Source: Halobacteriovorax sp. JY17 | GTDB lineage: Bacteria > Bdellovibrionota > Bacteriovoracia > Bacteriovoracales > Bacteriovoracaceae | Assembly (NCBI RefSeq): GCF_002753895.1 | Contig: NZ_NJER01000001.1 | Span: 1,178,910-1,242,909, forward strand | Length of the DNA: 64,000 nucleotides | Direction: 5' to 3' | In this document: positions 1 through 64,000 of the stretch, in pieces | Numbering within the stretch: position 1 is the first letter of the stretch | How the letters are laid out: each line of letters starts with the position of its first letter | The notes under the pieces: generated by a model | What the model was told of the DNA's origin: nothing | Databases searched by the model: none | Seen by the model: the letters and a program-made list of their open reading frames with translations, nothing else | Translations under genes and position numbers: made by a program

Positions 1-1273
1 TTAAATACTCACATGAACCGGTATTCTTATTAAACCTTCTTGCAACAACAATACTAGCGTGGCGAGAGTCTTCGTCGTAATCAAGCAAGTTACTCAAACT
101 TGATGCTTTATAATTTACGCCCACAATATCGCCGGACTCAAGTTTTTTATTTATAGTATTTACCATTGAATTAGTTGAAGTTAGCATTCCACTACTTTCA
201 AATTTTAAGTTCTGAGAGTTTCTGATTCTATTCTTACAACTCTTGGCCACTAAATTATCAATAAAGTCATTTGCAGAAGAAGACCTCTTTAATATCGTCA
301 TTAAACTCTGTGCGTTTACAGAAGGGAATAGAACATTAAACTCTCCCTCTATACGGTTACAAACAAGATCTTGCTCAAAGGAACTCACCGCCCTTCTATA
401 TCTAGTTCCTTTTAAATCATTTTGACCAAAAACTAAGCCCGCCTCTGTTGTTCTCTTTCTAAAGCTCTCATAAATTTTTTCCATTCTTTGGTACTCTTTC
501 ATCAAATTAGAATCGGTAGAAAATTTATAATCGTCACTAGGGAGCTGACTTTCTAAACAAAGTCCACGTTTCAATGCGGAATTCGCAGCGTCCGAAGCAA
601 ATCCCCCTTCCATATTAGTTTCATTACTACCAAAGATATCACTAAGAGAGCCTTCATTAAAACTATTGGCTATATCCACTGCTGAAACTTTCTTTCCAAT
701 TTTATGACCAATGAGATCAGCGGCAGCAAAAGCATAGCACCATCCGATGGAATCTTGATTTCTTGGTTTATCAATAATTTTCCCATTTCTTTTTTCTACT
801 AGAGGTGGTTTTCTATTATCGATATTTGAACATTTAGACTTTCGTCCCTGAGAGTTCCTCGAACCATTTCTATTCAACCTCCAGAGCTCAACAGAGTTAA
901 GAGGATTCGATACTCCCAATTTCTTTCTCACTCTCTCAATTTCAGAGATCTCCCATGTTGGAGCACGAAATTGACTGACTCTCCTCGCCTCTTTAACCAT
1001 TAAATCGAGATGGTTCTTTAATCCATTTTTCTGTAATCGAGTAAAGCTATTTTGAAGTTTAGAGCTAATCTCTCTTTTACAAAAATGATTTGCAGTTCTT
1101 TTAAGAGTTTCTATTTCTTTAGTGACATCACGCCTTTTTGAATTTTCGATAATTTTTTCATATTGCCCTTCTATGTATTCGCCATATTTTTTACATTCGT
1201 TAAAAGGAAGTTTTCCATTGGCCAAGGGTGACAAGATTAGTAATACTAGAATTTTAATCGATATTTTTTTCAA
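1..1273 (-). CDS. Secreted papain-like (C1-type) cysteine protease-like protein, 3' end cut by window edge
   Basis: An open frame of 424 codons reads leftward off the window edge, so the C-terminus is missing. The start is a TTG at 1273-1271, preceded on its strand by GGGAG about 7 nt away; the nearby GTG at 1286 is in another frame and stops quickly. Residues 1-20 form a signal peptide (KK, hydrophobic core, ending PLANG). The middle of the protein holds Q173, W178 and C179 in NQDSIGWCYAFAA, matching the oxyanion-hole Gln and catalytic Cys-Trp context of papain-fold peptidases. RHASIVVARR supplies a candidate catalytic histidine, H405. The third triad residue (Asn) should lie just outside the window. 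The protein is probably exported to the periplasm or beyond. The substrate is unknown, and catalytic activity is inferred from motifs only. Bases 1274-1444 to its right are an intergenic region without a convincing ORF. Confidence 0.75.
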   Translation of the reverse strand, partial: MKKISIKILVLLILSPLANGKLPFNECKKYGEYIEGQYEKIIENSKRRDVTKEIETLKRTANHFCKREISSKLQNSFTRLQKNGLKNHLDLMVKEARRVSQFRAPTWEISEIERVRKKLGVSNPLNSVELWRLNRNGSRNSQGRKSKCSNIDNRKPPLVEKRNGKIIDKPRNQDSIGWCYAFAAADLIGHKIGKKVSAVDIANSFNEGSLSDIFGSNETNMEGGFASDAANSALKRGLCLESQLPSDDYKFSTDSNLMKEYQRMEKIYESFRKRTTEAGLVFGQNDLKGTRYRRAVSSFEQDLVCNRIEGEFNVLFPSVNAQSLMTILKRSSSANDFIDNLVAKSCKNRIRNSQNLKFESSGMLTSTNSMVNTINKKLESGDIVGVNYKASSLSNLLDYDEDSRHASIVVARRFNKNTGSCEYL

Positions 1274-1444
1274 AGAACTCTCCCACTAAAAAAAATTATA
1301 CTTCAATGAAGGAAAATAATTGATATAGAAAAATAAACCTAGTGCTAAACACCTTAAATCACGACAAAAGACTCTATACCTTAGCTAATATGACTGCCTT
1401 GTTTATGAGTTTAAAGCCCAATACTTTCGTGTTATTTTTAAGAA

Positions 1445-1978
1445 ATGAATATTGATAAAGAATTTGAATTAATTATAGAAAAGTTAAGAAAGAATGAAAG
1501 ACCTCTTATCAAATATAGTGAGGAGGAATTTCACTCCATCAATAAAGAATGGTCAAAACTCTTAGAAGCTAAGAACTTCAAAGAATTGCACAAGATCTTT
1601 TGCATTTTAGACAATACTCAAAATTATTCTAATATCTTTAGTGAGAATATCTTTAAAACTTTCACGCTTAATGATGATGAAATCCTCATCTATAATTTAA
1701 GTGCAGCGAGTAAGCACATCATTGCTTATCACCAAAAAAAGGGTGAGCGCACGCCCTTTGAGTTATTAAATATTTTTAAAGAACTTCTCCATCATCAAAG
1801 CCCTGAGGTTTTAGAGTGGACACTCAGAACAGTTGAGCAATTAGGTAGCCAAGCAATATTTCTAAAAGATGATATAATTAAAGCGAAGCCTGGTATTATG
1901 AGCTTATTTGATAAGCATAAGAAGGCTTCAAAACAAATTATTGAAATGTTAGAAAAGAGATGGAGTCCAAAGAAATGA
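1445..1978 (+). CDS. Hypothetical cytoplasmic protein, 177 aa
   Basis: I do not recognise this family. The protein has no signal peptide or membrane segment and is rich in Lys, Glu and Leu. It appears helical throughout, with paired-helix texture in the second half (FELLNIFKELLHHQ, then VLEWTLRTVEQLG) that is suggestive of a HEAT-like solenoid but too short to assign. The ATG start at 1445 lies downstream of an AT-rich leader without a strong Shine-Dalgarno match. Its stop overlaps the start of the next gene as ATGA at 1975-1978, so the two are almost certainly co-translated. The partner carries a C-terminal zinc ribbon, so the pair may act together, but no function can be inferred. Confidence 0.7.
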   Translation: MNIDKEFELIIEKLRKNERPLIKYSEEEFHSINKEWSKLLEAKNFKELHKIFCILDNTQNYSNIFSENIFKTFTLNDDEILIYNLSAASKHIIAYHQKKGERTPFELLNIFKELLHHQSPEVLEWTLRTVEQLGSQAIFLKDDIIKAKPGIMSLFDKHKKASKQIIEMLEKRWSPKK

Positions 1979-2331
1979 GTTCCGATAACTTTGATCCACA
2001 AGCGGCCTATGAAACTCTAATGAAGGTCACTAATGCCGTAGGACAGAAGCACTTCATTGATGATCCCGAAGCCTATCAAATTCAAATTCGTCCGGACAAA
2101 TCCATCTCTCCAGGTAAGTTTCTCAATGACCCTATTCTTCCAGGTGGCTATAAGGCCCATCCAACAACGATTAGGGCCATGAGGAAAGATATCTTTGTGG
2201 GAACCACAGAGGTTTTTGATGACCTTGCTTTCATTATAAATTGTGAAAGCTGTAAAACTGAAATTGATATCCAATTCTGGCACTTCTGCCCATACTGCGA
2301 AGCTTCATTTCCTAAGTCACGCGTCAAGTAG
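1975..2331 (+). CDS. Small protein with C-terminal zinc-ribbon motif
   Basis: The protein is 118 aa. An in-frame ATG exists at 1960, but the ATG at 1975 is preferred because GGAG (1962-1965) lies 9 nt upstream and it forms a 4-nt ATGA overlap with the preceding stop. The C-terminal third contains C-E-S-C and C-P-Y-C (NCESCKTEIDIQFWHFCPYC), a classic CxxC...CxxC zinc-ribbon arrangement separated by about 13 residues. The N-terminal two thirds is unrecognised and lacks signal peptide or membrane segments. It is coupled to the 177-aa helical protein upstream. The family role is unknown; nucleic-acid or protein binding through the ribbon is possible. The gap of about 200 nt to the next gene holds no other convincing ORF. 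Confidence 0.75.
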   Translation: MSSDNFDPQAAYETLMKVTNAVGQKHFIDDPEAYQIQIRPDKSISPGKFLNDPILPGGYKAHPTTIRAMRKDIFVGTTEVFDDLAFIINCESCKTEIDIQFWHFCPYCEASFPKSRVK

Positions 2332-2529
2332 TTAAAACCGTGTATAGCTGTCAACTTTTGTAAGATTAATAGGTTTTACGAGTGCGCATAGTCGTAAGTA
2401 GATTACTTCTAAATAAATTAAGGATTAGTAAATGTAAGAAATTGCAATACGAGATAGCTTTCAATCGAGTATTTCTTGGGATACAACTGATCAACAACAC
2501 ACACACATATTACACAGGAGAGGAAACTC

Positions 2530-2961
2530 ATGAAACGTGAAAACAGTTACCTCAGCGACAAGCAAGTCGAAAAACTAAAAGACACGCTTCTCGCAGAAAA
2601 GGAAAGAATCTACAATAAATCTCAAAACAGTGAGAACTATTGTCTAGACAAGAACGAACTCAGTGATCCGGTTGATGAAGCTTCAGTAAATGTACAAACC
2701 TCACAGGAGATTCGCTTTAGAAATCGCGACATCTTCTACTTAAAGAAAATTAACAAAGCACTAGGTAAAATTGAAGAAGGTACATACGGCCTTTGCCAAG
2801 AGTGTGACGATGAAATCAATTATGAAAGGCTAATGGCAAGAACAACTGCCGAGCTTTGTATTGGTTGTAAGGAAGAAGCTGAATTGTCTGAAAAGAACAA
2901 CTTCATCCAAAGAAAGTCTAAATCACTTGGTAAAACTCTTTCAGAGCTTTCTTCAAAATAG
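2530..2961 (+). CDS. DksA/TraR-family RNA polymerase-binding C4 zinc-finger protein
   Basis: The protein is 143 aa. The C-terminal zinc finger has C89, C92, C110 and C113 in GLCQECDDEINYERL and ELCIGCKE, as in DksA/TraR. The preceding helical region carries D46-x-x-D49-x-A51 (DPVDEA), matching the DxxDxA coiled-coil tip that DksA inserts into the RNA polymerase secondary channel. DksA proteins modulate transcription with ppGpp, typically repressing rRNA promoters. The start at 2530 is well supported by AGGAGAGG a few bases upstream. The gene is monocistronic in appearance, with about 200 nt of leader and a convergent neighbour. The symbol is left empty because the family has several paralogues (DksA, YocK-like, TraR) and the one-to-one orthologue cannot be decided here. 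Confidence 0.88.
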   Translation: MKRENSYLSDKQVEKLKDTLLAEKERIYNKSQNSENYCLDKNELSDPVDEASVNVQTSQEIRFRNRDIFYLKKINKALGKIEEGTYGLCQECDDEINYERLMARTTAELCIGCKEEAELSEKNNFIQRKSKSLGKTLSELSSK

Positions 2962-2974
2962 AATTGCCGGAGAA

Positions 2975-3637
2975 TTATTCACGACCTAGAGTTTCTAGGT
3001 CGCTCCACTCTCCAATAGAGTGGTAGAAGAATGACTTCTCCGCATACTTTACTGAACTGAGATCTTGAAACTTCGTACTGAACTCAGATTCGCTCCCCCA
3101 GTCTTCCTCGTTTAATTCTATCTTTACTAAACCTTCTGAAATAACTTCAAAAGATTTAAAGTTAATTGCAATAGATCTATCTTCTAATTTCTTTAAGAAG
3201 CTCCCTTCATCAATTCCACTCTCCGATAATGTAAGAACAAGTGTTCCTGGTTTATAGCCATCACAAGTTCCCTCTGAATCTGTGAAACCTACCGACTGAG
3301 TTTTAAATCCATCTTGCTCCACTTGAAGCCAGATACAATATCTCTTATTTTTTTCAACAGCATTAAAGACTAAACTTAGGCCATGAGAGCTGCAAAAGGC
3401 CCTAGCTTCTAGAGCGCCTTCAAAACGAGTAGGAAGATTCAATTCATGAATTCGACCGAGACTCTGATCATTGAGTTCTACACTGATACCTTGATTAAAA
3501 GAGGCCATCTTAACAGAGCCTACTTCCTCCTTTATCCAGCATATTCCTTGATTTAAAGATTTAACCTGTATATCCTCGGCCAGAACCCCTATTGAAAATA
3601 AACCAGTTAATGTTAGGATAAGAAGAGTTTTCTTCAT
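2975..3637 (-). CDS. Secreted hypothetical protein, 220 aa
   Basis: The N-terminus is a textbook signal peptide (MKKTLLILTLTGLFSIGVLA, cleavage probably after LAED or just before), so the protein is exported. The mature part is mixed alpha/beta by composition. It contains three Cys residues after the signal (CWIKEE, FCSSHG, YCIWLQ) plus one in EGTCDGY, compatible with two disulfides. GGAG about 9 nt before the ATG supports the start. No known family is recognised. The gene converges with dksA-like 2530-2961, with 13 nt between stops. Its last codons (DLETLGRE) form a perfect 9-bp inverted repeat in the DNA. Confidence 0.75.
   Translation of the reverse strand: MKKTLLILTLTGLFSIGVLAEDIQVKSLNQGICWIKEEVGSVKMASFNQGISVELNDQSLGRIHELNLPTRFEGALEARAFCSSHGLSLVFNAVEKNKRYCIWLQVEQDGFKTQSVGFTDSEGTCDGYKPGTLVLTLSESGIDEGSFLKKLEDRSIAINFKSFEVISEGLVKIELNEEDWGSESEFSTKFQDLSSVKYAEKSFFYHSIGEWSDLETLGRE
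2982..3002. repeat. Perfect inverted repeat, 9-bp arms and 3-nt loop, between convergent genes
   Basis: Arms cgacctaga (2982-2990) and tctaggtcg (2994-3002) are exactly complementary around a gtt loop. The hairpin lies inside the last codons of the minus-strand secreted protein and 20 nt past the stop of the plus-strand DksA-like gene. No U-tract follows on either strand, so it is not a canonical intrinsic terminator. It may still act as an mRNA 3'-end stabiliser or a Rho-assisted stop for the convergent pair. Confidence 0.5.
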
Positions 3638-3749
3638 AGTATTTCGCTCCGATATTTGCTGTACTTAATTTATCGGATTTAAATTGGACTACTTTACACT
3701 GACTTTACTTTTCTTCGTATAGCGAATGAATTTAATGAGATAGAACGAA

Positions 3750-4154
3750 ATGCCAGACAAAAAAGATCAACTAATCCATGATGTAACTTACTCTTTTTAC
3801 GAAAAGGCCACTACAGACTTTCTTATTGGCTATCAGTTTAGAAAAATTCAAGAATTTAAATCTCTTGATCCACTCTCTCCCCCACTAGAGGCCTTTAAAA
3901 GTCATCTTCCTAGAATTGAAAAATTCTGGCGTGTACAACTTCTAGGAGAGAGAATTACAAAAGAAGAGAAGAGATTTGATCTTATCAATATTCATAAGGC
4001 ACTAAACCCTAATAAGGGAGAAGTCTTAAGATGGGTAAAACTCTTTAACGAAACATTAGATCAATACGAAAGTAGTGATGATAAAGATTTCATCAGAGAA
4101 TGGAGAAGGAAAGTTTCTGAATTTGAAAAGAGATTTCTAACTTTTCTATTTTGA
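3750..4154 (+). CDS. Truncated haemoglobin-like protein (group III-like)
   Basis: The protein is 134 aa, close to the usual globin length, and lacks a signal peptide. The order of elements matches group III truncated haemoglobins: an N-terminal helix with YSFYEKATTDFLIGYQF, then HLPRIEKFWRVQLLGE (helix with FW at 59-60), then a proximal-histidine region INIHKAL with H82, and finally EVLRWVKLFNETLDQ (W95, helix G). Group III globins bind haem and react with O2, NO or peroxide, but physiological roles vary. The call rests on motif spacing rather than an alignment. The start lacks a strong Shine-Dalgarno. The 3' end overlaps the convergent lipoprotein gene by 9 nt. Confidence 0.65.
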   Translation: MPDKKDQLIHDVTYSFYEKATTDFLIGYQFRKIQEFKSLDPLSPPLEAFKSHLPRIEKFWRVQLLGERITKEEKRFDLINIHKALNPNKGEVLRWVKLFNETLDQYESSDDKDFIREWRRKVSEFEKRFLTFLF

Positions 4155-4535
4155 GCTTTTTGGGTTCTTAGCATCAAAGACTTCTTTCACAAAATTCTCA
4201 AGAACAGGCTCACCCTTAACATCATCGAAGAACCAATTTCTGGCGTAGTATTGATTATAAGTAAGTGCAGCAGCTCTCGCATTTTCTTCGGTATCAAATT
4301 CAATGGCAATCAAATCTACTAAGCGCAGTTTTATTCTCTTTCCTGAACCTCTAATACATCCTTTGACATGATAATTTTCACAGAGAATTCTCTTGGCCGG
4401 ATCAGTAATGATGACGAGCTCTATATTAGGATCCTTCGTCTGCGCCATCTTCCACATTTGACTAGCAGAATAGCGCTCTTCTTTTGAGCAGGAAATGAGA
4501 ATGAATAAGGATAGAATAGATATTATTTTTGCCAT
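4146..4535 (-). CDS. Small lipoprotein of unknown function
   Basis: From the ATG at 4535 the protein is 129 aa and begins MAKIISILSLFILISCSK, a lipoprotein signal with lipobox LISC, so the mature Cys should be lipidated. A TTG 18 nt further upstream (4553) would add six residues before the signal and is less likely. The mature domain contains two Cys (LCENYHVKGCIRGSG) and no recognised motif. It lies 42 nt downstream of the DEAD-box helicase gene on the same strand and may be co-transcribed. A TATAAT-like hexamer sits just upstream of the ATG and could provide a separate, nearly leaderless promoter; this is speculative. Confidence 0.7.
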   Translation of the reverse strand: MAKIISILSLFILISCSKEERYSASQMWKMAQTKDPNIELVIITDPAKRILCENYHVKGCIRGSGKRIKLRLVDLIAIEFDTEENARAAALTYNQYYARNWFFDDVKGEPVLENFVKEVFDAKNPKSSK

Positions 4536-4577
4536 AGAGATATTATATACCAATATGGCAAAAACTAGAAATTTGAA

Positions 4578-5858
4578 TTACTTGGTTTTCTTATATCTTG
4601 GAGAATGTCTTCCTCCAACCTGAGGTCTCTTCTTAGCAACTTTCTTAACAGGAACTTCACTAACTTTTCCTCTCGCTACTTTCTTCTTAGTGAGCTCTCT
4701 TTGCATCTTCGTATTAATTGTTGTCAACTTAAGAAGGGATTGCTCCTTGATAGAAGTATTAATTCTAGAAATTAAATTAAGATCTCTTGAAGTTACGAAG
4801 TTATAAACACTTCCCTTTCTTCCTCCACGCCCCACACGTCCACTTCTATGAATATAAAAGACTGCTTCAAATGGAAGATCGTAATTAAGTACCCAATTTA
4901 GAGATGGAATATCAATCCCTCTAGCGGCGATATCAGTACAGATCATCACCCCTCCTTTATCTCTAAATTTCTTCATAGAAGCATTTCTATCTTTAGCTTC
5001 CATCTCTCCATTTAAAATAAAGAATCTCTTACTTGGATATTTTACTTTCAAGAAATCATAAAGTTCAGTCGTAGTTTCTTTTCTATTACAGAAAATCATC
5101 CCACTACCATTTGCCTGCTTTTCAAGGAAAAGCTCTACCATAGAGTTCTTTTCTTTTTGACCAATATCAATATTGAAAGTTTCAATATCTTGCTTTATTG
5201 AATGGCCACCGACTTCAAGCATTTTAAAATCAACTTTGCTAAAAACTTCTTCTTTAAATTTATCAAAGTCATTTGGCATTGTTGCCGAGATTAGACCAAC
5301 AGTACAATCATCCCATTCGCAGTATCCCCAGAGCTTTTGAATATCTTTGAAAAATCCCATATCAAGAAGAGTATCAGCTTCATCGAGAATGAAGTACTTT
5401 ACTTCACTAAGTGTAATTTCCTTCTTCTCAAGCATTTGAGCAAGTCTTCCAGGACCAGTGATCAGTACATCAATTGCAGATGTTCCAAGGTCTCTACTCT
5501 TTTGACCTTTTTCCCCACCAAGAAGTTGTCTTACTCTTAATTTTGCAAAGTGAGAGATATCTTTAAAAACTTGATAGACCTGTGAAGTCAGCTCCTTTGT
5601 TGGCAGAATGATTAACGCCTTCGGCGCACCTGGAATTGTTTCCACATTTCTATCTTCTACTTCTTTTAAGTTTTGAACAATTGGAAGAGCGTAAGAGAGA
5701 GTTTTCCCCGTCCCAGTTTTTCCAAGTAGAGAAATTGACTCTTTCTTAGCAAGAAGAGGAATTCCTTTTACCTGAACAGGAGTTGGTGTTTTAAAACCTT
5801 GATCTTCAATATATCTAAGCAACTCTGCATTATGTAGTAAATCTTCAAACTTCGACAT
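4578..5858 (-). CDS. DEAD-box ATP-dependent RNA helicase
   Basis: From the ATG at 5858, which has AAGGAAG just upstream, the protein is 426 aa; an upstream in-frame start at 5900 lacks such support. Superfamily 2 motifs appear in order: Q motif (GFKTPTPVQ, residues 21-29), motif I GKTGTGKT (46-53), PTKEL, GG, a TPGR-like GPGR, motif II DEAD (159-162), motif III SAT (191-193), ARGID and HRSGRVGR. The tail after about residue 360 is strongly basic (KKKVARGKVSEVPVKK...), typical of RhlE/CsdA-type RNA-binding extensions. It unwinds RNA duplexes in ribosome assembly or mRNA decay; the exact subfamily is not resolved. A second DEAD-box gene lies at the right end of the window. Confidence 0.93.
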   Translation of the reverse strand: MSKFEDLLHNAELLRYIEDQGFKTPTPVQVKGIPLLAKKESISLLGKTGTGKTLSYALPIVQNLKEVEDRNVETIPGAPKALIILPTKELTSQVYQVFKDISHFAKLRVRQLLGGEKGQKSRDLGTSAIDVLITGPGRLAQMLEKKEITLSEVKYFILDEADTLLDMGFFKDIQKLWGYCEWDDCTVGLISATMPNDFDKFKEEVFSKVDFKMLEVGGHSIKQDIETFNIDIGQKEKNSMVELFLEKQANGSGMIFCNRKETTTELYDFLKVKYPSKRFFILNGEMEAKDRNASMKKFRDKGGVMICTDIAARGIDIPSLNWVLNYDLPFEAVFYIHRSGRVGRGGRKGSVYNFVTSRDLNLISRINTSIKEQSLLKLTTINTKMQRELTKKKVARGKVSEVPVKKVAKKRPQVGGRHSPRYKKTK

Positions 5859-5978
5859 TTCTCTTCCTTCAATAAAATATAAGTGTTCGATTTTTAACAA
5901 AGGAGTTACTTAAAGTCATTACCTTTAAATTAATTACACGTTAAATTTAAGCTTTAAAATTAAGTATTTAGAGAGGTT

Positions 5979-6006
5979 AAAAAAAATGGCCCCAGAGACT
6001 GAGGCC
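5979..6006 (-). terminator. Intrinsic terminator of the outer-membrane-protein-like gene
   Basis: On the minus strand GGCCTCAG pairs with CTGGGGCC (8 bp, one G-U) around a 3-nt loop, and is followed by ATTTTTTTT. The stem occupies 5988-6006 and begins 14 nt past the stop of the 6020-7315 gene. This is a canonical Rho-independent terminator. Confidence 0.88.
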
Positions 6007-6019
6007 AAAAGTGTTAAAT

Positions 6020-7315
6020 CTAGAAGAATAATCTAAAATTAGCTGAGTAGTAATTAGATACTTTGATGTCATCAACTTTATCTTTAACAGCAAATTTTCC
6101 TTGAAGATCAAGTTGAAGAAGCCATAGTTTAGCGGCAACTCCAAGAGTTAAATGCTCAGTATCAACCTGCGTTCTAAAAGTAAGAGCAAGTCTCTCTTCC
6201 CAAGTGTGCATTCCCCAATCAGCCCCAAGATAGAATCCATCACCGATTCCATATCCACTTCTCATATGAGTTCCTGCAAATGGAGAGAGTTTAAAGAAAC
6301 TTAATTTATAGTCAGCTTGACCGTGCAGTCTAATTAAGGCGCTGTTGCCATAAGATGGTGTTCCTTCATCTTCAGAAGAAATTTCTGCAAGCTTTAATTC
6401 TTCCACAGCAGCAAATGCTGAGTAATTTGAATTCTTATAACCAAATCTATAATCAATTGCCGCATTAATAAGAGTGTTATTAGCAGTATCAATATTACCA
6501 CCACCACCAAGTAGGATTACCCCATCGGCTCTCTTTTTAATATCAAGTCTTCCAAGTCCGTAAAGTCCAAATGTCCCAAAGAAGTGCTCACCCTTTGTGT
6601 AATCAAACCAAAGACCAGCTTTCGCTTCTACTTTAGCGTAGATATCAACACTTGGAGTAGTTGTCGTTGTTGTTGCAATTGATGACTCATAAGGAATTTT
6701 ATCTACGTTATAAGTATCCTTAATTTGATCAGCTTGAGCTTGAGTAATACCATTTCCAACACATAGGACAAGTAAATCTTTTCCATTATCAGCTGGATTG
6801 TTATTTGTTACAATTGTATTCAAGCAACTCTTAAGAGCTGTTCGAATATTAGCAGGAATTTCATCAAGATTATCAATAATTGTAGAAATACTACTCTGCT
6901 CTTTCTTTGGTGTAAGGACGGCTAGAACACCTGCTCCAAATCTAAAATTTGGCTTGAAATCAATATCAAAGGCCTTAAAAGAAAAGATTGGGATCCCAAA
7001 ATCGACTTTAGCTCTTAGCACTTGCTCCTTATCATAGTATTTTTCAAGAATTCTATTGGCCTCAGCAAGGTCAGCAGTAACACTTCCCGAGTTAATATCA
7101 CCAATTTTATCAGCATCATCCTTTAAATCCATGGCATCAGTTGTCACTGCCCCATTAATATTTAAATAGAAATCATGACCGTATGGTCTAAGCATCTCTT
7201 GGGTTTTAAATTTATCATCGATCAATTTCGCACGATCAACAATATCGTAAGAAAAAGAATTTGTAGCAACTAGCCCTAAGCATCCTGCTAGAGCAAGGTT
7301 CTTCCATGTGGTCAT
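6020..7315 (-). CDS. Secreted, probably outer-membrane beta-barrel protein
   Basis: The protein is 431 aa. It has an N-terminal signal peptide (hydrophobic ALAGCLGLVATNSFS, cleavage near SFSYD). The second half alternates polar and aromatic/hydrophobic residues in strand-like runs separated by Gly/Asp turns (FGTFGLYGLGRLDI, FSPFAGTHMRSGYGIGDGFYLGADWGMHTW). The chain ends in NFRLFF, a C-terminal aromatic characteristic of BAM-inserted outer-membrane proteins. Two Cys sit in a central loop (SCLNTIV...LLVLCVG). The family is not identified. The promoter region (7316-7488) is shared with the divergent FHA protein gene, and AGGAGAG precedes the ATG. A strong terminator follows. Confidence 0.7.
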   Translation of the reverse strand: MTTWKNLALAGCLGLVATNSFSYDIVDRAKLIDDKFKTQEMLRPYGHDFYLNINGAVTTDAMDLKDDADKIGDINSGSVTADLAEANRILEKYYDKEQVLRAKVDFGIPIFSFKAFDIDFKPNFRFGAGVLAVLTPKKEQSSISTIIDNLDEIPANIRTALKSCLNTIVTNNNPADNGKDLLVLCVGNGITQAQADQIKDTYNVDKIPYESSIATTTTTTPSVDIYAKVEAKAGLWFDYTKGEHFFGTFGLYGLGRLDIKKRADGVILLGGGGNIDTANNTLINAAIDYRFGYKNSNYSAFAAVEELKLAEISSEDEGTPSYGNSALIRLHGQADYKLSFFKLSPFAGTHMRSGYGIGDGFYLGADWGMHTWEERLALTFRTQVDTEHLTLGVAAKLWLLQLDLQGKFAVKDKVDDIKVSNYYSANFRLFF

Positions 7316-7488
7316 TTACACTCTCCTGTGTTTGTAAGAATTTCTTATTATTATCGTGAGTTAACGACTTTATTACCACGGGGAAAATTTGTTTAATTCA
7401 TTCCAATGAAATGGACAGAATCACTTGCATAAATTAGCTTTAGCACCGAAAATAGAGAGAGCTTAATTTTTTATAAAGGTTTCAATTC

Positions 7489-9681
7489 TTGAGTAATCAA
7501 ATCAACTACGAACTTGATATTCGCTTTCCCGACCAATCTCCTCACAGAGTAAGTATCATTAATAAATTATCTCTTGGAAGTTCAGACAAGAGTGAACTCT
7601 GTATTGAGGATTATAACCTCTCACCACTACACTTAAGTTTTAGAACTCACAATGGAGTTCTCTCCCTACACAATCTTGGTGGACAAAATAAAACCTATCT
7701 TGGAAAACAAGAACTCATACATGGAAAGATGTATATTCTAAATATTGGCGATGAATTGAAACTTGGTGATATTGAAATTTTCATTAGAGAAGGTGATGCT
7801 CCTAATGAAACTCCTGATGAATTAAAAGGGCTATTTGAAGAGAAAACTGACCCTGTTCATCAAGTAGTACAAGAAGAGTTAATTGAATATGAAGATGGCG
7901 ATGTCCAAGACGAAGAGATAGAAGCTCAAACGACTCCAAGCTTTCAAAGTATTGATGATCTCGCGGAAGATGATGAAGAAGAATTTGAAGATGATGAGAG
8001 CACAAGTGAAAGTGAAGGTACTTTAGTTCAAAAACTAACAAATATTTTTAAAGTAAAGAAGATTGATGTAAAGAAAGATATTGTTTCTAAGAACAAGAAT
8101 AAATCAATTCCAAGAGTTCCTCCCGGTTTCTTTACAAGATTCTTTTCTTTTCTCTCATTAATTGCCATCAGCTACAGCATTGTAGATCAGGTCTTCCCTA
8201 TTTTTGAAGTAAATGCCCATATAGGTAAGTATATTGCAGACTTTCAAAAAATTATAACTCCTATTCCCTATTCAAATATTTTATCGGCGCAGATCATACA
8301 AATTATCCTCGTCTTTATTTTAATAGAGCTCTCAACAACACTACTCTTTGGAGTAAATATCGCCTATCTTCTTCTTGGAGTTAGAGGTGATAGTGGTGCT
8401 ATCGCTTCTAGAATAAAAGGAGTGCTACGAAGTATATTCTCCTTAGCGACAACACCTCTGCTCATTTTTGATCTTCCATGCATTGTAAAAAAGAGAACTC
8501 TAAAAGAAGTTCTTTCAGGTTCTAGACTTCACACGCCTTCGAAGTTCCTCCAAACCCTAGGTATTTTGATTCTCTTTCCAATTCTTCTTCTAAGTCCTCT
8601 CTATACACCGGTGCTTCTTAATTTAGATAAATTTCAAGCAAGAGAAGTCTTTGAACAACAAGAGACAAGACCTTCAAAGAAAGCAGAACTTGTTGAAAAT
8701 GAATGGTCTAATGCTAGTTTAAATCTTTACTTTAAAGGGAAAACGTCTAAAGACACGTTGATCTTTTCAGCAATAAAAAATCAAAAAGAAAAAACGAAAG
8801 CTTCTCTTAAATTTATTAATAAGAAGAATTTAAATTCTTGGACGAATGTATCTTATGAAGGAGAAGTTGAAATTCTCAATAAGATACTGCCTCTTATAAA
8901 GCTTAATCCTATGTTCTCTATTCACTACCCTGATCTTCAGACAGAGCTTGAAAGTGAGAAACCTATTGACCTTTTTACAATCAACGCCTTTGATCAACTC
9001 TTTCAACTCGTAAAGAATTCACTAAATCTTGATCCAGAAAATGCACAGAGTATTTTCCTAAATCATGGTGTCTTCCTACAAGACTTAATGGGTCTTAATG
9101 GTATTTTATTGGAAAATTTAAGTGTTAATAATTCCTCTTCACTCTCTCTATTTAAAAACCAAGATAGAATTATTATTTCCAACACTATCCAAAGCCCCTC
9201 TTCAATTAGAACTGAGTACTTAATTATTTTTAGAAGTGGAAATACTCTAAATTATAGATCTAGTGCACCTAAGAAGTATGCAAGACTCACAACCAAAATT
9301 ATTGAAAACTTCTTTCAACAAATTAAAGTATTCTCACTTATAAAGAAGAACGAATCCTATGATTGGTCAACGACTCTAGATCTTCTGACTTCAATTACAG
9401 AAACGAAAAAAGATCTCACAGATAAGGAATTGGCCAAGAGTTATGAATATTACTTCGAATTTACAAGAACCTACTTAACTCTGTTGCAGTCACTTCCAGT
9501 AGAAGAAAGAGGTCCATTTAAGAAATCTCTAACTTCTGAAATTTCTAATATTCAAGAATACCTAGAGAGTACTTTGGAGTTTAATAACTTTATAAAAGTT
9601 TCTGAATTAAATAACTCTTTGAAGAGACTCAAAGAGAACCTTGAAAGTGAGAATTTAAACTTTTTTAGTATAAATCAGTAG
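7489..9681 (+). CDS. FHA-like domain protein with acidic linker and RDD-like membrane segments
   Basis: The protein is 730 aa. It starts at a TTG (7489) with AAGG 9 nt upstream; no earlier in-frame ATG has a ribosome site. Residues 1-95 look like a forkhead-associated domain: GSSDKSELCI, then LSPLHLSF (S-x-x-H), then QNKTYLG. The Arg of the usual GR motif is missing, so phosphothreonine binding is uncertain. Residues ~100-180 are highly acidic. Residues ~200-370 contain several hydrophobic helices (TRFFSFLSLIAISYSIV, IIQIILVFILIELSTTLLF, ILILFPILLLSPLYTPVLL), with a GVRGDSG loop reminiscent of RDD membrane domains. The rest is a hydrophilic domain of unknown fold. It is probably an inner-membrane signalling or scaffold protein. 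The divergent neighbour encodes an outer-membrane-like protein. Confidence 0.65.
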   Translation: MSNQINYELDIRFPDQSPHRVSIINKLSLGSSDKSELCIEDYNLSPLHLSFRTHNGVLSLHNLGGQNKTYLGKQELIHGKMYILNIGDELKLGDIEIFIREGDAPNETPDELKGLFEEKTDPVHQVVQEELIEYEDGDVQDEEIEAQTTPSFQSIDDLAEDDEEEFEDDESTSESEGTLVQKLTNIFKVKKIDVKKDIVSKNKNKSIPRVPPGFFTRFFSFLSLIAISYSIVDQVFPIFEVNAHIGKYIADFQKIITPIPYSNILSAQIIQIILVFILIELSTTLLFGVNIAYLLLGVRGDSGAIASRIKGVLRSIFSLATTPLLIFDLPCIVKKRTLKEVLSGSRLHTPSKFLQTLGILILFPILLLSPLYTPVLLNLDKFQAREVFEQQETRPSKKAELVENEWSNASLNLYFKGKTSKDTLIFSAIKNQKEKTKASLKFINKKNLNSWTNVSYEGEVEILNKILPLIKLNPMFSIHYPDLQTELESEKPIDLFTINAFDQLFQLVKNSLNLDPENAQSIFLNHGVFLQDLMGLNGILLENLSVNNSSSLSLFKNQDRIIISNTIQSPSSIRTEYLIIFRSGNTLNYRSSAPKKYARLTTKIIENFFQQIKVFSLIKKNESYDWSTTLDLLTSITETKKDLTDKELAKSYEYYFEFTRTYLTLLQSLPVEERGPFKKSLTSEISNIQEYLESTLEFNNFIKVSELNNSLKRLKENLESENLNFFSINQ

Positions 9682-9760
9682 AAATACTATGGAAATCATT
9701 CACATCTTACTAATTAAGTGGAAATTCTCACTATAATCTGTCATAAATTCAAAAAACTAG

Positions 9761-10918
<1,158 letters not shown>

Positions 10919-10923
10919 GAGTT

Positions 10924-10946
10924 GCAGGGTCGACCTATGGCCCTGC
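10924..10946 (+). terminator. Strong hairpin after tgt (no U-tract)
   Basis: gcagggtc (10924-10931) pairs with ggccctgc (10939-10946): an 8-bp stem with one G-U pair and a 7-nt loop, 5 nt past the tgt stop. The following bases are cttgaagaaa rather than a T-run, so it is either a weak or Rho-assisted terminator, or a 3' stabilising hairpin. Confidence 0.45.
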
Positions 10947-11001
10947 CTTGAAGAAAATACAACATTTAAGACATTCTTCTCTTTTTTCTATATAAGAAAT
11001 C

Positions 11002-11970
11002 ATGAAGAAAATCTTAATCATCTTACTACTTATTTCAAATACAGCTCTTGCATCAATTGATGAAGTAGAGTTTCAGCAAATTCCTAAGAATGTCTTAGAG
11101 GTCATGACTTCTGAAATTTCAGACTCGGGATTAAGTATTTCTCTCAATTTAAATTGGGAATCAAATACAACAAATGCAGGTGCAAATAGAAGTGATAATA
11201 CCGGTGTTATCAATCTCTATGGAGGGTACGCGAGACTTAATGTTGTAACAAAGGAAAGTTTCGCTCTAACTATCTGCCATGAGTTAGGCCATCTTATCTC
11301 TAAGGGCTATAAAGTTATGCCTACTCTCAAGTATGCTGCAGAATCAGAAGCTGACTACTTTGCAACAAGTATCTGCTTAAGAAAGTACTTTCAAAAATTT
11401 CCTACAAATAGAATAGCAACAGACTGGCAAAGAGATAAATGCAAGGAAACTTCCCCTTCAACTCTCTCTCTTTGCACTGATTTACTTATTGCTTCAAGGG
11501 ACACGCTTAAAGTAGATCAAGAGTTAACCCCAAGAGAAAAGTGGGAAGATTACACAAAACTTGATACCACACAAACAGAGAGAACTCTTTTTAATGATTA
11601 TTCAAAGGTTAGCTGTCGCTATACCAGTTATGTTCACGGTGCACTCTCTCTTTCAAGACCAAGCTGTTGGCTACATCCTGATTCAAAAATATCTCGTGAT
11701 GTATATGAACTTGATTATGAATACCCGGAAGCCATGTTTGTAGGAGAAGTTAAGAGTTTAGAGAATACAAATTTTGGTTGTCGTTTTAAAATTAAAAATG
11801 TTTCCTACTTTAATGAGAGTAGACTCTTCCCTTTAGACATGAATGACATCTCTGGAGAATTTATTAATGTTTTTGGAAAATGTCGCCTACTAGAAGGTGA
11901 AGAGGCTTCTGGAACAATTTCTAAGTACAAGAGTAACCTTTATTACAATCTAGAATCGAGAGATAAGTAA
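11002..11970 (+). CDS. Secreted zinc metalloprotease-like protein (HELGH)
   Basis: The protein is 322 aa, with signal peptide MKKILIILLLISNTALA. Residues near 93-125 contain ICHELGHLISKGY, an HExxH zinc-binding/catalytic motif. AESEADYFA follows about 25 residues later; its Glu is positioned like the third zinc ligand of gluzincins. The remaining 200 residues carry many Cys (at least eight after the signal), suggesting disulfide bonds in an exported protein. The exact MEROPS family is not assigned. It converges with the papain-like lipoprotein gene, with stops separated by 5 nt, so two putative secreted peptidases sit tail to tail. The start ATG has only a weak ribosome site. Confidence 0.75.
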   Translation: MKKILIILLLISNTALASIDEVEFQQIPKNVLEVMTSEISDSGLSISLNLNWESNTTNAGANRSDNTGVINLYGGYARLNVVTKESFALTICHELGHLISKGYKVMPTLKYAAESEADYFATSICLRKYFQKFPTNRIATDWQRDKCKETSPSTLSLCTDLLIASRDTLKVDQELTPREKWEDYTKLDTTQTERTLFNDYSKVSCRYTSYVHGALSLSRPSCWLHPDSKISRDVYELDYEYPEAMFVGEVKSLENTNFGCRFKIKNVSYFNESRLFPLDMNDISGEFINVFGKCRLLEGEEASGTISKYKSNLYYNLESRDK

Positions 11971-11975
11971 TTTAA

Positions 11976-13127
11976 TTACTTATTACATCCCTTTTCTTTA
12001 TCACAGTGCTCTTTTAGATTATTTATCTGTGTAAGTGCATCAGGATTTTCGTTAAAAGCTATTTCCGCTCCTCCTAAGTCTCCCCACTGAGAATAGCGGA
12101 TACTTCCGTCTCCTTTAATAGACATCTTATCAACGCAATCAGATTTAACTCTATCAATTGAATATCTAGATCTATTATTATCCCTTATGCATAGAGTGGT
12201 ACTACCATCTCTTTCTTTAATATAATGTGATACTAGTACTGCGTGGGTATACATGGCACTTCCTCTCTTTGTGAATACAATTTGAGGTTGCTGATTCTGA
12301 TCAACTTTCTCTTTAATGGTATTAAAGAATTCAGAAGATTTCTCTCTGCTCATTGCTCCTGATTTTAAGGCAATTCCAAGTCCTGCTGTACTCATTGCTC
12401 TCTGCGCCCATTCATGTGCAACTTTGTCGGCGATGTAACTCTCTAATCCGGGAAATTCAGAAAGCTCACGTAAGCTTGAAAGGCCTGGTATTGTTGTCAC
12501 CTTATTATCAACGACATCATCAATAAGATCCTTATAGTAATCTAGGGCCTTCTTCTGCTCTTCTCTATCTTTAGACTTCAAACTATACTTTGGCTTTTCG
12601 TCTTTTTTAAAGAAGGACAATCGATTAAACTTACTAGTAACAGAAGCATGCCCCCAGCAAAAACCTTGTGTCGCTTCAATTTCTCCACCTCCACCACCAT
12701 TAATAAAGCTAAGAGAATTCTCTCTGGTAGATAAATCTGCGGTAGACTTCTGCCCTGGCCTTTTAAAAATATCAAATCCTTCTGGGCACATTCTTGAACA
12801 AGGACACTCCTCTACTGTACAGCTGCCCCAAGGAACGCAAGAGCAAACATTGGCCCTTACTGCATTGGTGATATCTTCAATTCCTTGTAGCCCAGGCAAT
12901 ACAGACTTCCTTTTTACCCAACACTCAGTTGGTGTTGAAGACTTATCATTCGATTGCTCTTTAATATTATCGTATGCATTATTACTAAAGTAATTACCTA
13001 CCGCTTTAAAAGGTGCTGTCACAAGATTTTTAACAGCGTAACCAGCTCCTATCATATTTTGATTACAACTAGAAATCGTCAACACAAGTAGCAACAATAG
13101 AAAATTTAATTTTAAGAACTTTCTCAC
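11976..13127 (-). CDS. Lipoprotein with papain-like cysteine protease motifs
   Basis: The protein is 383 aa. It starts at GTG 13127, with GGAG upstream and a GTGA overlap with the preceding stop. The lipoprotein signal ends TISSC, so lipidation should occur at C21. Residues 95-115 hold a Cys-rich patch (CSCVPWGSC, CPCSRMC). The papain-like elements are Q154 and C157-W158 (TQGFCWGHA), H295 (YTHAVLVSHY) and N317/N318 (CIRDNN), the Gln-Cys-His-Asn order of C1-type peptidases. A poly-Gly stretch precedes the Gln. Activity is inferred, not shown. It forms a two-gene unit with the TPR-like secreted protein 13124-13918 and faces the HELGH metalloprotease gene. Confidence 0.7.
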   Translation of the reverse strand: MRKFLKLNFLLLLLVLTISSCNQNMIGAGYAVKNLVTAPFKAVGNYFSNNAYDNIKEQSNDKSSTPTECWVKRKSVLPGLQGIEDITNAVRANVCSCVPWGSCTVEECPCSRMCPEGFDIFKRPGQKSTADLSTRENSLSFINGGGGGEIEATQGFCWGHASVTSKFNRLSFFKKDEKPKYSLKSKDREEQKKALDYYKDLIDDVVDNKVTTIPGLSSLRELSEFPGLESYIADKVAHEWAQRAMSTAGLGIALKSGAMSREKSSEFFNTIKEKVDQNQQPQIVFTKRGSAMYTHAVLVSHYIKERDGSTTLCIRDNNRSRYSIDRVKSDCVDKMSIKGDGSIRYSQWGDLGGAEIAFNENPDALTQINNLKEHCDKEKGCNK

Positions 13128-13918
13128 TTTAAATCTCCAAAAATTTGAACGAGATACTGACTAGAACTCCTCTGCTCTTTTGCTGATTCAACAATCCTCT
13201 TTAAATCAGCCTTACTTGGAGTTTTTCCTTTTTGATAACTAACTAATGTCTTACAGGCTTCAATTGTCCATGCAATTGAATCGGGATACTTATCTAGTTT
13301 AGATTTACATGATAGCGAAAGATTCTTCTTTCCGAGGACAATTGATCTAAGTAGGTCATAGCGAATCTTTGTAACAAAGTCCCTTTCTTCCATATTCGTC
13401 GTATTAATTAAAGAGAGGGCCTCTTTATACTTTTTTTCTTCAATTAATTTCTTTATTGAATTTTGTTTCGAGAACTCTCCGTAGAATCCTTCAAATTTCT
13501 TAGAACCATTCTTATCTATGAAGTTTGAATAAATAAACTCCATATACCTTTTAATTCCGTCATCACTAATCTTCTTCGATTTTTTGAAGTAATCCATTGC
13601 TCTATCATAAGTTCTTTTAGAAATTTCTTTTGATTTTGCATGCTCAATGGCCATGAGATTAATATAGGCTTCGGTACTATCTTGACTTGTTCTAAGTCCT
13701 ATTGCTTTTTCATAATACTCTTTAGACTTATCAAAGTACTTATAGTTATAAAGCTCTCTACCCGCTAAATTAAAGAGTAGAAATTTATCTTCATCGGATG
13801 ACTTCTCGTTCTTTATTTCATCTAGGAATATTTTTTCAACATCTTTAATGGAAATACTCTCTTGGGACGCAAAAGAGTTTTGAAATACTAAAAGTATTAA
13901 TAAGAAAATGATCTTCAT
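13124..13918 (-). CDS. Secreted TPR-like repeat protein
   Basis: The protein is 264 aa, with signal peptide MKIIFLLILLVFQNSFAS. Residues 45-130 look like tetratricopeptide-type helix pairs: LFNLAGRELYNYKYFDKSKEYYEKAIGL, then AYINLMAIEHAKSK and YDRAMDYFKKSKKI, with the Ala/Tyr/Lys spacing of TPRs. A second helical block (KEALSLINTTN) follows. TPR proteins usually mediate protein-protein contacts. The gene overlaps the papain-like lipoprotein gene by 4 nt and is translated first, so the two products probably act in the same periplasmic or surface process. No enzyme motif is visible. The upstream gap of 168 nt contains an 11-bp inverted repeat. Confidence 0.65.
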   Translation of the reverse strand: MKIIFLLILLVFQNSFASQESISIKDVEKIFLDEIKNEKSSDEDKFLLFNLAGRELYNYKYFDKSKEYYEKAIGLRTSQDSTEAYINLMAIEHAKSKEISKRTYDRAMDYFKKSKKISDDGIKRYMEFIYSNFIDKNGSKKFEGFYGEFSKQNSIKKLIEEKKYKEALSLINTTNMEERDFVTKIRYDLLRSIVLGKKNLSLSCKSKLDKYPDSIAWTIEACKTLVSYQKGKTPSKADLKRIVESAKEQRSSSQYLVQIFGDLK

Positions 13919-14035
13919 AACTACCTTTCTCTCTAGTTGTAGAACTCACAACTATAGATATTTTACAGAAAAGTAGTCTTTAATGATAGGGAACTCAAAT
14001 TTTACCTATTAAACACTGGAATTTAAAAGAGATGA

Positions 14036-14075
14036 GACAGAATTTTAAAATAGTAGCCTACCTCAAAATTCTGTC
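14036..14075. repeat. 11-bp perfect inverted repeat downstream of serC
   Basis: gacagaatttt (14036-14046) and aaaattctgtc (14065-14075) are exact reverse complements separated by 18 nt. The structure begins 11 nt past the serC stop. On the minus strand a mixed TCATCTCTTTT follows, and on the plus strand ATTTTAT follows, so it could be a weak bidirectional terminator, or an operator for the 13124-13918 gene whose promoter should lie nearby. Confidence 0.5.
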
Positions 14076-14086
14076 ATTTTATAGAC

Positions 14087-15202
14087 TTACGACTCGACGG
14101 CCATGGAAATCATTTTAGTCAACTTTTCGAGGTCTTCATACTTCACATTGTGAAAAAGAGAAATTCTAAATTGATTCTTACCTAATTTTCGATAAGCATC
14201 GATACCATTAACAGAGCCTTCTTTTTCAAATATCTTTATTAGCTCAGACGCATCGTACTTATCATCAAGATTAATTGTCGCCACTGCGCGAGATCTAAAC
14301 TTATCCTCACCTACATAGCAGCTTAGGTAAGGCTTCTCCTCTGCCCAGCCATAGAGAAGTTTCGCTTTCTTCTCTGCATACTCGATTGCCTTTTCATATC
14401 CACCAAATTCATTCATTAGCTTTACTTGCTCATTTAAAAAGAAAATTGTTGAGATCGATGGAGTATTATACGTTTGGTTCTTCTCACCATTACTAATCGC
14501 CGCGTCCCAACTCATAATTCCAGGAATATATCTTTCCTTATTAGCTTCAATTTCTTTTGATCTAGCAATAGCTTTTGGAGACATGAAGGCAACCCAAAGC
14601 CCACCTTCAGAAGCAAAGACTTTTTGCGGAGAAAAGAAGAACACATCTGTTTTAGAAATATCACAAGGAACCTGCCCCGCTCCAGAAGTTGCATCTACGC
14701 ACAGAAGAGTATCTCCATCTACTTCCGGTAGTCCGTCCACTTGAACACCTGTTGATGTTTCATTTAATGTCGTCGCAATCAAATCAGAATCAGCAACATT
14801 TTCAGCAACCACTCCTTGTCCAAATTCAGCGCTTACTTCAGAAGCCTCAATCCATGGAACACTCTTGCTCGACTTAAACCACTTTGAAGAGAACTCTCCA
14901 CAAGTAAAATGAGTTGCCTTCTTACGAACAAGACCAAGAGCGATCATATCAAAGAGAAAAGTTGCTCCTCCATTCCCTAGAACGACTTGATAGTCCGACG
15001 GAATATTAAAATATTTTGTAAGCCCTTCTTGAGCTTCTTGAACAAGTTTTCTTACCGCAGGTTTTCTGTGAGATGTTCCAATTAAAGAATTTCCAGTTGC
15101 TGCTAATTTCTCCAAGAACTCAACAGGAATAAGAGACGGACCACAACCAAAACGTGGGTCACTAGGTAGTAATTCAGCAGGTGTCTTATAATTTTCAAAC
15201 AT
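14087..15202 (-). CDS. serC: Phosphoserine aminotransferase
   Basis: The protein is 371 aa. It is a PLP enzyme that converts 3-phosphohydroxypyruvate and glutamate to phosphoserine and 2-oxoglutarate in serine biosynthesis. Key features are DPRFGCGPSLIP at the N-terminus, GTSHRKP (substrate phosphate contact), LGNGGATFLFD, NETSTGVQV, VDATSGAG and FFFSPQKVFASEGGLW, in which K194 should form the PLP Schiff base. The C-terminus has GKNQFRISLFHNV. The sequence pattern (SHRKP, SPQK) is closer to the actinobacterial/archaeal SerC type than to the E. coli type; this is a judgement by eye. AAGGA upstream supports the ATG at 15202. The gene stands alone. Confidence 0.92.
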   Translation of the reverse strand: MFENYKTPAELLPSDPRFGCGPSLIPVEFLEKLAATGNSLIGTSHRKPAVRKLVQEAQEGLTKYFNIPSDYQVVLGNGGATFLFDMIALGLVRKKATHFTCGEFSSKWFKSSKSVPWIEASEVSAEFGQGVVAENVADSDLIATTLNETSTGVQVDGLPEVDGDTLLCVDATSGAGQVPCDISKTDVFFFSPQKVFASEGGLWVAFMSPKAIARSKEIEANKERYIPGIMSWDAAISNGEKNQTYNTPSISTIFFLNEQVKLMNEFGGYEKAIEYAEKKAKLLYGWAEEKPYLSCYVGEDKFRSRAVATINLDDKYDASELIKIFEKEGSVNGIDAYRKLGKNQFRISLFHNVKYEDLEKLTKMISMAVES

Positions 15203-15324
15203 AACTCATCCTTGGTAAATATTTGCAATAATAATAGGCCTAAATACCACTTTTGAACACAGGTTTTATTTCCCACGACCTTTATTTAGTTGTCATTCTG
15301 TCTATGTTCATAAAAAATATTGCT

Positions 15325-15933
15325 ATGAAAAAATTAATACTACTAATCATTATTGCTCTTAGCAGCAATAGCTATGCTGAATCAAAGAACTCAGACTTCT
15401 TCGCTATTAACGACGTTTTTGTGGGAGGCGGCTCTCTAACTCAATTTGTCGGAAAAGTTCAAAAAGATGAAAGCGGTTCCACTAATAGCTTTGACTTCCT
15501 TCCCTATATTGCTGGTGGAGTAGAATTTCAACTCTACGAATCTTTCTCTTTTAATCCCCAGCTGGCCATCTCTTTTCCAAGATCAGGACGAGATGAGAAT
15601 ATAAAGAAGCTCACTTATTGGTTTCAATTTCCTGTGGCCTATAACTTAGAAAGTTTTCAATTTAGTTTTGGCCCAGGTCTTCTATATAATAGAGTCTCAT
15701 CCTCTGGAGGAACAGAGAGCCTTAGTAATGGAGTAGGAACAACAGATTTTCCTCTACCAAATGGAAGCTCTATTTCAAGTAATTTAACATTGAACCTAGC
15801 TGCCGACTGGGAGTTCTATAAGAATATTTCTGGACGAGTAGAAACTTGGGTTATAAATTTATCAGATAGTGAATCACGAGCGTTTAGTTACGCACTAAGT
15901 GCTTACTACCACTTTGGAGAAATAAAATGGTAA
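15325..15933 (+). CDS. Outer-membrane beta-barrel-like protein
   Basis: From the ATG at 15325 the protein is 202 aa and begins MKKLILLIIIALSSNSYAES, a clear signal peptide. Longer in-frame starts (TTG 15253, ATG 15304) would place unrelated residues before it. The mature part has alternating strand-like segments (PYIAGGVEFQLYESFSFNPQLAISF, YWFQFPVAYNL, FQFSFGPGLLYN, SGRVETWVINL, SYALSAYYHFG) typical of small OmpW/OmpX-like barrels. It ends in HFGEIKW, with an aromatic last residue. The gene overlaps the matrixin-like protease gene by 7 nt, so the two are co-expressed. No function beyond probable outer-membrane location can be given. Confidence 0.65.
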   Translation: MKKLILLIIIALSSNSYAESKNSDFFAINDVFVGGGSLTQFVGKVQKDESGSTNSFDFLPYIAGGVEFQLYESFSFNPQLAISFPRSGRDENIKKLTYWFQFPVAYNLESFQFSFGPGLLYNRVSSSGGTESLSNGVGTTDFPLPNGSSISSNLTLNLAADWEFYKNISGRVETWVINLSDSESRAFSYALSAYYHFGEIKW

Positions 15934-16712
15934 TTAAGACTTTCAATGCTTTCCTTTTATTCCTTCTTAGTTTTAATTCCTTCGCGTTCACATTGAATAC
16001 AAACTTTGCAGCGGCCTTTCCCGGCGAGGAAGTTGTTGTAAACCTCGCCACACATGATTGTGATAACCTTCCTTATACCAATGATGAAATTCTCTCCATG
16101 GCCTCAGAAGGTGTTAATAAATTCTGGAATAGAGTTCCTACAAGTAAATTAAAAATTAGAAGAGGAAATCATACGAGCGTCTCTAATGATTTTGAGTCAG
16201 GGCCTCTATGTACTTCTAATACAAATGGCTGTACAGCTAATCCTGCACTCTCAGGACAAACGCAAATTCTCATGAGCTGTAATACAAACTCAAGTAATTT
16301 TTCTTCTAACGGTGTTTTGGCCGTGACTGCAAATGTGAATACTTCTGGAGATAATATTGTTGGTTCTGTTATTCTCTTAAATAATAGAGCAGGTTCAGGT
16401 CTTGCCAATCTTTCAAGAGAATCATTTATTTCTGTTCTCGCCCATGAAATAGGTCACGCCATAGGACTTGGGCACTCTCCGGTGACAGACTCTCTAATGT
16501 ATTTTTCTAATATTGCCAATAGAGTCTCACTTGGTGAAGATGATATGGATGGTATTACTTATCTCTACCCAAGGGAGCAGCCAACTTCATGCGGAAGTGT
16601 TGCCTATATTCAGGATGACTACCGCGGAGGAAAGCCAATTGCGAGCTTACTACTGGTAATAGGTCTCGTTATAGTGGCCCTTAAATCAAAAGGGAAGGCA
16701 CTCCTCTCTTAA
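15927..16712 (+). CDS. Matrixin-type (M10-like) secreted metalloprotease with C-terminal anchor
   Basis: The protein is 261 aa. Residues 1-20 are a signal peptide (NAFLLFLLSFNSFAF). AHEIGHAIGLGHS gives the extended metzincin zinc motif HExxHxxGxxH (H173, E174, H177, H183). SLMYF (M191) is the Met-turn and GEDDMDGITYLYP the matrixin-like C-terminal helix. Metzincins are secreted Zn endopeptidases. Residues 234-257 form GG, then a hydrophobic helix, then KSKGK. This could be a membrane anchor or a GlyGly-CTERM-like sorting signal cut by rhombosortase. No propeptide Cys switch is evident. It is coupled to the beta-barrel gene upstream and converges on the M24B gene, overlapping it by 4 nt. Confidence 0.85.
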   Translation: MVIKTFNAFLLFLLSFNSFAFTLNTNFAAAFPGEEVVVNLATHDCDNLPYTNDEILSMASEGVNKFWNRVPTSKLKIRRGNHTSVSNDFESGPLCTSNTNGCTANPALSGQTQILMSCNTNSSNFSSNGVLAVTANVNTSGDNIVGSVILLNNRAGSGLANLSRESFISVLAHEIGHAIGLGHSPVTDSLMYFSNIANRVSLGEDDMDGITYLYPREQPTSCGSVAYIQDDYRGGKPIASLLLVIGLVIVALKSKGKALLS

Positions 16713-18430
16713 GAGAAGAGTGTTCCTCTCTTCTCACATTCAGCTTCGTATTCATTTAGCCACTGAATCTCTTCTTGATTCATAAGGTCTTTATTTATTA
16801 GAGCATGATCAAAACCAATATAGACAACTGGTTTAAAAGTAAGCATTCCTTCAATCGTAGGATGCTTAATTACTGTAGCAATATTCTCAAGTCTCACTCC
16901 ACCAAATCCAGGGAGATAAATACCTGGCTCTATCGAACCTAAGTTTCCTTCTTTAAGTGGAATTGAACTTGTCGGAGAGAAACGAAGTCCACCTTCGTGA
17001 ACATTAACTCCTACACCGTGACCTGTTCCGTGTGCGTAGTTAAATCCACCTCTGAGAATAGGAGTTCTTGCAAGAGCGTCAATGTGAGAGCCCCATGTTC
17101 CCTCTGGGAATACAGCACTTTGAGCATTAAGAAGTCCTTTTAGGACAAGAGTATAAATAAGTTTCTGCTTGGCGCTAGCTTCACCTTTTCCAAGAAAGAT
17201 TGTTCGCGTCGTATCTGTTGCAAAGCCACCCTCAAAGTAAGCTCCTGAGTCCATTAGTGCAATCTCTCCATCTGTCGCAAACTTCTTATCTGATGGACTT
17301 GAATAATGAATAATAGAAGAGTTCGCCCCGAAACCAGCAATTGTCCCAAAGCTATGCCCCTTCGCTCCTTCTAAAGAATAAAATTCTGTCGCTTTATGGT
17401 AGAAAGAAAGTTCTGAAACTTTTTCACCACTATGAAATGATTCCTTCAACCAATTAAGAGAATTTAAAATCGCTCTATCTCCAGATTCAAAGGCCGCATT
17501 AATATAATCCATTTCCTTTTCTGATTTAAGAGCGTGAGTTGGAATAATCCCATTAACAAGTGCGCAAAGATTATCCTTTCCAAATTTCTCACTTAGAAAG
17601 TTATAGTCTGTAATATTAATTAGAGCTGGGTCATAGTAGACTTTTTGAACTGAAGGATTTTTCTCTAATGTTTTTGAAAAAGTATCAATTGAGCACTTAT
17701 GAAAGTTAATGAAATCATCATCAAAATCTAGAAGATAATGATTTGGAATAGCAAGTTCAATGCTCTCTCTTGTGACAAAGCATCTTGCCATGAAGCTACT
17801 TTGAAACGGAAGACCATAACCCCTAAGATTAGTAATCCAAGAAATAGAATCTAATGAATTTAACCAAATGGCCTCGCCTTCTTTTAAAAGAGATTTCACT
17901 TTTTCTTTTGGAGATTTTAACTTCTTTATTCTTTCCAAAGTTACCTCTTTAGAAAAAGCTTGGAAAGAGATAAAGTTTTGAACAATCTTAGTATTTCCAA
18001 CTTCAACTGATTCAACAATTTCTTTAAATGCATCGAAGTGACCAAGTGGAGTTCTATCTCCATCAATCCACAATGTTTTAATATTTAAAGATTCTATTTT
18101 CTCTAAAGTCGCATCTATAAGAGATTTTCCAAAAGGACACTTCTCAACAATAACCCCTTGGGCCTTCACTTCGATATCCGCTTGTTCATGATAACGACCA
18201 TCGACAAAGAGATGACAACTTCCATTAGACAGAAGGAGAACTTCAGCAACTGAGCCTGAAAATCCAGAAAAGTAATAACGTAGACTCTCCTGCATTGGAA
18301 CATACTCATTCATAAATATATCAAAGCTCGAAATATAGGCAGCATCTATAGAATTCTTCTTTAGATAAGCGCTCATCTGCTCTAAGTGCTGCTCAATAAC
18401 CTCTTTTTCTAAAAAAAACGTATTTCTCAA
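16709..18430 (-). CDS. Xaa-Pro aminopeptidase (M24B family)
   Basis: The chosen start is a TTG at 18430 with GAGG 8 nt before it, giving about 573 aa. An open frame extends to 18538, but those 36 residues are Lys-rich and overlap a separate small gene on the other strand. The N-terminal two thirds are creatinase/prolidase-like (FVDGRYHEQADIE; WLNSLDSISWITNLRG). The catalytic pita-bread domain has the metal ligands in ALMDSGAYF (Asp), FATDTTRT (Asp), NYAHGTGHGVGVNVHEGG (His), GSIEPGIY (Glu) and GGVRLEN (Glu). It removes N-terminal residues preceding proline. No signal peptide, so it is cytoplasmic. The length matches eukaryote-like APP (XPNPEP1-type) enzymes, which are longer than E. coli PepP. 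Confidence 0.92.
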   Translation of the reverse strand: MRNTFFLEKEVIEQHLEQMSAYLKKNSIDAAYISSFDIFMNEYVPMQESLRYYFSGFSGSVAEVLLLSNGSCHLFVDGRYHEQADIEVKAQGVIVEKCPFGKSLIDATLEKIESLNIKTLWIDGDRTPLGHFDAFKEIVESVEVGNTKIVQNFISFQAFSKEVTLERIKKLKSPKEKVKSLLKEGEAIWLNSLDSISWITNLRGYGLPFQSSFMARCFVTRESIELAIPNHYLLDFDDDFINFHKCSIDTFSKTLEKNPSVQKVYYDPALINITDYNFLSEKFGKDNLCALVNGIIPTHALKSEKEMDYINAAFESGDRAILNSLNWLKESFHSGEKVSELSFYHKATEFYSLEGAKGHSFGTIAGFGANSSIIHYSSPSDKKFATDGEIALMDSGAYFEGGFATDTTRTIFLGKGEASAKQKLIYTLVLKGLLNAQSAVFPEGTWGSHIDALARTPILRGGFNYAHGTGHGVGVNVHEGGLRFSPTSSIPLKEGNLGSIEPGIYLPGFGGVRLENIATVIKHPTIEGMLTFKPVVYIGFDHALINKDLMNQEEIQWLNEYEAECEKRGTLFS

Positions 18431-18519
18431 GATATTCCTCACTTTTTTCTTTAATTTTTTTTTCTTTAGCCGAAAAGTATTAAAACTTGGATTTACCAAT
18501 AAATTAAACGGCTTATAAA

Positions 18520-18660
18520 ATGCATTTAAACTTAACAAAAATTGTCTTCGTCATTCTCAGCGTCTTTTTCTTAAAGATAGCTGTAGCAGATACTTTTAGG
18601 GCCAATGATGGAAGAAAGCCTTCTAGTACTAAGACCATTAAGATCCAAGATATTCGCTAA
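18520..18660 (+). CDS. Small secreted peptide, 46 aa
   Basis: This short ORF starts at ATG 18520 and ends with TAA at 18658-18660. Residues 1-23 read as a signal peptide (Lys, then VFVILSVFFLKIAVAD), followed by a short, basic, polar tail with no Cys. It occupies the gap between the M24B and murD genes on the opposite strand and overlaps the 3' end of murD by 23 nt. No strong Shine-Dalgarno is visible. The signal-like N-terminus is the main evidence that it is real. Function unknown. Confidence 0.4.
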   Translation: MHLNLTKIVFVILSVFFLKIAVADTFRANDGRKPSSTKTIKIQDIR

Positions 18661-19978
18661 CGAGCTCATCAAAATGCTCGCCCCTCTTCACATAATTATC
18701 ATATAAATCAAAAGAAGGAAAAGCCGGCGAGAATAATACCACTCCATCCTCTTCGACTTCTTTAATTCTTTTTATAACTTCTTCTAAATTCTTATAGTAC
18801 TCGCACTTAAATTTAGCTGAGGCTTCTGAAAGTAAGCTCTTTCCCGATTCTCCAAAGAGATAGAGAGTTGTAATACTATCTTTAAAGTTATCAAGCTTTC
18901 CTTCTAGCTCATCTCCGTGGCCTCGTAGTTGCCCGCCTAAGATCAGATGAACTTTAGAATTTGAAAAAGAGAATACTGCTGCCTTTAGAGCTGTAATTGT
19001 CGCTTCCCAATTTGTACTCTTAGCATCGTTAAAGACTTCAATTCCGACTCTAGCTGACCTCTTTTGGAGACGATACTGCACGCCATGAAAGTCGGCCAGT
19101 GTAGATATTCCCTCTTTCCAATTAACTCCTACCGACTCAAGTAAGATTTTTGCAAAATTTAAATTACTCAAGTTATGCTCACCGATGAGATGAAATTTTC
19201 CCTTAAGCTCACTTCCAAATTCTTCAATACTCTTTGGACTCGCCAAGAAAGTAGTCTTGCACTCAGGAGTAAAGTCACTTTCAAAACCATCAAGGTCACC
19301 AATGAAGACACAATTTTCAGGTCTCATTCGATCTGCAATGTGAAATTTTGCAAGAGCGTAATCTCTTACACTCTCGTATCTTTCACCGTGATTAGCAGAA
19401 ATATTTAAAATGGCGGCAACATCCGACTTAAAAGTTTTCATACTCTCTAATTGAAAGCTAGAGAGTTCTAAAATAACGAGGTCTGCGCTTTTTCTTTTTT
19501 CTAAAAGAATTTCTAATGCATAAGTAGCTAGAGGAGTTCCAATATTCCCACCAAGAAAGACGCTTCTTCCTGCTCCCCTGGCCAGTATATCTAGCAGTGT
19601 TACAGTCGTTGTCTTTCCGTTTGTTCCTGTGACAGAAATAATCTTAGTGGCCTCTAAATTTAAGTGCCCATAAGCGAATTCTATTTCTGAAATTATAGAG
19701 ATTCCCTTAAGAAGAGCATCCTTTAAGAATTCACTCTCTCTCGCAATTCCGGGAGAGAGAACAATAAAAGAGACTTCGCTTAATCTATCCCCAAGAGTTG
19801 GATCACTTTGAGAGACGGGAGTGCAATTGGAAATACCTTTCACTTTATGGGACCAATCTTCAATATTTCCACTATTTACGACCAATATAGAAGCTCCTAG
19901 AGCACTCGCTAGCCTAGCGCTAGCAATTCCAGAAATTCCCATACCAATAACTGCTATTTTCTTACCCTGTAAAGACAA
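18638..19978 (-). CDS. murD: UDP-N-acetylmuramoylalanine--D-glutamate ligase
   Basis: The protein is 446 aa. It adds D-glutamate to UDP-MurNAc-L-Ala in the cytoplasmic stage of peptidoglycan synthesis. Visible elements are an N-terminal Rossmann-like segment (KKIAVIGMGISGIASARL), the Mur ligase ATP loop GTNGKTT at 118-124, GGNIGTPL, LELSSFQLE, ILNISANHGERY, and the C-terminal NDAKSTNWEATITAL and LILGGQ-type segments. The usual N-x-x-x-D-H-L-D region is modified to NISANHGERY. The start is a TTG at 19978 with GGGAG 5 nt upstream. It is not within a dcw cluster here; its neighbours are a small secreted peptide and a methyltransferase. Confidence 0.93.
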   Translation of the reverse strand: MSLQGKKIAVIGMGISGIASARLASALGASILVVNSGNIEDWSHKVKGISNCTPVSQSDPTLGDRLSEVSFIVLSPGIARESEFLKDALLKGISIISEIEFAYGHLNLEATKIISVTGTNGKTTTVTLLDILARGAGRSVFLGGNIGTPLATYALEILLEKRKSADLVILELSSFQLESMKTFKSDVAAILNISANHGERYESVRDYALAKFHIADRMRPENCVFIGDLDGFESDFTPECKTTFLASPKSIEEFGSELKGKFHLIGEHNLSNLNFAKILLESVGVNWKEGISTLADFHGVQYRLQKRSARVGIEVFNDAKSTNWEATITALKAAVFSFSNSKVHLILGGQLRGHGDELEGKLDNFKDSITTLYLFGESGKSLLSEASAKFKCEYYKNLEEVIKRIKEVEEDGVVLFSPAFPSFDLYDNYVKRGEHFDELVSEYLGS

Positions 19979-20054
19979 GTCTGCTCCCTTTTTAGGACTT
20001 CAAATATGAGTCTAAAGGCATTATAACAAGGAAAAAAATACTTTTGGAACTACT

Positions 20055-21299
20055 TTGAACTATAAAGAGCACTTTAATAGATTAACCGAATTTCTAACTC
20101 CCTACGAGCCCCTTTGGAATAGAGAGATTCTAGAAAATTATCCAGAAACTATGACTGTTTACCGGCAATCATGGTTAGATGATCTTGCAAAGCTCTCTAA
20201 AGAAGAGTTATGGAAGTTTGATTGTTTTGGGCAGACTGATAAATTAGAAAATACCTCACTAATTAAAATGATGGAGTCTTTAAAGGAGTTAACAAAGCTC
20301 GACTTCTTTACCTACTCAAAGGAGAGAGAATTTCCAGACTGGGCCTTTAGAAAAGTCAAAGAAAAGAAGAGACATGAGATCACTCTCATAACAGCTTTTA
20401 TTAATGATCTAGAAAAGAAATCCCCTCATTCTCATACTATAGATATTGGAGGCGGCGTCGGCCATCTAGCGAGAGTTCTCGCTCACTACTACGGCATACG
20501 AACTAAGAGCATAGATATCAATAAAGAATTTCAAGAAATTGGAGAGAAGAGATCAAAGGCTTTTCCACTTCCTGACGGAGCAAGTGATCTAGAGTTTATC
20601 CACATGAATTTTCTAGGAGAAAGTGACGCTAAGAAAATGAAGAGCGTCTTTACTGGAGACTCCCTAACTCTTGGTCTTCACACCTGTGGAACTCTTGCCA
20701 ATTCTATTATTGAAACTCATATAAGAATGCGAACAAAGTCTCTTTTAAATTTTGGGTGTTGTTATCTAAAAATGAACCCTGACGATGATACCAATCTTTC
20801 AAGTTATTCAAAAGAAAATAAAAACTTAGACCTCTCAAGATGGGCACTAACATTAGCCTCTAGAGGTTACACCAGTATGGACTTCAAACAATATCTTCTA
20901 AAAGAGAGAGTTAAATCCTTTCGGTACTCGCTGCAACTTCTCTTAAATGAAATTCACGGTGGCCCTAATTTTATCTCGGTTGGCGATTCTCATTCAAGAG
21001 AATACTGGGGTGAATTCTCAGACTACGCTGCCAAGAAATTATCAGCTCTAGATATTAATCATACCTATCAATTGGAAGAGCTTCAAAACTTCTATGAGAG
21101 TACAGAGACTCAAGGAAAAGTTAAAGAGATGTATCTTGGAAATATTTTACGTTGGCAATTTGGACGAGCATTAGAGCATTATATTTTAACTGATAGATGT
21201 CTTGTACTAGAAGAAGCAGGATTTAAAGTCCAGATGAAGGAACTCTTTAACGAGTCCCTCTCACCTAGAAATATTGGAATTTTTTCGACTCTATCTTAG
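20055..21299 (+). CDS. METTL25-like SAM-dependent methyltransferase
   Basis: The protein is 414 aa. The SAM-binding motif is DIGGGVGHLARVLAHYYG near residue 130, followed by SIDIN (acidic end of strand 2). LGLHTCGTLANSII and LLNFGCCYLKM follow, a pairing of H-x-C-G and G-C-C-Y that is characteristic of the METTL25/RRNAD1 family better known from eukaryotes. The substrate in bacteria is unknown. The start is a TTG at 20055 with a weak GGA upstream. There is no signal peptide. The 3' end overlaps the convergent glutamine synthetase gene by 9 nt. Family assignment is by motif recognition only. Confidence 0.7.
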   Translation: MNYKEHFNRLTEFLTPYEPLWNREILENYPETMTVYRQSWLDDLAKLSKEELWKFDCFGQTDKLENTSLIKMMESLKELTKLDFFTYSKEREFPDWAFRKVKEKKRHEITLITAFINDLEKKSPHSHTIDIGGGVGHLARVLAHYYGIRTKSIDINKEFQEIGEKRSKAFPLPDGASDLEFIHMNFLGESDAKKMKSVFTGDSLTLGLHTCGTLANSIIETHIRMRTKSLLNFGCCYLKMNPDDDTNLSSYSKENKNLDLSRWALTLASRGYTSMDFKQYLLKERVKSFRYSLQLLLNEIHGGPNFISVGDSHSREYWGEFSDYAAKKLSALDINHTYQLEELQNFYESTETQGKVKEMYLGNILRWQFGRALEHYILTDRCLVLEEAGFKVQMKELFNESLSPRNIGIFSTLS

Positions 21300-23477
21300 A
21301 AAGAGCATTTCGTAATAAGTTGGCAATTGCCATAGATCATTTGGAATTAAGTCTTCCACTTGATTACACGAAACTCCTAGAGCTTGTGATAGAGGAAAGA
21401 TATTATTTGCAATTTCAAATGAATTCTTAGCGGCATCACCATTTAGGGCCTCACACGCATTTGAGAGATTTGATAAATTTGCATAGAGGCTCTCCACAGT
21501 AAAGTTAAGTTTCTTATAAAGCTCAACCTCCACTGAAGACTCTAGGCCAATATCTTTTTGTTGCTTAATGACTTTTCCAAGAATTCTCTTGTACTCTAAC
21601 GTCGCAGGAAGAACATTCTTTTTGACAATATCCATTTGCGTCTGAAATTCAATCTCTCGAAGAGTGTTATAACTTTCCACAAGTACGTTATATCTCATAT
21701 CTAGTTCATTTCTTCTGAATATTCCTTTCTCAACCATGTACTTAGTTTGTTCTTGATCTAAGAGAGCGGGAAGTGCATCAGCAGTATTCTTTAAGTTTGG
21801 AAGTCCACGTTTTTCAGCTTCCTTTACCCACTCCTGTGAATATCCATCTCCATTGAAAATAACATTCCATGAACTCTTAAGCCATTTCTGGGTTAAGTTC
21901 ATGAGAGCTGTTTCAACCGAGGTGGCCTTAATTTCTTTTTCAAGAAATGCAATTGATTCTTCGAACACTTCAGTAACTGCTGCATTTAAAATACTCAGTG
22001 GAAAACTAATCGACTGAGAAGAACCTACTGCTCTAAATTCAAATTTATTTCCTGTAAAGGCAAAAGGAGAAGTTCTATTTCTATCCGTATTATCCATCAT
22101 TAGATTAGCAAGCTGATTTGCACCAAGATCAAGAATAACTTTCCCTTCCTCAGTAACAGTTTCACCATTTTTAATCGCCTCAAATATTTTTTCAAGATTA
22201 GAACCTGTAAAAACAGAGATAATTGACGGAGGAGCCTCATTAGCGCCAAGACGATGATCATTCCCCTGTGAAGCAATTGCCATGCGAAGAAGTTTCGCTC
22301 TTCTATGAACGGCTTCAATAACAATAGAAGTGACAGCTAGAAATTTTAAATTCTTCTCAGGATTCACACCTGGCTCTAAGAGGTTCATTCCATCGTCAGT
22401 GGCCATTGACCAGTTGATATGTTTTCCTGAACCGTTAATTCCAGCAAAAGGTTTCTCATGAAGAAGAGCAATAAAATTATGCTTTTCAGCAACTTCTTTA
22501 ATCACTGCCATAACAAGTTGATTATTATCTGCCGAGACATTCGCCTCTCTAAAAATTTGAGCGAGTTCAAATTGCCCCGGCGCAACTTCGTTATGCCTAG
22601 TCTTAGCAGGAATTCCTAGTTTATGTAATTTAAAATCAATTTCTTCCATACATGAGAGGACTCTCTCAGGAATTCTTCCAAAGTAGTGATCATCTAATTG
22701 CTGATTCTTATGAGAGAGAGAACCCATTAGAGTTCTTCCAGTCATTACAAGGTCTGGTCTTGCAAAGTAAAAGGCCTTATCAATTAAGAAGTACTCTTGC
22801 TCTGCTCCACAAGTCACAGTGACTTTCTTGGTATTTGAAAAACCAATCATATTCATAAACTTAGTCGCGACTTCATTTAAGTTAGTCACTGATCTAAGAA
22901 GTGGCGTCTTCATATCGAGAGCATCACCATGATAAGAAACAAAAGCTGTAGGTATACAAAGAGTTTTTCCATTTACTCCATCAATTAAGAACATTGGGGA
23001 AGAAAGGTCCCACGATGTATAACCTCTCGCTTCAAAGGTAGATCTCGATCCACCATTTGGAAAAGAAGAAGCATCTGGCTCACCTTGCATAAGCTGACCA
23101 GCAGAGAGTTTTTCAATGGGAGTTTCACCGTCAAGATCTAAGAAGGCATCGTGCTTTTCAGCAGTAGAACCAGTTAGAGGCTGAAACCAGTGACAAAAGT
23201 GTGTGGCCCCTTTCTGAGTGGCCCATTCCGTAACGGCCTTAGCAACAATATCTGCATGTTCTTTTTTTAAAGCAGTTCCAGAAGTTGAAACGGCCAGTAG
23301 TTCATCTTTAATTGATTCAGGAATTCCTGGAGCAGTTAGGTAGTGAAAAACACTCTCTCCATAATACTCGCTCACTTTTTGTAAATTTCCATTAATATCT
23401 AAAGGTCTTTCGAAAATTCTTGAGCTACGATTTACCGCAAATTTCTTCGCTTCTAATCTTGAATACTTGGATGGCAT
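21291..23477 (-). CDS. glnN: Type III glutamine synthetase
   Basis: The protein is 728 aa from the ATG at 23477 (GGGAG 6 nt before it); a GTG seven codons upstream would include that ribosome site. The enzyme makes glutamine from glutamate, ammonia and ATP. The length (over 700 aa, against about 470 for GSI) and the segment KGATHFCHWFQPLTG are characteristic of GSIII. Catalytic regions include VTCGAEQEYFLID (metal Glu), PAKTRHNEVAPGQFELA, GSGKHINWSM, NDHRLGANEAPPSI (ATP/ammonia site) and DRNRTSPFAFTG. It is the only ammonium-assimilation gene seen in the window. A 245-nt gap upstream probably carries its promoter. Confidence 0.93.
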   Translation of the reverse strand: MPSKYSRLEAKKFAVNRSSRIFERPLDINGNLQKVSEYYGESVFHYLTAPGIPESIKDELLAVSTSGTALKKEHADIVAKAVTEWATQKGATHFCHWFQPLTGSTAEKHDAFLDLDGETPIEKLSAGQLMQGEPDASSFPNGGSRSTFEARGYTSWDLSSPMFLIDGVNGKTLCIPTAFVSYHGDALDMKTPLLRSVTNLNEVATKFMNMIGFSNTKKVTVTCGAEQEYFLIDKAFYFARPDLVMTGRTLMGSLSHKNQQLDDHYFGRIPERVLSCMEEIDFKLHKLGIPAKTRHNEVAPGQFELAQIFREANVSADNNQLVMAVIKEVAEKHNFIALLHEKPFAGINGSGKHINWSMATDDGMNLLEPGVNPEKNLKFLAVTSIVIEAVHRRAKLLRMAIASQGNDHRLGANEAPPSIISVFTGSNLEKIFEAIKNGETVTEEGKVILDLGANQLANLMMDNTDRNRTSPFAFTGNKFEFRAVGSSQSISFPLSILNAAVTEVFEESIAFLEKEIKATSVETALMNLTQKWLKSSWNVIFNGDGYSQEWVKEAEKRGLPNLKNTADALPALLDQEQTKYMVEKGIFRRNELDMRYNVLVESYNTLREIEFQTQMDIVKKNVLPATLEYKRILGKVIKQQKDIGLESSVEVELYKKLNFTVESLYANLSNLSNACEALNGDAAKNSFEIANNIFPLSQALGVSCNQVEDLIPNDLWQLPTYYEMLFLR

Positions 23478-23594
23478 TTCTATCTCCCTATCGTCCACTT
23501 ATGGATCGAAAATTTAAATAACATGTAAATTTTCTTATGATATGGGAAGAATGTCTATAGTAAGGGATTATAAAATCACTAACTTCGGCTTTCC

Positions 23595-23702
23595 CTAAAG
23601 GAGGAGCCCCGCAGCATGAGTCTGAGACATACATAGGACTATTGTTGCAAATAGGAAAAATAAAACTTTAGCAATCACTTCTTGTACTTCATGTGGCATC
23701 AT
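23595..23702 (-). CDS. Possible 35-aa membrane peptide upstream of glutamine synthetase
   Basis: On the minus strand an ATG at 23702 (followed by a second ATG) opens 35 codons ending at TAG 23597-23595. GGAG lies about 9 nt upstream. The product has one hydrophobic helix (KVLFFLFATIVLCM) and a short tail. The remainder of the 23478-23744 gap shows no other structure beyond AT-rich sequence. It could be a real small leader or membrane peptide of the glutamine synthetase unit, or chance. The confidence is low. Confidence 0.25.
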   Translation of the reverse strand: MMPHEVQEVIAKVLFFLFATIVLCMSQTHAAGLLL

Positions 23703-23744
23703 GGTCTCTAACTCCAATTTTTATAAATCATATATGACAAAATT

Positions 23745-24350
23745 ATGACGCTATCGCAACAAGAAATTTCAAAACTATTTAATTCCTTAAAAGTAGTAGT
23801 TATCCCTTCTTTTGAAGGAGAAATTCCAGCATCGATTCTAGAGCGTTACCCTTCCAAGAAGAGAGTTCGAGACCACTACACCTCAAGACTTGCTCTCATA
23901 GAAGCGCTAAAATCCTCCAAGGTCAAAAGCTATGAGGATCTTAAAATAGAGAATCATCATCACCTGGTGAGTCTTCCGCAGTTTATTGTCTCACTCACTC
24001 ACACCAATACCTTGGCCGCAGCAGTGACAACAGATCAAGAGTTGATAGAGTCTGTCGGGATTGATCTCGAAGCAAGAAATAGAGAAATGAAAACAGGTAT
24101 TTTGAAATTCTTTCTACGAGAAGATGATCAAATAGAGAATCCTCTAGAGCTTTGGTGCTTAAAGGAAGCGGCCTTCAAGGCACTCTCCCCTCTCTACCAT
24201 GAAGAAAAACAACTTGTTCTAAAAGATATCTGCATAAGAAATGATGGAAGCTTTGCTCTTGATTCAAAGCAAGGCCTCAGTGGATACTATCAGCTTAGAA
24301 AAGAGCAAGGCCATTATCTGGCCCTTGCGATTATAGTAAGAACTTCTTAG
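23745..24350 (+). CDS. 4'-phosphopantetheinyl transferase superfamily protein
   Basis: The protein is 201 aa. It transfers the phosphopantetheine arm from CoA to carrier proteins (ACP, PCP or similar). The family signatures are SVGIDLEAR (Mg-binding D107 and E109) and WCLKEAAFKA (137-146, with the Mg-coordinating Glu and the Lys), separated by about 30 residues as expected. The N-terminal half resembles the Sfp/EntD pseudo-dimer more than the short AcpS. No polyketide or NRPS genes are in the window, so the carrier protein is unknown; it may be the fatty-acid ACP. The start lacks a strong ribosome site. It overlaps the convergent M61 peptidase gene by 20 nt. Confidence 0.82.
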   Translation: MTLSQQEISKLFNSLKVVVIPSFEGEIPASILERYPSKKRVRDHYTSRLALIEALKSSKVKSYEDLKIENHHHLVSLPQFIVSLTHTNTLAAAVTTDQELIESVGIDLEARNREMKTGILKFFLREDDQIENPLELWCLKEAAFKALSPLYHEEKQLVLKDICIRNDGSFALDSKQGLSGYYQLRKEQGHYLALAIIVRTS

Positions 24351-26049
24351 TCTTATCTTCGTCTAAACTCTTCAGTGATTTAATTACCCTAGGACCTTTA
24401 TCCATTAGAACTTTCACGTCAGTTAAGTAACCAAGTCTAGAAACGCAGAAATTATAAGTCTTATTCAAGGATAGAAATTTATCGTACTTTTGAAATTCTG
24501 AATTTAAGATTCTCATTCCATCAATTGCAATAATTTCATCTCCTGCGTTTAAACCATACTTATGGGCCGGACTATCAAGAGTTACTGATTTGATAATAAT
24601 TCTATCTCCAGATGAAGATGTCGTGATACCAAGAGACGTTGTCTTAGGATCTGTGTATTCAACTTCAACCGCCATTTCTTTTAGGAGCGCTTCAAAATCA
24701 ATTTCTTCAGTGGAAGTAATCATATTTGAGAAAATATCACTCACTTTCTTATTCGTAAGATCTTCGATCATTGAATATACTTCATGATCTTCCATTCCCA
24801 CCTCTGGATTCGCCTTATACCTCTTCCAAAGTAGATCTAGGAGATCATTGATATTCTTACCTTCCTTAATAAGGTGAACATTGAGTGCGAAGAAAACAAG
24901 TCCACCTTTTAGATAATAAGAAATAGAAGAATTATTTGAATTCTCATCTGGTCTATAAAGTTTAATCCAAGAGTTTAATGAACTATCTTCGAGAGAGTGA
25001 AACTTTCTTCCTGGAATAGAGAAATACCTATTAAGTGTTGCTGCTGTTTTTTCTAAGTACTCTTCAAGAGTTGTGAGACCACATCTATAAACAAAGAGCT
25101 GGTCCATAAAACTTGTAAGCCCTTCTGTTAACCAATGCATACGAGTCTTCGCTTCAGTTAAATAATCAAAAGGTCCAAGTTCTTTTGGACGAATTCTCTT
25201 CACATTCCAAGTATGAAAGTACTCGTGGGCCACAAGCTCTAACCAATCCGTATAGCCTTTTCTATCTACCATTGCTCTTGAACAATATTGAAGCGCAGTT
25301 GAATTCTTATGCTCTAATCCTCCGAAGAGGTTTGGCGCAAAGTGAGTAATAAAAGTATACTTCTCATAAGGAATCTCTCCCATGGTTTTAGCAATATGCT
25401 CAACGATGGTTTTGATATCTGCTTTCAAGTTATGATCGTGCTTCATTGGGCTTCCAAACCAACAGAGTTCGTGATCAATTCCCTCGACTCTAAAGCCATC
25501 AGTTTCTTGACAACCAATTTCAATAGGAGTGTCGATTAAGTCGTCGTAATTATCTGCTGTGTAGAGAAAGACTTCTCTCTTAGTTGAAATATCTTTTAGT
25601 CCTGTTGTTAACTTTGACCAAAGAGGAGGAAATTGAACTTCAACCTCCGGGTCTAGAATATCTTTTCCAAGTACTCCCATGAAAATAGTTGGGCCATGTA
25701 AGAAGGCATGACTCTCGTCAATATGAGAAGTTCTAACTGTTAATTCGTGACAGAAAACATCATAGCTAATTTCAAAATTTTCGCGGTCACCTTTTACTTC
25801 TGAAACTCCAAAATCCACTTCATAAATACCTTTATCAACTTGTGAGTATTGATAGAACTCTCCACCTGAATTCAGTGCCTTAAAGTTTTGAATATGTTTT
25901 CCATACTCACGCATAAGATATGACCCAGGAGACCAAGATGGAATAAAGAAAGATAATTTAGAATCTTTAGACTCTCTCTTCCCGTTGATTGTAACCGTTA
26001 AGTAGTGAGTTTTAGGGCTTTCAATTTTTAGCTTATAATGCAGTTTCAT
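24331..26049 (-). CDS. M61-family peptidase with C-terminal PDZ domain
   Basis: The protein is 572 aa and has no signal peptide. The N-terminal beta domain (FIPSWSPGSYLMREYG) is typical of M61 glycyl aminopeptidases. The catalytic zinc site is VAHEYFHTWNVKRIRP (H275, E276, H279), with a third ligand Glu in WLTEGLTSFMDQL near 309. GGLEHKNS near 244 is also conserved in the family. Residues ~470-550 form a PDZ domain (SLGITTSSSGDRIIIKSV, SPAHKYGLNAGDEIIAIDG). Related enzymes cleave N-terminal Gly/Ala residues. AAGGACC precedes the ATG. The gene converges on the phosphopantetheinyl transferase and diverges from the HesB-like gene. Confidence 0.92.
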   Translation of the reverse strand: MKLHYKLKIESPKTHYLTVTINGKRESKDSKLSFFIPSWSPGSYLMREYGKHIQNFKALNSGGEFYQYSQVDKGIYEVDFGVSEVKGDRENFEISYDVFCHELTVRTSHIDESHAFLHGPTIFMGVLGKDILDPEVEVQFPPLWSKLTTGLKDISTKREVFLYTADNYDDLIDTPIEIGCQETDGFRVEGIDHELCWFGSPMKHDHNLKADIKTIVEHIAKTMGEIPYEKYTFITHFAPNLFGGLEHKNSTALQYCSRAMVDRKGYTDWLELVAHEYFHTWNVKRIRPKELGPFDYLTEAKTRMHWLTEGLTSFMDQLFVYRCGLTTLEEYLEKTAATLNRYFSIPGRKFHSLEDSSLNSWIKLYRPDENSNNSSISYYLKGGLVFFALNVHLIKEGKNINDLLDLLWKRYKANPEVGMEDHEVYSMIEDLTNKKVSDIFSNMITSTEEIDFEALLKEMAVEVEYTDPKTTSLGITTSSSGDRIIIKSVTLDSPAHKYGLNAGDEIIAIDGMRILNSEFQKYDKFLSLNKTYNFCVSRLGYLTDVKVLMDKGPRVIKSLKSLDEDKTKKFLL

Positions 26050-26201
26050 TTAATTTGGTCCTTTTTAAAAAAATTCTTGAAATTAAGGTCTTCTTTAAGC
26101 TAGAAGCATAGAAAAAATGAATTTCAATTTTGAAAACTTACATGACAAACTTATTTTATTCAAGTTTGACACAACACACACTACACAAAAGAGAAATCAC
26201 T

Positions 26202-26618
26202 ATGGCCTTTAAGGAAAACAAAATTAACCCAAATCTTGTTGCCCAACCAGTGGTCTATTTTACTGAAAGAGCTCTAGATCAACTAAAGCTTATTTTAGAA
26301 AATGACTTCACCCTATCGGGTAAGTACTTTCGAATCCTAGTCTCTGGAAAAGGATGTGATGGTTTTACATACTCGGCCGGCTTTACGGATCTAAAAGAAG
26401 ATGATTTTCAAATAAGCATAGAAAATGCCAGTGAAGATATCATTATTCTCCTAGACCCATTTGCTGCTTTCTATCTACAAGAAAGTTCAGTAGACTTTAT
26501 TCAAGACTTAGTAAATGACGTTGAAGGTTTCGTTATTACCAACCACCTTCAAAAGAAGTATGCAGGAAAGTTTTGGAGAAAAGCTCCGGAGAAAACTCCT
26601 CCTCTACTACGCAACTAG
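26202..26618 (+). CDS. HesB/IscA-like protein lacking the C-terminal CxC
   Basis: The ATG at 26202 gives 138 aa; an open frame continues upstream to 26130 but adds no conserved sequence. The A-type Fe-S scaffold fold is suggested by VYFTERALDQLKLILEN, YFRILVSGKGCDGFTYSAGF (C52, corresponding to the first cluster Cys) and SVDFIQDLVNDVEGFVITN. Canonical IscA/ErpA/SufA proteins end with a CxC (CGCG) that completes the Fe-S site; here the region reads NHLQKKYAGKFWRKAPEK, with no Cys. Cluster binding in the usual way is therefore doubtful. It lies 5 nt before a LysR-type regulator gene and is probably co-transcribed with it. Confidence 0.78.
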   Translation: MAFKENKINPNLVAQPVVYFTERALDQLKLILENDFTLSGKYFRILVSGKGCDGFTYSAGFTDLKEDDFQISIENASEDIIILLDPFAAFYLQESSVDFIQDLVNDVEGFVITNHLQKKYAGKFWRKAPEKTPPLLRN

Positions 26619-26623
26619 AGATT

Positions 26624-27424
26624 ATGGATTATAGATACTTAAAAGCATTTCTTTTCACAGCAGAATTTGCCAGCTTCTCCAAAGCGGCAGAGCAATTAAA
26701 AATTGCTCAATCTGCTGTCAGTAGACAAATCAAGCTCCTAGAAGAATCTCTCGATGAAGAATTAATTATGAGATCATCTAAGAAAGTTCTCTTAACCAAT
26801 AAAGGAAAAGAACTCTTTCTAGTAGCAAAGCAATTTGATGAAATGACTTCAGATATCTTTCAAAAAGAAGATAAGAAGGCCCTTAAAATAGGTATTTTAA
26901 ATGGTCTCCTAAAGAATTGGTTCACCCCCCATTTAACTAAGTATTGTAAGAAGTATTCAAGAGATCTCTCGATTCATATTGAAGATCAACCTCAACTGAA
27001 ATCAGGAATTGAAGATGGTCGCTACGACATCACATTCTCAACTGATAACTTACAATCAGAACTCGTCTCTTCACTAAAACTCTTCCATGAAAAACTTGTT
27101 CTCATTTCAAAAGAAGAAGTAAACTTATCCTCACTTCATCTACATAGATGGATTGTTTTTAGTGATGGAGATAATCTCTACAAGATAAGTAAGAGACCAA
27201 GTGATTCTATTACAACTGTTGATTCGATTGAGACTATTTTAACTCTAGTAAAGAATGGACTTGGTATTGCTGTTGTTCCAGATCATGTTCTAAAGAAGAA
27301 TGAGAGTTTAAATATTTACAATATAAAATCTCTTCCAAACTCTGATATTTATATGACGACTTTAAACTACAAGCAGATGCCGGCCCATATTAATGAACTG
27401 ACATCTATTGTGACAGCGAAGTAG
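26624..27424 (+). CDS. LysR-type transcriptional regulator
   Basis: The ATG at 26624 gives a 266-aa protein beginning MDYRYLKAFLFTAEF, the standard LTTR N-terminus; the frame is open 51 nt further upstream, into the HesB-like gene. The winged helix-turn-helix spans residues 1-60 (ASFSKAAEQLKIAQSAVSRQIKLLEE, then RSSKKVLLTNKGKELF). The rest is a periplasmic-binding-protein-like effector domain (ALKIGILNGLL; DDGRYDITFS-type; TVDSIETILTLVKNGLGIAVVPD). The ligand is unknown. LTTRs usually control a divergent gene, but the M61 gene and this unit are separated by the HesB-like gene, so the target is not obvious. The pairing with a HesB-like protein could mean cofactor-related control. Confidence 0.9.
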   Translation: MDYRYLKAFLFTAEFASFSKAAEQLKIAQSAVSRQIKLLEESLDEELIMRSSKKVLLTNKGKELFLVAKQFDEMTSDIFQKEDKKALKIGILNGLLKNWFTPHLTKYCKKYSRDLSIHIEDQPQLKSGIEDGRYDITFSTDNLQSELVSSLKLFHEKLVLISKEEVNLSSLHLHRWIVFSDGDNLYKISKRPSDSITTVDSIETILTLVKNGLGIAVVPDHVLKKNESLNIYNIKSLPNSDIYMTTLNYKQMPAHINELTSIVTAK

Positions 27425-27434
27425 AAAACTTCAC

Positions 27435-27842
27435 TTATTGTTCTACAGAAAATAAGTACTCTTCACCTAGATAAATTTGCCAAACTTTTACACCATCAAA
27501 ATCAGTTGCGCAGTAATCTAACTCGCTCCCTGAGAGAATTGACGATAGCCCATCAAGAGCAGCGCTATAAGGAAGCTCTTCATCTGGAAAGTATCCCCTA
27601 AAACCATTGATCGCTCTTCCAAATAATTTAATAGCTTCATTATGGCTTCGGACTTCACACTCAAGATCTACTCTATCTAAACTCTCTTCAAAGTTTACAG
27701 TCATTGCTTGAGCATAATCCCATCTAGCGGATTCTAACGCCCAAGAAATTTCTTCAATAGCAGCATTTGACTTCACTGGGTTCTTCTTAGCAAAAGCAGA
27801 TACTGACAAAATTAAGAAAAGAACTAAAATTAAACTTTTCAT
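27435..27842 (-). CDS. Secreted hypothetical protein, second of a tandem pair
   Basis: The ATG at 27842 gives 135 aa beginning MKSLILVLFLILSVSAFAKK, a signal peptide; the in-frame extension to 27857 would overlap the upstream gene. The mature protein is helical at first (IEEISWALESARWDYAQAM) and has two Cys. It closes with a strand-like tail (VWQIYLGEEYLFSVEQ). It lies 5 nt after the 27848-28219 gene, which also encodes a small secreted protein with a similar C-terminal texture, so the two may be distant paralogues. No family is recognised. It converges on the LysR gene with a 10-nt gap. Confidence 0.65.
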   Translation of the reverse strand: MKSLILVLFLILSVSAFAKKNPVKSNAAIEEISWALESARWDYAQAMTVNFEESLDRVDLECEVRSHNEAIKLFGRAINGFRGYFPDEELPYSAALDGLSSILSGSELDYCATDFDGVKVWQIYLGEEYLFSVEQ

Positions 27843-27847
27843 ACAAA

Positions 27848-28219
27848 TTAATCCCAACGATTATAAAGAATATTAATATTTTCCATCATGTCTTTAGAGA
27901 CAAGAAAGTAGCCCTGCTTATTTTCTAAGTAACAAACCTTAGAAGTACTCACGCCCTTAATCACTTCAGAACAAGTTGCTGTCTGAAGAGACTTTTGCTT
28001 AAGCTCTTCACAACCTAAATTACTGTAAAGTTTCGTTACCGCTTCTCTAGCAAAAGCAACTGCGCTAACTTCAAAGTCAGACTCAAGATCAAATTCATTT
28101 AACTTGAATGATTGACTATCAACCGAGTAGTCACTTGTTAGAACTCTATCGCAATCAAGGTTTGCACTAGCAACTTGTATTGAACTTAAAATAAAAATTA
28201 AAGATAAAATTGTTTTCAT
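27848..28219 (-). CDS. Secreted hypothetical protein, first of a tandem pair
   Basis: The protein is 123 aa, with signal peptide MKTILSLIFILSSIQVASA. The mature part contains five Cys (NLDCDR, LGCEEL, ATCSEV, KVCYLE), consistent with disulfide bonding in the periplasm or outside the cell. It ends with CYLENKQGYFLVSKDMM, resembling the end of its downstream partner. Family and role are unknown. The upstream gap (28220-28394) is AT-rich and contains a short tatcta/tagata inverted repeat; it must carry the promoter of this pair and the tail of the FliG-like gene. Confidence 0.65.
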   Translation of the reverse strand: MKTILSLIFILSSIQVASANLDCDRVLTSDYSVDSQSFKLNEFDLESDFEVSAVAFAREAVTKLYSNLGCEELKQKSLQTATCSEVIKGVSTSKVCYLENKQGYFLVSKDMMENINILYNRWD

Positions 28220-28394
28220 AGGTCACCTCACTGTTTTAACTATCTATTGGACCAATTCCTTTATTTTGAGTGAATATAGGCCAGTGAGTGTACATTTTAA
28301 ATAATATTAGTCGGATACCTTCTATCTAATTTATAGATAATAAAAAGTAAATAATGCGACTTAATTCGATGTTTAAACTTTTAAGATATATTAG

Positions 28395-28820
28395 TTAGAC
28401 CATGGTTTCAGATGAATTTGAAAGAATTAACTCTCCTCTTTCAACTTTTCTTCTAACGACCTGCATGACTTTCTCGACACTCTCTTCAACTTCAGAGACT
28501 GGACGCGGTTTACCATTTAGAGTTTCCTCAATTTCTTCTCGAATAGATCTTGAGACACTTTCTAAGATATGTACTCGAAGCTCTTTAGAAGCAACTCTAA
28601 GCCCTAGGGCCAAGTCTCTTATTTCAATTTCTCTAAGAAGCTCTACAAGCATTTTGGTAGTGATGAAAATCAAATCTTCAAAGACAACGAGACTCTGTTT
28701 TAGAAGTTCTGCCATTCGGGGATCTTTCTTAGCAATATCTCCAAGAATTCTCTCCCTCTCAGAAATTGAGAGAGCGGAGAGCATTTTGGCCGCTTCCTTT
28801 ACTCCACCTTTAAAGAGCAT
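28395..28820 (-). CDS. FliG-like protein, middle and C-terminal domains only
   Basis: The protein is 141 aa. The start (GGAG 5 nt before the ATG) overlaps the end of hldD, with 8 nt between the genes. Residues 1-45 resemble the FliG middle domain (GGVKEAAKMLSALSISERERILGDI, RMAELLKQSL, FEDLIF). Residues 50-135 resemble the FliG C-terminal torque domain (MLVELLREIEIRDLALGLRVAS, LRVHILESVSRSIREEIEETL, RPVSEVEESVEKV). A complete flagellar-switch FliG is about 330 aa with an N-terminal FliF-binding domain, which is absent here. No other flagellar gene is nearby. It may be a FliG-derived adaptor, or a rotor protein that binds FliM-like partners. A 165-codon frame on the plus strand over the same DNA is a Ser-rich shadow. 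Confidence 0.7.
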   Translation of the reverse strand: MLFKGGVKEAAKMLSALSISERERILGDIAKKDPRMAELLKQSLVVFEDLIFITTKMLVELLREIEIRDLALGLRVASKELRVHILESVSRSIREEIEETLNGKPRPVSEVEESVEKVMQVVRRKVERGELILSNSSETMV

Positions 28821-28828
28821 AGTGACTC

Positions 28829-29806
28829 CTAGTAGTGTTTATCACCGTCGACTAAGTAATTCTTCACATAGTCCTCAACACCATCTTCAAGAGTTGTGAA
28901 TTTAAAGTGTGGAAGAAATTCTTTGAACTTAGTCATATCTGCTTGAGTGTAATACTGATATTGATTTCTAAATCTTTCAGGCATATCGATGAATTCAATA
29001 TTCTCGTCGCGCCCCATAGATTTAAAAGTTGCTTTCATAAGATCTAAAAAGCTTCGCGCCTTTCCCGTTCCTAAATTATAAATTCCAGAGAAGTTTGCAG
29101 AGCTTGGATTCATCATCTCAATCATCGCACGAGCAATGTCTTTCACATAAATAAAGTCGCGAAGTTGCTTTCCATCTTCGTAATCGTCTCTATGAGATTT
29201 AAATAATTTGACCTGTCCGCTTTCAAGAATTTGTCCGTAGGCCTTATGAACAAGAGAGCGCATATCTCCCTTATGATATTCATTTGGTCCATAGACATTG
29301 AAGTACTTCAGTCCAAACCACTGTGTTGGAAGTTTCTCTTGTTTTAAAACCCATTCATCAACTAATTGCTTTGAATAGCCATAGCGATTTAAAGGAGAGA
29401 ATTCTCTAATTTTAGAATGATCGTCACTATAACCCTTTTCTCCATCGCCATAAGTTGCAGCTGAAGAGGCGTAGACAATTGGAATGTCACGCTCTGTCGC
29501 AAGCTCAAAGAGGACCTTAGAGTACTCTACATTATTTCTCATGAGATAATCCATATTCAACTCAGTCGTCGCCGAGCAAGCTCCAATATGAAAAATGAAA
29601 GTGACAGCTTCTATAACTTCATCAACAATTCCGTGGAGAAATTCATCACAGTTAAAGTAGTCGTGATACTTTAGTCCTACCAGATTAGACCACTTATCAG
29701 ATTCAGCGAATCTATCGACAATTAAAATATCCTCTCTTCCGAGCTGATTAAGCTCTTTGATTAAAACACTTCCAATGAAGCCAGCTCCACCCGTAACTAA
29801 AATCAT
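28829..29806 (-). CDS. hldD: ADP-L-glycero-D-manno-heptose-6-epimerase
   Basis: The protein is 325 aa. It epimerises ADP-D,D-heptose to ADP-L,D-heptose, the last step in the sugar nucleotide supply for the LPS inner core. It is an extended short-chain dehydrogenase: NAD(P) loop GGAGFIGS (6-13), VYASSAATYGDG, YGYSK with the catalytic pair Y142/K146, LKYFNVYGPNEYHKGDMRS, and FRNQYQYYTQADM at the C-terminus, all typical of HldD/RfaD. GGAAG precedes the ATG. The gene is followed at once by the FliG-like ORF. A gap of about 400 nt separates it from the next plus-strand gene. Confidence 0.95.
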   Translation of the reverse strand: MILVTGGAGFIGSVLIKELNQLGREDILIVDRFAESDKWSNLVGLKYHDYFNCDEFLHGIVDEVIEAVTFIFHIGACSATTELNMDYLMRNNVEYSKVLFELATERDIPIVYASSAATYGDGEKGYSDDHSKIREFSPLNRYGYSKQLVDEWVLKQEKLPTQWFGLKYFNVYGPNEYHKGDMRSLVHKAYGQILESGQVKLFKSHRDDYEDGKQLRDFIYVKDIARAMIEMMNPSSANFSGIYNLGTGKARSFLDLMKATFKSMGRDENIEFIDMPERFRNQYQYYTQADMTKFKEFLPHFKFTTLEDGVEDYVKNYLVDGDKHY

Positions 29807-30004
29807 GAATTCTTCCTTATTAGAATGCTATAACTGCTATGATACATAATAATCAATAAGTTAGCTATAGTCTAACTCTTCAACGCCACTTTATTACGGC
29901 GAGAAATTATCCTACATCCTCTTCTAAGAGACTAAAAATACATCATTTCTAAAGCAATGGCCCTACTTATGGGATAATGAAATTGTGGAACGTTAGAGGT
30001 AGTC

Positions 30005-30154
30005 ATGAAGATTTTTCTCATACTAGGTTTAATTATTTCTAGTTATCAACCAAGACTCAACAAGAGCCTCGACTCATCAATATCAGTAAAAACGACAACG
30101 AATTGCACCCCCGACTCTTCCCCCAGCTGTAAATCTAGACCTAAGTACACTTAA
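30005..30154 (+). CDS. Small secreted peptide, 49 aa
   Basis: This ORF lies in the 407-nt gap between hldD and the next gene (29807-30214). AGAGG (29995-29999) lies 5 nt before the ATG, a good ribosome site. Residues 1-13 are a short hydrophobic signal-like segment (KIFLILGLIISS). The rest is Ser/Thr/Lys-rich with two Cys (TNCTPDSSPSC). A GATAAT-like -10 element precedes it. No family recognised. The rest of the gap is AT-rich, with a short cgcc/ggcg hairpin near 29884 and nothing else identifiable. Confidence 0.4.
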   Translation: MKIFLILGLIISSYQPRLNKSLDSSISVKTTTNCTPDSSPSCKSRPKYT

Positions 30155-30214
30155 AAGTTTTTTGCCAAAAAGAATTGTTTACGACACAATATTCTAAACA
30201 TTCAAGGGCAAAAT

Positions 30215-30691
30215 ATGAAACACCTAATTTCAATTATACTTCTTCTTTTTTCAATAAATATCTACTCTATTAACTACTCCAAACAAAAGGTTTTCATTGG
30301 TGGGAATGTAAAGGCCCCTAAGACTTACACAATTGAAGAAATTTCTAAGCTTCCTCAAAGCACAGCAGATATTCACGATCCCTATTCAAAGAATAAGAAA
30401 GTTAGGTTTCAAGGAATCCTATTAGCAGACCTATTTAAAATACATGCTAATAAGAATTCAAAGAGAATAGAAATTATTGCTATCAATGACTATAAAGTAA
30501 CAATTGACAGAAGTTTTATTGAGAAAGAGAAAATGCTTCTTGCTATTAAAGGAGATGGATCTTTTTTAACAGTCAAAGAGAAAGGACCTGCGAGAATAGT
30601 TGTTCCAGGAAAGGGAGAACTCAAAGAAGGAAAATTGGCAAAAGAAGGTGTTAACTGGGTCTGGTTTGTGAGGAGTATTAACTTCTTATAA
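30215..30691 (+). CDS. Periplasmic protein with SUOX/molybdopterin-binding-like fold
   Basis: The protein is 158 aa, with signal peptide MKHLISIILLLFSINIYS. The sequence follows the pattern of the oxidoreductase molybdopterin-binding fold: a beta-rich start, YTIEEISKLPQ, VRFQGILLADLF, AINDYKVTI, MLLAIKGDGSFLTVKEKGPARIVVPG and VNWVWFVRSINFL. No conserved Cys for molybdenum is visible, so it is probably a non-catalytic ligand- or partner-binding variant. Its stop TAA overlaps the ATG of the next gene (sensor kinase) by 1 nt. Such pairs suggest a periplasmic sensing partner for the kinase; this is inference. Confidence 0.6.
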   Translation: MKHLISIILLLFSINIYSINYSKQKVFIGGNVKAPKTYTIEEISKLPQSTADIHDPYSKNKKVRFQGILLADLFKIHANKNSKRIEIIAINDYKVTIDRSFIEKEKMLLAIKGDGSFLTVKEKGPARIVVPGKGELKEGKLAKEGVNWVWFVRSINFL

Positions 30692-32061
30692 TGGAACACA
30701 AGAAACTACTTAGAAACTCTATTAAAAGTTACATCATTTTAGGAGTCATCTTTCTCCTCGCGGGTTCATTTATAGCAGTGATTGGTCACTGGACATTATC
30801 CGTAAATAGAGACTCCTTGCAACGAGTTTATTCTTTTAGATTATTTTCAAGAGGAAATTTTCAAGTGATCGCAGCAAACCTTCGTGCTGTCACACATCTC
30901 ACTCAGGCCATTCACGAAAGAAATCAGCTAAAACTTGAAGAAGGCTATCTACACTTAGAGTCGGCCTATGGCTTCTTAGTTTCCATTGACTCTGAATTAT
31001 TTCTCCAAAATGCAAAAAGCTCTTTTAGCGAAGATTTCGAAACATATGATGCCCTACTCGATAAGTATGCCACTATCTTAGAAGACCCTTATTCGAAAAG
31101 CTCTTATGCTCTAGCACTAAGTCTTCAACAAGATATAAAACTCTTAAATCAATTCCTAGGCTATGCTGAATCAGAATTCTGGAAACAAAGAGCAGAGGAC
31201 TTTGAAAGTATTCGTCTTAGAAATAAAATTATAGAAAAAATTTATTGGAGTCTTGTTCTCTCTTTTATTGTTGGTCTCTTTATCTTAATTTACTTCTTAT
31301 TTGAAAGACTCAAAATAGAAAATCTTCTTGAAAAACAAAAGGTTGAAATGGTGGCGAACTCAAGACTCACCGCCCTTGGCCACTTCTCCGCAGGCGTTGC
31401 TCATGAAATTAATAATCCTTTAACAGTTATACTCTGGAGAACAAAGTCTCTTCAAAAAAACTTATCCACTCTCATTGCCCGAGATGAAAAAGTAAAAAGT
31501 GATCTAGAAAGTATTACAATGAACACTAATAGAATTGATAAAATTATTAAGAGTATTAAAACTCTTTCAAAGAATGGTGAAAGAGATGATAGAGAGAAAC
31601 TTCTTATTAGTAGTTTAAGAGATCAGATAAATGATATTCTCTCTCCAAAAATTTCGACTGAAAACTTTAATTTCAAATTCACTTCTAACTGCTACGACAA
31701 GTATATCTACGTACGTGAAGTACAGATCATTCAGGTTCTTATTAACCTCATCAATAATAGTATTGATGCCATAGAGTTTTTAGATGAGAAGTGGATTGAA
31801 GTTAGTGTTATTTCCAGAGATCAGAATATTGAAATATCCGTAACTGATAGTGGCTCAGGAATTCCAAAGAAAATTCAACCTCACCTCTTTAGCTTATTCT
31901 TTACGACTAAATCTCAATCTAAAGAAAATTCTGGGATAGGTCTCCCCCTCTCTCATCAGATAATTAAAGATCATAGAGGATCTCTAACTTATAATTCGAA
32001 GTCTCTGAACACTCAATTTCTCATCACCATTCCTCAGGAAAATTACTCTCCAGAAGTATGA
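30691..32061 (+). CDS. Membrane sensor histidine kinase
   Basis: The protein is 456 aa. Helix 1 spans about residues 12-32, helix 2 about 184-204 (WSLVLSFIVGLFILIYFLF), enclosing a periplasmic helical region of about 150 aa. The cytoplasmic part has the HisKA site AGVAHEINNPLTVI (phospho-His H238) and an HATPase domain with N box (LINLINNSIDAIE), G1 (DSGSGIPK) and G2 (NSGIGLPLSHQI). It is a class I HK with no HAMP visible. No response regulator is adjacent, so its partner must be encoded elsewhere. It is translationally coupled to the SUOX-like periplasmic protein upstream. The 3' end overlaps the convergent tatC gene by 19 nt. Confidence 0.92.
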   Translation: MEHKKLLRNSIKSYIILGVIFLLAGSFIAVIGHWTLSVNRDSLQRVYSFRLFSRGNFQVIAANLRAVTHLTQAIHERNQLKLEEGYLHLESAYGFLVSIDSELFLQNAKSSFSEDFETYDALLDKYATILEDPYSKSSYALALSLQQDIKLLNQFLGYAESEFWKQRAEDFESIRLRNKIIEKIYWSLVLSFIVGLFILIYFLFERLKIENLLEKQKVEMVANSRLTALGHFSAGVAHEINNPLTVILWRTKSLQKNLSTLIARDEKVKSDLESITMNTNRIDKIIKSIKTLSKNGERDDREKLLISSLRDQINDILSPKISTENFNFKFTSNCYDKYIYVREVQIIQVLINLINNSIDAIEFLDEKWIEVSVISRDQNIEISVTDSGSGIPKKIQPHLFSLFFTTKSQSKENSGIGLPLSHQIIKDHRGSLTYNSKSLNTQFLITIPQENYSPEV

Positions 32062-32786
32062 TGTCTTTCCAAGTATGGATGAACAATAAAAGCGACAGCT
32101 AGAATTCCTATTTCAAAAAGAATTGTGAGGGGAAGCCATAGGCCCAACATCGTAATAACGTCAGGAGGAGTAAGAATAGCACTTAAGGCCGAAAACCCAA
32201 CATAGACATAACTTCTAACTGATCTTAGGGAGTACTTTGTAACAAGTCCCATAAATCCTAAAATGAGAAGAAGATTTGGCAACTGGAAGATAATACCAAG
32301 AAAGACGAGAACCTTAGATGCCAGGACGAGGTATTCCTTGAGAGAGATATTCGCCGTTACATTGGAGACACCAAAACCCATTAAAGTTTCAAAAGTCAGT
32401 GGGAAAACAAGAAAGTATCCAAAGGAAATTCCAAGCCAAAAGAGAATAAATCCCACAATGATAAAAGGTCTGACACCTTTTGCTTCGTGATCATAGAGAC
32501 CTGGTTTTATAAACTTCCAAACTTGAAAGAACCAAAGAGGTGATGAAATAATCACACTAGACCAGAAGGCCACTTGAAATTGACTGAGAACCTTGTCCAA
32601 TAGTCCCAAGTAGATGATTTGCCCGTTACTATTATTTAAAGCGGCCCTTAGTGGTGTGAGGAGAATTTCAGAAATAATGTCGGCCTGTGAGTAGCAAACA
32701 ATAAAGCTTATCGCTAAAATGGCAACGACTCTCACCATTGTCGATCTTAATTCCTCTAAATGTTCGACTAAGGACATTTCCTTCAA
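32043..32786 (-). CDS. tatC: Sec-independent protein translocase subunit TatC
   Basis: The protein is 247 aa, with the usual six-helix pattern. TatC recognises twin-arginine signal peptides and exports folded proteins. Signature elements are the N-terminal SLVEHLEELR, the conserved FIKPGLYDHEAKGVRPF cytoplasmic loop, FGYFLVFPLTF, SLKEYLVLASKVLVFLG, and SALSAILTPPDVITM near the C-terminus. A TTG at 32786 with GGAG 6 nt upstream is the likely start; an ATG three codons on has its ribosome site too close. TatA/B genes are not adjacent. Confidence 0.95.
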   Translation of the reverse strand: MKEMSLVEHLEELRSTMVRVVAILAISFIVCYSQADIISEILLTPLRAALNNSNGQIIYLGLLDKVLSQFQVAFWSSVIISSPLWFFQVWKFIKPGLYDHEAKGVRPFIIVGFILFWLGISFGYFLVFPLTFETLMGFGVSNVTANISLKEYLVLASKVLVFLGIIFQLPNLLLILGFMGLVTKYSLRSVRSYVYVGFSALSAILTPPDVITMLGLWLPLTILFEIGILAVAFIVHPYLERHHTSGE

Positions 32787-32902
32787 CGAATTCTCCAGTA
32801 CTTACGGTAGATTTCATGGCCATTTTCATGCTAAAATCTTAAGAATTTTAATTAGATACCGATAAATACTTATATATGAGAATCAAGTTTTTGGCAAAGT
32901 GA

Positions 32903-33544
32903 GTGAGCTTGAAAATACCAATGTTCTTTATTTTATTCATTACTTCTGTAAATTCATTTGCAAATGCAGGTGAAAATACAAAGAGAAAGGACCTACTCTA
33001 CTGTCTTGGCCAAGAAGAGCTTACTTTACACAGTAAGAAGAGAACTGGTCCTCACTATTTTCTAAACCAGCACTTTATTAATGAGGCTGCTTCCGCTGGT
33101 GAATTTAAATTAAAACCTAAGTACTACCGAGAAATTTGTGAAATTAAAGAGTACCCACCTTCAGTTGGCCTCCTTAGAAATATTCTTCTTTATGATGAAG
33201 ATATTTTTAAACATGTAAAATTTGAAGATCAAAATTTAGAAGCTCTCTATAAAAGTGGTTATCAATCTATCATTTCAGAAACACCACAGATCTTCTTTCA
33301 ATTTTTAGCGTTAATTCAAACTCAGACAAAGTATCCTCATTGCTTAAGAGAGAATATTCCCAAAATTTATGAGCTTACTTATAAGTTTCAATATTTAAGA
33401 GAAGAGCTAGACCTAAAAGAATTATTAAAAGATAAGAAGTCCATTGATAGTATTTTTACGAAGCTAAAATACTTAGATGCTATTTATGAAGAATGCGATA
33501 AGAAACAAAAGAATCTAGAGAAGCAGATCAAAACGAAGAGTTAG
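32903..33544 (+). CDS. Secreted hypothetical protein, 213 aa
   Basis: The protein begins with a signal peptide (KIPMFFILFITSVNSFANA). The start is a GTG at 32903, with a TTG at 32909 as the alternative; neither has an excellent ribosome site. The mature part is helical and Lys/Glu-rich with several Cys (YCLGQEEL, EICEI, HCLREN, EECDKKQ). The C-terminus is coiled-coil-like. No family is recognised. The 3' end overlaps the BFD-domain gene by 30 nt on the opposite strand. Confidence 0.6.
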   Translation: MSLKIPMFFILFITSVNSFANAGENTKRKDLLYCLGQEELTLHSKKRTGPHYFLNQHFINEAASAGEFKLKPKYYREICEIKEYPPSVGLLRNILLYDEDIFKHVKFEDQNLEALYKSGYQSIISETPQIFFQFLALIQTQTKYPHCLRENIPKIYELTYKFQYLREELDLKELLKDKKSIDSIFTKLKYLDAIYEECDKKQKNLEKQIKTKS

Positions 33545-34336
33545 TCCTAACTTATCTTGTGCGTATTCAGAAAATGTATCTAAAATATAGCGACCATTTT
33601 CAGCAGGTAGGACTTTAAAGCTTAGAGCATGCCCACTAATTCCAATAATTTCAATTTGAAACTTCTCTAACTCCTGCTCTTTCATCCACTTCTTTTTCAG
33701 TTCATCTACTTTTAAAACAAACTCACTAGGAGTAAGCCCTAAAGGCCTTATGCGATTTCCATCTGTATCAAACTTTAAATCGAGGGCCTTCAATTCATCT
33801 GACTGAATTAATTTCACATTCTTTGCTTTTATAAGAGAAGCCGAGACATCTGCCTTACAACTTCCACAACCAATTGTAGCCTTTAACTTATCAGCAATAG
33901 TTAAGAGTGTAGCCTTTGGTTCAGCTTGTAATAAATCAAAGATCTGTCCCTCTGAGACACCAAAGCAGCGACATATTAATTGATCAGAACTCTTAGTATT
34001 TAAATTTTCATAATTATAATTAGTTCCCTCATACTCAGCTAGGGCCTGCTCTAGTAGATACTCAGGAAGATTAATTATTTTTTCTTTAAAGAAGTTCTCT
34101 CTTTCATTTTTCCACTTCGACACACTAGATGAGATTGAAGAAATTGGAACTCTCTCCAATGAAGTTGCTAGGTCGCTAAAAGATTCAAATAACTCATCAT
34201 CAGACGGACATTCGAAATAGAATCCTTCTAAGCGAGACTTATTATTAATATCAAGGAAAATAGTATAGGTTCTTTCACCAACAATAGCGGAGGCCTTAGC
34301 AGAAATAAGAAAAGGCCTTTGATTAAACTCACTCAT
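33515..34336 (-). CDS. BFD-type [2Fe-2S] domain protein, NifU-like arrangement
   Basis: The protein is 273 aa. Residues 118-170 contain LICRCFGVSEGQIFDLL and TIGCGSCKADV (C122, C124, C157, C160): CxC...CxxC, as in bacterioferritin-associated ferredoxin domains and the middle domain of NifU. Residues 10-70 (TYTIFLDINNKSRLEGFYFE...) have an IscU-like outline but a single Cys, so this would be a degenerate scaffold. The C-terminal part is unrecognised. The gene overlaps map by 1 nt (TAATG) and is probably co-translated. A link to Fe-S or metal supply is plausible; the function is not established. Confidence 0.65.
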   Translation of the reverse strand: MSEFNQRPFLISAKASAIVGERTYTIFLDINNKSRLEGFYFECPSDDELFESFSDLATSLERVPISSISSSVSKWKNERENFFKEKIINLPEYLLEQALAEYEGTNYNYENLNTKSSDQLICRCFGVSEGQIFDLLQAEPKATLLTIADKLKATIGCGSCKADVSASLIKAKNVKLIQSDELKALDLKFDTDGNRIRPLGLTPSEFVLKVDELKKKWMKEQELEKFQIEIIGISGHALSFKVLPAENGRYILDTFSEYAQDKLGLTLRFDLLL

Positions 34337-35112
34337 TAGAGACTAAATTCTCTCTCTTCATCAGACCTTAGAGTTAGGATGTCGTGTCCATCATCTGTAC
34401 AAAGAATTGTGTGCTCAAATTGAGCAGACCACTTCTTATCTTTTGTAATAACAGTCCAATTATCTTTTAAAACTTTACAGTGACGATTTCCAAGGTTGAT
34501 CATTGGTTCAATAGTGAAAGTCATACCCGGCTTAATTTCTGGACCAGTCCCCTTCTTACCAACGTGAACAACTTGTGGCTCTTCATGGAACTCTCTTCCA
34601 ATTCCATGTCCACAATATTCTTCCACAACAGAGTAACCATAACCGTGAGCGATCTCTTGAATTACCGCTCCAATATCACCAATATGGGCCCCCGGACGAA
34701 CTTGATTAATTCCCTCTCTCATACAGATATAAGTAACATCAACTAGTTTCTTCACTTCAGGAGAAACATCCCCTACTAAAAAAGTCTTATTCGTATCACC
34801 ATGAAACTTATTTAAATAAGTCGTCACATCGATATTGAGAATATCCCCGTCTTTTAGAACGTCCCTCTTTGAAGGTATTCCATGACAAATAATTTCATTC
34901 TTCGATGTACAGATAGACTTTGGAAATCCGTGATAATTAAGCGGAGATGGATAGGCCCCATTCTCTATAATGAAATCATGGCAGAGTTTATTTAATTCCT
35001 CGGTCGAGACCCCAGGAACAACATATGGCCCAATAAATTCAAGAGTTTGAGATGCTAGCTTACTCGTTGCTCTCATTAATTCTATTTCTCTAGAAGATTT
35101 AATTGAAATCAT
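34336..35112 (-). CDS. map: Methionine aminopeptidase, type I
   Basis: The protein is 258 aa. It removes the initiator Met from nascent proteins. The two-metal pita-bread residues are visible: H77 (ICHG), D95 (LNIDVT), D106 (HGDTNKT), H169 (GHGIG), E202 (TIEPM) and E233 (QFEHT). Length and order match type I. There is no N-terminal zinc-finger extension. It is co-expressed with the [2Fe-2S] protein downstream, an unusual partner. The 170-nt gap upstream holds the divergent promoters. Confidence 0.96.
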   Translation of the reverse strand: MISIKSSREIELMRATSKLASQTLEFIGPYVVPGVSTEELNKLCHDFIIENGAYPSPLNYHGFPKSICTSKNEIICHGIPSKRDVLKDGDILNIDVTTYLNKFHGDTNKTFLVGDVSPEVKKLVDVTYICMREGINQVRPGAHIGDIGAVIQEIAHGYGYSVVEEYCGHGIGREFHEEPQVVHVGKKGTGPEIKPGMTFTIEPMINLGNRHCKVLKDNWTVITKDKKWSAQFEHTILCTDDGHDILTLRSDEEREFSL

Positions 35113-35283
35113 AACCGTGTCCTTTTTGATCTTTATATAGCATTTGAACCTTTTTTAAATTCTATCACCACTTAAGTCAATGTGTTTAACCTAATTTCAG
35201 GGTTTTATTACCCTTTATTCTTTACAATCCATTTGACGCACTCAGCCTTCTTTTATATAAATGCGCTAGCTAAGGGAGCTAAT

Positions 35284-37005
35284 ATGAAGAAGTATATTTT
35301 TCTAAGAATTATTCTACTAGTTTTTCTAGTTAGAGGCAGTTTCGCTTCTAATCAACAACTACAAAGAGATATTGAAAATCCTGATAAACTCTATCTCGAA
35401 AGTTCCAGAATAATTGGAGAAGTCAATTTTGAAACGGGAAGTGGAGAGGCAACTTTTCTAGAAAATGGTAACTCCTTTACAAGACTATCTCTTCTTTTGA
35501 AGAGAGTTGATAACTTCTCTCTTCACTTGGCCGAAAAAATTAAGAGTACACTCTCTAGTGGAAGAGTTGTTAACGGTGAAGAAGTCTATCAAATTTCAAC
35601 TCTCTTAAATATCTACCACGGAATTAGTGTAAAATTTAATGAACTAAATACTTACGCAAAGCCAGATGGTCTTAATACTTTTCTTCAAACAGGCGACACA
35701 ATAAGATTTGGTAAAGACCTACTTTGGTTGGCCACTTATACAAAACTTTATATGAGTTTTTATAATAACTACCTCAACTACTATAAGCATATTAACTTGC
35801 GAAAAATTGTAAAAAATCTTGTAAAAACAAAGAGAGAGTCTGGTCAAATAAAAATAGATGAACTCTTTGTAATGATCTCTCACGTCTTAGAAGAAGATAA
35901 TAGAAGAGAAGTTAGAGAGTACTTTAAAAAGTATAGAGAATACCAGCAAAAGTACACACGAAAAGGAGCCTCAATTGAGGAAGAAGTTCAATTTCTCTTC
36001 TTTCAAATTGAGCAAGACCACATTGTTGAAAAGATTTTAAGTAATAACTTAGAGAATATTTCTAATTATACTTTTACAGATACTCTAATGGAAGTCTTTG
36101 GGAAAGTCACAAATGCTATTAGTGGCGTTTTTGGAAACCTTGTTGGAAAAGTAAGATGGAGACATGGTCACTTCTATAAGGATTCTTTTGTTAAAGAGAA
36201 ATTAATGAGCAAACTTCAACCATTAGATATTCTCTTTGAGAAAACTCCTTTTGCTCTAACTGACACCTTTATTCCTGGTCACTTCGGTCACGCAGCTCTT
36301 TACTTAGGGACTGAGGAACAACTTAAAAACCTTGAGATGTGGGAAACAAGTTTAATAAAACCCTACCAAGACAGAATTAGAAAAGGTGAAACTATAATTG
36401 AGGCCATAAGACCAGGAGTAGGACTTACAACTCTAGATCGTTTTCTTGAAATTGACGAAATTGCAATAGTTAGACAAAAATCTCTGATAAAAGATACTTT
36501 TGAAATGTATGAGATATACAGAAGAGCATTGGATCAGATTGGAAAGAAGTATGACTTCAATTTTGATGTTGAAACAACTGATAAAATTGTTTGTTCAGAG
36601 CTTCTCTTCTTTGCTTTTGGTAAAATTAACTGGCCTACAGTTTACATACTAGGAAGACCTACTATTTCACCTGACAACCTAGCGGAATTAACATTCTACG
36701 ATAACTCTCCTTTGAAATTTGAACTTAATTATTGGTCAAAGAAGAGAGGAACTTTAATTGAAGGAAGTATAGAAGATCTTGCTAAAAATATTGGTTATGA
36801 GAAAAGCCTTCTTAGAAGCACTCCCGAGCAAATTGCATTTAATAAGAAAGAATATAGATGTAAAACAGTTATTACGACAAAATTAAGATCAGGAAGTAGA
36901 AGGTCCAGACATATTCAAAGAAGAGTTTGTGGTGTAGAATACGAGAAAAAGGTCTACAATAGCGCAGAAAGCTTCAGAGATGGTCACAATGGATACTTTA
37001 AATAA
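35284..37005 (+). CDS. Secreted YiiX/NlpC-P60-like permuted papain-fold amidase
   Basis: The ATG at 35284 (AGGGAG about 7 nt upstream) gives 573 aa; an open frame continues to 35182 but has no ribosome site. The N-terminus is a signal peptide (FLRIILLVFLVRGSFAS). Residues ~330-470 match the permuted NlpC/P60 (YiiX/YaeF-like) fold: QPLDILFEKTPF, GHFGHAALYLG (His), KYDFNFDVETTDKIVCSEL (Cys in VCSEL) and a following YILGRPTISPDNL. Such enzymes cleave amide or ester bonds in lipids, peptides or cell-wall material. The large helical N-terminal region is unassigned. It is the first gene of a four-gene same-strand set ending with aat. Confidence 0.8.
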   Translation: MKKYIFLRIILLVFLVRGSFASNQQLQRDIENPDKLYLESSRIIGEVNFETGSGEATFLENGNSFTRLSLLLKRVDNFSLHLAEKIKSTLSSGRVVNGEEVYQISTLLNIYHGISVKFNELNTYAKPDGLNTFLQTGDTIRFGKDLLWLATYTKLYMSFYNNYLNYYKHINLRKIVKNLVKTKRESGQIKIDELFVMISHVLEEDNRREVREYFKKYREYQQKYTRKGASIEEEVQFLFFQIEQDHIVEKILSNNLENISNYTFTDTLMEVFGKVTNAISGVFGNLVGKVRWRHGHFYKDSFVKEKLMSKLQPLDILFEKTPFALTDTFIPGHFGHAALYLGTEEQLKNLEMWETSLIKPYQDRIRKGETIIEAIRPGVGLTTLDRFLEIDEIAIVRQKSLIKDTFEMYEIYRRALDQIGKKYDFNFDVETTDKIVCSELLFFAFGKINWPTVYILGRPTISPDNLAELTFYDNSPLKFELNYWSKKRGTLIEGSIEDLAKNIGYEKSLLRSTPEQIAFNKKEYRCKTVITTKLRSGSRRSRHIQRRVCGVEYEKKVYNSAESFRDGHNGYFK

Positions 37006-37933
37006 AATAGATATTATCAGAGTTAGCACCTCCTCTTATCAAGGGGAGGATTTCCAAAGAAATGAACAGAGAATTCTAGAAGATAAATTCCCTATAAACT
37101 ACCAAGTCGAAAAAAACACATCTAGAAATCATATACTCATCACCAATAGCAATACTGAAGTCGAAGATTTAATAATTTCGGATAAGACGAAATTAATTAT
37201 TCACCCTAATTCTGGGTACGATAATTTCTCCTTTCAATTTGTAAGAGATTGTCCTTGCCCTATCATTATTGGAAATGAAATTAGAATGAATGCGGTAGTG
37301 AACTATACCATTTCGGCACTTCTAAATCATTTAAATAGAATACCACATCAGAAGACATGGGATTCCTCTAGACTCTGGAACCGAGATTTATTACAGGAGA
37401 AGAAGATTCTCATCATTGGTCTTGGTCACATAGGAAGTAAAGTTAAAGAGATTGTCGAGTCTCTTGGCGGAAGTCCTAAACTATACGATCCCTTTAAAGG
37501 TCATAGTGATCTAGATTTTAAAGATGTTGAAATTATACTTCTTTGTGCAAGCTTAAATCCTGTTAGCGAGAAAATAATAAATGAAGAAATACTAGAGAAA
37601 GTATCCTCTAATCTTCTCATAATAAATGGTGCTAGAGGCGGACTTATTGATCAGGCTCCTCTCATAAAATTCTTAAAGCTAAATCAAAATTCATTTGCTT
37701 ACTTAGATGTATTTGAAAAAGAGCCTTTTCTGGAAGAGCAATTTTCCAACTTATCTAATATATGCCTAACCTCTCATATCGCAGGTGTGCATAACCATTT
37801 GAATTCGAATATAATTCAATTTGAGTGTAAAATAATAGAAAGCTTTCTAAATTCAAAGTCTATTCAAGAGTTTGAAGAAGATAATAGAGAGTCTCTCCTG
37901 CAGTCAAAAATGCAAGAGGGATATTTAATATAG
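36989..37933 (+). CDS. D-isomer-specific 2-hydroxyacid dehydrogenase family protein
   Basis: The ATG at 36989 is preferred (GAG about 9 nt upstream); another ATG at 36980 lies 9 nt earlier. Either way it overlaps the previous gene by about 17-26 nt. The NAD-binding core has KILIIGLGHIGSKVKEI. The catalytic triad elements are INGARGGLIDQ (Arg), DVFEKEPF (Glu) and LTSHIAG (His), in the expected order. The substrate is not clear; the family includes phosphoglycerate, glyoxylate and lactate enzymes. Length is about 314 aa. It sits between the YiiX-like amidase and the ureohydrolase genes. Confidence 0.85.
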   Translation: MDTLNKIDIIRVSTSSYQGEDFQRNEQRILEDKFPINYQVEKNTSRNHILITNSNTEVEDLIISDKTKLIIHPNSGYDNFSFQFVRDCPCPIIIGNEIRMNAVVNYTISALLNHLNRIPHQKTWDSSRLWNRDLLQEKKILIIGLGHIGSKVKEIVESLGGSPKLYDPFKGHSDLDFKDVEIILLCASLNPVSEKIINEEILEKVSSNLLIINGARGGLIDQAPLIKFLKLNQNSFAYLDVFEKEPFLEEQFSNLSNICLTSHIAGVHNHLNSNIIQFECKIIESFLNSKSIQEFEEDNRESLLQSKMQEGYLI

Positions 37934-37941
37934 GAATAATT

Positions 37942-39048
37942 ATGTGTGAGAAATTTTACGATATAACTAAGAACTTACTATGTCCTCCAGGAAATGGAGT
38001 CTTCACTGTAAATACTGCAAAAGAGAGGAAGGAGAAACTTCACCTTTCATTATATAAGACTACCGAAAATATCGAAACTCTTTGGAAAGATTCTATTAAA
38101 GAAAACCTACACAACTCTAAACCACTACTTCTAGGAGTTTGCAGTGATACAGGAGGAGGAATTCAAAGAGGAGCAAATTGGGGACCACTATTTTTAAGGA
38201 ATACACTTTTAGAAGAACATCCTGAACTAGACTATAGTGATATTGGTGATATTAGGGTTATCCCTCACCTTTTACACGATAAGTATTTAAACACTGAGAC
38301 AATAGAGAGTTGTAGAAATGCTCTCTATCAAGATAGAGATTCTTCTTATCCAGTAAGTGCTCTTAGTTTAACAGAAGAATTTTGTGACCAACTCTTTACA
38401 GAGTTTCCAAAGAAGAAATTATTTTCAATAGGTGGAGATCACTCAGTGAGCTACCCTCTTGTTAAGAGTTACCTTAGAGCAAAGAAGAAGCAAGGAATCA
38501 AAGCTGCAATTATTCACTTTGACGCTCACACTGACCTACTTGTTGAAAGACTTGGAATTGATATTTGCTTTGGGAGTTGGTGTACTCATATCCTTCCCTT
38601 TCTTGACTCTCCCGAGCATTTAATTCAGTTAGGAATTAGATCAAGTGGAAAAGAGAGGTCCCACTGGGAGAATACTTTTGGTGTTCAACAATTTTGGGCG
38701 ACTGAAATAAAAGAGAAAGGGGCCAATGAAGTGGCTAAGGGAATTGTGGCCTACTTAAAGAAAGAAGCTATTGATGAGCTCTATGTGAGTTTTGATATTG
38801 ATGCTCTCGATGAAAAATATGCTAGTGCAACAGGTACTCCGGAGCCAGGAGGAATAGACCCTGAGCAGGCCATAAGTATTATTAAAATACTTGCGAAGGA
38901 ATTTAAAATTACGGGAGCAGATATGGTTGAAATAGCTCCACTTGTTTGCGCAGATCACGTCACTCATCCAGAGCCACAGACAACTCTAAGTGTAGGGGCC
39001 GCAATATCAGCAATTCTCATTGAGGCCCTAAGCGATGGCAATTCTTAA
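37942..39048 (+). CDS. Ureohydrolase (agmatinase/arginase family)
   Basis: The protein is 368 aa. The binuclear Mn ligands are all visible: H167 (GGDHS), D194, H196 and D198 (FDAHTD), D285 and D287 (FDIDALD). TGTPEPGGID follows. The N-terminal region (LLLGVCSDTGGGIQRGANWGP) is like agmatinase, but the length is greater than typical. The reaction is hydrolysis of a guanidino group, releasing urea; agmatine, arginine, guanidinobutyrate or formiminoglutamate are candidate substrates. It starts 8 nt after the dehydrogenase stop and overlaps aat by 14 nt. Confidence 0.9.
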   Translation: MCEKFYDITKNLLCPPGNGVFTVNTAKERKEKLHLSLYKTTENIETLWKDSIKENLHNSKPLLLGVCSDTGGGIQRGANWGPLFLRNTLLEEHPELDYSDIGDIRVIPHLLHDKYLNTETIESCRNALYQDRDSSYPVSALSLTEEFCDQLFTEFPKKKLFSIGGDHSVSYPLVKSYLRAKKKQGIKAAIIHFDAHTDLLVERLGIDICFGSWCTHILPFLDSPEHLIQLGIRSSGKERSHWENTFGVQQFWATEIKEKGANEVAKGIVAYLKKEAIDELYVSFDIDALDEKYASATGTPEPGGIDPEQAISIIKILAKEFKITGADMVEIAPLVCADHVTHPEPQTTLSVGAAISAILIEALSDGNS

Positions 39049-39706
39049 CTTCCCTCCTATTGAGCAGGCCGATGAGAATGGACTGCTCGCCATAGGTGGA
39101 GACCTAGAAGTTAAGTCATTACTTAAGGCCTATCAAGGAGGAATTTTTCCATGGCCAATTTCAGAAGATTTTCCTCTTGCATGGTTTGCCCCTGATCCCC
39201 GCGGGATAATTGATTTAAAAAATTTTCATCTTCCTAAGAGTTTTAAAAAATTTCTAAGTAGGACTAAAATGACGGTGGAATTTAATAGTAATTTTGAGTC
39301 CGTTATCATGAACTGTGCAATGGCCAAGAGAAAGGAGCAGGCAGGGACTTGGATCACTGACCAAATCATAGATGGCTACATCAATCTACACCACGCAGGC
39401 TACGCCTACAGTGTCGAGACCTACCTCTACAAAGATGGTAGAAAGAGAATGGTAGGAGGTCTCTATGGAACTTGTATTGGGAACTTCTTTTCCGGCGAGT
39501 CCATGTACCATATTGAAGATAATGCTTCTAAGCTCGCCCTCTACACTCTTATCGAAAAACTAAAGACTATGGGGATAACCTGGCTCGATACTCAAATGGT
39601 TACACCTGTTGTTCAAAGTATGGGTGGAAGTGAAATTTCAAGAAATGAATTTATGGAGAGACTTTCCAAAACTGATATTGATTCGGCCAGTATTCCAAAA
39701 TTTTAA
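39035..39706 (+). CDS. aat: Leucyl/phenylalanyl-tRNA--protein transferase
   Basis: The protein is 223 aa. It transfers Leu or Phe from aminoacyl-tRNA to N-terminal Arg/Lys of proteins, feeding the ClpS/ClpAP N-degron pathway. Signature segments are FPPIEQADENGLLAIGGDL, YQGGIFPWP, WFAPDPRGI, TWITDQIIDGYINLHHAGYAYSVE, GGLYGTCIGNFFSGESMYH and WLDTQMVTP, all close to E. coli Aat. GAGG lies about 9 nt before the ATG. It overlaps the ureohydrolase gene by 14 nt and converges on the glycosyltransferase gene. Confidence 0.96.
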   Translation: MAILNFPPIEQADENGLLAIGGDLEVKSLLKAYQGGIFPWPISEDFPLAWFAPDPRGIIDLKNFHLPKSFKKFLSRTKMTVEFNSNFESVIMNCAMAKRKEQAGTWITDQIIDGYINLHHAGYAYSVETYLYKDGRKRMVGGLYGTCIGNFFSGESMYHIEDNASKLALYTLIEKLKTMGITWLDTQMVTPVVQSMGGSEISRNEFMERLSKTDIDSASIPKF

Positions 39707-40413
39707 TACTTCGTATTGAGTCCTAGACCCTTCTCATAGATTTTATTCATTAATTCATCAGAGAATTTCATATAGAAGCATAACTTCATCACAATATTTA
39801 AAATTAATTGCCTAATGACTCCATTCTTTTTAAATCTAATAGCAGACGTCTTACTTAGAAAGGGAATTATAACTGCGGGGTGTAACTTATTTAACTTCTC
39901 ACTAAACTCAGTATCTTCAAAGATCACAACTTCAGGAACCCAAGGCATTTTCTTTACAATCGACTTCTTAAAGAAAATGCAGTGATCTAAGTAAATAATT
40001 CCTCGAAGTTTTCCTCTAACCTCATTTGAATACCAAGAGGTGAACTTAAGAAGGAAGTGCTCTTCAATAAATTGATGATAAAAACCACCCCATTGAATAC
40101 TCTTATAGTTTTCAAGTAAGTACTCTAATCCTTTTGTATCAATTAGACTTCTTGGATGATGAAGTAGAATAAGTTCATGAGAAGAAGATTCAATTCCAAG
40201 ATTTAGCCTCTCCGCTCTAGAAGAAATATTTGAATGGATTAACTTTACAGGATAATTCTCTATTAACTCAAGAGTTCCATCAGAACTTCCACCATCAACA
40301 ACAATGACTTCCACATACTCTAAGTTAGAAAGAGATTTAAGACTTAACTCCAAGAGTCCTAAGCTTAACTCATTGAAGGTGGAGAAAATTATACTTATTC
40401 TATGCTTGAACAT
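39703..40413 (-). CDS. Family 2 glycosyltransferase
   Basis: The ATG at 40413 gives 236 aa and overlaps the ferredoxin gene by 14 nt; the frame is open to 40431. The N-terminal GT-A fold carries ISIIFSTFNE and VIVVDGGSSDGTLELIE (nucleotide-sugar binding). IYLDHCIFFKKS and FEDTEFSEKL supply the DxD-like and the ED acceptor-side motifs. There is no clear transmembrane helix. The product likely modifies a lipid or surface polysaccharide. It is last in the NuoB-like/NuoCD-like/ferredoxin set, but the mechanistic relation is obscure. Confidence 0.82.
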   Translation of the reverse strand: MFKHRISIIFSTFNELSLGLLELSLKSLSNLEYVEVIVVDGGSSDGTLELIENYPVKLIHSNISSRAERLNLGIESSSHELILLHHPRSLIDTKGLEYLLENYKSIQWGGFYHQFIEEHFLLKFTSWYSNEVRGKLRGIIYLDHCIFFKKSIVKKMPWVPEVVIFEDTEFSEKLNKLHPAVIIPFLSKTSAIRFKKNGVIRQLILNIVMKLCFYMKFSDELMNKIYEKGLGLNTKY

Positions 40414-40801
40414 TCTTTTGAGCCAAATCAATTATCCAAGAACTTTCCCCATGAGAAGCCAAACTTCTATAATCAGTTAAAGTTAGAACTTTAGGGTCAC
40501 ATACCTCTTCACAGAGACCGCAGAAAATACACTTTCTTACGTCAAGAAAGAGATGAGTTAATTTATCTTCTTTATTTACAAGCTCAAAACTATCCGTGGG
40601 ACAAATTGTTCTACAATCATTGCACCCATGACAACTTGAAGTTGAACTTAATTCAGGAAGACCTCTTTCTCTCTCTTCTTTTTCAACTTTAGATTTTCTC
40701 TTAAGAATAAATTTTAGAGAAGCAAGAGTATAGGCACGCAAGGACTTTGATATCGCTCTAGTCGTACTAATTGATTTATATAATTCACGCTCAAGAATCA
40801 T
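40400..40801 (-). CDS. Two-[4Fe-4S] ferredoxin-like subunit (NuoI/HyfH type)
   Basis: The protein is 133 aa. Two cluster motifs are present: SCHGCNDCRTICP (CxxCxxCxxxCP) and KCIFCGLCEEVCD (CxxCxxCxxxC), spaced about 30 residues apart, as in complex I NuoI and group-4 hydrogenase ferredoxin subunits. The N-terminal 50 residues are basic, with a helix like that which attaches NuoI to the membrane arm. It overlaps the NuoCD-like gene by 4 nt (ATGA), so the stoichiometry is probably coupled. It would pass electrons to the NuoB-like N2 cluster. Confidence 0.88.
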   Translation of the reverse strand: MILERELYKSISTTRAISKSLRAYTLASLKFILKRKSKVEKEERERGLPELSSTSSCHGCNDCRTICPTDSFELVNKEDKLTHLFLDVRKCIFCGLCEEVCDPKVLTLTDYRSLASHGESSWIIDLAQKNVQA

Positions 40802-42414
40802 CTATCCATCTCCCCGGCCACAATATTCATTGATGATAATGAAATCATACAATCATCTAATCTTGATCCAGGCAGCATTCTAGAAAATGCCTGAACAGAG
40901 AAGAAAGAAGGAGACTTAATTTTTACCCTATAAGGTTTATTACTTGAATCTGATTCGATATAGAAACCAAGTTCGCCATTGACCGCTTCAGACATTGAAT
41001 AAATACTAGACGTCTTTGGTGCAAATGTTAAAAGCCCAAGATTAAGAGCGCTTTTTTCAACTCTGAGCTTTCCTGCTGGTAAACTATCAAGGACCTGTGA
41101 AATAATTTTTAAAGATTGCCTCATTTCTTCGACACGAACAAGGAAGCGATCATAACTATCACCATTTATCCCCAGAGGTATTTCAAAATCTACATCCTCA
41201 TAGAAGTAATAAGGACTAACTTTTCTAATATCATAATTTACGCCACAAGATCTTAGGTTTGGTCCCGTCACTCCAAGGTCAATTGCTTCATAAGCGTTTA
41301 ATAAAGATGTTTGCAAACGATCTTTCCAGAAGTTTGCTCTATTTAAATGATAAGAAAGATCATTACAAAGAGAATGTATTTCCTTTAACTCGTCAAGGCA
41401 GTCATTACTCCAACCAAGAGGTTGCTTAAAGTTTAATCCACCAATACAACTTAAGTGATTCCCCTTAGCTGAACCATTTAAGGCAAGAAAGAGCTTACTG
41501 ACTTTATCAACTATTCGAAGAGAAATTTGAACTCCTTCAAAAATCCCTGTTGCTTTAATCATTGAGGCAATACAATGTGAGTGATCAGAGATTCGAGCAA
41601 GCTCACAAATGACCATTCTAAAGGCCTTTGCTTTTTCAGGAATATCAATTCCGGCTAAGGACTCCACAGCTTTACACCATCCGACAGAGTTAGCGGCACT
41701 TGAGAAGAAGTTTAGCTTATCAGTAACTGTAGAAATTTGCCCATAGAGCATACTTTCACAACTCTTCTCCACTCCACGGTGTAAAAAACCAATATCTATT
41801 TTGGAGCGAAGTATGAAGTCTCCCTCGACTTCAAAGTTCATTTTCATTGCGCCTTTTAGGCCGGGGTGAATAGGTCCAATAGAAACTTCATCTAAGAGGT
41901 TTTCTTTAAACTTAGGAATTCCTAAATTCTTTTCGAATACTTCTTCAGCAAAATCAAAATTTTCATCAATAGAAAGTTCAAAGTCTTTTCTAAGAGGAAA
42001 TCCAATGATATTTTTAGGAGTGAGTAATCTCTGCTCACTCTTTTCTCCAAAAGATATACCAAACATTTCCCAAACTTCTCGCTCACACCAAAGAGCATTC
42101 GTCCAAAGAGTAGAAGCACTCGGAAGAATTTCATTTCTATCAATATTTAAGTTTATAAGAACTTGCAGTCTAAAATGCTCTTCCATATTAAGTAGAATAT
42201 AACTTAATTGAAATCTCTTATCTGACGCCTCTATACTCTTCTTAGAATTATCTAAACCTACAATATCTAAGAGCATAATGAAGCCAAAGTTGTCTCGGAG
42301 TTTCTTTAAAGTTCCTTTAAGGTCCTTAGACTCGTCCACAATCAGAGTATTTAAATCACTCTTTATCGTTAGTTTATTTAAGAATGCGGTGGAAAGTTCA
42401 TTATGAATTGTCAC
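40798..42414 (-). CDS. Fused NuoC-NuoD-like subunit (complex I/group-4 hydrogenase-related)
   Basis: The protein is 538 aa. Residues ~70-145 are NuoC-like (WCEREVWEMFGISF, LLTPKNIIGFPLRKDF). Residues ~175-538 are NuoD-like (GPIHPGLKGAMK, IGFLHRGVEKSCESMLYGQ, VESLAGIDIPEKA, DLGVTGPNLRSCGVNYDIRK, PYYFYEDVDFEIPLG and the terminal NIVAGEMDR). There is no pair of CxxC motifs for a NiFe site (only C219 and C522), so it is not a NiFe hydrogenase. The GPxHPxxHG motif of NuoD has Lys (K187) instead of the second His, which in complex I contacts the quinone. The start is GTG 42414, overlapping the NuoB-like gene by 14 nt. Confidence 0.85.
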   Translation of the reverse strand: MTIHNELSTAFLNKLTIKSDLNTLIVDESKDLKGTLKKLRDNFGFIMLLDIVGLDNSKKSIEASDKRFQLSYILLNMEEHFRLQVLINLNIDRNEILPSASTLWTNALWCEREVWEMFGISFGEKSEQRLLTPKNIIGFPLRKDFELSIDENFDFAEEVFEKNLGIPKFKENLLDEVSIGPIHPGLKGAMKMNFEVEGDFILRSKIDIGFLHRGVEKSCESMLYGQISTVTDKLNFFSSAANSVGWCKAVESLAGIDIPEKAKAFRMVICELARISDHSHCIASMIKATGIFEGVQISLRIVDKVSKLFLALNGSAKGNHLSCIGGLNFKQPLGWSNDCLDELKEIHSLCNDLSYHLNRANFWKDRLQTSLLNAYEAIDLGVTGPNLRSCGVNYDIRKVSPYYFYEDVDFEIPLGINGDSYDRFLVRVEEMRQSLKIISQVLDSLPAGKLRVEKSALNLGLLTFAPKTSSIYSMSEAVNGELGFYIESDSSNKPYRVKIKSPSFFSVQAFSRMLPGSRLDDCMISLSSMNIVAGEMDR

Positions 42415-42922
42415 AGGCCATAACTCCTCTTCTCATTCTCTCTTTTAATAATTCCATTCCATGTGCAATTTCTTTTGGACCAGGAGGACATCCAGGAATA
42501 AAAATATCAACAGGAATATCTTTTGAGACGTCTGAAACAATATTATAAGAAGAGAATGGTCCTCCACTCATTGGACATGCACCAATGACAACAACCCACT
42601 TCTTCTTTGGCATTTCGTGGTAAATACTCTTTAAGATCGGATACATTTTCAAATTTACAGATCCACTTATAATGAGCAGGTCACTATTTTGAGCTTCTAA
42701 TTTTTCAGGAAAGAAGTTGTCTTCGGGATATTGATCATCAAAAATTGAATAGTACTCACTTGAACAGCAGGCCGTTGCAAAAGTGAACGGAACCGTGGAG
42801 TGGGTATTCACCCAATTGTTAAATTTATTTAAAAATGTATCAGCACTTGTGGTTAACGCAAGACTATCAATTCCCGTTGGGGATTGAACCTTATCAAACC
42901 TTAGCTCAGGCCTCTTTGCCAT
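42401..42922 (-). CDS. NuoB-like [4Fe-4S] N2-cluster subunit
   Basis: The protein is 173 aa. All cluster ligands of NuoB are present: adjacent CC in FATACCSSEYY, Cys in VIGACPMSGGPF, and Cys in FIPGCPPGPKE. SSYNIVSDVSKDIPVDIFIPGCPP follows the NuoB pattern closely. This is the subunit that hands electrons to quinone (complex I) or to the NiFe site (group-4 hydrogenase). AAGGAG precedes the ATG at 42922. It is the first gene of the NuoB/NuoCD/ferredoxin unit; no NuoA, H, J-N, E, F or G homologue is next to it. Confidence 0.9.
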   Translation of the reverse strand: MAKRPELRFDKVQSPTGIDSLALTTSADTFLNKFNNWVNTHSTVPFTFATACCSSEYYSIFDDQYPEDNFFPEKLEAQNSDLLIISGSVNLKMYPILKSIYHEMPKKKWVVVIGACPMSGGPFSSYNIVSDVSKDIPVDIFIPGCPPGPKEIAHGMELLKERMRRGVMACDNS

Positions 42923-42982
42923 GAAAGCTCCTTATACAATATCCAATTATTTTAAGGAGATAAGAAGCAAAAGTAAACTAAC

Positions 42983-44503
42983 CTATCTGACGATTATATC
43001 CCTTGAACCTTTTCTGTAATTTTTGAAGTTCTTCCAATTAACGTCCTGCGGGAAAATCGGTAACTCTTCGCGTCTTTTTTGATCGCAAATGTAACCGTCG
43101 CCTAAATCGTGAATCCAAGTATACATTTTCTGGTGACTTGCCCCACCTCCATGATCGTATTGAATAAAGCGGAAGTGTTCTTGGAATGAGCTACTAAGTC
43201 CTGCTTGAATATTGATACTTGTATCAAAAGCAGAATCCAGTTCTGAGCTTGTACAAGACCTCATTCTCTTTTTAAATGAATAGAGCCTCTTTCCCGAAGT
43301 CGTTATAGGATTTTTGATCCAGGCCCGGCCAGAACAAGAGTAAATATAGCCAGAGTCTTCAGTGTTAAAGAAAGAAGTCAGGTAGACAAAGAACCACATT
43401 CTCTCTTTATCTGCATTGATGCTCGTATCTCTAACAAATTGCTGACAAGTTTTGTAGCGATCCTTATATTTCTCGTAGAAGTTTTTAAAAAATACAGAGA
43501 AATCACTTATCTCTAATTCTTTCTGTCGAACTTCGCTTCTGGGAGCTTCAGTTCCTTCGGCACTTAAGACATTTCCTGAAAATGTATCTAACTTGGCGAC
43601 AACTTTCTTTCTATTTACTGGCGCAAGTTTCTTTCCAGCCGATTTTGCTTCACCATTCTTTCTAATGGCCTTAATATTATTCCATATGTGGTCGTAGAGT
43701 GCATGACAACTATTTCTAACAGTTTTCATCTCATCAAACTTAAAAAGATGCCCCTTATCCAAAGCAATTTTAAAAGCCTCTCTTGGCCCAATATTTCCCA
43801 CAATACGGTAACTTGGTTTTGGAACACTTCCTGACAATTTACGCCCATTAGAGTTTTGAATAAAGGCCACGGCTTCATCCCAGTTAACGACCTTTTTTAA
43901 TTGGTTAAGATTTTTAACTTTTTTAAACTCGGGGTCTGAAGGATTCACGGCCATTAAAAGTAACCTCGACTGCCATTTATTATAACCTCTACAAGGATAG
44001 GTCGTGCAATACTGCAAGAGAACTCCTCCTATAACTCGAACTCTCTGAGATCTAGTTGGAGTAACTTCATACTTTTGGAAGTACCTCTCTTTTCCAAAAA
44101 CCACAATCTTCTGTGGCGTTCCCAATTGATCCAATAATCTTGGTACAAAACCCTCCGAATAAGGAGGTCTATAAATTGTCCCAGAGTACTTCTTCCAAAC
44201 ATCTTCCTGATCACAGAAATTATGAGAGCGGTACAATTTCCCTGATCGTAAATCAATTTCATATTTACTCAGTGAGCCAATAGGCGTTGTTCTTATAAAG
44301 TTGATTGAGTTATCTGTCTCCGAAGCAAATGGCACTAAATCAAAGAATGGGTGAATGAGAAACTCTCCATCAAAGCTTCGATCATTATAAATTTTCTCTG
44401 TTGCCATCCATGAAGGCTTTGCAATAACTGGAGTTGCTTGTTGAGTACGTTTAGCACAACTAACAATGAGACTGAGTAGACAGAGAATTAGTGCCTTTTT
44501 CAT
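42983..44503 (-). CDS. Large lipoprotein of unknown function
   Basis: The protein is 506 aa. Its N-terminus MKKALILCLLSLIVSCAKR is a lipoprotein signal with lipobox IVSC. The mature protein is beta-rich and contains many Cys (NFCDQ, YCTTYPC, NSCHALY, KTCQQFV, YSCSGRA, RSCTSS, YICDQ), suggesting disulfides outside the cytoplasm. It has no repeats, enzyme motif or recognised family. It lies about 60 nt upstream of the NuoB-like gene on the same strand, without overlap. Bases 44504-44641 form the shared upstream region with the tRNA-Leu gene. Confidence 0.7.
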   Translation of the reverse strand: MKKALILCLLSLIVSCAKRTQQATPVIAKPSWMATEKIYNDRSFDGEFLIHPFFDLVPFASETDNSINFIRTTPIGSLSKYEIDLRSGKLYRSHNFCDQEDVWKKYSGTIYRPPYSEGFVPRLLDQLGTPQKIVVFGKERYFQKYEVTPTRSQRVRVIGGVLLQYCTTYPCRGYNKWQSRLLLMAVNPSDPEFKKVKNLNQLKKVVNWDEAVAFIQNSNGRKLSGSVPKPSYRIVGNIGPREAFKIALDKGHLFKFDEMKTVRNSCHALYDHIWNNIKAIRKNGEAKSAGKKLAPVNRKKVVAKLDTFSGNVLSAEGTEAPRSEVRQKELEISDFSVFFKNFYEKYKDRYKTCQQFVRDTSINADKERMWFFVYLTSFFNTEDSGYIYSCSGRAWIKNPITTSGKRLYSFKKRMRSCTSSELDSAFDTSINIQAGLSSSFQEHFRFIQYDHGGGASHQKMYTWIHDLGDGYICDQKRREELPIFPQDVNWKNFKNYRKGSRDIIVR

Positions 44504-44598
44504 TTAGAAGATCCCTATTCAAATATTTTTTAAATCACTTTAATTTTAACACAGTGTTCATAGCTTTCAACCTATCTCATTTTTTTAAAATCTTAGGC

Positions 44599-44626
44599 TA
44601 GACATTTTAAAATACTCTGGTAATCT
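44599..44626 (+). promoter_or_regulatory. Candidate promoter of tRNA-Leu
   Basis: TAGACA (44599-44604) as -35 and TAATCT (44621-44626) as -10 are separated by 16 nt, with the -10 about 15 nt before the tRNA. The -35 matches five of six consensus bases, while the -10 is weak. This is a guess from position and sequence. Confidence 0.3.
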
Positions 44627-44641
44627 TACTTTTACAATTTT

Positions 44642-44728
44642 GCCCTGGTGATGAAATTGGTAGACATACGGGATTTAAAATCCCGGGACCGCAAGGTCGT
44701 GCCGGTTCAAGTCCGGCCCGGGGCACCA
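44642..44728 (+). tRNA. tRNA-Leu (anticodon UAA)
   Basis: The 87-nt class II tRNA has acceptor GCCCTGG pairing with CCGGGGC, D-arm with GGTAGAC, anticodon stem CGGGA/TCCCG around loop TTTAAAA (anticodon TAA), a long variable arm (GGACCGCAAGGTCGT) and T-arm GCCGG-TTCAAGT-CCGGC. The discriminator base is A and the 3' CCA is encoded (44726-44728). The long variable arm and UAA anticodon identify leucine. A strong terminator begins 32 nt downstream. The VapBC pair follows immediately on the opposite strand. Confidence 0.97.
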
Positions 44729-44760
44729 TAAAGAATCTACCAAACAATTAAATTAGAAAT

Positions 44761-44791
44761 AAAAAAGCCCGACTTAAATTCGGGCTTTTTT
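44761..44791. terminator. Bidirectional intrinsic terminator after tRNA-Leu
   Basis: gcccga (44767-44772) pairs with tcgggc (44780-44785). Six A's precede and six T's follow the stem, extending the pairing to 12 bp. It serves tRNA-Leu on the plus strand and vapC on the minus strand, whose stop is at 44822. Confidence 0.92.
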
Positions 44792-44821
44792 ATTTCTTGT
44801 ATTTCTTGTTTTAAATCTAAT

Positions 44822-45256
44822 CTATGTTTGTATTGATGTTGGAGGGGTAGTTGACCATGATTCGATCCTTAGGCCGGTAATAGATTGAAAGTCTTTAAGG
44901 TTTTCAGTTATTAAGACAAAAGATCCCGCTCTTGCGTGTGCTGCAATCCAAATATCATTTTCATTATTTGGAGAATAGCTCTTTGTGGCGAATAGTTCTG
45001 CTTTAATCTTTCCATATTCTTCACAAACATTTTTATCCATGAAGTTGTGCTTGAATAAGTTCATTATTGCTTCTCTTGCAATTAAATTCTTCTGTTTGTA
45101 ATTAGCATTACTCTTTTCAACTCCATAGTAGATTTCACCAATAGTAATTCCTGAGATGAATAACTCATCAGGCTGCTTAGATCTAAGAGTTGAGTTAATA
45201 GGCTCTTTCTTGTGAAGAAGAGCAATAATAATATTGGTATCTAACAGGTAGGCCAT
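44822..45256 (-). CDS. vapC: VapC-type PIN-domain toxin
   Basis: The protein is 144 aa. The PIN acidic residues are in place: D6 (YLLDTNIII), E41 (ITIGEIYYG), D101 (NENDIWIAAHA) and, in ITENLKDF, D122. VapC enzymes are Mg-dependent ribonucleases that typically cut tRNA or rRNA loops. It overlaps the antitoxin gene by 1 nt. The pair sits directly beside a tRNA gene, a common location for mobile or acquired genes. The final residues (STTPPTSIQT) are uncommon but do not affect the active site. A strong bidirectional terminator follows. Confidence 0.92.
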   Translation of the reverse strand: MAYLLDTNIIIALLHKKEPINSTLRSKQPDELFISGITIGEIYYGVEKSNANYKQKNLIAREAIMNLFKHNFMDKNVCEEYGKIKAELFATKSYSPNNENDIWIAAHARAGSFVLITENLKDFQSITGLRIESWSTTPPTSIQT

Positions 45257-45501
45257 TAATTATTTTCTCTTTCATGAATGTGTCTTAAGTCACGTCCATC
45301 AGTCATAAAGTCGTCTGAAATTAAGCTTTGAGCTAGATCAAGAGCTAGAAATGGATTACTCGCATTGGATTCAGTTACAATAAGGATATTTCCAATTTTT
45401 TGAATGTTTGCTTTTTCACCATCCAGTCTCATTTCTGCTGGTATCCTTATAGACTGACTTCTGCCATTCATAAATAGTGTTGTTTCTTTAATTGCTGACA
45501 T
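45256..45501 (-). CDS. vapB: VapB-type antitoxin with AbrB-like domain
   Basis: From the ATG at 45501 the protein is 81 aa; AAGGAG lies 5 nt upstream. An open frame reaches 45564, but it runs through the promoter region and is rejected. The N-terminus LFMNGRSQSIRIPAEMRLDGEKANIQKIG resembles the VagC/AbrB swapped-hairpin fold (compare GNSQAVRLPKEFR). The C-terminal tail (LRHIHERENN) would bind and block the toxin. It should repress its own operon through the palindromic site at 45513-45546. Confidence 0.88.
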   Translation of the reverse strand: MSAIKETTLFMNGRSQSIRIPAEMRLDGEKANIQKIGNILIVTESNASNPFLALDLAQSLISDDFMTDGRDLRHIHERENN

Positions 45502-45512
45502 ACATACTCCTT

Positions 45513-45546
45513 GGTATATATTGTTGTATACATACAGTATATATCC
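45513..45546. promoter_or_regulatory. Palindromic operator candidate for VapBC autorepression
   Basis: GGTATATA (45513-45520) and TATATATCC (45538-45546) are near-complementary arms flanking the perfect palindrome TGTATACA (45525-45532). The element covers the -10 box and start site of the vapBC promoter, the usual place for antitoxin binding. Not tested. Confidence 0.5.
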
Positions 45547-45564
45547 TTTCGGTATTATTTTCAA
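45536..45564 (-). promoter_or_regulatory. Promoter of vapBC
   Basis: On the minus strand TTGAAA (45564-45559) is followed by exactly 17 nt and TATACT (45541-45536), close to the sigma-70 consensus. Transcription would begin about 45529, about 28 nt before the vapB ATG at 45501. This supports the shorter vapB start. Confidence 0.75.
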
Positions 45565-45652
45565 CCACTTTAGTTAAGTAATTCTAGATGTTTATCAGAT
45601 TTTTTTCGAGAATAGCAGTTCGATAACCGGAAACGTCGGGGCACTATTCTTT

Positions 45653-45683
45653 AAAAAAGCCACTTTTCGGAGTGGCTTTTTTT
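45653..45683. terminator. Bidirectional intrinsic terminator
   Basis: gccact (45659-45664) and agtggc (45671-45676) flank a 6-nt loop. Six A's precede and seven T's follow. It lies just past the stop of the PilZ protein gene (minus strand) and upstream of vapBC. It shares the layout aaaaaagcc ... ggcttttttt with the terminator after tRNA-Leu. Confidence 0.9.
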
Positions 45684-45703
45684 ATTTCTAAACTTGAAAA
45701 AGA

Positions 45704-48040
45704 TTAAGCTGCTTGCTTTGTCTTATTCAAATAATTATTTATATAGAAGGAAATATCTACTCTCGCCTGATCAGGAAGGTCTACAAACATAAGGCCAAGC
45801 CCCTTTGGACGAGACTTAGAAATATTCTTTACCTGAGCGACACACTGGAATGGAGAATCAACTGCTCCGGCCGAGAAGAGAACTCGACCAGTCTTATCAA
45901 TAACAAAATCATCACTTAATTCATTTAACTCTAGGAATATCCCTCCCAGACTCAAACTCGTACAATAGCCTCTATGTTCCACACCATTTATTTCAAAAGT
46001 AATTAACTCATAGAAAGGAACTCTCATTGATGTTCTATTGATAAAGTAGCGAATGCTATCCCCTTCACCATGAGTGATAACAGGGACAGAAAGCTCAAAA
46101 ATATCGGCCTTTACTCTATAAGGGTCTACCCCTTTCTTTATCTTAATATTTCCATCAAGCTCTCCATTAATTTTCATATGATAAACTTCTGAGAATTCAA
46201 ATGGACCACTAACAGCTTTCTCTTCGTTTTGAATCATCCAAACCTTTGAATTTGGAACTTCAAATGAATCACCAATCAAGCGCTTAAGCTCTTCATCGGC
46301 CTTACTTGTTGAATCAGCTTCTACTTCAAGAGAGACTTGCGCTTCTTTAGCTTCAACTTCTTCTTTCTTAAATTCCTCTATTTTAAACATTAGAGTCTTT
46401 TCTCTATCCTTAACTTCTTCTAGCTCTTTTATTTTTTCAGAATAGTTATTCTTCGCGCCTTCTACTTTTGATTTTAAAGAATCAATTATAGCACTCGTCT
46501 TACTAGTCATTTCAGAGAACTTTAAACGAGTTTCTTTAAGCTCTAGTTTTAATTTCTTATGACCTTCAGACAAATCGTTATAAGCGACCTTGTACTTAGC
46601 CGTACGCTCTTTAAGTACATGGTACTTTTCAATCAGTGTTTTATTATCAGATCGAAGGTTAGTAATTAAATGATTTAACTTCTTGTCAGACTTTAGAACA
46701 CCACTCTTTTGATCTTTAAGGGAGTCATTTTCCAGTGAAAGCTCTTTTAATCTCGTTTCAAAGGAAGTTACTTGCTCTCTAGCTTTTATTAACTCTTCTT
46801 TAAGGTACTTTGTTGCACTATCAGGAGCTTTCTTAGTTTTACTTTGCTCTTCTAGTTCTTTATAGCTTTTTTCTAATTTCTTGAACTTACTAGCAAGATT
46901 AATATACTTTTCTTTAAAGTCTTCCTGAGTGTCACTATTAAGAGCATTGAACTTAGCGCTCTCTTCAAGTTTTGCCATTTTCTCATTTAAAACTTCATTT
47001 AAATCGAGTAGATTATTATACTTAAATTCAAGAGAGTCTCTCTCCTTTTGTAGAATATTGATGCTCTCTTGTTCTTCAGATGAATGCTTCGCCTGAGTTT
47101 GAGACTCTTCTCTAAATTCTCTTTTTAATTTTTGAATTTTTATATTATAGAATTCATCTAATTCTTTTAACTCTTTATTTAATAAAGCGATTTTCTTCTC
47201 TAAAATTTCCTTATCACCGCCAATAGGCCCATGTAGGAAGTAATCCATCGCCTTAGAAAGAAGCTCCTCACTATATGAGGATTTTAAACTACTTTCATCT
47301 CTTTTTTCCATTAAAGACTTAAGCTCTGCTCTTTGACTTCTCTCTAGCTTCAAAGCATAAGCGAGAGTTTTATTTCTTTCCGATAATTTAAAATTTATTT
47401 TTTGAATATCGTCACATAAAGTAATTTCTTTTTCATACTCTGCTTTCAAAATTTCGATGTCTTTTTCTGAAGACTTTTTTAGATCTTCTCTTTCTTCAAT
47501 AAGAGAAATATTTTCATCTTCAAGCTTTGCTATCTCTAAGCTTAGATTAGAGTTTTCACTTTTTAACCTACAAATGACTTCTTCAAAATCAAGACTAATA
47601 GATTTAATGTTTAGAAGCTCAGTATTCTTTTCGTTTAAATCGCAAGTAACTTTCTCTAACTGCGCTTCAAGATAAGTTTCCGTCTTATCACTCATCGAAA
47701 GTTCTTTCACTTCATTAATTTTGCTTAACTTTCTTGTATACCTAAGAAGGTACTCATAGTCAGAGTCTTTCTGAGATTGGAACTCACCCACAGGTAGTTT
47801 ATGAGGAGGATTAAAAGATGGACGATCTCTTTTTGCAGATTCTTTGAATTGATAATTCGTATCCCTTAGGACTGCGAGGTTATCAACTGTAAGCCACTCC
47901 CTAAGTCTTAAATCAAAAACATAGCTCTGCCCTTCAAGCTCTTCGCTTTCAAGAAGGGATACGATTTCAAAAATATCACAGTATTTTAAAACCTTACCAG
48001 AACTCTGAATTAGATAATACTTAGTAATTTGGACCTCCAA
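45704..48040 (-). CDS. GYF-like, long coiled-coil, PilZ-domain protein
   Basis: The protein is about 778 aa. The N-terminal 60 residues (KYYLIQSSGKVLKYCDIF...) resemble a GYF_2-type module. Residues ~115-580 are an almost uninterrupted coiled coil rich in Lys, Glu and Leu. A second GYF-like segment follows (SKVWMIQNEEKAVSGPFEFSEVYHMKINGELDGNIKIKKG, split in two by eye). A C-terminal PilZ domain follows, with RTSMRVPFYEL and CTSLSLGGIFLEL; these positions correspond to the RxxxR and (D/N)xSxxG c-di-GMP motifs, the Asp/Asn being replaced by Thr. No membrane helix. Start: TTG 48040 lacks a ribosome site, whereas GGAGG lies 5 nt before an ATT at 48028, which may be the real start. Confidence 0.75.
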   Translation of the reverse strand: MEVQITKYYLIQSSGKVLKYCDIFEIVSLLESEELEGQSYVFDLRLREWLTVDNLAVLRDTNYQFKESAKRDRPSFNPPHKLPVGEFQSQKDSDYEYLLRYTRKLSKINEVKELSMSDKTETYLEAQLEKVTCDLNEKNTELLNIKSISLDFEEVICRLKSENSNLSLEIAKLEDENISLIEEREDLKKSSEKDIEILKAEYEKEITLCDDIQKINFKLSERNKTLAYALKLERSQRAELKSLMEKRDESSLKSSYSEELLSKAMDYFLHGPIGGDKEILEKKIALLNKELKELDEFYNIKIQKLKREFREESQTQAKHSSEEQESINILQKERDSLEFKYNNLLDLNEVLNEKMAKLEESAKFNALNSDTQEDFKEKYINLASKFKKLEKSYKELEEQSKTKKAPDSATKYLKEELIKAREQVTSFETRLKELSLENDSLKDQKSGVLKSDKKLNHLITNLRSDNKTLIEKYHVLKERTAKYKVAYNDLSEGHKKLKLELKETRLKFSEMTSKTSAIIDSLKSKVEGAKNNYSEKIKELEEVKDREKTLMFKIEEFKKEEVEAKEAQVSLEVEADSTSKADEELKRLIGDSFEVPNSKVWMIQNEEKAVSGPFEFSEVYHMKINGELDGNIKIKKGVDPYRVKADIFELSVPVITHGEGDSIRYFINRTSMRVPFYELITFEINGVEHRGYCTSLSLGGIFLELNELSDDFVIDKTGRVLFSAGAVDSPFQCVAQVKNISKSRPKGLGLMFVDLPDQARVDISFYINNYLNKTKQAA

Positions 48041-48148
48041 AATGGTCTAATTCACTTAACATATCGGAACTTTTAAAGATAAACTCAATTACTCAGAGAC
48101 TTTTTCTGCTCAAGAAATAAAACATAAGCTATTGATTTTACTGGAAAT

Positions 48149-49177
48149 ATGAAAAAAAAAGAAAAAATCACCCACTTCAGGGGCAATTTATTAAAAGAAA
48201 GCTCTCCCGAAGCCTTTAATTTGCTATGTGATGAATTCTTTCTCTATGATTATAATTCCATTGAAATCTCTCTAAAAAAATCTGAAACTCCCTCTAATTT
48301 ATATTTAAGCGAAACCCTACGAGAAGAGGCCCTTAATACAAGTTGGTACGACTATTTCTTACTCATACAACTCTCTCTAAAAAAAGGAATTCGTATTATA
48401 GATATTGGCTCAGGCTATTCTAAAGGAAGCTTATTATCCTTAGTCCTTGGCTTCACTCATTTTCTTTCAGTAGAATTGGTTCCAGAAAGAATTGAGTGGG
48501 CAATTAACAAGGCCCATGAACTAGGTCTTTGCACTGAAAGTTTTATTATTGCAGACATATTAGAGATTGATCTAAGAAGTTACGATGCCCTCTTTCTCTA
48601 CCAACCAACGGGAGAATTTCTAACTTCATTTTTAAATAAAGTAAGTAAGAATTCCTCTCAAATGATTTGGGCCATAGAGTCTCATGGAGACTTAATTCCA
48701 AGACTTGACCTTGACTCTAGATTATTTAATAAAGAAGTTCTTACAACCTTTTCTTCTATGAGACATGACTCAAATCTCTACTCTTATAAAATTAAAAACT
48801 CTCCTCTTACAGAACTTCTATCCTTTGAATCATTATTATATCAAAAGAAATTTATAGAGATAAAAGCATATAATAAGATTTATGGAAACTATACTTGGGT
48901 ATCTAGAACAAAGGGAGCCTTCATTGACTTCATTAATGGTTTAGCTACTCTGGAAATAAAGGGGCAACGAATTTCATTACCTCAAAACCTTTCTTCGTTA
49001 GAACTTACAGACTCTCTAGGTCCTTTTCAGGAATTCTTTACTTCATTAGAAATAATTATTCACGAGGAAAGAGAACAAAGAATTTTAAAGGTAATTACCT
49101 CTCCTGAAAATGCTTTAGAATTAAGCTACTCAGGAAAGGTTAATGAAAGAGATTTATCTAACTGGCCTTCTTCTTAG
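48149..49177 (+). CDS. SAM-dependent methyltransferase-like protein
   Basis: The protein is 342 aa. A class I SAM-binding segment is present near residue 90 (IRIIDIGSGYSKGSLLSLVLGF), followed by SVELVPERIEWAINKAHEL (acidic loop after strand 2) and ADILEIDLRSYDALFLYQPTGEF, where a D-x-x-x-(Y/F)QP-like segment stands in the motif IV position. Substrate unknown; the DOT1/rRNA-type architecture is conceivable but unproven. The C-terminal 130 residues have no recognised fold. It lies between two very long coiled-coil protein genes, divergent from one and convergent with the other (20-nt overlap). Confidence 0.65.
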   Translation: MKKKEKITHFRGNLLKESSPEAFNLLCDEFFLYDYNSIEISLKKSETPSNLYLSETLREEALNTSWYDYFLLIQLSLKKGIRIIDIGSGYSKGSLLSLVLGFTHFLSVELVPERIEWAINKAHELGLCTESFIIADILEIDLRSYDALFLYQPTGEFLTSFLNKVSKNSSQMIWAIESHGDLIPRLDLDSRLFNKEVLTTFSSMRHDSNLYSYKIKNSPLTELLSFESLLYQKKFIEIKAYNKIYGNYTWVSRTKGAFIDFINGLATLEIKGQRISLPQNLSSLELTDSLGPFQEFFTSLEIIIHEEREQRILKVITSPENALELSYSGKVNERDLSNWPSS

Positions 49178-51854
49178 AGTACTTTTCTAGTACATAGACA
49201 TTATCTTTAAGAGCATCAATGTCACTCTTAAGCTTTTCAATATACTGATTCCCTTCAGAAAGCTTCACTTCGTCCTTAGACTTCTTACTCATCATATCTT
49301 CAATTAATTGAATATATCGACTCTTTGTTCGCTCAAGCTCATCGATAAGGACAAGTTGTTGCTCTTTATCAACATTAAGATCTTTAGTATTATTTGATAG
49401 AGATGAATACTTTAACTTAACAGCTTGGAGTTCATCCTTCTTTAACCTAATACTATCTCTCATTGTCGTTACATTTAGATTAGATGTAATTAGATTTGTG
49501 TTAGATCTTTTAAACTCTGATTTAAAGCTATCTAACTCTAAATCTAAGCGCTGTAACTCTTTAGAAAGATGAATAGACTCTTCTTCTTTTTTAGAAATTA
49601 ACTGGGCCCTTGTTTCAATTTGACCAACAAGTCGACTCTTCTGGTCTTGATATTCACTGATAGTAGACTCTAGTCTCCTATGCTTTGCTTCGATATTTAG
49701 AAACTTCGTATTTAAGTCACTATATACTTCCTGCTCTCGTATCAGCTCAGACTCTAGAGCACCCTTTATTCTTTCAAATTCAAGTAATTCATTTTCCATC
49801 ACTTGCTTATTTAAGAAGGCCTTATTTGAAACCTCTGAAATTTCATTCTTTCTCGCTCTAATTTTTGATATTTTATCTTGGCATGAATCAACGCCTACTT
49901 TTAACTCGCTACTTCTCTTAATTACTTCATCTAACTCACCTTGTATCGAACTCATTATACTTTTTTCAGTGTAAAGTTCGCTTTCTGATTCCTGAAGACT
50001 GGTAATGAGAGAATTTACTCTATGTTCAAGAGAAATTTTCTCGTCAATCTTCTTCATCTTCTGAGTCTTTAATTCTGCGAGTAAGTTTTGATGATGTTTA
50101 TACCTACTATTCGTAAATGAATAAGACTCATTTAAGTTTTGAATTTCATTAGTAAGAGATTTCTTCACTAATAGACTTTGCTTAATCTTATACTTTGCTT
50201 CATTGAATTGGTTACTTAAGGATTGAAGCGTTTCACTTTTCTTATCTCTTTTAATTTTAAGACTACTGACCTGAAGAATCTGTCGATTGGCATTGGACTG
50301 AATATTTCCAAGATGGATTTGTTTAATATCAATTGTCTTTGATATCTTTTCACACTCTTTTCTAAGCTTTGATACTTTCTCTAAATTTAACTCTCTAATT
50401 GCAATAGATTCACTAATATTTTCATCATAGAGTTTATTTTCTGATGTTATTGAATCTAGCTCCTTCTTATAAAGAGCTATTGCTCCCTCACTCTTATCGT
50501 TTTCAATTCTTAGTTGATTCAGCTTTCTCTCAAGAGAGTCTCGCTGAATCTTACTTTCTTCAATAGAACTAAGAAGACTCTCCGCCTCCCCTTTAAGAGA
50601 AAAGTTATCACTTTCAAGTTGATTTAACTTAGCGGACTTTATTTTAAATATTTTTGAATACTTATCTATATCTTGCTTTCTCTTAATTAAATTACCTTCA
50701 AGCTCACTCTTTTGGTTCTCAAGTTCATTGAGGGATTTTTGAATTTGAAATATCTTTGACTCATGAGATTCGACAACTTCTCTCTTAGAGTCAACATCCA
50801 TCTTTAAAGACTTAAGGTCTTCTGTTAAAGAAAAATATCTTGATTCCTCTTCATTATACTCTTTAAATAGAGAAGCTTTCTTATTTCCAAGTTCCTTTGA
50901 TGTTGCTTCAATATCAGCAATCTCTTGCTTTAAATTCTTTTTCTTATCTCTTAGTTTAGTTAATTCTTTTTCCGACTTCTTTAACTCTATGACAACTTCA
51001 TCAAGCTCTGATTGAATATTCGCTTCAAGAGTTCTAGACTCCTCTAAGTCATCTTTAAGGACTTCTATACTTTCATTTTTCTGATCAACTTCTTTATTCT
51101 TAAATTCGATATCACTAAGAAGTGAATTTATACTTTCCTTATTTACAATGATTTGCTTCTTATAGTCCTTAATAAGGTCGAAATTTGCTTTAAATATATT
51201 CTCTACTTCATTTTTATCGCGGTGATAATTTGAAAGTTTTTCAGCAAGTTGGCCGTTTTCCTTTCCTAGTTCAGAAATAGCGTTTTCTATTTCCGTCTTC
51301 CTCTCTTCAAGTCTTAAAAGTTCTTGCTCTAGAGATGAATTCTCTATTTCAAAGCTCATTTTTTCACTTTTTAAAGCATCAAGGTTTTTAGATAAGTCAC
51401 TTACCTTGCCTTTCATTTCTGAAAGTGAATTTCTAAAATTTACATTCTTCTCTTTTTCAAACTCTAACTTCTTAGTAATAGTTTCTTGGACGCTGTCTAA
51501 AGTTATTGCATCTCTTCTTGCATCATTCAATTTATCTAATTCTTTCTTTCTAGACTTTTTCAATGTGATAATTGCAGATTCTTCGGCCTCAATATTACAG
51601 TGTTTAAGAGAGTCAACTGGTGGAGAGACCTTTTCCTCTACTTCATTAATTGATTTCGTTTGAAATTTTTCTTTATCAAATATTGGAGGTGTCACGACAT
51701 CAACTTGATCAATACTATAATCAAAGTTAAAGATCTTAGTTTCTTCAATGATTGGAGGATAGACGCTCCACGTCTGTTCTAGGAAAGAGTTTTCTTTCTT
51801 TCCTTTGGTAACAGATTTTAATTTCTCATGTAAGTTAAACTTTTTCTTCGTCAT
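49158..51854 (-). CDS. Very long coiled-coil protein
   Basis: The ATG at 51854 (GAGG 6 nt upstream) gives 898 aa; the frame is open to 51875. After ~85 residues of low-complexity N-terminus (FNLHEKLKSVTKG, TWSVYPPIIEE), the rest is one continuous Lys/Glu/Leu/Ser heptad-like coiled coil with an occasional short break. There is no Walker A motif, hinge, signal peptide, membrane helix or PilZ domain, so it is neither SMC nor a secreted adhesin. It is likely a cytoskeletal or scaffold filament-type protein. It is encoded next to the PilZ coiled-coil protein and the methyltransferase; the sharing of a cell-structure role is inference. Confidence 0.8.
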   Translation of the reverse strand: MTKKKFNLHEKLKSVTKGKKENSFLEQTWSVYPPIIEETKIFNFDYSIDQVDVVTPPIFDKEKFQTKSINEVEEKVSPPVDSLKHCNIEAEESAIITLKKSRKKELDKLNDARRDAITLDSVQETITKKLEFEKEKNVNFRNSLSEMKGKVSDLSKNLDALKSEKMSFEIENSSLEQELLRLEERKTEIENAISELGKENGQLAEKLSNYHRDKNEVENIFKANFDLIKDYKKQIIVNKESINSLLSDIEFKNKEVDQKNESIEVLKDDLEESRTLEANIQSELDEVVIELKKSEKELTKLRDKKKNLKQEIADIEATSKELGNKKASLFKEYNEEESRYFSLTEDLKSLKMDVDSKREVVESHESKIFQIQKSLNELENQKSELEGNLIKRKQDIDKYSKIFKIKSAKLNQLESDNFSLKGEAESLLSSIEESKIQRDSLERKLNQLRIENDKSEGAIALYKKELDSITSENKLYDENISESIAIRELNLEKVSKLRKECEKISKTIDIKQIHLGNIQSNANRQILQVSSLKIKRDKKSETLQSLSNQFNEAKYKIKQSLLVKKSLTNEIQNLNESYSFTNSRYKHHQNLLAELKTQKMKKIDEKISLEHRVNSLITSLQESESELYTEKSIMSSIQGELDEVIKRSSELKVGVDSCQDKISKIRARKNEISEVSNKAFLNKQVMENELLEFERIKGALESELIREQEVYSDLNTKFLNIEAKHRRLESTISEYQDQKSRLVGQIETRAQLISKKEEESIHLSKELQRLDLELDSFKSEFKRSNTNLITSNLNVTTMRDSIRLKKDELQAVKLKYSSLSNNTKDLNVDKEQQLVLIDELERTKSRYIQLIEDMMSKKSKDEVKLSEGNQYIEKLKSDIDALKDNVYVLEKYSKKKAS

Positions 51855-51959
51855 GAAGATCCTCATTTTGCGCAATTGTACTCTTTAGTCTTATCGAGGA
51901 TATTTAGATGAAAATTGAATGAAGCCTATTTTATTGAGAGAATCGGATGATTTTGCCCA

Positions 51960-51982
51960 AGACCGAGCAAAATACTCGGTCT
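51960..51982 (-). terminator. Hairpin downstream of lpdA
   Basis: agaccgag (51960-51967) pairs with ctcggtct (51975-51982), an 8-bp stem with a 7-nt loop, 13 nt past the lpdA stop. On the minus strand TTGGGCAAAA follows, so there is no real U-tract; termination would be weak or Rho-assisted. Confidence 0.5.
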
Positions 51983-51994
51983 AAAAGGCAGTAA

Positions 51995-53398
51995 TTATAT
52001 ATGAATTGCTCTATCTTCCGTTGCCGCAAGACAAGCTTCTTTGAAACATTCTGTATAAGTTGGGTGTCCATGACAAATACGAGCAATATCTTCAGCAGAT
52101 GCTCTAAACTCCATGGCCACAACAGCTTCTCCAATAAGGTCCGCACATCTAGCTCCAATCATATGAACACCTAAGATTTCGTCGGTTTCTTTATGAGCTA
52201 GAACCTTAACAAGTCCTTCTGACTCGTTCCCTGCTCTGGCCCTTCCTGATGCCTTAAATGGAAATGAACCTTTCTTATATGGAATACTAGAGGACTTTAG
52301 CTGTTCTTCAGTTTGTCCAACAGAAGAAACTTCTGGCCAAGTGTAAACAACACCTGGAATTAGATTGTAATTTAGGTGTGGCTTTTGTCCGGCTAGAAGC
52401 TCAGCAACATAGACGCCTTCTTCTTCAGCCTTATGGGCAAGCATTGGACCTTTTACAATATCACCAATCGCAAAAATATTATCGACACTAGTTCTAAGAT
52501 TAGAGTCTGTTACAACAACTCCTCTCTCATCAACTTGTACTCCAGCATTTTCAAGCCCAAGTCCATCAGTAAATGGTCTTCTACCAACAGCAACTAAACA
52601 GTAATCACTCTCAAGAGTAACTTCTTTACCGTCTTTATTCTTCTTAGCTGTAACAGTAACTTTCTTACCCTTGGCCTCAACTGCAGTTACCCCGTGCCCA
52701 GCATAGAACTCCATCCCCTGCTTCTTAAGAACTCTTTGAAGAGTCTTACCAAGCTCTGCATCCATAGCGGCAATCATAGAATCAGCATATTCAACAACTG
52801 ATACTTTTGAACCAAGTCTTAAAAAGACTTGCCCCATCTCAAGACCGATAACTCCGCCACCAATAACAATTAAATGCTTTGGAACTTCTTTCAGCTTTAG
52901 AGCCTCAGTAGAAGTAATCACTCTCTCTTTATCAATTTTTATAAATGGAAGAGTTGATGGTTTTGAACCTGTCGCTAGGACAATATTTTTCGCCTTAACT
53001 TCAATCTCTTCTTTTTCACCTTTTACAATGACAGTATTCTTATCTTTTAATGATCCAAGCCCTCTAAGAACTTCAATCTTATTCTTCTTCATTAGGAAAT
53101 CAATTCCACCACAAGTATCAGAGACAACTTTCTGTACCCTTGCACTCATTTTGGAAATATCTACTTTAACTTTTCCTGTTTCAATTCCATGGTCAACAAA
53201 GTGGTGAGTGGCATCATAGAATCTTTCAGAAGACTCAAGCCATGCCTTTGATGGAATACATCCAACATTTAGACAAGTTCCCCCAAGAGTTGGATACTTT
53301 TCAACGATTGCAGTTTTAAAACCAAGTTGCGCCATTCTTATTGCGCAAACATAACCACCTGGACCTGAACCTATTACAACAACATCAAATTCTTTCAC
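51995..53398 (-). CDS. lpdA: Dihydrolipoyl dehydrogenase (E3)
   Basis: The protein is 467 aa. It reoxidises dihydrolipoamide of 2-oxoacid dehydrogenase complexes using FAD and NAD+. FAD-binding VVVIGSGPGGYVCAIRMAQLG opens the sequence. The redox disulfide is C42/C47 in GGTCLNVGCIPSK. The NAD loop is VIGGGVIGLEMGQVF, IFAIGDIV is the second FAD contact, and HGHPTYTECFKEA carries the His-Glu catalytic dyad. The start is GTG 53398 with GGAG 6 nt upstream. It is the last gene of sucA-sucB-lpdA, 14 nt after sucB. Confidence 0.97.
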   Translation of the reverse strand: MKEFDVVVIGSGPGGYVCAIRMAQLGFKTAIVEKYPTLGGTCLNVGCIPSKAWLESSERFYDATHHFVDHGIETGKVKVDISKMSARVQKVVSDTCGGIDFLMKKNKIEVLRGLGSLKDKNTVIVKGEKEEIEVKAKNIVLATGSKPSTLPFIKIDKERVITSTEALKLKEVPKHLIVIGGGVIGLEMGQVFLRLGSKVSVVEYADSMIAAMDAELGKTLQRVLKKQGMEFYAGHGVTAVEAKGKKVTVTAKKNKDGKEVTLESDYCLVAVGRRPFTDGLGLENAGVQVDERGVVVTDSNLRTSVDNIFAIGDIVKGPMLAHKAEEEGVYVAELLAGQKPHLNYNLIPGVVYTWPEVSSVGQTEEQLKSSSIPYKKGSFPFKASGRARAGNESEGLVKVLAHKETDEILGVHMIGARCADLIGEAVVAMEFRASAEDIARICHGHPTYTECFKEACLAATEDRAIHI

Positions 53399-53412
53399 TT
53401 AAATCTCCTAAA

Positions 53413-54642
53413 TTAGATGTCTAATAACATTCTAGAAGGGTCTTCAATAAGTTCCTTCACTGTTTTTAAGAAAGTTACTGACTCTTTACCGTCTACAACT
53501 CTATGGTCATAAGAAAGTGCTAAATACATCACAGGGTGAATTACTACTTGCCCGTTTACAGCAACAGGTCTTTCAACAATATTGTGCATTCCAAGAATCG
53601 CTGATTGTGGAATATTAATAATTGGCGTTGAAAGCATTGAACCAAATACTCCACCATTTGTGATTGTAAATGTTCCACCTTGCATTTCATCTATACCAAG
53701 CTTTCCATCTCTTCCCTTTAAAGCAAGACGACGAATTTCTTTTTCAATTTGAGCAAGACTCATGCTCTCTGCATTTCTAACAACTGGAACAACAAGACCT
53801 TTTGGAGTTGAAACGGCAATACCTACATCAGCGTAGTCGTGGTAAACAAGATTCTCACCATCAATTTGAGCGTTGACTCCAGGAACTTCTTTAAGTGCCA
53901 TTGTACAGGCCTTCGTAAAAAATGACATGAAACCTAATCCAATATCATGCTTGTCTTTAAAAGCATCTTTGTACTTTGATCTAAGGGCCATTACATTAAA
54001 CATATCAACTTCATTAAAAGTTGTAAGCATCGCTGTTTCATTCTTAGCTTCAGTTAGTCTCTTAGCAATAGTCTTTCTAAGACGAGTCATCTTCTCAACT
54101 CTCTTCTCACGACTTACTCCGCCAGAGAGAACCACTTGTTCAGGAGCACTTGCAGCAGGAGCGCTTGCTTTAGCCTGAGAAGCACTTGCACCCATGGCAT
54201 CTGCTTTAGTAATTCTTCCATCTTTTCCACTTCCAGAAACAGAATTAGCAGCAACGCCTTTTTCATCTAATATTTTCTTAGCGGCTGGAGAAGGATAATT
54301 CTTATCTCCACCACTTGTCGCCGGAGCACTTACCTCAGCAGCAACCTTCTCCTCGTCGGGCTTCGCTTCCGCTTTAGGAGCGCCACCAGCAGGAGCACTT
54401 GCACTTGTATCAAGTGTAGCAATCACAGCACCAATCTCAAGCTCTGCACCTTCTTCAGCTGAGTCGGCGATAGTTAAAATCCCGCTAGACTCTGCAGGAA
54501 GTTCTACAGTTGCTTTGTCCGACTCGATTTCACAGAGGATCTCTCCCTCTTCAACGTAGTCTCCACTCTCTTTTACCCAAGCTGCTAATGTAACTTCAGT
54601 AATCGACTCTCCAATACTTGGAATTTTAATTTCAATGCTCAT
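53413..54642 (-). CDS. sucB: Dihydrolipoyllysine-residue succinyltransferase (E2 of 2-oxoglutarate dehydrogenase)
   Basis: The protein is 409 aa. The lipoyl domain (1-80) carries K43 in [11 protein letters not shown] Pro/Ala-rich linker leads to the E1/E3-binding segment ([25 protein letters not shown]), and the C-terminal catalytic domain ends with [19 protein letters not shown] (catalytic His and Asp). It forms the cube core to which SucA and LpdA dock. It lies 11 nt after sucA and 14 nt before lpdA, a clear operon. Confidence 0.97.
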
Positions 54643-54653
54643 AATTCAACCTT

Positions 54654-57383
54654 TTATTTGGCAAATGCCTTATCTAAAATTTCTTGTTGTTCTTGATTAT
54701 GTACCGCTGCATATCCTGTTGCAGGAGATGCTGCCGACTTTCTAGAAATACATGTGATGTCGCTAAAGAGATCTCTCCATCTTAGAAGGAAAGTCCACGC
54801 TCCCATATTCATTGGCTCTTCTTGAACCCACACTTGTTTAGCTCCCTTATACTTCGCGAGAACTTTAGAAAGTTGCTTATCAGGGAGTGGATAGAGTTGT
54901 TCTACTCTAACAATGGCCACATCCTTTCTCTTATCATCTTGTTGCTTATTTAATAGATCATAGTAAACTTTCCCAGAACATAAGAGAACTTTCTTTACGT
55001 CTTTCGCTTTTACATATGAATCATCAATAATTTCCTGAAGTCCACCTTTAGAGAAGTCTTCAACTGTTGAAACACATTGTGGGTGTCTAAGAAGTGACTT
55101 TGGAGTAAATACAATAAGTGGTTTTCTAAATTCCCACTTAAGCTGTCTTCTTAAGGCATGGAACATATTTGCAGGAGTTGTGAAGTTACAAACGACCATA
55201 TTATTTTCTGCACACATTTGAAGGTATCTCTCTGGTCTACATGAAGAGTGCTCTGGACCAGAACCTTCATAGCCGTGAGGAAGAAGAAGAACAATATTAC
55301 TCATTCTCTGCCACTTACTCTCGCCTGCTGAAATAAATTGATCCATCACAATTTGAGCGCCATTTGAGAAATCTCCAAATTGAGCTTCCCAAATATTTAG
55401 CGCCCTAGGTGTTGCCTGAGAATAACCATACTCATAGGCCAGAACTGCGTACTCAGAGAGAAGTGAATTATAAATATGAATCTTCCCCTGCCCTTCTTCT
55501 ATATCAGCAAGTCCACAATGGGCCTTATTTGTTTTCACATCAAAAACTTTTGCATGTCTATGTGAGAAAGTTCCTCTGATAACATCTTGACCAGTGAATC
55601 TAATATTTGCATCTTCAGAAAGAAGAGTCCCATAAGCTAGGAGCTCGGCCAGTGCCCAATCAATCTTATTCTCTGCAAACATAATTCTTCTACTATCAAG
55701 AATTTTCTGCGCTTTCTTTAAAGTTTGAAAACCATCTGGTGTTGAGGCCACGGCCTTTAAAACCTTCTCTAATCTCTGAACAGGAACTTTAGTCTCCGGA
55801 GACTTGTCAAAGTCCTCAGTCTTGGCCCAACGAAGGTTCTTCCATTCTTTATGAGGTCCACTTGATTTCTTTGGAAGTGTATTTTGCTTAACATTATTAA
55901 GTCTATCTGCAAGAGTCGACTTAAACTTGTCCTGCATTTCTTTTGCAAGTTCTTTATTTAGAGAACCAGTTTCGATTAGTCTTTCTAAGTATAACTCACG
56001 CGGGTTCTTAACTTTAGAAATAAGTCCGTAGAGATGTGGCTGAGTATACTTAGGCTCATCCCCTTCATTGTGTCCATGCTTTCTATAACAAACCATATCG
56101 ATGAAGATATCTTTATTAAACTTCTGTCTAAACTCAACAGCGAGTTCGCAGGCATAGACAACGTGCTCTGGATAATCTCCGTTAACATGAATAATTGGAA
56201 TATCTAAAGTTTTAGCAACAGAAGTTGAGTAGTGCGATGAACGAGCATCTGTAAAATCAGTAGTAAAACCAATTTGATTATTAATAACAAAGTGAATTGT
56301 TCCACCAGATCTGTAACCTGGAAGCTCCGACATCTGAAGGGCCTCGTAGACAATTCCCTGTCCTGCTACGGCGGCATCACCGTGAATAACAACAGGAATA
56401 ATTTTTGACTCGTCTTGATAAGCAATATCAATTTGAGCTCTACAATATCCATTAACAACAGGAGAAACTGTTTCTAAATGTGATGGATTTGGAAGAATTT
56501 TAAGTGTGACATCTTTTCCATTTTGAGCTTCTTTAACAGAAGTAAATCCCATGTGGTACTTAACATCTCCACTTCCGATCCCCTCTTGCTGCTCTAGAGA
56601 ACTTCCTTCAAATTCAGAAAAAATATACTCGTAAGTTTTTCCAATAATATTTGCGAGAACATTTAATCTTCCTCTATGGGCCATTCCAAAAACAACTTCA
56701 TTAGCACCAAGGTCACTTGCTCTATTAATAATTGCATCAAGCCCAGGAATTGTAGATTCTCCACCTTCCAGAGAAAATCTCTTTTGCCCGGTATACTTAG
56801 TTTGAAGAAAGTTTTCAAAGACATTAGCTTCATTTAGCTTCTGTAAGATTCTCTTCTTCTTTTCGATTTCATAATTCACTTCAAGTGAACCTACTTCGAA
56901 TTTATTTCGAACCCATCTTCTCACTTCGGTGTCATTACTGTGCATATATTCAATGCCCATTTTTCCACAGTAGAGTTTTTCCATTTTATTGATGATATCT
57001 TTTAACTTACAAGGACCAAGCCCTACAAAGTCGCCACAGATAAATACTGTTTCTAGATCACCTGCATTTAGGTCATATTCAGATAAGCCAATCTGAGCAT
57101 TACGATCTCTTCTCTTACGAATTGGATTCGTATCAGAAAGTAAGTGCCCTCTAGTTCTATAGGACTGAATTAATCTAAAGACATTAAACTCCTTTCTAAG
57201 TCTCGCCTCATCAAAGTCTCCGCCTCCGCCAGCGTTAGAGCCTGCCGCGAATTCGAAACCTTCAAAGAACTTCTTCCAAGAAATATCGACAGAATTACTG
57301 TCGAGCTTATAGTCGTCATAAAGTGAATCAATAAAAGAAATGTCTGAACTAGACAAGTGAGAGAAGTCAATTGGGTTTTTCAT
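54654..57383 (-). CDS. sucA: 2-oxoglutarate dehydrogenase E1 component
   Basis: The protein is 909 aa, similar to SucA length. It decarboxylates 2-oxoglutarate with thiamine diphosphate in the TCA cycle. Characteristic segments are IDSLYDDYKLDSNSVD...SWKKFF (N-terminal), FSLEGGESTIPGLDAII, GMAHRGRLNVLANI, PSHLETVSPVVNG, VIHGDAAVAGQGIVYE (TPP-binding), ADVVDMVCYRKHGHNEGDEP-type FIDMVCYRKHGHNEGDEP, and LLPHGYEGSGPEHSS. The chain starts at an ATG with a modest ribosome site. An AT-rich gap of 132 nt upstream (57384-57515) must carry the operon promoter and a weak hairpin from nqrM. Confidence 0.97.
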   Translation of the reverse strand: MKNPIDFSHLSSSDISFIDSLYDDYKLDSNSVDISWKKFFEGFEFAAGSNAGGGGDFDEARLRKEFNVFRLIQSYRTRGHLLSDTNPIRKRRDRNAQIGLSEYDLNAGDLETVFICGDFVGLGPCKLKDIINKMEKLYCGKMGIEYMHSNDTEVRRWVRNKFEVGSLEVNYEIEKKKRILQKLNEANVFENFLQTKYTGQKRFSLEGGESTIPGLDAIINRASDLGANEVVFGMAHRGRLNVLANIIGKTYEYIFSEFEGSSLEQQEGIGSGDVKYHMGFTSVKEAQNGKDVTLKILPNPSHLETVSPVVNGYCRAQIDIAYQDESKIIPVVIHGDAAVAGQGIVYEALQMSELPGYRSGGTIHFVINNQIGFTTDFTDARSSHYSTSVAKTLDIPIIHVNGDYPEHVVYACELAVEFRQKFNKDIFIDMVCYRKHGHNEGDEPKYTQPHLYGLISKVKNPRELYLERLIETGSLNKELAKEMQDKFKSTLADRLNNVKQNTLPKKSSGPHKEWKNLRWAKTEDFDKSPETKVPVQRLEKVLKAVASTPDGFQTLKKAQKILDSRRIMFAENKIDWALAELLAYGTLLSEDANIRFTGQDVIRGTFSHRHAKVFDVKTNKAHCGLADIEEGQGKIHIYNSLLSEYAVLAYEYGYSQATPRALNIWEAQFGDFSNGAQIVMDQFISAGESKWQRMSNIVLLLPHGYEGSGPEHSSCRPERYLQMCAENNMVVCNFTTPANMFHALRRQLKWEFRKPLIVFTPKSLLRHPQCVSTVEDFSKGGLQEIIDDSYVKAKDVKKVLLCSGKVYYDLLNKQQDDKRKDVAIVRVEQLYPLPDKQLSKVLAKYKGAKQVWVQEEPMNMGAWTFLLRWRDLFSDITCISRKSAASPATGYAAVHNQEQQEILDKAFAK

Positions 57384-57515
57384 AATTAAAATCCGTTTTT
57401 TACCCGAGAATTTATATCGTATTTGATAATGTTAATATATTACTATGTTAGCAATTCGTGAAGAAACTTTTAAGCAAGGGCAATAACTGCGCCCCCTTAT
57501 TTTCTTCAATATTTT

Positions 57516-57755
57516 CTATTGCACCAATGTTAGAGTAACACTTGAGTCTTTCACTTCAAGCTTTAAGCAATCGTCCTTCTGTTCAGGAGCCTTATCGCAC
57601 TCCTCTTTCTTTTCACAGAACATACAATCCTCGCCCATTACATTACCAAGACCTCCACAAGATCCTTTGAGTTTTCTATTGCTAAAGATTACTCCTACGG
57701 CCATTCCTGCGATTGCTGCTAACATAACGACTAATGATACTAAAAACATCTTCAT
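57516..57755 (-). CDS. nqrM: NqrM, Na+-NQR maturation protein
   Basis: The protein is 79 aa. One N-terminal membrane helix (FLVSLVVMLAAIAGMAVGVIF) is followed by KLKGSCGGLGNVMGEDCMFCEKKEECD, the Cys-rich motif of the NqrM (DUF539) family. NqrM delivers iron for the unusual Fe site between NqrD and NqrE in the Na+-translocating NADH:quinone reductase. Its tail (residues 60-79) is longer than in other examples. It starts 9 nt after apbE, which flavinylates Nqr subunits, so the pair is a maturation module. The nqrABCDEF genes are not within the window. Confidence 0.88.
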   Translation of the reverse strand: MKMFLVSLVVMLAAIAGMAVGVIFSNRKLKGSCGGLGNVMGEDCMFCEKKEECDKAPEQKDDCLKLEVKDSSVTLTLVQ

Positions 57756-57764
57756 GGTTATTAC

Positions 57765-58781
57765 CTACTTAAATAGTTTATTAAACTCAGTTGTCCCTTT
57801 TGCGACAAAGTTCTTCTGAGAATCCAGTTTATATACAAAGTATGCGGCTATTTTCAATTCTTCTGCAAGTTTAATACCTTTTTCAAAGCCTAGAGACATA
57901 AGAGCTGTAGCCCACGCATCAGCATCCATACAAGACTCCTTTGTTGCAACACTCACACTTGCAAGAGTATGTGCAACAGGTCTCCCCGTTTTAAAGTTTA
58001 TAGTATGAGAATAATTCTTGTGTTCTTCCGTAAAGAAATTTCTATAATTTCCACTTGTCGCAAGAGACTGTGAACCAAGGTCTAAGACTTTCTGATAAGA
58101 GCTCCCAGGACTTTCTGTATTTGGAGACTCAATGGCTATTCGCCAAGGCTTTCCAAATTTTGATCCCTTAGTTTTCACCTCACCACCAATTTCGACCATA
58201 AAGTTATGACTTCCTAGGGAGTCGAGTAAATTTGCAACAACATCAACCCCATAGCCCTTCGCCAATGAGGAGAGATCTACATAGACCTTAGGGTGATTCT
58301 TCTTCCACTGATTTTCTTCTAAATTTAGAGAAATTTTTTCAAGGCCAACACCTTCCATAGCAGAGGTGATAGCCTCATCGCTTGGAACAACCCTCTTCCC
58401 ACTTGGACCAAATCCCCAAAGATTAACGAGCGGACCAATGGTTGGATCATACGAGCCACCTGTTAACCTTCCTATCTCTAAGGCCCTATTCGTAACCTTT
58501 AAAATTTCAGAAGAAGCACTCCTCCACTCCAATTCCTTACTTAAATTAAACTCAGAAATCTCCGAAGTTTTCATATAAGTCGACATACTCTGATTGACCT
58601 TTATTAAAAGCATATCAATCTGAGTTTTAACCTCATCTTTGGAAAGTTTGATCCCGTCACTCGTGTACTTAATATGATAAGTCGTTCCCATGGTCTGCCC
58701 TTGTATTTTCAAAAACTTAGAGCTTTTTGAACAAGAGGAAACACCGAGAAGGAAAATGAATAAAATCAATAATCTATACAT
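57765..58781 (-). CDS. apbE: FAD:protein FMN transferase (ApbE)
   Basis: The protein is 338 aa. It starts with a lipoprotein signal ending LGVSSCSK, so it is anchored on the periplasmic side. It attaches FMN through a phosphoester bond to Ser/Thr of NqrB, NqrC and similar flavoproteins. Family features are QGQTMGTTYHI, PTIGPLVNLWGFGP, DLSSLAKGYGVDVVA, NFMVEIGGEVKTKG, LATSGNYRNFF, SHTINFKTGRPV and CMDADAWATALMSLG. Together with NqrM it implies that Na+-NQR is made in this organism. Confidence 0.95.
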   Translation of the reverse strand: MYRLLILFIFLLGVSSCSKSSKFLKIQGQTMGTTYHIKYTSDGIKLSKDEVKTQIDMLLIKVNQSMSTYMKTSEISEFNLSKELEWRSASSEILKVTNRALEIGRLTGGSYDPTIGPLVNLWGFGPSGKRVVPSDEAITSAMEGVGLEKISLNLEENQWKKNHPKVYVDLSSLAKGYGVDVVANLLDSLGSHNFMVEIGGEVKTKGSKFGKPWRIAIESPNTESPGSSYQKVLDLGSQSLATSGNYRNFFTEEHKNYSHTINFKTGRPVAHTLASVSVATKESCMDADAWATALMSLGFEKGIKLAEELKIAAYFVYKLDSQKNFVAKGTTEFNKLFK

Positions 58782-58844
58782 AATTGCTTATTATCAGATT
58801 TATGACTCTTTAGCTATGAATTTGCTTAGATTTTAAGAGAATTC

Positions 58845-60026
58845 TTACTTGGACATTCTAAGAATGATGCGACTTCCTTTACCAAGACTCTCGATCTCAA
58901 GAGAGCCATTCATAATTTGAAGATAGGATTTAGCAAGAACCAATCCCATTCCTGAACCAATATCTCCATCAGTTGATGGTGTTGGCCTAGACTTAAAGTT
59001 ACTTTTTAAGTTATCAAGAACTTCTTCTGGAAATCCACCCGCCTTGTCTTCAATAACCACTTCAATTCTCTTATTTACTTCACGCCCATAAAGCTTGATC
59101 GTTGCCTTCTCTGCTGAGTAACGAATTGAGTTTGAGATTAGAGAACCAATGACTGTATTTAAAAACGTACTTCTAAAGGCGATGAATTCAAAATTAAGTC
59201 CCTCACTTTCGAAGTTGAGTCCTTTTTCTAAGAGCTGAGTACCATATTGAAAGGATATAAAATCCACAACGTTTTCAATAGATAACGTTTGAAGATCTTC
59301 CTTCTCTTTATACTTTGAAAAGAACTTCTTAGTACTATCAATAATTTTATAAATATGATCAATAGAAGTTTCAATATTCCTGAGACTCTTATTTAGATCT
59401 TTTTCTTTATTTGAAAGAGATTTTTGAGTTTCAAAGTAAATAACGGTTAAAGGATTAGAAAGGTCATGAATAACTGACGAGATTAAGTCATGGTTTGAAT
59501 CCATCATCTTCTTTAATAAATCAACTTCTGCTACAGAACCTCGCAGGTCGCATCCAAATTCACGAAAGTATAATCTTGAAAAGATTGAACCAATTGCATT
59601 TAGAGCCGAGAATAATTCACTCTTCTCCGAAAGAATTTCTTCATCGTGAGCAAAGTAGAGAATTCCTGCAATACTATTACAGTCATAGTAAATAGGAATT
59701 CTTGAAAGAACTTTAATTCCAAACTTAGTTATAACTTCCTGATTATCTAAATTACTTGGGTCTATTAGAAAGTTCTCAGGTGTCCAAATGGTATTCTTTA
59801 ACTTTCTTCTAACTGTATCACAAAGAAAGAATTGAACTTCTTCTACTTCTCTCCCCGCAGAGAACACATACTTTGATTTAATTTTTGCTGGAAGAACTTC
59901 TGGAACCTCGACAAATGACACTCCCTTAAATGGAAGAGATGCCGAAATTTTCTTTAGAAAATCATAGCAATTAATTCCTTGGTCTAGTTCAGAGAAAATA
60001 GTTTCAAGTGAAATACTTTTATTCAT
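58845..60026 (-). CDS. Cytoplasmic GAF-like histidine kinase
   Basis: The protein is 393 aa, with no membrane helix. Residues ~1-165 look like a GAF-type sensor domain (FLKKISASLPFKGVSFVEVPE, RIPIYYDCNSIAGILYFAHD, SALNAIGSIFSRLY). The HisKA site is LISSVIHDLSNPLTVIYF (phospho-His H187). The ATP-binding part has an N box (VIGSLISNSIRYSAE), G1 (IEDKAGGFPEEVL) and G2 (GSGMGLVLAKSYLQIMNGSL). It has no receiver domain and no adjacent response regulator, so the partner is unknown. It is separated by 63 nt from apbE. Confidence 0.9.
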   Translation of the reverse strand: MNKSISLETIFSELDQGINCYDFLKKISASLPFKGVSFVEVPEVLPAKIKSKYVFSAGREVEEVQFFLCDTVRRKLKNTIWTPENFLIDPSNLDNQEVITKFGIKVLSRIPIYYDCNSIAGILYFAHDEEILSEKSELFSALNAIGSIFSRLYFREFGCDLRGSVAEVDLLKKMMDSNHDLISSVIHDLSNPLTVIYFETQKSLSNKEKDLNKSLRNIETSIDHIYKIIDSTKKFFSKYKEKEDLQTLSIENVVDFISFQYGTQLLEKGLNFESEGLNFEFIAFRSTFLNTVIGSLISNSIRYSAEKATIKLYGREVNKRIEVVIEDKAGGFPEEVLDNLKSNFKSRPTPSTDGDIGSGMGLVLAKSYLQIMNGSLEIESLGKGSRIILRMSK

Positions 60027-60109
60027 TTATTTAGTTTAGTTTCAGAATACATTTTTTAAAAGGGGTTTTCATTTCCTAAGTTTTTTAAAAGCTGATTGTT
60101 TTACTACAC

Positions 60110-61591
60110 CTAATACTGAATACTGCGAGCAATATCTTTTAATGGCATATAGTTAATCCCCTTTACGAGGGCACTTCTCTCTGCTTCATGCAAATTCTGC
60201 AGGAAGTCTTTATTCATTCTTATAAGCTTCTCTTCTTTAAAGTTATAATTCGTATTATAAAGGCACGTTACATTCGTAGGCTTAAAGAAAAGAAGTTGAG
60301 ACATACGGTACTTTGTTTGATCAACTGCTGAAACTAATTTCTTTCTACTAAAGTAACTCATTCCTTTTGTAGGAGCAGTGTGACGAATACGAAGAGGTAC
60401 TTTTTGAATATTCATTGCACCATAATTATAATGATCCAGAGAGTGAGCAATAGTTACGTCCCAAATAAAGTAGGAAACAGTATCAACGAGATTTCCTTCT
60501 TCAAAAATCTCTTTACCATCAGGAAAGTTAGGAACTAAGGGAGAAATATAATTTGCCCAATTTTCGATGGCCCTATCTCCACACTTCACATCAGCAAGTA
60601 CTTCGCTAACGAAATCATGAATTGTATCATAGTAGAGATTTAAGAAATCACCATACTCTGAATAAATCTTTCTTGGACGTCTGTAAAATTGATATCCAGT
60701 ATAAGATTTATTTCCAATCATCCCTTTGTATCCACAAACAAGTAACTCTCTCAATCCATCATATGGTCCAGGATAGGGAGCGTAAGGCATCCACCACTTT
60801 GATTGAAGAAGTGAGGTCTTATACGTCAACACTGCATTCTCTAATTGAAGAGTGAAACGTAAGTGGGGGTAGAGTAATTTAAAGAGAATATGCTCTTTTG
60901 GTAAAGCCGTTTTAGTAATGGCGTTTATAGAGTCTAGAGGAAAATGTAAACTTGGATGCTCTACTAATGTGGCACACAGAGCTGCCCCCTGGAGAACAAA
61001 GTATTTTGCGAGCTCCCACCCCTCTCCATCTTTAGGAGTAAAAATTTCTTTAGAGTCATCAATGTAAATACATTTTACAACATACTTACCATCTCGTAAT
61101 TCGAGTAAGGTTTTAGAAGGTGAAACAAATATACCTTCAAATGTATCGACCACCTCAACAGGAGATAGGTCAGTAATTAAGTAAGTTTCATCTTCGTTTA
61201 TATAGTCTTTAAAATGATTTAAATCACTTTTATCAAGTTGATGAGATAAGAACTTACTCATCATTGACTTAGTTAAGTAAGAATTAAATTCCTTATCGCT
61301 AACACTCACTAGCCCTCTATTAAAAAGATAATATATGTAGATGAAAGGTGTTAAGAGTAGAGTTACAACATAGCGTAGACCAACAAATATCCACCAGTCT
61401 AAAATTTCTCTAAGTGGTATTTTTAAAACAGCAGGAGACTCCCCAAAAGGATGATCAGGAGAAGGTTGAGGCCAAGGCCCCTTTCTTCCATACAAGAAGT
61501 CTTTAGGTCTGTAAGAGAGAATTTCCTTCTCTCTGTGATTTAGACAAGTCGTTGTACCTTTCCAAAAAGAAGAGTAATTTGTTTTTCTCAC
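60110..61591 (-). CDS. Lipoxygenase-family protein with N-terminal hydrophobic segment
   Basis: The protein is 493 aa (GTG start, AGG 6 nt upstream). The lipoxygenase core is recognised by WELAKYFVLQGAALCATLVEH, H212-x-x-x-H216, then 17 residues to HILFKLLYPHLRFTLQLENAVL (the IHPIFKLL-PHLRYTLEIN segment of known enzymes). DVTIAHSLDHYNYGAM supplies H383-x-x-x-H387 (third and fourth ligands). The usual iron enzymes have H-x4-H first; here it is H-x3-H, as in fungal Mn-lipoxygenases. The chain ends in Tyr rather than the metal-ligating Ile/Val. Residues 64-90 are hydrophobic and could anchor it to membrane. It lies 7 nt after two YbjQ-like genes. Confidence 0.75.
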   Translation of the reverse strand: MRKTNYSSFWKGTTTCLNHREKEILSYRPKDFLYGRKGPWPQPSPDHPFGESPAVLKIPLREILDWWIFVGLRYVVTLLLTPFIYIYYLFNRGLVSVSDKEFNSYLTKSMMSKFLSHQLDKSDLNHFKDYINEDETYLITDLSPVEVVDTFEGIFVSPSKTLLELRDGKYVVKCIYIDDSKEIFTPKDGEGWELAKYFVLQGAALCATLVEHPSLHFPLDSINAITKTALPKEHILFKLLYPHLRFTLQLENAVLTYKTSLLQSKWWMPYAPYPGPYDGLRELLVCGYKGMIGNKSYTGYQFYRRPRKIYSEYGDFLNLYYDTIHDFVSEVLADVKCGDRAIENWANYISPLVPNFPDGKEIFEEGNLVDTVSYFIWDVTIAHSLDHYNYGAMNIQKVPLRIRHTAPTKGMSYFSRKKLVSAVDQTKYRMSQLLFFKPTNVTCLYNTNYNFKEEKLIRMNKDFLQNLHEAERSALVKGINYMPLKDIARSIQY

Positions 61592-61598
61592 TATAGAC

Positions 61599-62045
61599 CT
61601 ACTTCATCTTGATTGCAGTTCCGTAAGCAATAATTTCGACACTTCCGACATGATTCTTTGCAATATCTTTTGATATAGATGATGTCTCTATCTTAACATT
61701 TGTTATCATTGAGAAGTCTGGAACTTCTTCTTTCATTCTAAGTACGGCTTCTCTTCTTGCTCTCTCTAGAAGAGACTCTACACTTCTTAACTTTCCACCA
61801 AAGAGTGACTTTATCCCCGTGATCATCAATTTAAAGTAATCAATTGAAACCACTGTTGAGCCGATGACCAATCTCTGTTCTAAGACTGATTCGTTTAAAA
61901 TAACTACTTTCTTACAATTATCGAGTTTAAGAGATCTCGTGGCGCGTTCCCTCTCTCTTAGAGATTTATAATGTCTGCGTTCATTGAATCCTCCGACAAA
62001 GAGTCCTAGAAAGAGAAATACTCCAACAGCAATTAGAGAACCCAT
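61599..62045 (-). CDS. YbjQ-like (UPF0145) domain protein with N-terminal membrane anchor
   Basis: The protein is 148 aa. Residues 3-21 form a membrane helix (LIAVGVFLFLGLFVGGF), and a basic linker follows. The rest resembles the YbjQ fold (VIGSTVVSID, GIKSLFGGKLRSVESLLERARREAVLRMKEE, VEIIAYGTAIKMK). YbjQ proteins form pentamers of unknown function, long annotated as heavy-metal binding on weak evidence. This one lies between the free YbjQ protein (1-nt overlap) and the lipoxygenase gene (7-nt gap), so all three are one operon. Confidence 0.8.
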   Translation of the reverse strand: MGSLIAVGVFLFLGLFVGGFNERRHYKSLRERERATRSLKLDNCKKVVILNESVLEQRLVIGSTVVSIDYFKLMITGIKSLFGGKLRSVESLLERARREAVLRMKEEVPDFSMITNVKIETSSISKDIAKNHVGSVEIIAYGTAIKMK

Positions 62046-62359
62046 TACTCTACTCTTACCGCTGTTCCATAGCAGTATAGCTCCGCTGCTCCTTGGGCGA
62101 CTGATGATGTCGAAAAGCGAATATTTACAATAGCATTGGCTCCTGCATTCTTCGCGCTCATGATCATTCTATCCATTGCTTCTTTTCTAGACTCGTTTAA
62201 GAGCTCGCTATACCCTTTGAGTTCTCCGCCAACAATATTCTTAAGTCCAGCCATGATGTCACGACCTAGGTGCTTCGCTCTAACTGTTGAACCTGAGACA
62301 AGTCCACAATATTCTGCGATATTTTTTCCGGGAATAGTTTCGATATTTGATAAAATCAT
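62045..62359 (-). CDS. YbjQ/UPF0145-family protein
   Basis: The protein is 104 aa, close to the family's usual length. Characteristic parts are GLVSGSTVRAKHLGRDIMAGL, IVGGELKGYSELLNESRKEAMDRM, AKNAGANAIVNIRFSTSS and ELYCYGTAVRVE. There is no membrane helix. It is first in the YbjQ, membrane-YbjQ, lipoxygenase unit; its stop overlaps the next start as TAATG. Bases 62360-62456 contain the terminator of the neighbouring gene. Confidence 0.9.
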   Translation of the reverse strand: MILSNIETIPGKNIAEYCGLVSGSTVRAKHLGRDIMAGLKNIVGGELKGYSELLNESRKEAMDRMIMSAKNAGANAIVNIRFSTSSVAQGAAELYCYGTAVRVE

Positions 62360-62421
62360 TTCATCTCCTAATATAAGTCTATTAGAAAATGGTAAAGGAA
62401 TTATCTTGAGTTAACTAGATA

Positions 62422-62447
62422 GAAAAAATGGCCAAGGAATCTTGGCC
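62422..62447 (-). terminator. Intrinsic terminator of the 62457-63170 gene
   Basis: On the minus strand GGCCAAG pairs with CTTGGCC around a 4-nt loop (stem 62430-62447), then ATTTTTT follows. It begins 10 nt after the stop and separates this gene from the YbjQ/lipoxygenase operon. Confidence 0.88.
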
Positions 62448-62456
62448 GGATATTTC

Positions 62457-63170
62457 TTAAAGGTCACAATCGAGAGCGGTAATAGTCTTTTCAAAAGGAA
62501 GATTACTTCCAAAGAGTGATTTCTTCTTAGAAACCATTGTAAAGTTCGCCATATCAATATCATTAAAGAGTCCGCATGTATCGTCAGAATCAAGAGAAAC
62601 TCCTCTAAACGCAAGGCCTACTAATTCTCTATCATTAGAGATTAGTTCTTTCTTTTTATTTTCAACTGAGCAAAGAGAGATAGTTACGTTAAACCCAACA
62701 ATATTTCTTCCATTGTAAACTTCTTCGATCATTACTAAATCATTTTGAAAAGATTTTCCAATATAAGGCTTCTCTTCTCGAGTTGACGGAAGTCTTCCCT
62801 CTTTAGGAAGATTCATTCCAAAAATAAATTGAGCGTCCTCTACTTCTGAATACATTGGATCATTTTGTACGAAGAATCTCTGATCTTTCTTAAGTCGTCC
62901 CTTAGATTTAGTATTTGAAGCGAAATCATTCTCACCACATTTATTCTTCTCTTTTAAAGAAGAGAGAATCTGTTCGTTCTTACTCAAAGACGGCAGTGAC
63001 TTATTAAGCTTCTTTATATTTTCTTCAATTTCTTCAGAATTAGATGAATGACTAACTTCACAGTTAATACAATCTTCCGAAGCAAGTGATCTAGAGTTTG
63101 AACCAAAGAGACTTGGCCCTATTGAAATCGCTGATAAAAGCATTAAAGCTACAAATTGTAGGTTTCTCAT
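62457..63170 (-). CDS. Secreted hypothetical protein, 237 aa
   Basis: The protein starts with a signal peptide (LQFVALMLLSAISIGPSLFG). The mature part begins with a polar Ser-rich helix and CINCEVSH, then a Lys-rich region and a beta-rich second half (IFGMNLPKEGRLPST, VMIEEVYNGRNIVGFNVTISLCSVE). Four further Cys suggest disulfides. GAGGGGG precedes the ATG, a very strong ribosome site, and a strong terminator follows, so it is a well-expressed single gene. The family is not recognised. The gap 63171-63333 shows two short inverted repeats (ttagat-gta-atctaa; ggtac-cac-gtacc) and no ORF. Confidence 0.7.
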   Translation of the reverse strand: MRNLQFVALMLLSAISIGPSLFGSNSRSLASEDCINCEVSHSSNSEEIEENIKKLNKSLPSLSKNEQILSSLKEKNKCGENDFASNTKSKGRLKKDQRFFVQNDPMYSEVEDAQFIFGMNLPKEGRLPSTREEKPYIGKSFQNDLVMIEEVYNGRNIVGFNVTISLCSVENKKKELISNDRELVGLAFRGVSLDSDDTCGLFNDIDMANFTMVSKKKSLFGSNLPFEKTITALDCDL

Positions 63171-63333
63171 ATATCCCCCTCAGAATAATTTTATATACTC
63201 TTATAAAGCAAGATATATGCCGAAAAAAACAACATATTTTCAAGCGCTTAGATGTAATCTAAATGAATAAAACTTAGACACTGTCTTATAGGCAGACAAA
63301 AGGTACCACGTACCTAATGTTATGAGTTGTGCG

Positions 63334-64000
63334 TTATCTCTTCTTCTTAGACTTTGATTTGGGCCTAGCTTTTTTCTTTTTAGAGTGAGGGTCTTTAGTG
63401 TTTAATTCTGTAAAGTAAGGGTGATCTGTGACGACAGGAATTTTCTCGTTAATCTTAGACTCTATACTTTCCAGAAGTTTCCACTCAGAAGATACACAGA
63501 ATGTTATTGCAACGCCTACACCTCCTGCCCGACCAGTTCGACCAATACGGTGAACATAATTACTAATCTCCTCCGGAAGAGAGTAATTAATAACGTGAGT
63601 GATGTCTAAAATATCAATTCCTCTTGCAGCAACATCAGTTGCAACAAGAAGTCGAATTTCCCCCATTCGAAAAGACTCTAGAGCTATTTCTCTTTGAGCT
63701 TGAGACTTATTACTATGGAAGGAACTACAAGAAATTCCATTCTCCAAAAGTTCTTCGACTAAGATATCTGCTCCAATTTTTGTTTTACTAAAGAGCAGAA
63801 CTTTGGAAAGTTCCTCGTTCTCTAAAAGATGTAGGAGTAGATTAAGTTTATTCTTCTTATGAAGAGGATAAAGCCTTTGTTCAATTTTCTCTACTACAGT
63901 AGATTCAATATCAACTTTAACTTTTACTGGATCGACTAAAATCTCTTTTGAAAGTCGTTCAATCGACTTGGGCATTGTTGCAGAAAATAGGGCCACTTGT
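63334..64000 (-). CDS. rhlE: DEAD-box RNA helicase, RhlE-type, C-terminal part (cut by window edge)
   Basis: The frame runs off the right edge; residues from about motif III onward are present. QVALFSATMPKSIERL (motif III SAT) is followed by VLLFSKTKIGADIL, ATDVAARGIDILDITHVINY, and SNYVHRIGRTGRAGGVGVAITFC (motif VI). The tail is Lys-rich (SKKKKARPKSKSKKKR), a basic RNA-binding extension. The DEAD and ATP-binding motifs lie outside. RhlE-like enzymes act in ribosome assembly and RNA decay at low temperature. The symbol is probable, given the motif style, but the N-terminus is unseen. Confidence 0.85.
   Translation of the reverse strand, partial: QVALFSATMPKSIERLSKEILVDPVKVKVDIESTVVEKIEQRLYPLHKKNKLNLLLHLLENEELSKVLLFSKTKIGADILVEELLENGISCSSFHSNKSQAQREIALESFRMGEIRLLVATDVAARGIDILDITHVINYSLPEEISNYVHRIGRTGRAGGVGVAITFCVSSEWKLLESIESKINEKIPVVTDHPYFTELNTKDPHSKKKKARPKSKSKKKR

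Follow-up and report, generated by a model that had tools for sequence, protein, structure and literature searches.

The window, a stretch of 64,000 nucleotides from the marine predator Halobacteriovorax sp. JY17 (C1:1178910-1242909 in a genome of 3.47 Mb and 5 contigs), contains a cassette of complex I-like genes. We consider it likely that this cassette belongs to a second complex I in which both the quinone site and the pumping mechanism have been lost; this confidence covers the identity of the complex together with its loss of coupling. The analysis demonstrated descent from complex I, with the Fe-S ligands kept and the residues of quinone chemistry and pumping absent. The cassette probably serves something other than ordinary respiration.

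Genes of the cassette

Table 1. Coordinates of the features analysed. Positions without a prefix are those of the window; other positions are given on contigs (C) or loci (L).
Feature	Position	Strand	Length	Description
Lipoprotein	42983..44503	-	506 aa	Cassette gene 1, upstream of NuoB'
NuoB'	42401..42922	-	173 aa	NuoB/PSST paralogue; Pfam Oxidored_q6 3.6e-21
NuoCD'	40798..42414	-	538 aa	NuoC-NuoD fusion; Complex1_30kDa 3.1e-27, Complex1_49kDa 3.4e-62
NuoI'	40400..40801	-	133 aa	Two-[4Fe-4S] ferredoxin, shortened NuoI paralogue; Pfam Fer4 domains
Family-2 glycosyltransferase	39703..40431	-		Overlaps NuoI'; downstream of the cassette; non-core, lineage-specific addition
Putative NqrM	57516-57755			Label of the first-pass annotation
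Weak lipoxygenase match	60110-61591			PF00305, E 7e-4, under cut-off
Canonical nuoB, C, D, I	C1:1703k			Outside the window
Canonical nuoAHJKLMN	C2:26.8-34.5k			Other contig than the cassette
Block A'-N'	G000:C2:34532-39819		107, 298, 155, 93, 506, 265, 334 aa	Seven ORFs of the window genome
TPR-rich protein	G000:C2:39920-43081 (= L012:6921-10082)		~1050 aa	Closes the nuo membrane operon
Desaturase-like ORF	L166:9913-10995
Desaturase-like ORF	L165:4966-6072			Pfam FA_desaturase
Desaturase-like ORF	L120:4469-5545
Desaturase-like ORF	L156:9186-10331			Pfam FA_desaturase

The ORFs and their Pfam matches (Table 1) bear out the coupled NuoB-like, NuoCD-fusion and ferredoxin genes that the first-pass annotation had described at 40400-42922, and the lipoprotein and glycosyltransferase named there as neighbours are both present. 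NuoB' and NuoCD' overlap by 14 nt and NuoCD' and NuoI' by 4 nt; because of these overlaps the three ORFs are probably translationally coupled. NuoI is the top NCBIfam match of NuoI', with a score under the cut-off. Among the cassettes read, the glycosyltransferase was seen beside NuoI' only in the window's genus and in G003. It also has a sub-cut-off likeness to TIGR04283 (arsenosugar/mftF-like).

Iron-sulfur ligands and quinone site

All four N2 Cys are present in NuoB' (4/4), as had been noted before, and all eight Cys of the two clusters are present in NuoI' (8/8, 2 x CxxCxxCxxxCP). The ligands retained in the window's genus are those of three [4Fe-4S] clusters, two in NuoI' and N2 in NuoB', and all 12 of these Cys are invariant in five Halobacteriovorax species while the remainder of the sequence diverges.

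The quinone site is altered. In the NuoCD' protein of the window, K187, F236 and A288 replace the His, Tyr and Asp of NuoD, which we take to be the quinone proton-donor triad of complex I. The first-pass annotation was right that the second His of the HPxTHG motif is Lys (K187), and it overlooked the replacement of Tyr and Asp. These residues of the NuoD quinone triad are also given in PMC12890310, where complex I with a single mutation of the His, Tyr or Asp stays active; the residue changes alone are therefore no proof of lost quinone reduction. The second copies of group g4 retain all three triad residues. There is no CxxC pair in NuoCD', compared with two in HycE, in agreement with the earlier view that it is not a hydrogenase.

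A membrane block behind nuoN

The first-pass annotation described the cassette as an orphan without membrane subunits. This has to be revised. On another contig, adjoining the canonical nuo operon, is a block of seven ORFs (A', H', J', K', L', M' and N') that appears to be the membrane arm belonging to the cassette, as judged from synteny, a divergence series, co-occurrence and one predicted fold. The block lies directly after canonical nuoN, its ORFs are co-directional and mostly overlapping, and the TPR gene follows. L', M' and N' are much shortened compared with their complex I counterparts. Pfam and NCBIfam searches with the seven ORFs of the window genome gave nothing beyond a match of K' to PF00420 (NuoK) at E 0.04.

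Seven ORFs were present in 38/38 complete loci (33 genomes and 5 added in a later prediction test), located behind canonical nuoN or its vacated place, and this count was repeated in separately named genome records; the contigs of G064 and G069 stop inside L'. The TPR gene directly follows nuoN in the 12 genomes without the block. Across the order this gene closes the nuo membrane operon, with the second block present or absent.

The identity of the ORFs can be followed through a series of genomes. In G004, G005, G010, G015, G016 and G056 the block is a plain second set of NuoA, H, J, K, L, M and N, in that order (K' of G056 was assigned by position). The PF00146 scores of H' are ~350-360 bits in g4, 312 in G056, 138 in G063, 120 in G077, 107 in G061, 99 in G076, 47 in G055, 35 in G126/127 and 21 in G002, and there is no match in Halobacteriovorax. 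In profile-profile comparisons, g4 and the intermediate groups matched the correct canonical subunit, and the Halobacteriovorax profiles best matched their intermediate-group counterparts on the diagonal in 6/7 cases, weakly. When Halobacteriovorax was compared directly with the canonical subunits, no signal was obtained except K' at 16%. For Halobacteriovorax, we infer which ORFs are J', M' and N' from position and the divergence series.

An AF2 model of H' from the closest relative, UBA3083, was obtained from an input of 16 strongly divergent sequences and had a pLDDT of 62.5 and a pTM of 0.62. With this model, the top 50 rows of VIA-align were all NuoH/ND1-type chains (Z 14.7-16.1 over about 211-252 residues); Foldseek also ranked NuoH first, but with no E below 0.1. 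The predicted structure thus supports a NuoH fold for H' of the closest relative. The AF2 model of L' had a pLDDT of 47 and was unusable.

Residues of the pumping mechanism are missing from the block. Of ten polar residues that are invariant in the TMH5-6 loop of NuoH, H' retains none, and the NuoK Glu pair is lost in K', where E36 and E73 are replaced by T and S. The charged-axis residues of L', M' and N' are largely gone, as read from alignments that are unreliable for the window's genus. The cassette would assemble with the A'-N' block, and this assembly would not pump.

Descent of the NuoD part and selection

In a NuoD tree rooted with HycE as the only outgroup (Ehr sequences were not in the tree), all second-copy D domains, that of the window included, form one clade with a support of 100. 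The D domains of the intact second copies from related genera fall in it too. The clade adjoins a third type of complex I, seen in a few genomes (support 98), inside complex I relative to HycE, and the D of the third type is its closest sister. The third type occurs in L191, L192 and L193 (G104, G062 and G060) and has its own C and D and a B 55-58% identical to canonical NuoB. Among solved structures, the best relatives of NuoCD' were NuoCD chains, at 220-232 bits versus 104-105 for Mbh and formate hydrogenlyase.

These results bear on the earlier suggestion of an Ehr-type (energy-converting hydrogenase-related) complex. The lack of NiFe Cys and of an NADH module would suit such a complex, but D' groups with the intact copies of complex I, away from HycE, and the complex I scores are twice those of Mbh and FHL. 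We find an Ehr-type complex hardly credible. The first-pass annotation had named two observations that would speak against its reading: a NuoD part that clusters within complex I, and a cassette that is the missing part of a canonical nuo operon. The former is what we observed. The latter is not the case, because B, C, D and I of the canonical complex are encoded separately.

Both the cassette and the block show signs of purifying selection. Compared with the nearest species, dN/dS was 0.05 for B', 0.10 for CD' and 0.15 for I', rough values since dS is near saturation. With dS likewise near saturation, it was 0.10-0.16 for A', H', J' and K', 0.2-0.3 for L', M' and N' where measurable, and 0.02-0.07 for the canonical subunits. 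The second copy evolves faster than the canonical copy, and its membrane arm faster than its peripheral arm. A decaying relic, that is, a second complex I useless since the ancestor and slowly degrading in every lineage, is favoured by such fast evolution and by the way in which different genera have independently, step by step, lost E-F-G, Cys, antiporter residues and the whole arm. We regard a relic as improbable in view of a dN/dS well below 1, of seven membrane ORFs that have stayed open in every complete locus at order-wide divergence, and of three genera that retain the degenerate block after losing the canonical arm.

Cassette and block across the Bacteriovoracales

The usual neighbours of the cassette are aat, an arginase-like gene, a D-2-hydroxyacid dehydrogenase gene and a map-like gene. 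In g4 and G069 the cassette has the order lipo-B-CD-E-F-G-I, with genuine NuoE and NuoF and a shortened NuoG. E, F and G have decayed to remnants in G112/G113 and are absent from most other cassettes; in G022, G047 and G060 the cassette is cut to the lipoprotein and CD.

The presence of the block, predicted beforehand from the state of the cassette, was upheld in 9/9 testable genomes: a cassette without a desaturase-like gene was accompanied by the block (5/5), and where there was no cassette there was no block (4/4). In a third group of genomes, with the desaturase-like gene behind NuoI', the block is absent or has only five ORFs; for this group the cassettes read were those of G104, G114 and G115, a subset of the congeners. 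Ignoring kinship between genomes, B' and CD' decay together with a rho of 0.74, and the cassette decays with K', J', M' and L' of the membrane arm with a rho of 0.5-0.6.

The desaturase-like gene encodes a membrane protein of ~360 aa with desaturase-type His boxes and lies after NuoI' or the lipoprotein, where the block is absent or has five ORFs (Table 1). As a candidate electron acceptor it was set aside; most such genomes have B', and often I', without cluster Cys. L197 and L198 (G115 and G117) are intermediate: A', H', J', K' and an ORF of 212-214 aa lie behind nuoN, and M' and N' are gone.

In the window genome, a PF01512 profile search of the whole genome gave no match for NuoF, and so neither complex I has its own NADH module. 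ApbE lies inside the window and nqrB ~3.9 kb beyond its end, consistent with the Na+-NQR suggested earlier. The genome thus has a canonical membrane arm and no NuoF for either complex, and both facts would fit a docking of B'CD'I', as another peripheral arm, on canonical NuoAHJKLMN, the A'-N' block being unrelated. We judge this very improbable. Cassette and block co-occur, and the canonical arm comes with conserved B, C, D and I subunits of its own. Moreover, in G061, G063, G126 and G127 (three genera) the canonical membrane arm is gone at the locus and the cassette is kept with the degenerate block.

Proposed function

An ancestor would have had an ordinary second complex I, made up of B-CD-E-F-G-I and A-H-J-K-L-M-N, which survives in some genera. 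The cassette would be the Q-module, the connecting part, of the peripheral arm of this second complex I, with A'H'J'K'L'M'N' supplied in trans. In Halobacteriovorax the NADH module, the quinone proton donors, the NuoH quinone/E-channel loop residues and the proton-path residues have been lost, whereas the NuoD scaffold and the Cys ligands of three [4Fe-4S] clusters are retained. A soluble donor might dock at the former position of NuoEFG; one-electron transfer to N2, and from there to an acceptor other than a quinone in the deep tunnel, would take place without proton pumping. For Halobacteriovorax we tentatively favor a non-pumping role, as an Fe-S relay or redox sensor anchored in the membrane, although we would put its chances below even. 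The unusual electron-transfer module of the first-pass annotation is plausible in this respect.

Outside the genus the ligands are not always kept. The N2 Cys are gone in G076/77/78, G062, G021, G119, G024, G019, G002, G003, G104, G028 and G115; the NuoI' Cys are gone in G062, G021, G053 and G024 and mostly gone in G104, with the genes still present. The loss of Fe-S Cys in several genera argues against electron transfer as a function common to the whole family. The structural motifs of NuoD' (GYxHRG, ExxRIxDH, GPxLRxxG, NGELGF) persist longer than the catalytic residues. Both observations favor a non-redox structural or regulatory membrane scaffold, perhaps acting with the lipoprotein, in which the Halobacteriovorax clusters are kept for fold stability. 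This is somewhat unlikely in itself, the 12 invariant Cys amid divergence in five Halobacteriovorax species speaking against it; owing to the repeated ligand loss elsewhere, it is nearly as likely as the relay or sensor. Beyond the genus, it is possible, if doubtful, that complex I was converted throughout the order to a non-catalytic membrane assembly with a new, non-respiratory purpose; the redox ligands, the quinone site and the pump residues would be lost in one lineage after another, and the assembly, or at least its NuoD core, would persist.

Comparison with known systems

By descent, the B, CD, I, A, H, J, K, L, M and N described here correspond to complex I (NDH-1, in the 11-subunit form without NuoEFG), with which they share the gene order of the membrane arm and, in the window's genus, the ligand sets of N2 and the two NuoI clusters. 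Unlike NDH-1, they have lost the quinone donors, the acidic loop of NuoH, the NuoK Glu and the antiporter residues; L', M' and N' are much shortened, and the membrane subunits are unrecognisable by sequence. The cassette and block of the intact second complex I of g4 (e.g. G004, G016) are orthologous and occupy the same two positions, but this enzyme retains NuoE, NuoF, a shortened NuoG and the quinone and pump residues, all of which the window's genus is without. Ehr and other group-4 hydrogenase relatives (Mbx, Ehr; PMC6349859) are likewise complex I-superfamily assemblies minus an active-site ligand set; those derive from hydrogenases, whereas D' sits in the complex I clade. In a literature search, in which subscription journals were mostly out of reach, we found no description of a second divergent complex I, and complex I is not mentioned in the genome papers on predatory bacteria that were searched.

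The order offers a natural dissection of complex I. At fixed gene positions it spans an intact second enzyme and stripped versions minus the NADH module, the quinone site, the pump residues, the Fe-S ligands or the membrane arm, and comparison of these steps shows which parts are possibly required for the complex to assemble and which serve coupling alone. Should the hollow form have a function, the scaffold of complex I would be used there for something other than energy conversion. The results also suggest that sequence searches have overlooked complex I subunits in predatory bacteria, where seven of them go under the name of 'hypothetical membrane proteins'.

Lipoprotein at the head of the cassette

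The lipoprotein lies upstream of B'/CD' at nearly all loci read. Its family was found in 111/369 genomes of the phylum, 110 of them within the Bacteriovoracales, and has 8 further invariant Cys beyond the lipobox Cys. A Pfam search gave no match, and a search of its profile against the PDB gave weak matches (E 0.02-0.6), all of them (8/8) to inorganic pyrophosphatases. In the co-decay comparison of cassette and membrane arm the lipoprotein had a rho of 0.1, kinship between genomes again being ignored, and in G107, G110 and G111 the lipoprotein persists without the rest of the complex I cassette.
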